The notes beneath the pieces were generated by a model. That model did no database searches, was not told the origin of the DNA, and saw only the letters and a program-made list of their open reading frames with translations. A stretch of 7,854 bases of DNA from an uncultured Clostridium sp. (GTDB taxonomy: Bacteria > Bacillota_A > Clostridia > TANB77 > CAG-508), in the NCBI GenBank assembly GCA_947244675.1, contig CAMXLV010000086.1, forward strand, positions 1-7,854, written 5' to 3'. Below, in pieces: positions 1 to 7,854 of the stretch; positions within the stretch are counted from its first letter, which is position 1, and every line of letters begins with the position of its first letter. A program made the translations under genes and the position numbers.

Positions 1-684
1 TCTGTAATTTCTGGCAAAATTTCTACAGAGGCAAAAGAGGTATGTCTTCTCCCTCCACTGTCAAATGGAGATATTCTAACTAAACGATGTACTCCCATCT
101 CTGATTTCATATATCCATAGGCATTTTGCCCTATTATTTCAAAAGTTACACTTTTTAATCCTGCTTCGTCTCCTTCTAAGTAATCTAATTCTTTTACTTC
201 ATAATTATTTTTACTCCCCCATCTTGTATACATTCGATATAACATTTCTGCCCAATCTTGTGATTCAGTTCCTCCTGCTCCTGGATGTATCGTGATAATT
301 GCATTATTGTTATCATATTTTCCAGATAAAAAAGTCATTATTTCAAACTTTTCAATTTCTTTTTGTAACTTACTTGTATTTTTTAAAATGTCTTTTATCA
401 TTTCCTCATCTGGTTCTATTTCTATTAGTTCACTTAGCTCCTCTAAATTCGTAATTTCTTTTTCTAATTGCCTATATTCATTTGTTTTGCCTTTGATTGT
501 TTTTATTTGAGCTAAGACTTTACTAGAATTTTTACTATCACTCCAAAAGTTTTCTTCCATAGTTTGTTGTTCAAGTTTTTTTAATTGTTCTTCCAATTTA
601 GCTATGTCAAAGAGACTCACCTAAATTCTGTAATTTTTGTTTTGCTGTTTTTAGTATTTTACAATTTTCTTCTAGCTCTAACAT
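1..684 (-). CDS. prfB: Peptide chain release factor 2 (RF2), 5' part, read through a programmed +1 frameshift
   Basis: RF2 recognises UAA and UGA stop codons in the ribosomal A site and triggers release of the finished protein. The zero frame starts at ATG 684 and runs 25 codons to an in-frame TGA (609-607). After skipping one T, the +1 frame continues from 608 to the window edge, giving 227 visible residues of a family usually about 325-370 long. The N-terminal part is a charged helical domain. The conserved HPGAGGTESQDW stretch follows, then the stop-codon-reading tripeptide SPF (codons 71-63, residues 205-207, the same numbers as in E. coli). The catalytic GGQ loop lies beyond the window. 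The start is supported by AGGAGAG at 698-692, 7 nt upstream of the ATG. Identification is firm; the C-terminal third cannot be checked. Confidence 0.96.
606..622 (-). promoter_or_regulatory. prfB: RF2 +1 programmed frameshift site (CTT TGA C)
   Basis: Reading the minus strand, CTT (612-610) is followed by TGA C (609-606), the standard RF2 recoding heptamer. A Shine-Dalgarno-like AGGTGA (622-617) lies 4 nt upstream of CTT. When RF2 is scarce the ribosome pauses at the UGA, tRNA-Leu slips forward one base and the full protein is made; when RF2 is plentiful the ribosome terminates after 25 residues. The stimulator differs from the E. coli AGGGGG, which sits 3 nt upstream of CTT. Reading frames on both sides encode recognisable RF2 sequence, so this is a real shift and not a sequencing error. 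Confidence 0.95.
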
Positions 685-708
685 TTTATCACTCTCCTTT
701 TTCATTTT

Positions 709-737
709 ATGATATATTATTTGCTATAAATTTGCAA
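709..737 (-). promoter_or_regulatory. Possible prfB promoter
   Basis: TTGCAA (737-732) and TATCAT (714-709) are separated by 17 nt, just downstream of the terminator of the preceding gene and just upstream of the prfB ribosome binding site. Both boxes are imperfect and the leader would be only about 18 nt, so this is a weak call. It rests partly on the need for a promoter after the upstream terminator. Confidence 0.3.
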
Positions 738-757
738 GTGTTCCTTTTTATTTCTTC

Positions 758-797
758 AAAAGAAAACCCCCAAAGCCAAAGAACTCGGCTTTGGGGG
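758..797 (-). terminator. Rho-independent terminator of the 84-residue gene
   Basis: An 11-bp perfect GC-rich stem (arms 787-797 and 767-777, loop 778-786) is followed on the minus strand by TTTTCTTTT (766-758). It begins 5 nt after the stop codon of the gene at 803-1057 and separates that gene from prfB. Confidence 0.93.
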
Positions 798-802
798 AAG
801 GT

Positions 803-1057
803 TTATACAGAAACTCTTTCTTTTATTTCTGTACAAGCTTGATTGTAATCTTGTACAGATTCAAATTCTATATAAGATACTGCAATTTTCTGGCTTGAAA
901 ATACAATATCTTTTGAGCTATCTTTAATACTATAGCTCATATAACATCTACCTTTTAGGGATTGTGAAAATGCCAATAATTCCCCTTCTTTTTCTTCTAT
1001 TACCTCTATGGTAATACTTTTTTTCCGCTTCTTCTCTTTTAAATTTGTCAACTTCAT
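803..1057 (-). CDS. Hypothetical 84-residue protein, basic N-terminus
   Basis: I do not recognise this protein. It is 84 residues long, with a very basic start (about residues 3-13 rich in Lys and Arg) and then alternating short hydrophobic and charged stretches suggesting a small alpha/beta fold. There is no signal peptide or membrane segment, and one Cys in the middle plus one near the end. I chose ATG 1057 because AGGAGA (1073-1068) lies 10 nt upstream; the longer reading from GTG 1087 has no ribosome binding site and would place that AGGAGA inside the gene. A canonical promoter and a strong terminator bracket it, so it is a single-gene transcription unit and probably a real gene. No function can be proposed. 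Confidence 0.75.
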   Translation of the reverse strand: MKLTNLKEKKRKKSITIEVIEEKEGELLAFSQSLKGRCYMSYSIKDSSKDIVFSSQKIAVSYIEFESVQDYNQACTEIKERVSV

Positions 1058-1103
1058 TTTCTTCTCTTCTCCTTTTTTATACTCCACTTTTAGTTACGCT
1101 TTT

Positions 1104-1132
1104 ATTGTACTATAATTTTACATAAAAGTCAA
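1104..1132 (-). promoter_or_regulatory. Sigma-A-type promoter for the 84-residue gene
   Basis: TTGACT (-35, 1132-1127) and TACAAT (-10, 1109-1104) are separated by exactly 17 nt. Transcription would start near 1097, leaving a leader of about 40 nt before ATG 1057 that contains the AGGAGA ribosome binding site. Confidence 0.85.
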
Positions 1133-1169
1133 AACTTAAGAACTAATATCTTCTTTTTAAATAATAAAC

Positions 1170-2609
1170 CTATATTACTACCCAAACTGAAACAGAATGT
1201 CCCTTTACCTTAAAATTACCAAAGCCTTGCTCATCTATTACTATTTGTTCTTCACATTTTCCTAATGCATCTATAAAAGTTTCTCCTTGAAAATGTGTTC
1301 CAATATACATCTTTTTTTCCCTATCCGCTCCATTAGAAATAACAACAGCTAAACCAGACTTAGCAATTTCCGCTTCTCCTTCTCTTGTCCATCCTATACA
1401 ATCAGCTTCATCAAAATAATCATGCTGGATTCCATAAGCTTTTTCTTTTCGCAAGTTTAATAAAATTTCAAGATTTTTTACCTTTGCTAAGTGATCATGT
1501 TCTATTCCATAATAATCTCCATAAAATACACAAGGATAACCAGAATTAAAAAGCAAAATAATAGCATAAGCAACTTCTTTAAACCATCCTGTAACAAAAC
1601 TCTCTAAGGCTTGCCCTGGTTGAGTATCATGATTATCAACAAAGGTTACTGCTTTTGCACTATTTTCTTGTAATAATGTCTTAGAAAATAAATTTCTTAA
1701 ATCATATCCCTCTGTTTTAGAAGCTTCAAAAAAACGATAATGCAAAGGAACATCAAACAAAGATATTTCTCCCTCTATTTCTGTTAAATAGAGATGTAAC
1801 TTATCTACTTCTGCGGTCCAATATTCTCCAACTGTAAATAATGATTTTCCTGTTTTTTCTCGTATGTATCTGATCCAGTCTTTATAAAAATAAGCAGGAA
1901 TATGCTTTATTGCATCTAATCGAAAACCATTTATTGTTGTTAAAGTTGTATACCATTCTCCCCACCTTTTACATTCTGCTACAACTTCTGGATTTTCAAA
2001 ATCTAAATCAGCCCCCATTAAATAATCATAATTTCCATATTCTTCATCAACTTCATTGCCCCATGTTTTATCTTTAAATCTAAAAATAGCGTGTTCGCCA
2101 TTCATATTATTATAATCAATAGCATCAAAATGAGTCCAATTCCATTCAAAATCTGAATATTTTTGTTTTCTTCCTGGAAATGTATATTTAGTTGCTACTT
2201 TTACAATTTCTTTAGAGATTTCATAATTATGATTTTGCCAATCGACTTTAGAGGCAGGAATGATTTGAAGTGCATCTGCCCCCATTTTATGATTTAATAC
2301 AATATCTGCATATACTTCTATGCCATTTTGTTTAAGTACTTGTATACATTCTAAATATTCTTCTTTTGAACCATATTTTGTTTTAATCGTTCCTTTTTGA
2401 TCAAATTCTCCTAAATCATATACATCATAAACACCATAGCCAACTTCACTTTTTCCTCCAATCCCCTTATATGCTGGTGGTAACCATATAGCTGTTATAC
2501 CATTTTTGGATAATTTGGAAGCTTCTTCTTTTAAATTGTTCCACAAGTTCTGATTACATTCTAAATACCATTCAAAATATTGCATAATAATTCCATTAAT
2601 TTGCTTCAT
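1170..2609 (-). CDS. Cytoplasmic alpha-amylase, glycoside hydrolase family 13 (probably subfamily 5)
   Basis: This enzyme hydrolyses internal alpha-1,4 bonds of starch, glycogen or maltodextrins. It is 479 residues, close to E. coli AmyA and Bacillus liquefying amylases, and has no signal peptide, so it should act inside the cell. The N-terminal MQYFEWYL motif is typical of the subfamily. Conserved regions are all present: DIVLNH (102-107, calcium-site Asn), GFRLDAIKH (228-236, nucleophile Asp232), GEYW (261-264, acid/base Glu262) and FVDNHDT (323-329, transition-state Asp328). MGADLDF (198-204) is the extra conserved region. Domain B lies about 104-207 and a beta-sandwich domain C from about 394. 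GGAG (2622-2619) precedes the ATG by 9 nt. The gap to the upstream ferredoxin gene is 16 nt, suggesting cotranscription. No clear terminator follows. Confidence 0.95.
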   Translation of the reverse strand: MKQINGIIMQYFEWYLECNQNLWNNLKEEASKLSKNGITAIWLPPAYKGIGGKSEVGYGVYDVYDLGEFDQKGTIKTKYGSKEEYLECIQVLKQNGIEVYADIVLNHKMGADALQIIPASKVDWQNHNYEISKEIVKVATKYTFPGRKQKYSDFEWNWTHFDAIDYNNMNGEHAIFRFKDKTWGNEVDEEYGNYDYLMGADLDFENPEVVAECKRWGEWYTTLTTINGFRLDAIKHIPAYFYKDWIRYIREKTGKSLFTVGEYWTAEVDKLHLYLTEIEGEISLFDVPLHYRFFEASKTEGYDLRNLFSKTLLQENSAKAVTFVDNHDTQPGQALESFVTGWFKEVAYAIILLFNSGYPCVFYGDYYGIEHDHLAKVKNLEILLNLRKEKAYGIQHDYFDEADCIGWTREGEAEIAKSGLAVVISNGADREKKMYIGTHFQGETFIDALGKCEEQIVIDEQGFGNFKVKGHSVSVWVVI

Positions 2610-2625
2610 TTGTTTTCACTCCATT

Positions 2626-2811
2626 TTATAATACTAAAGCTTTCTTAGGACAAAAATTTGAACATTTGCCACATTTTATGCATTTATCATGATCAATTTG
2701 GGGTGCCTCAAAGTTTTCTTGTGTTAAAGCTCCTACAGGACAAACTTTTACTGCTGGGCATTTATGATTTTGAGGACAATTTTCTATTATTATTTGTAAT
2801 TTTTTCTCCAT
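2626..2811 (-). CDS. Small ferredoxin-like 4Fe-4S protein with an unusual first cysteine motif
   Basis: A 61-residue cytoplasmic protein likely to carry iron-sulfur clusters for electron transfer. The C-terminal half has a canonical C-x2-C-x2-C-x3-C-P motif (Cys44, 47, 50, 54). The N-terminal half has only three cysteines, spaced C-x5-C-x5-C-P (12, 18, 24), with a His at 16. Cys24-Pro fits the usual fourth-ligand position, so one complete cluster is expected; the second may be missing, have altered ligands or be three-iron. ATG 2811 is preferred because AGAGGG (2823-2818) lies 6 nt upstream; longer readings from ATG 2841 or TTG 2862 lack a ribosome binding site. It sits 95 nt after the DUF1653 gene and 16 nt before the amylase gene. 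Its redox partner is not evident here. Confidence 0.88.
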   Translation of the reverse strand: MEKKLQIIIENCPQNHKCPAVKVCPVGALTQENFEAPQIDHDKCIKCGKCSNFCPKKALVL

Positions 2812-2906
2812 CCTTTTCCCTCTCTTTCTATTTTTTAGCATACTGTTAATATTCTTTAACAATAATCTCTTTCCAATTCTATGTTTTTTTGTGCTAAATA
2901 TGTATT

Positions 2907-3161
2907 TTATTGATTATCTTCTATTTCTTCAAAACGATATTTTTGTTTTACATCTGGATATTTATCATGATCAACTTCTGATAAAAACATCTCTAATGGT
3001 CTTGCATAAATTCCATCTTGATGAGTTGTATTTCCTTTGTTATTCATACAATAATAAATAACTAAATTTTCCTCTGTTTCACTATGTTTAGCAATTGCAA
3101 TTACAAATGCTTTTGATCCTTTAAAATGTTGATATAATGTGTAAGGTTTTATTTCTCTCAC
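2907..3161 (-). CDS. DUF1653 family protein
   Basis: An 84-residue soluble protein matching the DUF1653 pattern as I remember it: an early Y-x-HFKG segment (residues 10-15), then A-x-HSET-x-E (24-31), a central YY (36-37), and a closing GIYARPLEMFLSEV block (50-63). The family's function is not established. The start is GTG 3161, supported by an excellent AAGGAGG (3176-3170) 8 nt upstream. It is the first gene after a divergent promoter region and may be cotranscribed with the ferredoxin and amylase genes, although the 95-nt gap to ferredoxin leaves room for another promoter. There is no membrane segment or signal peptide. Confidence 0.85.
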   Translation of the reverse strand: MREIKPYTLYQHFKGSKAFVIAIAKHSETEENLVIYYCMNNKGNTTHQDGIYARPLEMFLSEVDHDKYPDVKQKYRFEEIEDNQ

Positions 3162-3194
3162 CGTTTTTTCCTCCTTATTTCAATAGTTTCTTTG

Positions 3195-3221
3195 ATTATA
3201 ATATCTTATTTTTTTCTTCAA
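3195..3221 (-). promoter_or_regulatory. Possible promoter for the DUF1653-ferredoxin-amylase group
   Basis: A perfect TATAAT (3200-3195) lies 19 nt upstream of the AAGGAGG ribosome binding site. The nearest -35-like box, TTGAAG (3221-3216), is only 15 nt away, shorter than the usual 16-18, so the -10 is convincing and the -35 is not. Confidence 0.4.
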
Positions 3222-3264
3222 TTCAATAGTTTTTGCATAAAATTAGTTATTTGTTTTTATTATC

Positions 3265-3293
3265 TTGAATTTTACATAATTTTGTGCTATAAT
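3265..3293 (+). promoter_or_regulatory. Strong extended -10 promoter for the plus-strand orphan gene
   Basis: TTGAAT (3265-3270) and TATAAT (3288-3293) are 17 nt apart, and TGC directly before the -10 gives the extended TGnTATAAT form. Start of transcription is expected near 3300, about 40 nt before ATG 3341. It is divergent from the DUF1653 gene. Confidence 0.88.
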
Positions 3294-3340
3294 TAATCCA
3301 ATTATTTGCAGTTTTACCAAAAAACTAGGAGGTAAAATTT

Positions 3341-3679
3341 ATGAAAAATTATCAAAAGCGGATAATACATCCGCAAAGTAAGGATCCTTTTTCAAATCTC
3401 TCTGAAATTTTAGAAAATCTTAGAGAGTATTTAAATAATACTTCTTTTTCATCTTCTTGCTTTAAGCAAAAGGTAGAAAAAGAACTTTCGTCTTCTGATG
3501 AAATGACACAGCACTTCAAGTGTCGATTGCTTAAGTGTTCCAATAAGTCAGAAGCACTTGAGACCATTCAAGACTTATACTGTACAGTAACACCGATTGC
3601 AGCAAATGTCGAAAAATGGTCAAAAATTTCAAACGTTGTAAGAGAACGTTTGAAAGATATAGAAAAAGGATTTTACTAA
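3341..3679 (+). CDS. Hypothetical 112-residue helical protein (the only plus-strand gene)
   Basis: I do not recognise this protein. It is 112 residues, hydrophilic and mostly helix-forming, with a Ser- and Cys-containing middle (five Cys in total at 40, 60, 65, 66-region and 80; no regular metal-binding spacing) and a charged C-terminal helix. There is no signal peptide or membrane segment. The case that it is real is strong: a canonical extended -10 promoter, AGGAGGT (3327-3333) 7 nt before the ATG, and a 14-bp stem terminator starting a few bases after the stop. It is isolated between two minus-strand groups, so neighbours give no clue to function. Single-gene control and small size would fit a regulator, an anti-factor or a small stress protein, but nothing in the sequence decides. 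Confidence 0.8.
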   Translation: MKNYQKRIIHPQSKDPFSNLSEILENLREYLNNTSFSSSCFKQKVEKELSSSDEMTQHFKCRLLKCSNKSEALETIQDLYCTVTPIAANVEKWSKISNVVRERLKDIEKGFY

Positions 3680-3684
3680 AATGA

Positions 3685-3727
3685 AGAAGAAGTGAGTCTA
3701 TCTAACAGAATATGACTCACTTCTTCT
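3685..3727 (+). terminator. Hairpin terminator of the plus-strand orphan gene
   Basis: A perfect 14-bp inverted repeat (3685-3698 and 3714-3727, 15-nt loop) begins 6 nt after the stop codon at 3679. The plus-strand tail is AT-rich (CTATATATTT) but not a clean T run, and on the minus strand the tail after the stem includes ATTTTAG. It may therefore work in both directions and also stop leftward transcription arriving from secA and the RNA region. Confidence 0.75.
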
Positions 3728-3819
3728 CTATATATTTAAACACTTTTTGTCCAATTTTTTTAATCACATAATCCATAATTAAAATGTAGTATGTACTTTA
3801 TTTCACTCCTAACTACACC

Positions 3820-3874
3820 CCTTTGTAATAGGCTATTTTCCACAACAGTTCTTATATTTTTTCCCACTTCCACA
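3820..3874 (-). repeat. Direct repeat copy A: displaced secA 3' end
   Basis: Aligned by hand, this 55-bp stretch matches 5358-5412 at 49 positions. Bases 3824-3847 are identical to 5362-5385 (24 bp), including the TAG stop and eleven bases beyond it. Mismatches are at 3823, 3848, 3854, 3857, 3863 and 3872; the last five all fall on third codon positions of the secA frame and are synonymous. Similarity stops abruptly beyond 3874. Confidence 0.93.
3833..3874 (-). pseudogene. Remnant of a secA 3' end (SEC-C zinc-binding motif)
   Basis: On the minus strand these 14 codons read CGSGKKYKNCCGK followed by TAG, the same as the last 13 residues of the full SecA in this window. Upstream (higher coordinates) the frame runs only a few codons to an in-frame TAA, with no start codon or ribosome binding site, so it is not a gene. 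The synonymous-only differences show that this copy evolved as coding sequence before being cut off. It is best explained as a gene end displaced by site-specific integration; partial duplication of secA or loss of a former second SEC-C protein are alternatives. Confidence 0.88.
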
Positions 3875-3884
3875 TGCTCTCAAA

Positions 3885-4048
3885 TAAGAATATTATTTAT
3901 TATACAATAAATAATTTAGGACTATGTTTCCATAGTCCCTTTATCCGTTGGCTATTTGGCAGGTGTGCCAAATCCTGCATCTCTTTTGACCTTTTTAAGG
4001 TGTGTGGATGGCACTATTGTCCACTTCAAATAACCTACTTATATTGTA
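3885..4048 (-). ncRNA. Candidate structured RNA, family not recognised
   Basis: Read on the minus strand from a start near 4048, the region folds extensively by eye. TACAATA (4048-4042) pairs with TATTGTA (3909-3903), and TAGG (4037-4034) with CCTA (3920-3917), closing the molecule. Inside are a 5-bp hairpin (4024-4020/4008-4004), a 5-bp hairpin (4001-3997/3993-3989), an 8-bp hairpin (3973-3966/3961-3954) and an 8-bp hairpin capped by GAAA (3938-3931/3926-3919). A 10-bp AT hairpin (3915-3906/3901-3892) could end it, although its tail is only partly U-rich. GAAA appears only if the minus strand is transcribed. No convincing protein is encoded. I see no signatures of tmRNA, SRP RNA, RNase P, T-box or the common riboswitches. 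Confidence 0.5.
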
Positions 4049-4053
4049 CTTTT

Positions 4054-4082
4054 ATTATACAACTTTTATTCATTTTTGTCTA
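4054..4082 (-). promoter_or_regulatory. Strong promoter reading into the structured RNA region
   Basis: TAGACA (-35, 4082-4077) and a perfect TATAAT (-10, 4059-4054) are separated by 17 nt. The -35 lies inside the last codons of the upstream nuclease-like gene. Transcription would start near 4047-4048, exactly where the outer closing helix of the RNA candidate begins. Confidence 0.75.
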
Positions 4083-4525
4083 GCTTTTTTCCAAATGATT
4101 TTTCCTCTATTCCTTATGGTTTGATTCCATGTCCTTTTATTTAGTTTCATCAATGTTATTATTGAATTCTTATTATGTTCTTCATCTTGTCCTAATGCTA
4201 ACTTTATAACAACTCTACCATTTTTATCTATCTCATCAATTTCTTTTAAGTATATCATTGTATCTTCATGTCTGTTATCTTCAACTATATAATCTGGATT
4301 TTCAATTATGCTTTTTATATATGGTCGTAATTGTTTATATTCTTCTTCATGGAATAATAGTATGTGTTCATATAGTCGTTCATCTGTTAAAATAACTTCT
4401 TCAGTTATTAATTTATCTTTATATGTGCCTAATTTTTCCTTATCTAAATTTGTTATATATTGCAATATATTACCTTCTTTTTTATTTTGATTTGTAATAT
4501 AATAACAAATCTTTACATTTTTCAC
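4070..4525 (-). CDS. Phage-associated BECR-fold (PBECR-type) nuclease-like protein
   Basis: 151 residues, soluble, no signal peptide. The sequence order recalls the phage barnase-EndoU-colicin-RelE-like nuclease domains: ITEEVILTDER-x3-HI-x3-H (about 40-59, with His54 and His59), IIENPDYI (73-80), a charged beta-rich middle, then NKNSIITLMKLN (118-129) and a final Trp-x3-IRN-x2-KIIWKK segment. These domains are assigned as RNA-cutting toxins or phage-processing nucleases on fold grounds; activity is inferred. This assignment is from memory of the family pattern. The GTG start at 4525 lacks a clear ribosome binding site; TTG 4465, with GAAGG 7 nt upstream, is an alternative giving 131 residues and keeping the domain. 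It follows the broken peptidase gene by 36 nt and lies between the two secA repeats. Confidence 0.6.
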   Translation of the reverse strand: MKNVKICYYITNQNKKEGNILQYITNLDKEKLGTYKDKLITEEVILTDERLYEHILLFHEEEYKQLRPYIKSIIENPDYIVEDNRHEDTMIYLKEIDEIDKNGRVVIKLALGQDEEHNKNSIITLMKLNKRTWNQTIRNRGKIIWKKARQK

Positions 4526-4561
4526 AAGATATATTAATAAAATTATGATTAAAATTTATAA

Positions 4562-5221
4562 TTAAATTATAAACCATTTCCCTTCACTTATAATCTTAAC
4601 ATTTTCATTGTTTACACTGACTGCACCATTATCATCAACTATATATAACTTTTTACCGTCTATTTCTTGCAAATTTTCACTTGCATTTTCTAAATTCTCA
4701 AAATTTATTTTTGGAAAATATTTATTGTTAAGATGTGGAACAAATTGAAAATTAACAAAATCTAAACCATCACTTGGAAATCCCGCAATATTTTCATCAA
4801 ATAAATCTTGGCAAGAATTACAGACTGTAGGACATAAAACACAACTACCAGCACTTGCCCCGATCCAAATTCGAGTTTCTAATAATCTTAATAAATTTTC
4901 TTCTAATCCTGATTTTTTAATACAGTATCTTAACCATTGAGTATTTCCACCTTCAAAATAGAATACATCTGCCCATTCAAATCTTGGTAAAAAATTCTCT
5001 TTGCTAATTCCATTAATATCGCACACATCTATTTTAAAGCCTAAATTTTAAAATTTTTCTAAATCTTCAATTAGCCACTCATTCATGTCACCACCTTCAT
5101 AATTTGAAGCAGTAGTACAGAATAACATTTTTAATCCTTTAAAATCTTTACCAATTAGATTTTTTAGTTCATCTTCAATAGTTTTATTTGATATTCCTCC
5201 TGATGTTAATAAAAATTTCAT
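4562..5221 (-). pseudogene. Peptidase E-like protein (peptidase family S51, class I amidotransferase fold) interrupted by one in-frame TAA
   Basis: Family members hydrolyse small Asp-containing peptides or are uncharacterised. Reading one frame from ATG 5221 gives 219 codons plus the final stop, the normal family length, but codon 58 (5050-5048) is TAA. Everything on both sides is in frame and conserved: N-terminal LLTSGGISN, FEGGNTQWLRYC in the middle, GASAGS with nucleophile Ser123, and VPHLN with candidate catalytic His163. A single AAA-to-TAA change would explain the stop. ATG 5221 is chosen because GGAGG (5231-5227) precedes it by 5 nt; ATG 5233 would place that GGAGG inside the gene. 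Restart at GTG 5026 has no ribosome binding site and would lose the N-terminal strand. It is probably a recent pseudogene; sequencing error is possible. Confidence 0.8.
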
Positions 5222-5245
5222 AAGCACCTCCATATAATTATTATT

Positions 5246-5294
5246 GTTATAACAGCATAAAAGTGGCTAGTTAATTATCCACTTTTATGCTGTT
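5246..5294 (-). promoter_or_regulatory. Promoter of the peptidase E-like gene overlapping a 16-bp inverted repeat
   Basis: TTAACT (5274-5269) and TATAAC (5251-5246) are 17 nt apart, and TGT before the -10 gives an extended form. A perfect 16-bp inverted repeat (5251-5266 and 5279-5294, 12-nt loop) covers the spacer and one -10 base, with the -35 in its loop. On the plus strand the repeat is followed by TTTTTCTT (5293-5300), so it could instead be a rightward terminator, though no plus-strand gene leads into it. On the minus strand it would back up the secA terminator. Which role applies is undecided. Confidence 0.5.
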
Positions 5295-5306
5295 TTTCTT
5301 GAACAA

Positions 5307-5333
5307 TGAAAACCCCACGTTTTACGTAGGGTT
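5307..5333 (-). terminator. secA terminator
   Basis: A 10-bp stem (5333-5324 and 5320-5311, one T-G pair, AAA loop) is followed on the minus strand by a short TTTT run (5312-5309). It lies 38 nt after the secA stop codon. Confidence 0.88.
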
Positions 5334-5357
5334 CTAAAAGCTTCTAGCTATCTGTAA

Positions 5358-5412
5358 CCTCTGTAATAGGCTATTTTCCACAACAATTCTTGTACTTTTT
5401 ACCACTTCCGCA
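5358..5412 (-). repeat. Direct repeat copy B: functional secA 3' end
   Basis: The partner of 3820-3874, in the same orientation and 1538 bp away. It covers the last 13 secA codons, the stop and about 13 bp beyond, with 5362-5385 identical to 3824-3847. Downstream of 5358 the two copies share nothing obvious. Confidence 0.93.
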
Positions 5413-7854
5413 AGGACAAAGATCATTTCTACCAATCTTAGGTTCTTCATTGCGAACTGTTCTATCAACATCAGTTCCTATCTTAGCTCCTCCATCTACA
5501 CTGTGGATAGCTTCCAAAGCTGCTCCTGTAATCTTAACTGTCTCTTGTCTTTTTGCTTCTCCATGTTGTCTAATATGCATTAAAATTTTAGTTACATCTA
5601 CTTTAATATCATTAATCATTTCATCAAACATATCAAAGCCTTCTAGTCTATATTGAACAACTGGATCTTTTTGCCCATAAGCACGAAGTCCAATACCATT
5701 TTTTAATTCATCCATACTATCAATATGGTTCATCCATTTTTCATCAACTACTTTAAGCATAACAACTCTTTCAAGTTCACGCATTTCTTCTTGTCCAATC
5801 TCTTGTTCTTTTTCTGCATAAATTTCCATTGCCTTTTTCTTTAATGTTTCTGTTATCATGCTAGTATCTGCTTTACTTGTCTTGATAAAATCTAACATAT
5901 CAATACCAAATATATTGATTATTTCTGCATTTAAAGATTCTACATTTAATTCTGATGTTTCAACATTAACAAACATATTTACAATATTATCTGCCACAAA
6001 CTCAATCATAGAAACAATACTATCATGAATGTTTTTTCCATCTAATACTTCTCTTCTTTGTTTGTAAATAATTTCTCTTTGTGCATTCATAACATCATCA
6101 TATTTTAATACATTTTTACGAATACTAAAGTTTCTACCTTCTACCTTCTTTTGAGCATTTTCTACAGCATTTGATATAATTCTAGAATCAATTGGCATAT
6201 TTTCATCTGCTCCTAATGTATTATAAACCCTAGTAATAGCTTCTCCACCAAATATTTTCATTAAATCATCATCTAATCCAATATAAAACTTAGATTCACC
6301 ATTATCTCCTTGACGTCCAGAACGTCCACGCAAATGGTTATCAATTCTTCTTGATTCATGTCTTTCTGTACCAATAATTTTTAATCCACCAGCTGCTATT
6401 ACTTTTTCTTTTTCTTCCTTGATTTTTTCATCATATTTTTCTACTAGATTTCTAAAATCTTCTCTTGCTTTTAAGATTTCTTGGTCTTCTGTTTCATAAT
6501 AAGTATCTGCTTCTTCAATAATTTCATGAGGTACTTTGTTTTTTCTCATTTCTTCTTTTGCTAAGAACTCACTATTTCCACCAAGCATAATATCAGTACC
6601 ACGTCCTGCCATATTAGTTGCTATGGTAACAGCCCCAAATTTACCTGCTTGAGCAACAATTTCTGCTTCTTTTTCATGATATTTAGCATTTAACACTTCA
6701 TGCTTAATGCCTTCTTTTCTTAATAATTGACTTAATTTTTCTGATTTTTCAATTGATACTGTACCAACTAATACTGGTTGTCCTACCTCATGACTCTTTT
6801 TAATATTTTCAACAATTGCTTTAAATTTAGCATTTTCATTTTTATAAATAACATCATTTTCATCTTTACGAGCAATTGGCTTGTTGGTTGGAATTTCAAT
6901 AACATCTAAGTTATAGATTTCTTCAAATTCTCCAGCTTCTGTCATAGCAGTACCTGTCATACCAGATAATTTATCGTACATTCTAAAGAAGTTTTGGAAA
7001 GTAATTGTTGCAAGAGTTCTTGATTCATCTGCTATTTTTACATTTTCTTTTGCTTCAATTGCTTGATGTAATCCATTATTATATCTTCTTCCATACATAA
7101 TACGACCAGTAAATTCATCAACAATTAATACTTCTCCATCTTTTACAATATAGTCAATATCTTTTTTCATGATTCCATGTGCTCTTAAAGCTTGATTTAC
7201 ATGGTGAACTAAAGTTGAATTTTCTAAATCATTGAAATTCTCTAAATGAAAGGCATCTTCTGCTTTTTTAATACCTTTTCCAGTTAATGATGCTGATTTT
7301 GCTTTTAAGTCAACAATGTAATCATATTTTTCGTTATCCTCAGCCTGATCATAATCTTTAACATCTTCTTCTATAATAACTTTTGGTGTTAATCTTTTTA
7401 CAAAATCATTTGCTCTTTTATATAAGTCAGAAGATTCATTAGCTCTACCAGATATGATAAGTGGTGTACGTGCTTCGTCAATTAAAATACTATCAATTTC
7501 ATCGACAATAGCATAATGTAACCCTCTTTGTACTAACTGATTGTTATAAATTACCATGTTATCTCTTAGATAATCAAATCCATATTCATTATTTGTTCCA
7601 TAAGTAATATCTGCATTGTAAGCATCTTGCTTTTCTTTTGGTTCCATTCCTGCAATAACAAGTCCAACACTTAATCCTAAGAATTTATATAATTTTCCCA
7701 TCCATTCACTATCTCTCTTGGCTAGGTAATCATTAACTGTAATAACATGTGCCCCTTTTCCTTCTAAGGCATTTAGATATACAGGTAAAGTAGCAACTAA
7801 AGTTTTACCTTCACCTGTTTTCATTTCTGCAATTCTTCCTTGGTGCAAAATAAT
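5371..7854 (-). CDS. secA: Preprotein translocase ATPase SecA, N-terminus cut by window edge
   Basis: SecA is the ATP-driven motor that pushes unfolded preproteins through the SecYEG channel in the cytoplasmic membrane. 827 residues are visible; about 80 N-terminal residues lie outside. Numbering from the first visible residue: Walker A MKTGEGKT (11-18), Walker B and DEAD-type motif VDEIDSILIDEARTP (117-131), preprotein cross-linking region about 135-275, helicase motifs MAGRGTDI (415-422) and IGTERHESRRID (494-505) with LRGRSGRQGD to 517. Helical scaffold and wing domains follow. The C-terminal zinc-binding tail is CPC-x8-CC (813, 815, 824, 825), with Cys in place of the His of E. coli. A charged segment of about 60 residues between GRGTDI and IGTERH is longer than in E. 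coli. Its last 55 bp are the direct repeat found again at 3820. Confidence 0.98.
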   Translation of the reverse strand: MILHQGRIAEMKTGEGKTLVATLPVYLNALEGKGAHVITVNDYLAKRDSEWMGKLYKFLGLSVGLVIAGMEPKEKQDAYNADITYGTNNEYGFDYLRDNMVIYNNQLVQRGLHYAIVDEIDSILIDEARTPLIISGRANESSDLYKRANDFVKRLTPKVIIEEDVKDYDQAEDNEKYDYIVDLKAKSASLTGKGIKKAEDAFHLENFNDLENSTLVHHVNQALRAHGIMKKDIDYIVKDGEVLIVDEFTGRIMYGRRYNNGLHQAIEAKENVKIADESRTLATITFQNFFRMYDKLSGMTGTAMTEAGEFEEIYNLDVIEIPTNKPIARKDENDVIYKNENAKFKAIVENIKKSHEVGQPVLVGTVSIEKSEKLSQLLRKEGIKHEVLNAKYHEKEAEIVAQAGKFGAVTIATNMAGRGTDIMLGGNSEFLAKEEMRKNKVPHEIIEEADTYYETEDQEILKAREDFRNLVEKYDEKIKEEKEKVIAAGGLKIIGTERHESRRIDNHLRGRSGRQGDNGESKFYIGLDDDLMKIFGGEAITRVYNTLGADENMPIDSRIISNAVENAQKKVEGRNFSIRKNVLKYDDVMNAQREIIYKQRREVLDGKNIHDSIVSMIEFVADNIVNMFVNVETSELNVESLNAEIINIFGIDMLDFIKTSKADTSMITETLKKKAMEIYAEKEQEIGQEEMRELERVVMLKVVDEKWMNHIDSMDELKNGIGLRAYGQKDPVVQYRLEGFDMFDEMINDIKVDVTKILMHIRQHGEAKRQETVKITGAALEAIHSVDGGAKIGTDVDRTVRNEEPKIGRNDLCPCGSGKKYKNCCGK

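Follow-up and report, generated by a model that had tools for sequence, protein, structure and literature searches.

SecA 3′ ends as probable attachment sites for small cassettes

The 3′ end of secA, where the gene encodes its terminal SEC-C motif, appears to serve as an attachment site for tyrosine integrases in one family of uncultured Clostridia. In the 7,854-nucleotide stretch analyzed here (the window), two direct repeats of the secA end are best explained as attL and attR, the junctions left when a small cassette entered the SEC-C-coding secA 3′ end by site-specific recombination. We put the probability that the repeats are att sites of integrase-driven origin at roughly 0.9, although the recombination itself is something that we infer—from integrases near SEC-C copies that form a single branch, a shared AT-rich arm, sharp edges of identity, exchanged flanks, empty sites, and SecA-like tails behind the copies. 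As cargo, the putative cassette carries a broken S51 peptidase gene, a PBECR2 RNase gene, and a skipping-rope RNA framed by signals that resemble a promoter and a terminator.

On the minus strand, the window runs from secA through the two pieces of the S51 gene, the PBECR2 gene, and the skipping-rope RNA to the short copy of the repeat (Table 1). The two 55-bp copies, whose starts lie 1538 bp apart, are identical at 49 of 55 positions and share an uninterrupted 24-bp block across the stop codon; an exact 24-mer present twice within 7.9 kb is not a chance event. Both copies encode CGSGKKYKNCCGK followed by a stop on the minus strand, and of their six mismatches, five are coding, all at third positions and synonymous, while the sixth lies after the stop. 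The first-pass annotation had described just such a repeat with its core over the stop and with synonymous third-position changes, and both descriptions held. It had also named a case that would speak against its reading, namely that in relatives the short copy is the tail of an intact SEC-C gene; within the window, by our own reading of the sequence, a TAA closes its frame seven codons upstream, so that no open gene ends in the short copy.

Table 1. Features of the secA end and the putative cassette in the window
Feature	Position	Strand	Basis
secA 3′ part, ending in the SEC-C motif; gene of the proposed attB	5371..7854	minus	Pfam SecA domains and SEC-C
Proximal copy of the repeat (proposed attL), covering SEC-C codons, the stop, and the next 13 bp	5358..5412	minus	Repeat comparison
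Inverted repeat (22-bp arms, 91% complementarity) resembling a terminator, between attL and S51 gene	5251..5294	minus	Repeat search
N-terminal piece of broken gene, in frame with S51 piece, closed by in-frame stop	5048..5233	minus	ORF reading
C-terminal piece of S51 peptidase-like gene	4562..5026	minus	PF03575, 1.3e-16
PBECR2 nuclease gene	4070..4525	minus	PF18810, 5.2e-10, over cut-off
Promoter-like TAGACA-17-TATAAT (11/12) before the RNA, overlapping PBECR2 gene end	4054..4082	minus	Motif scan
Skipping-rope RNA RF02924	3951..4034	minus	67 bits vs gathering score 36.7, E 7e-15
Hairpin resembling a terminator, after the RNA	3918..3939	minus	1 found vs 0.1 in shuffles
Left arm of distal site, AT-rich, ATAATAT ~15 bp before TGTGG	3875..3917	minus	Copy alignment
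Distal repeat copy, read as attR	3820..3874	minus	Repeat comparison, alignment of copies, edge profile

Both sides of the proposed insertion have counterparts elsewhere: the 22 bp after the core of the proximal copy are common to locus L007 except for one base, and the left arm of the distal site, TTTGAGAGCNTGTGG, is matched exactly only in the window and in L087. Between them, the N-terminal piece of the broken gene has on its own no Pfam match to S51. The nuclease gene scores 40 bits with the PBECR2 profile (PF18810; cut-off 27.1) and 32 with PBECR3 (30), and probably starts at a TTG at 4465, where most close homologues begin, judging by homologue lengths and the start of the alignment. Promoter-like sites in the region number 11 against 6.5 in shuffles, and the one before the RNA has the top score. 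Elsewhere in the window, a 112-aa ORF without a convincing Pfam match (3341–3679, plus strand) runs opposite to the other genes, and near the beginning of the prfB frame, within a few codons (607–620, minus strand), a CTTTGA resembles the RF2 frameshift site.

A single integrase branch at the secA end

Tyrosine integrase genes stand directly behind secA at three loci (L005, L011, and, as a split gene, L003), and the L005 protein has arm-binding, SAM-like, and catalytic domains. With this integrase as query (E ≤ 1e-40), we obtained 35 matches in 25 of the 145 genomes of the family; 18 of these matches are no farther than 1 kb from a SEC-C match on the same strand, against an expectation of ~0.03, a rough figure derived from 160 SEC-C matches and 1.5-Mb genomes. 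Such a survey of secA 3′ ends for integrases had been suggested by the first-pass annotation, and its outcome agrees with that reading. Fourteen of the 35 start 233–733 bp behind a SEC-C match (in five cases the distance is exactly 249 bp), whilst four end 308–365 bp before one; among the other 17, five are farther off on a contig with a same-strand match and 12 have no listed match on theirs, some lying at contig ends.

A tree was built from 34 integrases no shorter than 370 residues (four from named contigs added, partial ones dropped). One of its branches, with support of 100/100, unites 14 labelled as behind secA, six labelled distal (one of which, L085, stands behind a copy), one inside an island, and two unplaced, with the other 11 outside it. 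Across a class-level sample of 321 genomes, ten match the integrase at E ≤ 1e-60, and two of these belong to the family; the other eight genomes contribute nine integrase loci, none with a convincing SEC-C core in the 1.5 kb on each side. A SEC-C match with five mismatches at L318, outside the family, reads as chance. Judged from these sequences, integrase use of the secA end looks confined to this family in the samples examined.

Copies, arms, and junctions in relatives

A scan with the C-terminal part of SecA, from which the best 80 loci were kept, placed the nearest secA relatives (identity up to 87% among these loci) in metagenome-assembled genomes (MAGs) of uncultured Clostridia. Many distant relatives have prfB close behind secA; in the near kin of the window, varied genes occupy the gap. 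A 26-base SEC-C end pattern with at most one mismatch, which favours intact motifs and leaves arms and tails outside, matched 22 of 24 genomes, and five of the 24 (G003, G008, G010, G016, and G018) carry at least two same-strand copies on one contig, the G018 pair on another contig than secA. Within the family of G010, the pattern matched 128 of 145 genomes, at least 11 of them with two or more same-strand matches per contig.

Distal copies aligned from these loci (n = 35, window included) share more than the core. ATAATAY or a close variant precedes TGTGG by ~16 bp in 23 of the 35, including the window, and different arms occur at some, such as L083, L092, and L026. At least 11 of the 12 residues of CGSGKKYKNCCG are kept in 33 of 35, under a search pattern that itself favours intact motifs, and the tails that follow (e.g., KNA, RNQ, K, and KNQ) are SecA-like. 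The sharp ends of identity claimed for the window proved general: over 18 consecutive copy pairs at 15 loci, identity in ten-base bins is 0.66–0.87 from −10 to +40 around the core and 0.31–0.45 outside. Core identity is 0.835 in matched att pairs and 0.806 in mismatched pairs, and because mismatched pairs are so much alike in the core, this profile shows edges rather than partners and does not place the crossover.

Junctions and empty sites, for which the first-pass annotation had proposed a search, were both found. The flank behind a distal copy matches the flank directly behind secA elsewhere in L131 versus L014 (97% over 178 bp) and L099 versus L094 (97% over 157 bp), and in L106 prfB comes after the copy just as it comes after secA in L151 (70% over 251 bp). 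Some of these flanks may match as the arm of another element rather than as bare chromosome; the join lies at the core either way. At empty-type sites (L142, L145, and L151), prfB begins 210–260 bp behind secA. Viral contigs gave no matches to the arm-plus-core pattern, and nine close secA loci gave none to Rfam at the gathering threshold, where the stretches searched end before some islands (that of L011 before the RNA of G010).

In the mechanism that we propose, for which the evidence from sequence is strong, one clade of tyrosine integrases would take the secA 3′ end as attB, and the attP of the element would imitate the codons for CGSGKKYKNCCG. Insertion would then supply secA with a new synonymous tail and push the old one downstream, where it would persist as the distal copy, and repeated use of the site would build a pile of co-oriented cassettes between secA and prfB. 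A plain duplication, in which slippage or segmental copying of the secA end made the repeat with no integrase involved, would explain why the copy derives from secA and adjoins it, but we regard it as very improbable given that the arm recurs beside distal copies in many genomes, that integrases stand at both kinds of copy, and that flanks are exchanged. Counterpoints to the att reading itself are that the cassette of the window lacks an integrase, that no circular form was seen, that 17 of the 35 integrase matches in the family and all nine loci outside it are not within reach of a SEC-C core, and that all relatives compared are MAG contigs.

Captured cassettes or decayed elements

We delimited 21 intervals between neighbouring copies, leaving out a 25-kb island in G157 and a cut cassette in L156. 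Their contents are mixed: L092 has four copies 0.8–1.0 kb apart, separated by a DNA-alkylation-repair gene and by two genes identified by eye, one Nudix-like and one small, and L096 holds a lone S51 peptidase ~31% identical over 86 residues to the S51 piece of the window. A secA end with a PBECR gene was found in the window and in G155, as well as in G010, whose PBECR gene is broken and where an intact RNA accompanies the broken gene behind the distal copy. The first-pass proposal that the secA 3′ end is an att site for a family of BECR-carrying elements is therefore upheld for the att site, by integrases and junctions, and fails for BECR genes as the mark of the family, since cargo is mixed. 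G155, in which secA is followed by a PBECR2 gene 93% identical to that of the window (120 residues) and then by the RNA, with no second core at up to five mismatches within the stretch behind secA, comes close to the other case named against that proposal, the same 1.5 kb lacking a core repeat, but the S51 gene is absent there.

One explanation of how such small units arose has about even odds: the 1.5 kb would be a CIME, left over from a larger IME, ICE, or prophage whose integrase was lost by deletion. Large integrase-bearing islands do occupy the same site (L081, with 16.5 kb between copies), split integrase remnants persist in L003 and L082, the S51 gene of the window is broken, and such CIMEs are already described in the part of the literature drawn on here (PMC5704250). 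Against decay stand the intervals themselves, 17 of 21 of which have no integrase similarity even at 1e-5 and eight of which contain a single ORF that reaches 100 aa; all 66 ORFs of that size point with secA. That the small units were captured as cassettes rather than left by decay is a reading to which we give slightly less than even odds. The cassette in the window has no integrase gene, and its mobility is thus something we infer; it would need an integrase in trans.

Solo PBECR genes are paired with skipping-rope RNA

PBECR2 and PBECR3 searches of the family returned 45 distinct genes, 40 of them solo (a frame of at most 170 aa) and five in larger proteins, and RF02924 gave 79 matches in 52 of the 145 genomes. 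Of the 40 solo genes, 37 have the RNA no more than 1 kb away on the 3′ side (36 within 121 bp), whereas none of the five larger proteins has it there; by chance, a small fraction of one such adjacency is expected. Forty of the 79 RNAs adjoin a PBECR gene and 39 do not. The three solo genes that have no RNA even with filters off are intact in G070, interrupted by stops in G143, and partial in G048. The pairing extends beyond the family: comparison by eye across 299 genomes sampled from the phylum shows the RNA 36–120 bp from every one of the nine PBECR2 matches (two below the cut-off, one in a 509-aa frame), on the same strand in eight. Among 114 viral stretches with a short RNA motif, eight hold the RNA by covariance model; three of these RNAs start 33 bp after a PBECR2 domain, which in two cases closes a phage minor capsid protein, and the other five have no PBECR gene beside them.

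Several loci show variant arrangements. On phage contigs L192 (2226–4111), L243 (1503–3505), and L225 (2174–2903), the RNA occurs once or twice in tandem, 33 bp behind the PBECR2 domain. In L304 (G193:C16, 1005–4001), a PBECR2–skipping-rope pair lies between hsdS-like and hsdR-like genes of a type I restriction operon (by eye), and in L306 (G439:C11, 61–3507), a convergent PBECR–RNA pair lies between two copies of a gene with a terminal SEC-C motif. The RNA also follows a distal copy in L165 and, as a weak match, secA in G117, and in L156 it is enclosed by two cores, of which the contig end truncates the first.

The skipping-rope motif reportedly stems from Weinberg and co-workers in 2017. We extracted 31 RNAs and aligned 28 (L176, L178, and L181 were left out), finding covariation in 12 of 16 predicted pairs. 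When the family helices are combined with a pseudoknot of five pairs, 93.2% of cells are paired, compared with 83.0% in shuffles, and double changes number 63 against 18.4; further pair types, at 31 against 29.0, show no excess. A pseudoknot is drawn for the family in the consulted part of Rfam's own paper (PMC7779021). Promoter-like boxes of at least 10/12 precede 13 of 16 PBECR-linked RNAs and 5 of 13 others, L156 having too little upstream sequence to be counted. Protein and RNA distances are correlated across 21 pairs (Mantel r 0.80, reached in 0 of 2000 permutations), a result that linked inheritance alone could give. For the nuclease of the window, PADLOC has no model and Foldseek returned no match at E ≤ 0.001; the list of structure matches is headed by BECR toxins.

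We consider it rather likely that the skipping-rope RNA is the antidote of a putative PBECR toxin, acting as RNA antitoxins do. Sequence comparison suggests as much through the constant pairing with solo genes, in the family and the phylum, and its absence from the giant proteins, together with the boxes, the covarying pseudoknot, and the BECR toxins among structure matches; that the RNA restrains the nuclease is further suggested by how often it occurs with no gene. The 39 RNAs apart from any PBECR gene and the three solo genes that have no RNA also weigh on the other side. The RNA might instead act within the nuclease mRNA, as an element for its processing, stability, or termination, or serve the nuclease as substrate, as would suit its position just behind the gene and mostly on the same strand (32 of 37 pairs) and the box-less RNAs that stand directly behind secA itself with no PBECR gene (L161, L162, and L164), which are probably part of the secA mRNA. 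We think this unlikely, since most linked RNAs have a promoter-like box of their own, five of the 37 are convergent to the gene, tandem pairs exist (G117, G149, G070, L225, and L243), and the RNA is present beside the broken PBECR gene of G010.

Relation to known systems

As an integrative element, the insertion resembles the IMEs, ICEs, and CIME accretion described in the part of a review used here (PMC5704250)—a gene end restored, direct att repeats, tandems, and integrase-less decayed members—in that the window has direct att-like repeats, one of them rebuilding secA, and integrase-bearing relatives at the same site. It differs in its units, which are often single-gene and uniformly co-oriented, and in its target, as secA goes unmentioned in that part of the review; nor did we find secA as an integration target in the openly licensed literature. 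Integrons likewise have a tyrosine recombinase and small, co-oriented, often single-gene units between recombination sites, whereas the sites here are copies of secA codons rather than attC and integrase genes lie inside some units. Scored with the integron IntI model, the integrases reach 69.8 and 64.6 bits, far short of its cut-off at 265.

For the RNA, the likeness is to type III toxin–antitoxin systems (ToxIN, CptIN, and TenpIN) and AbiF-RCd22, in which, according to the parts of two papers drawn on here (PMC5086642, PMC12373285), an RNase-like protein is encoded next to a small structured RNA, with tandem copies in some; the pseudoknot of the skipping-rope RNA also recalls ToxI antitoxins, which are pseudoknotted (PMC5086642). 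RCd22 was an orphan Rfam motif that proved to be the RNA antitoxin of AbiF (PMC12373285, in part), and on present comparison AbiF-RCd22 is the nearest precedent for the skipping-rope RNA as a candidate antidote. Type III systems have RNA repeats upstream of the toxin with a terminator between; here, in contrast, the RNA lies 3′ of the gene, often behind its own promoter-like box, in one or two copies of ~80 nt, with a single copy in the window. The BECR fold, predicted here, is to our knowledge not the fold of ToxIN, CptIN, or TenpIN. PBECR domains themselves are known as predicted RNase domains of phage and mobile-element proteins, solo forms included, from an account of polyvalent proteins (PMC5512222) that, in the part drawn on here, mentions no RNA partner. 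Our search of the openly licensed literature found no link between PBECR and skipping-rope RNA.

Tentatively, and with more doubt than attaches to the att sites, the whole might form a cassette system convergent with integrons in one uncultured Clostridia family, in which SEC-C codons would be a permanent dock, one integrase clade would insert small co-oriented cassettes that restore secA, and modules of PBECR RNase and skipping-rope antidote, an unrecognised kind of RNA antitoxin, would help to hold the arrays. If the att and antidote readings are right, the zinc-motif codons of an essential gene would be an addressable attachment site and, with the integrase, a new integrase–target pair; the orphan Rfam family would gain a testable function as RNA partner of PBECR nucleases, both solo and phage-capsid-fused; and the secA end would be a hotspot from which the accessory genes of uncultured gut bacteria could be read off.
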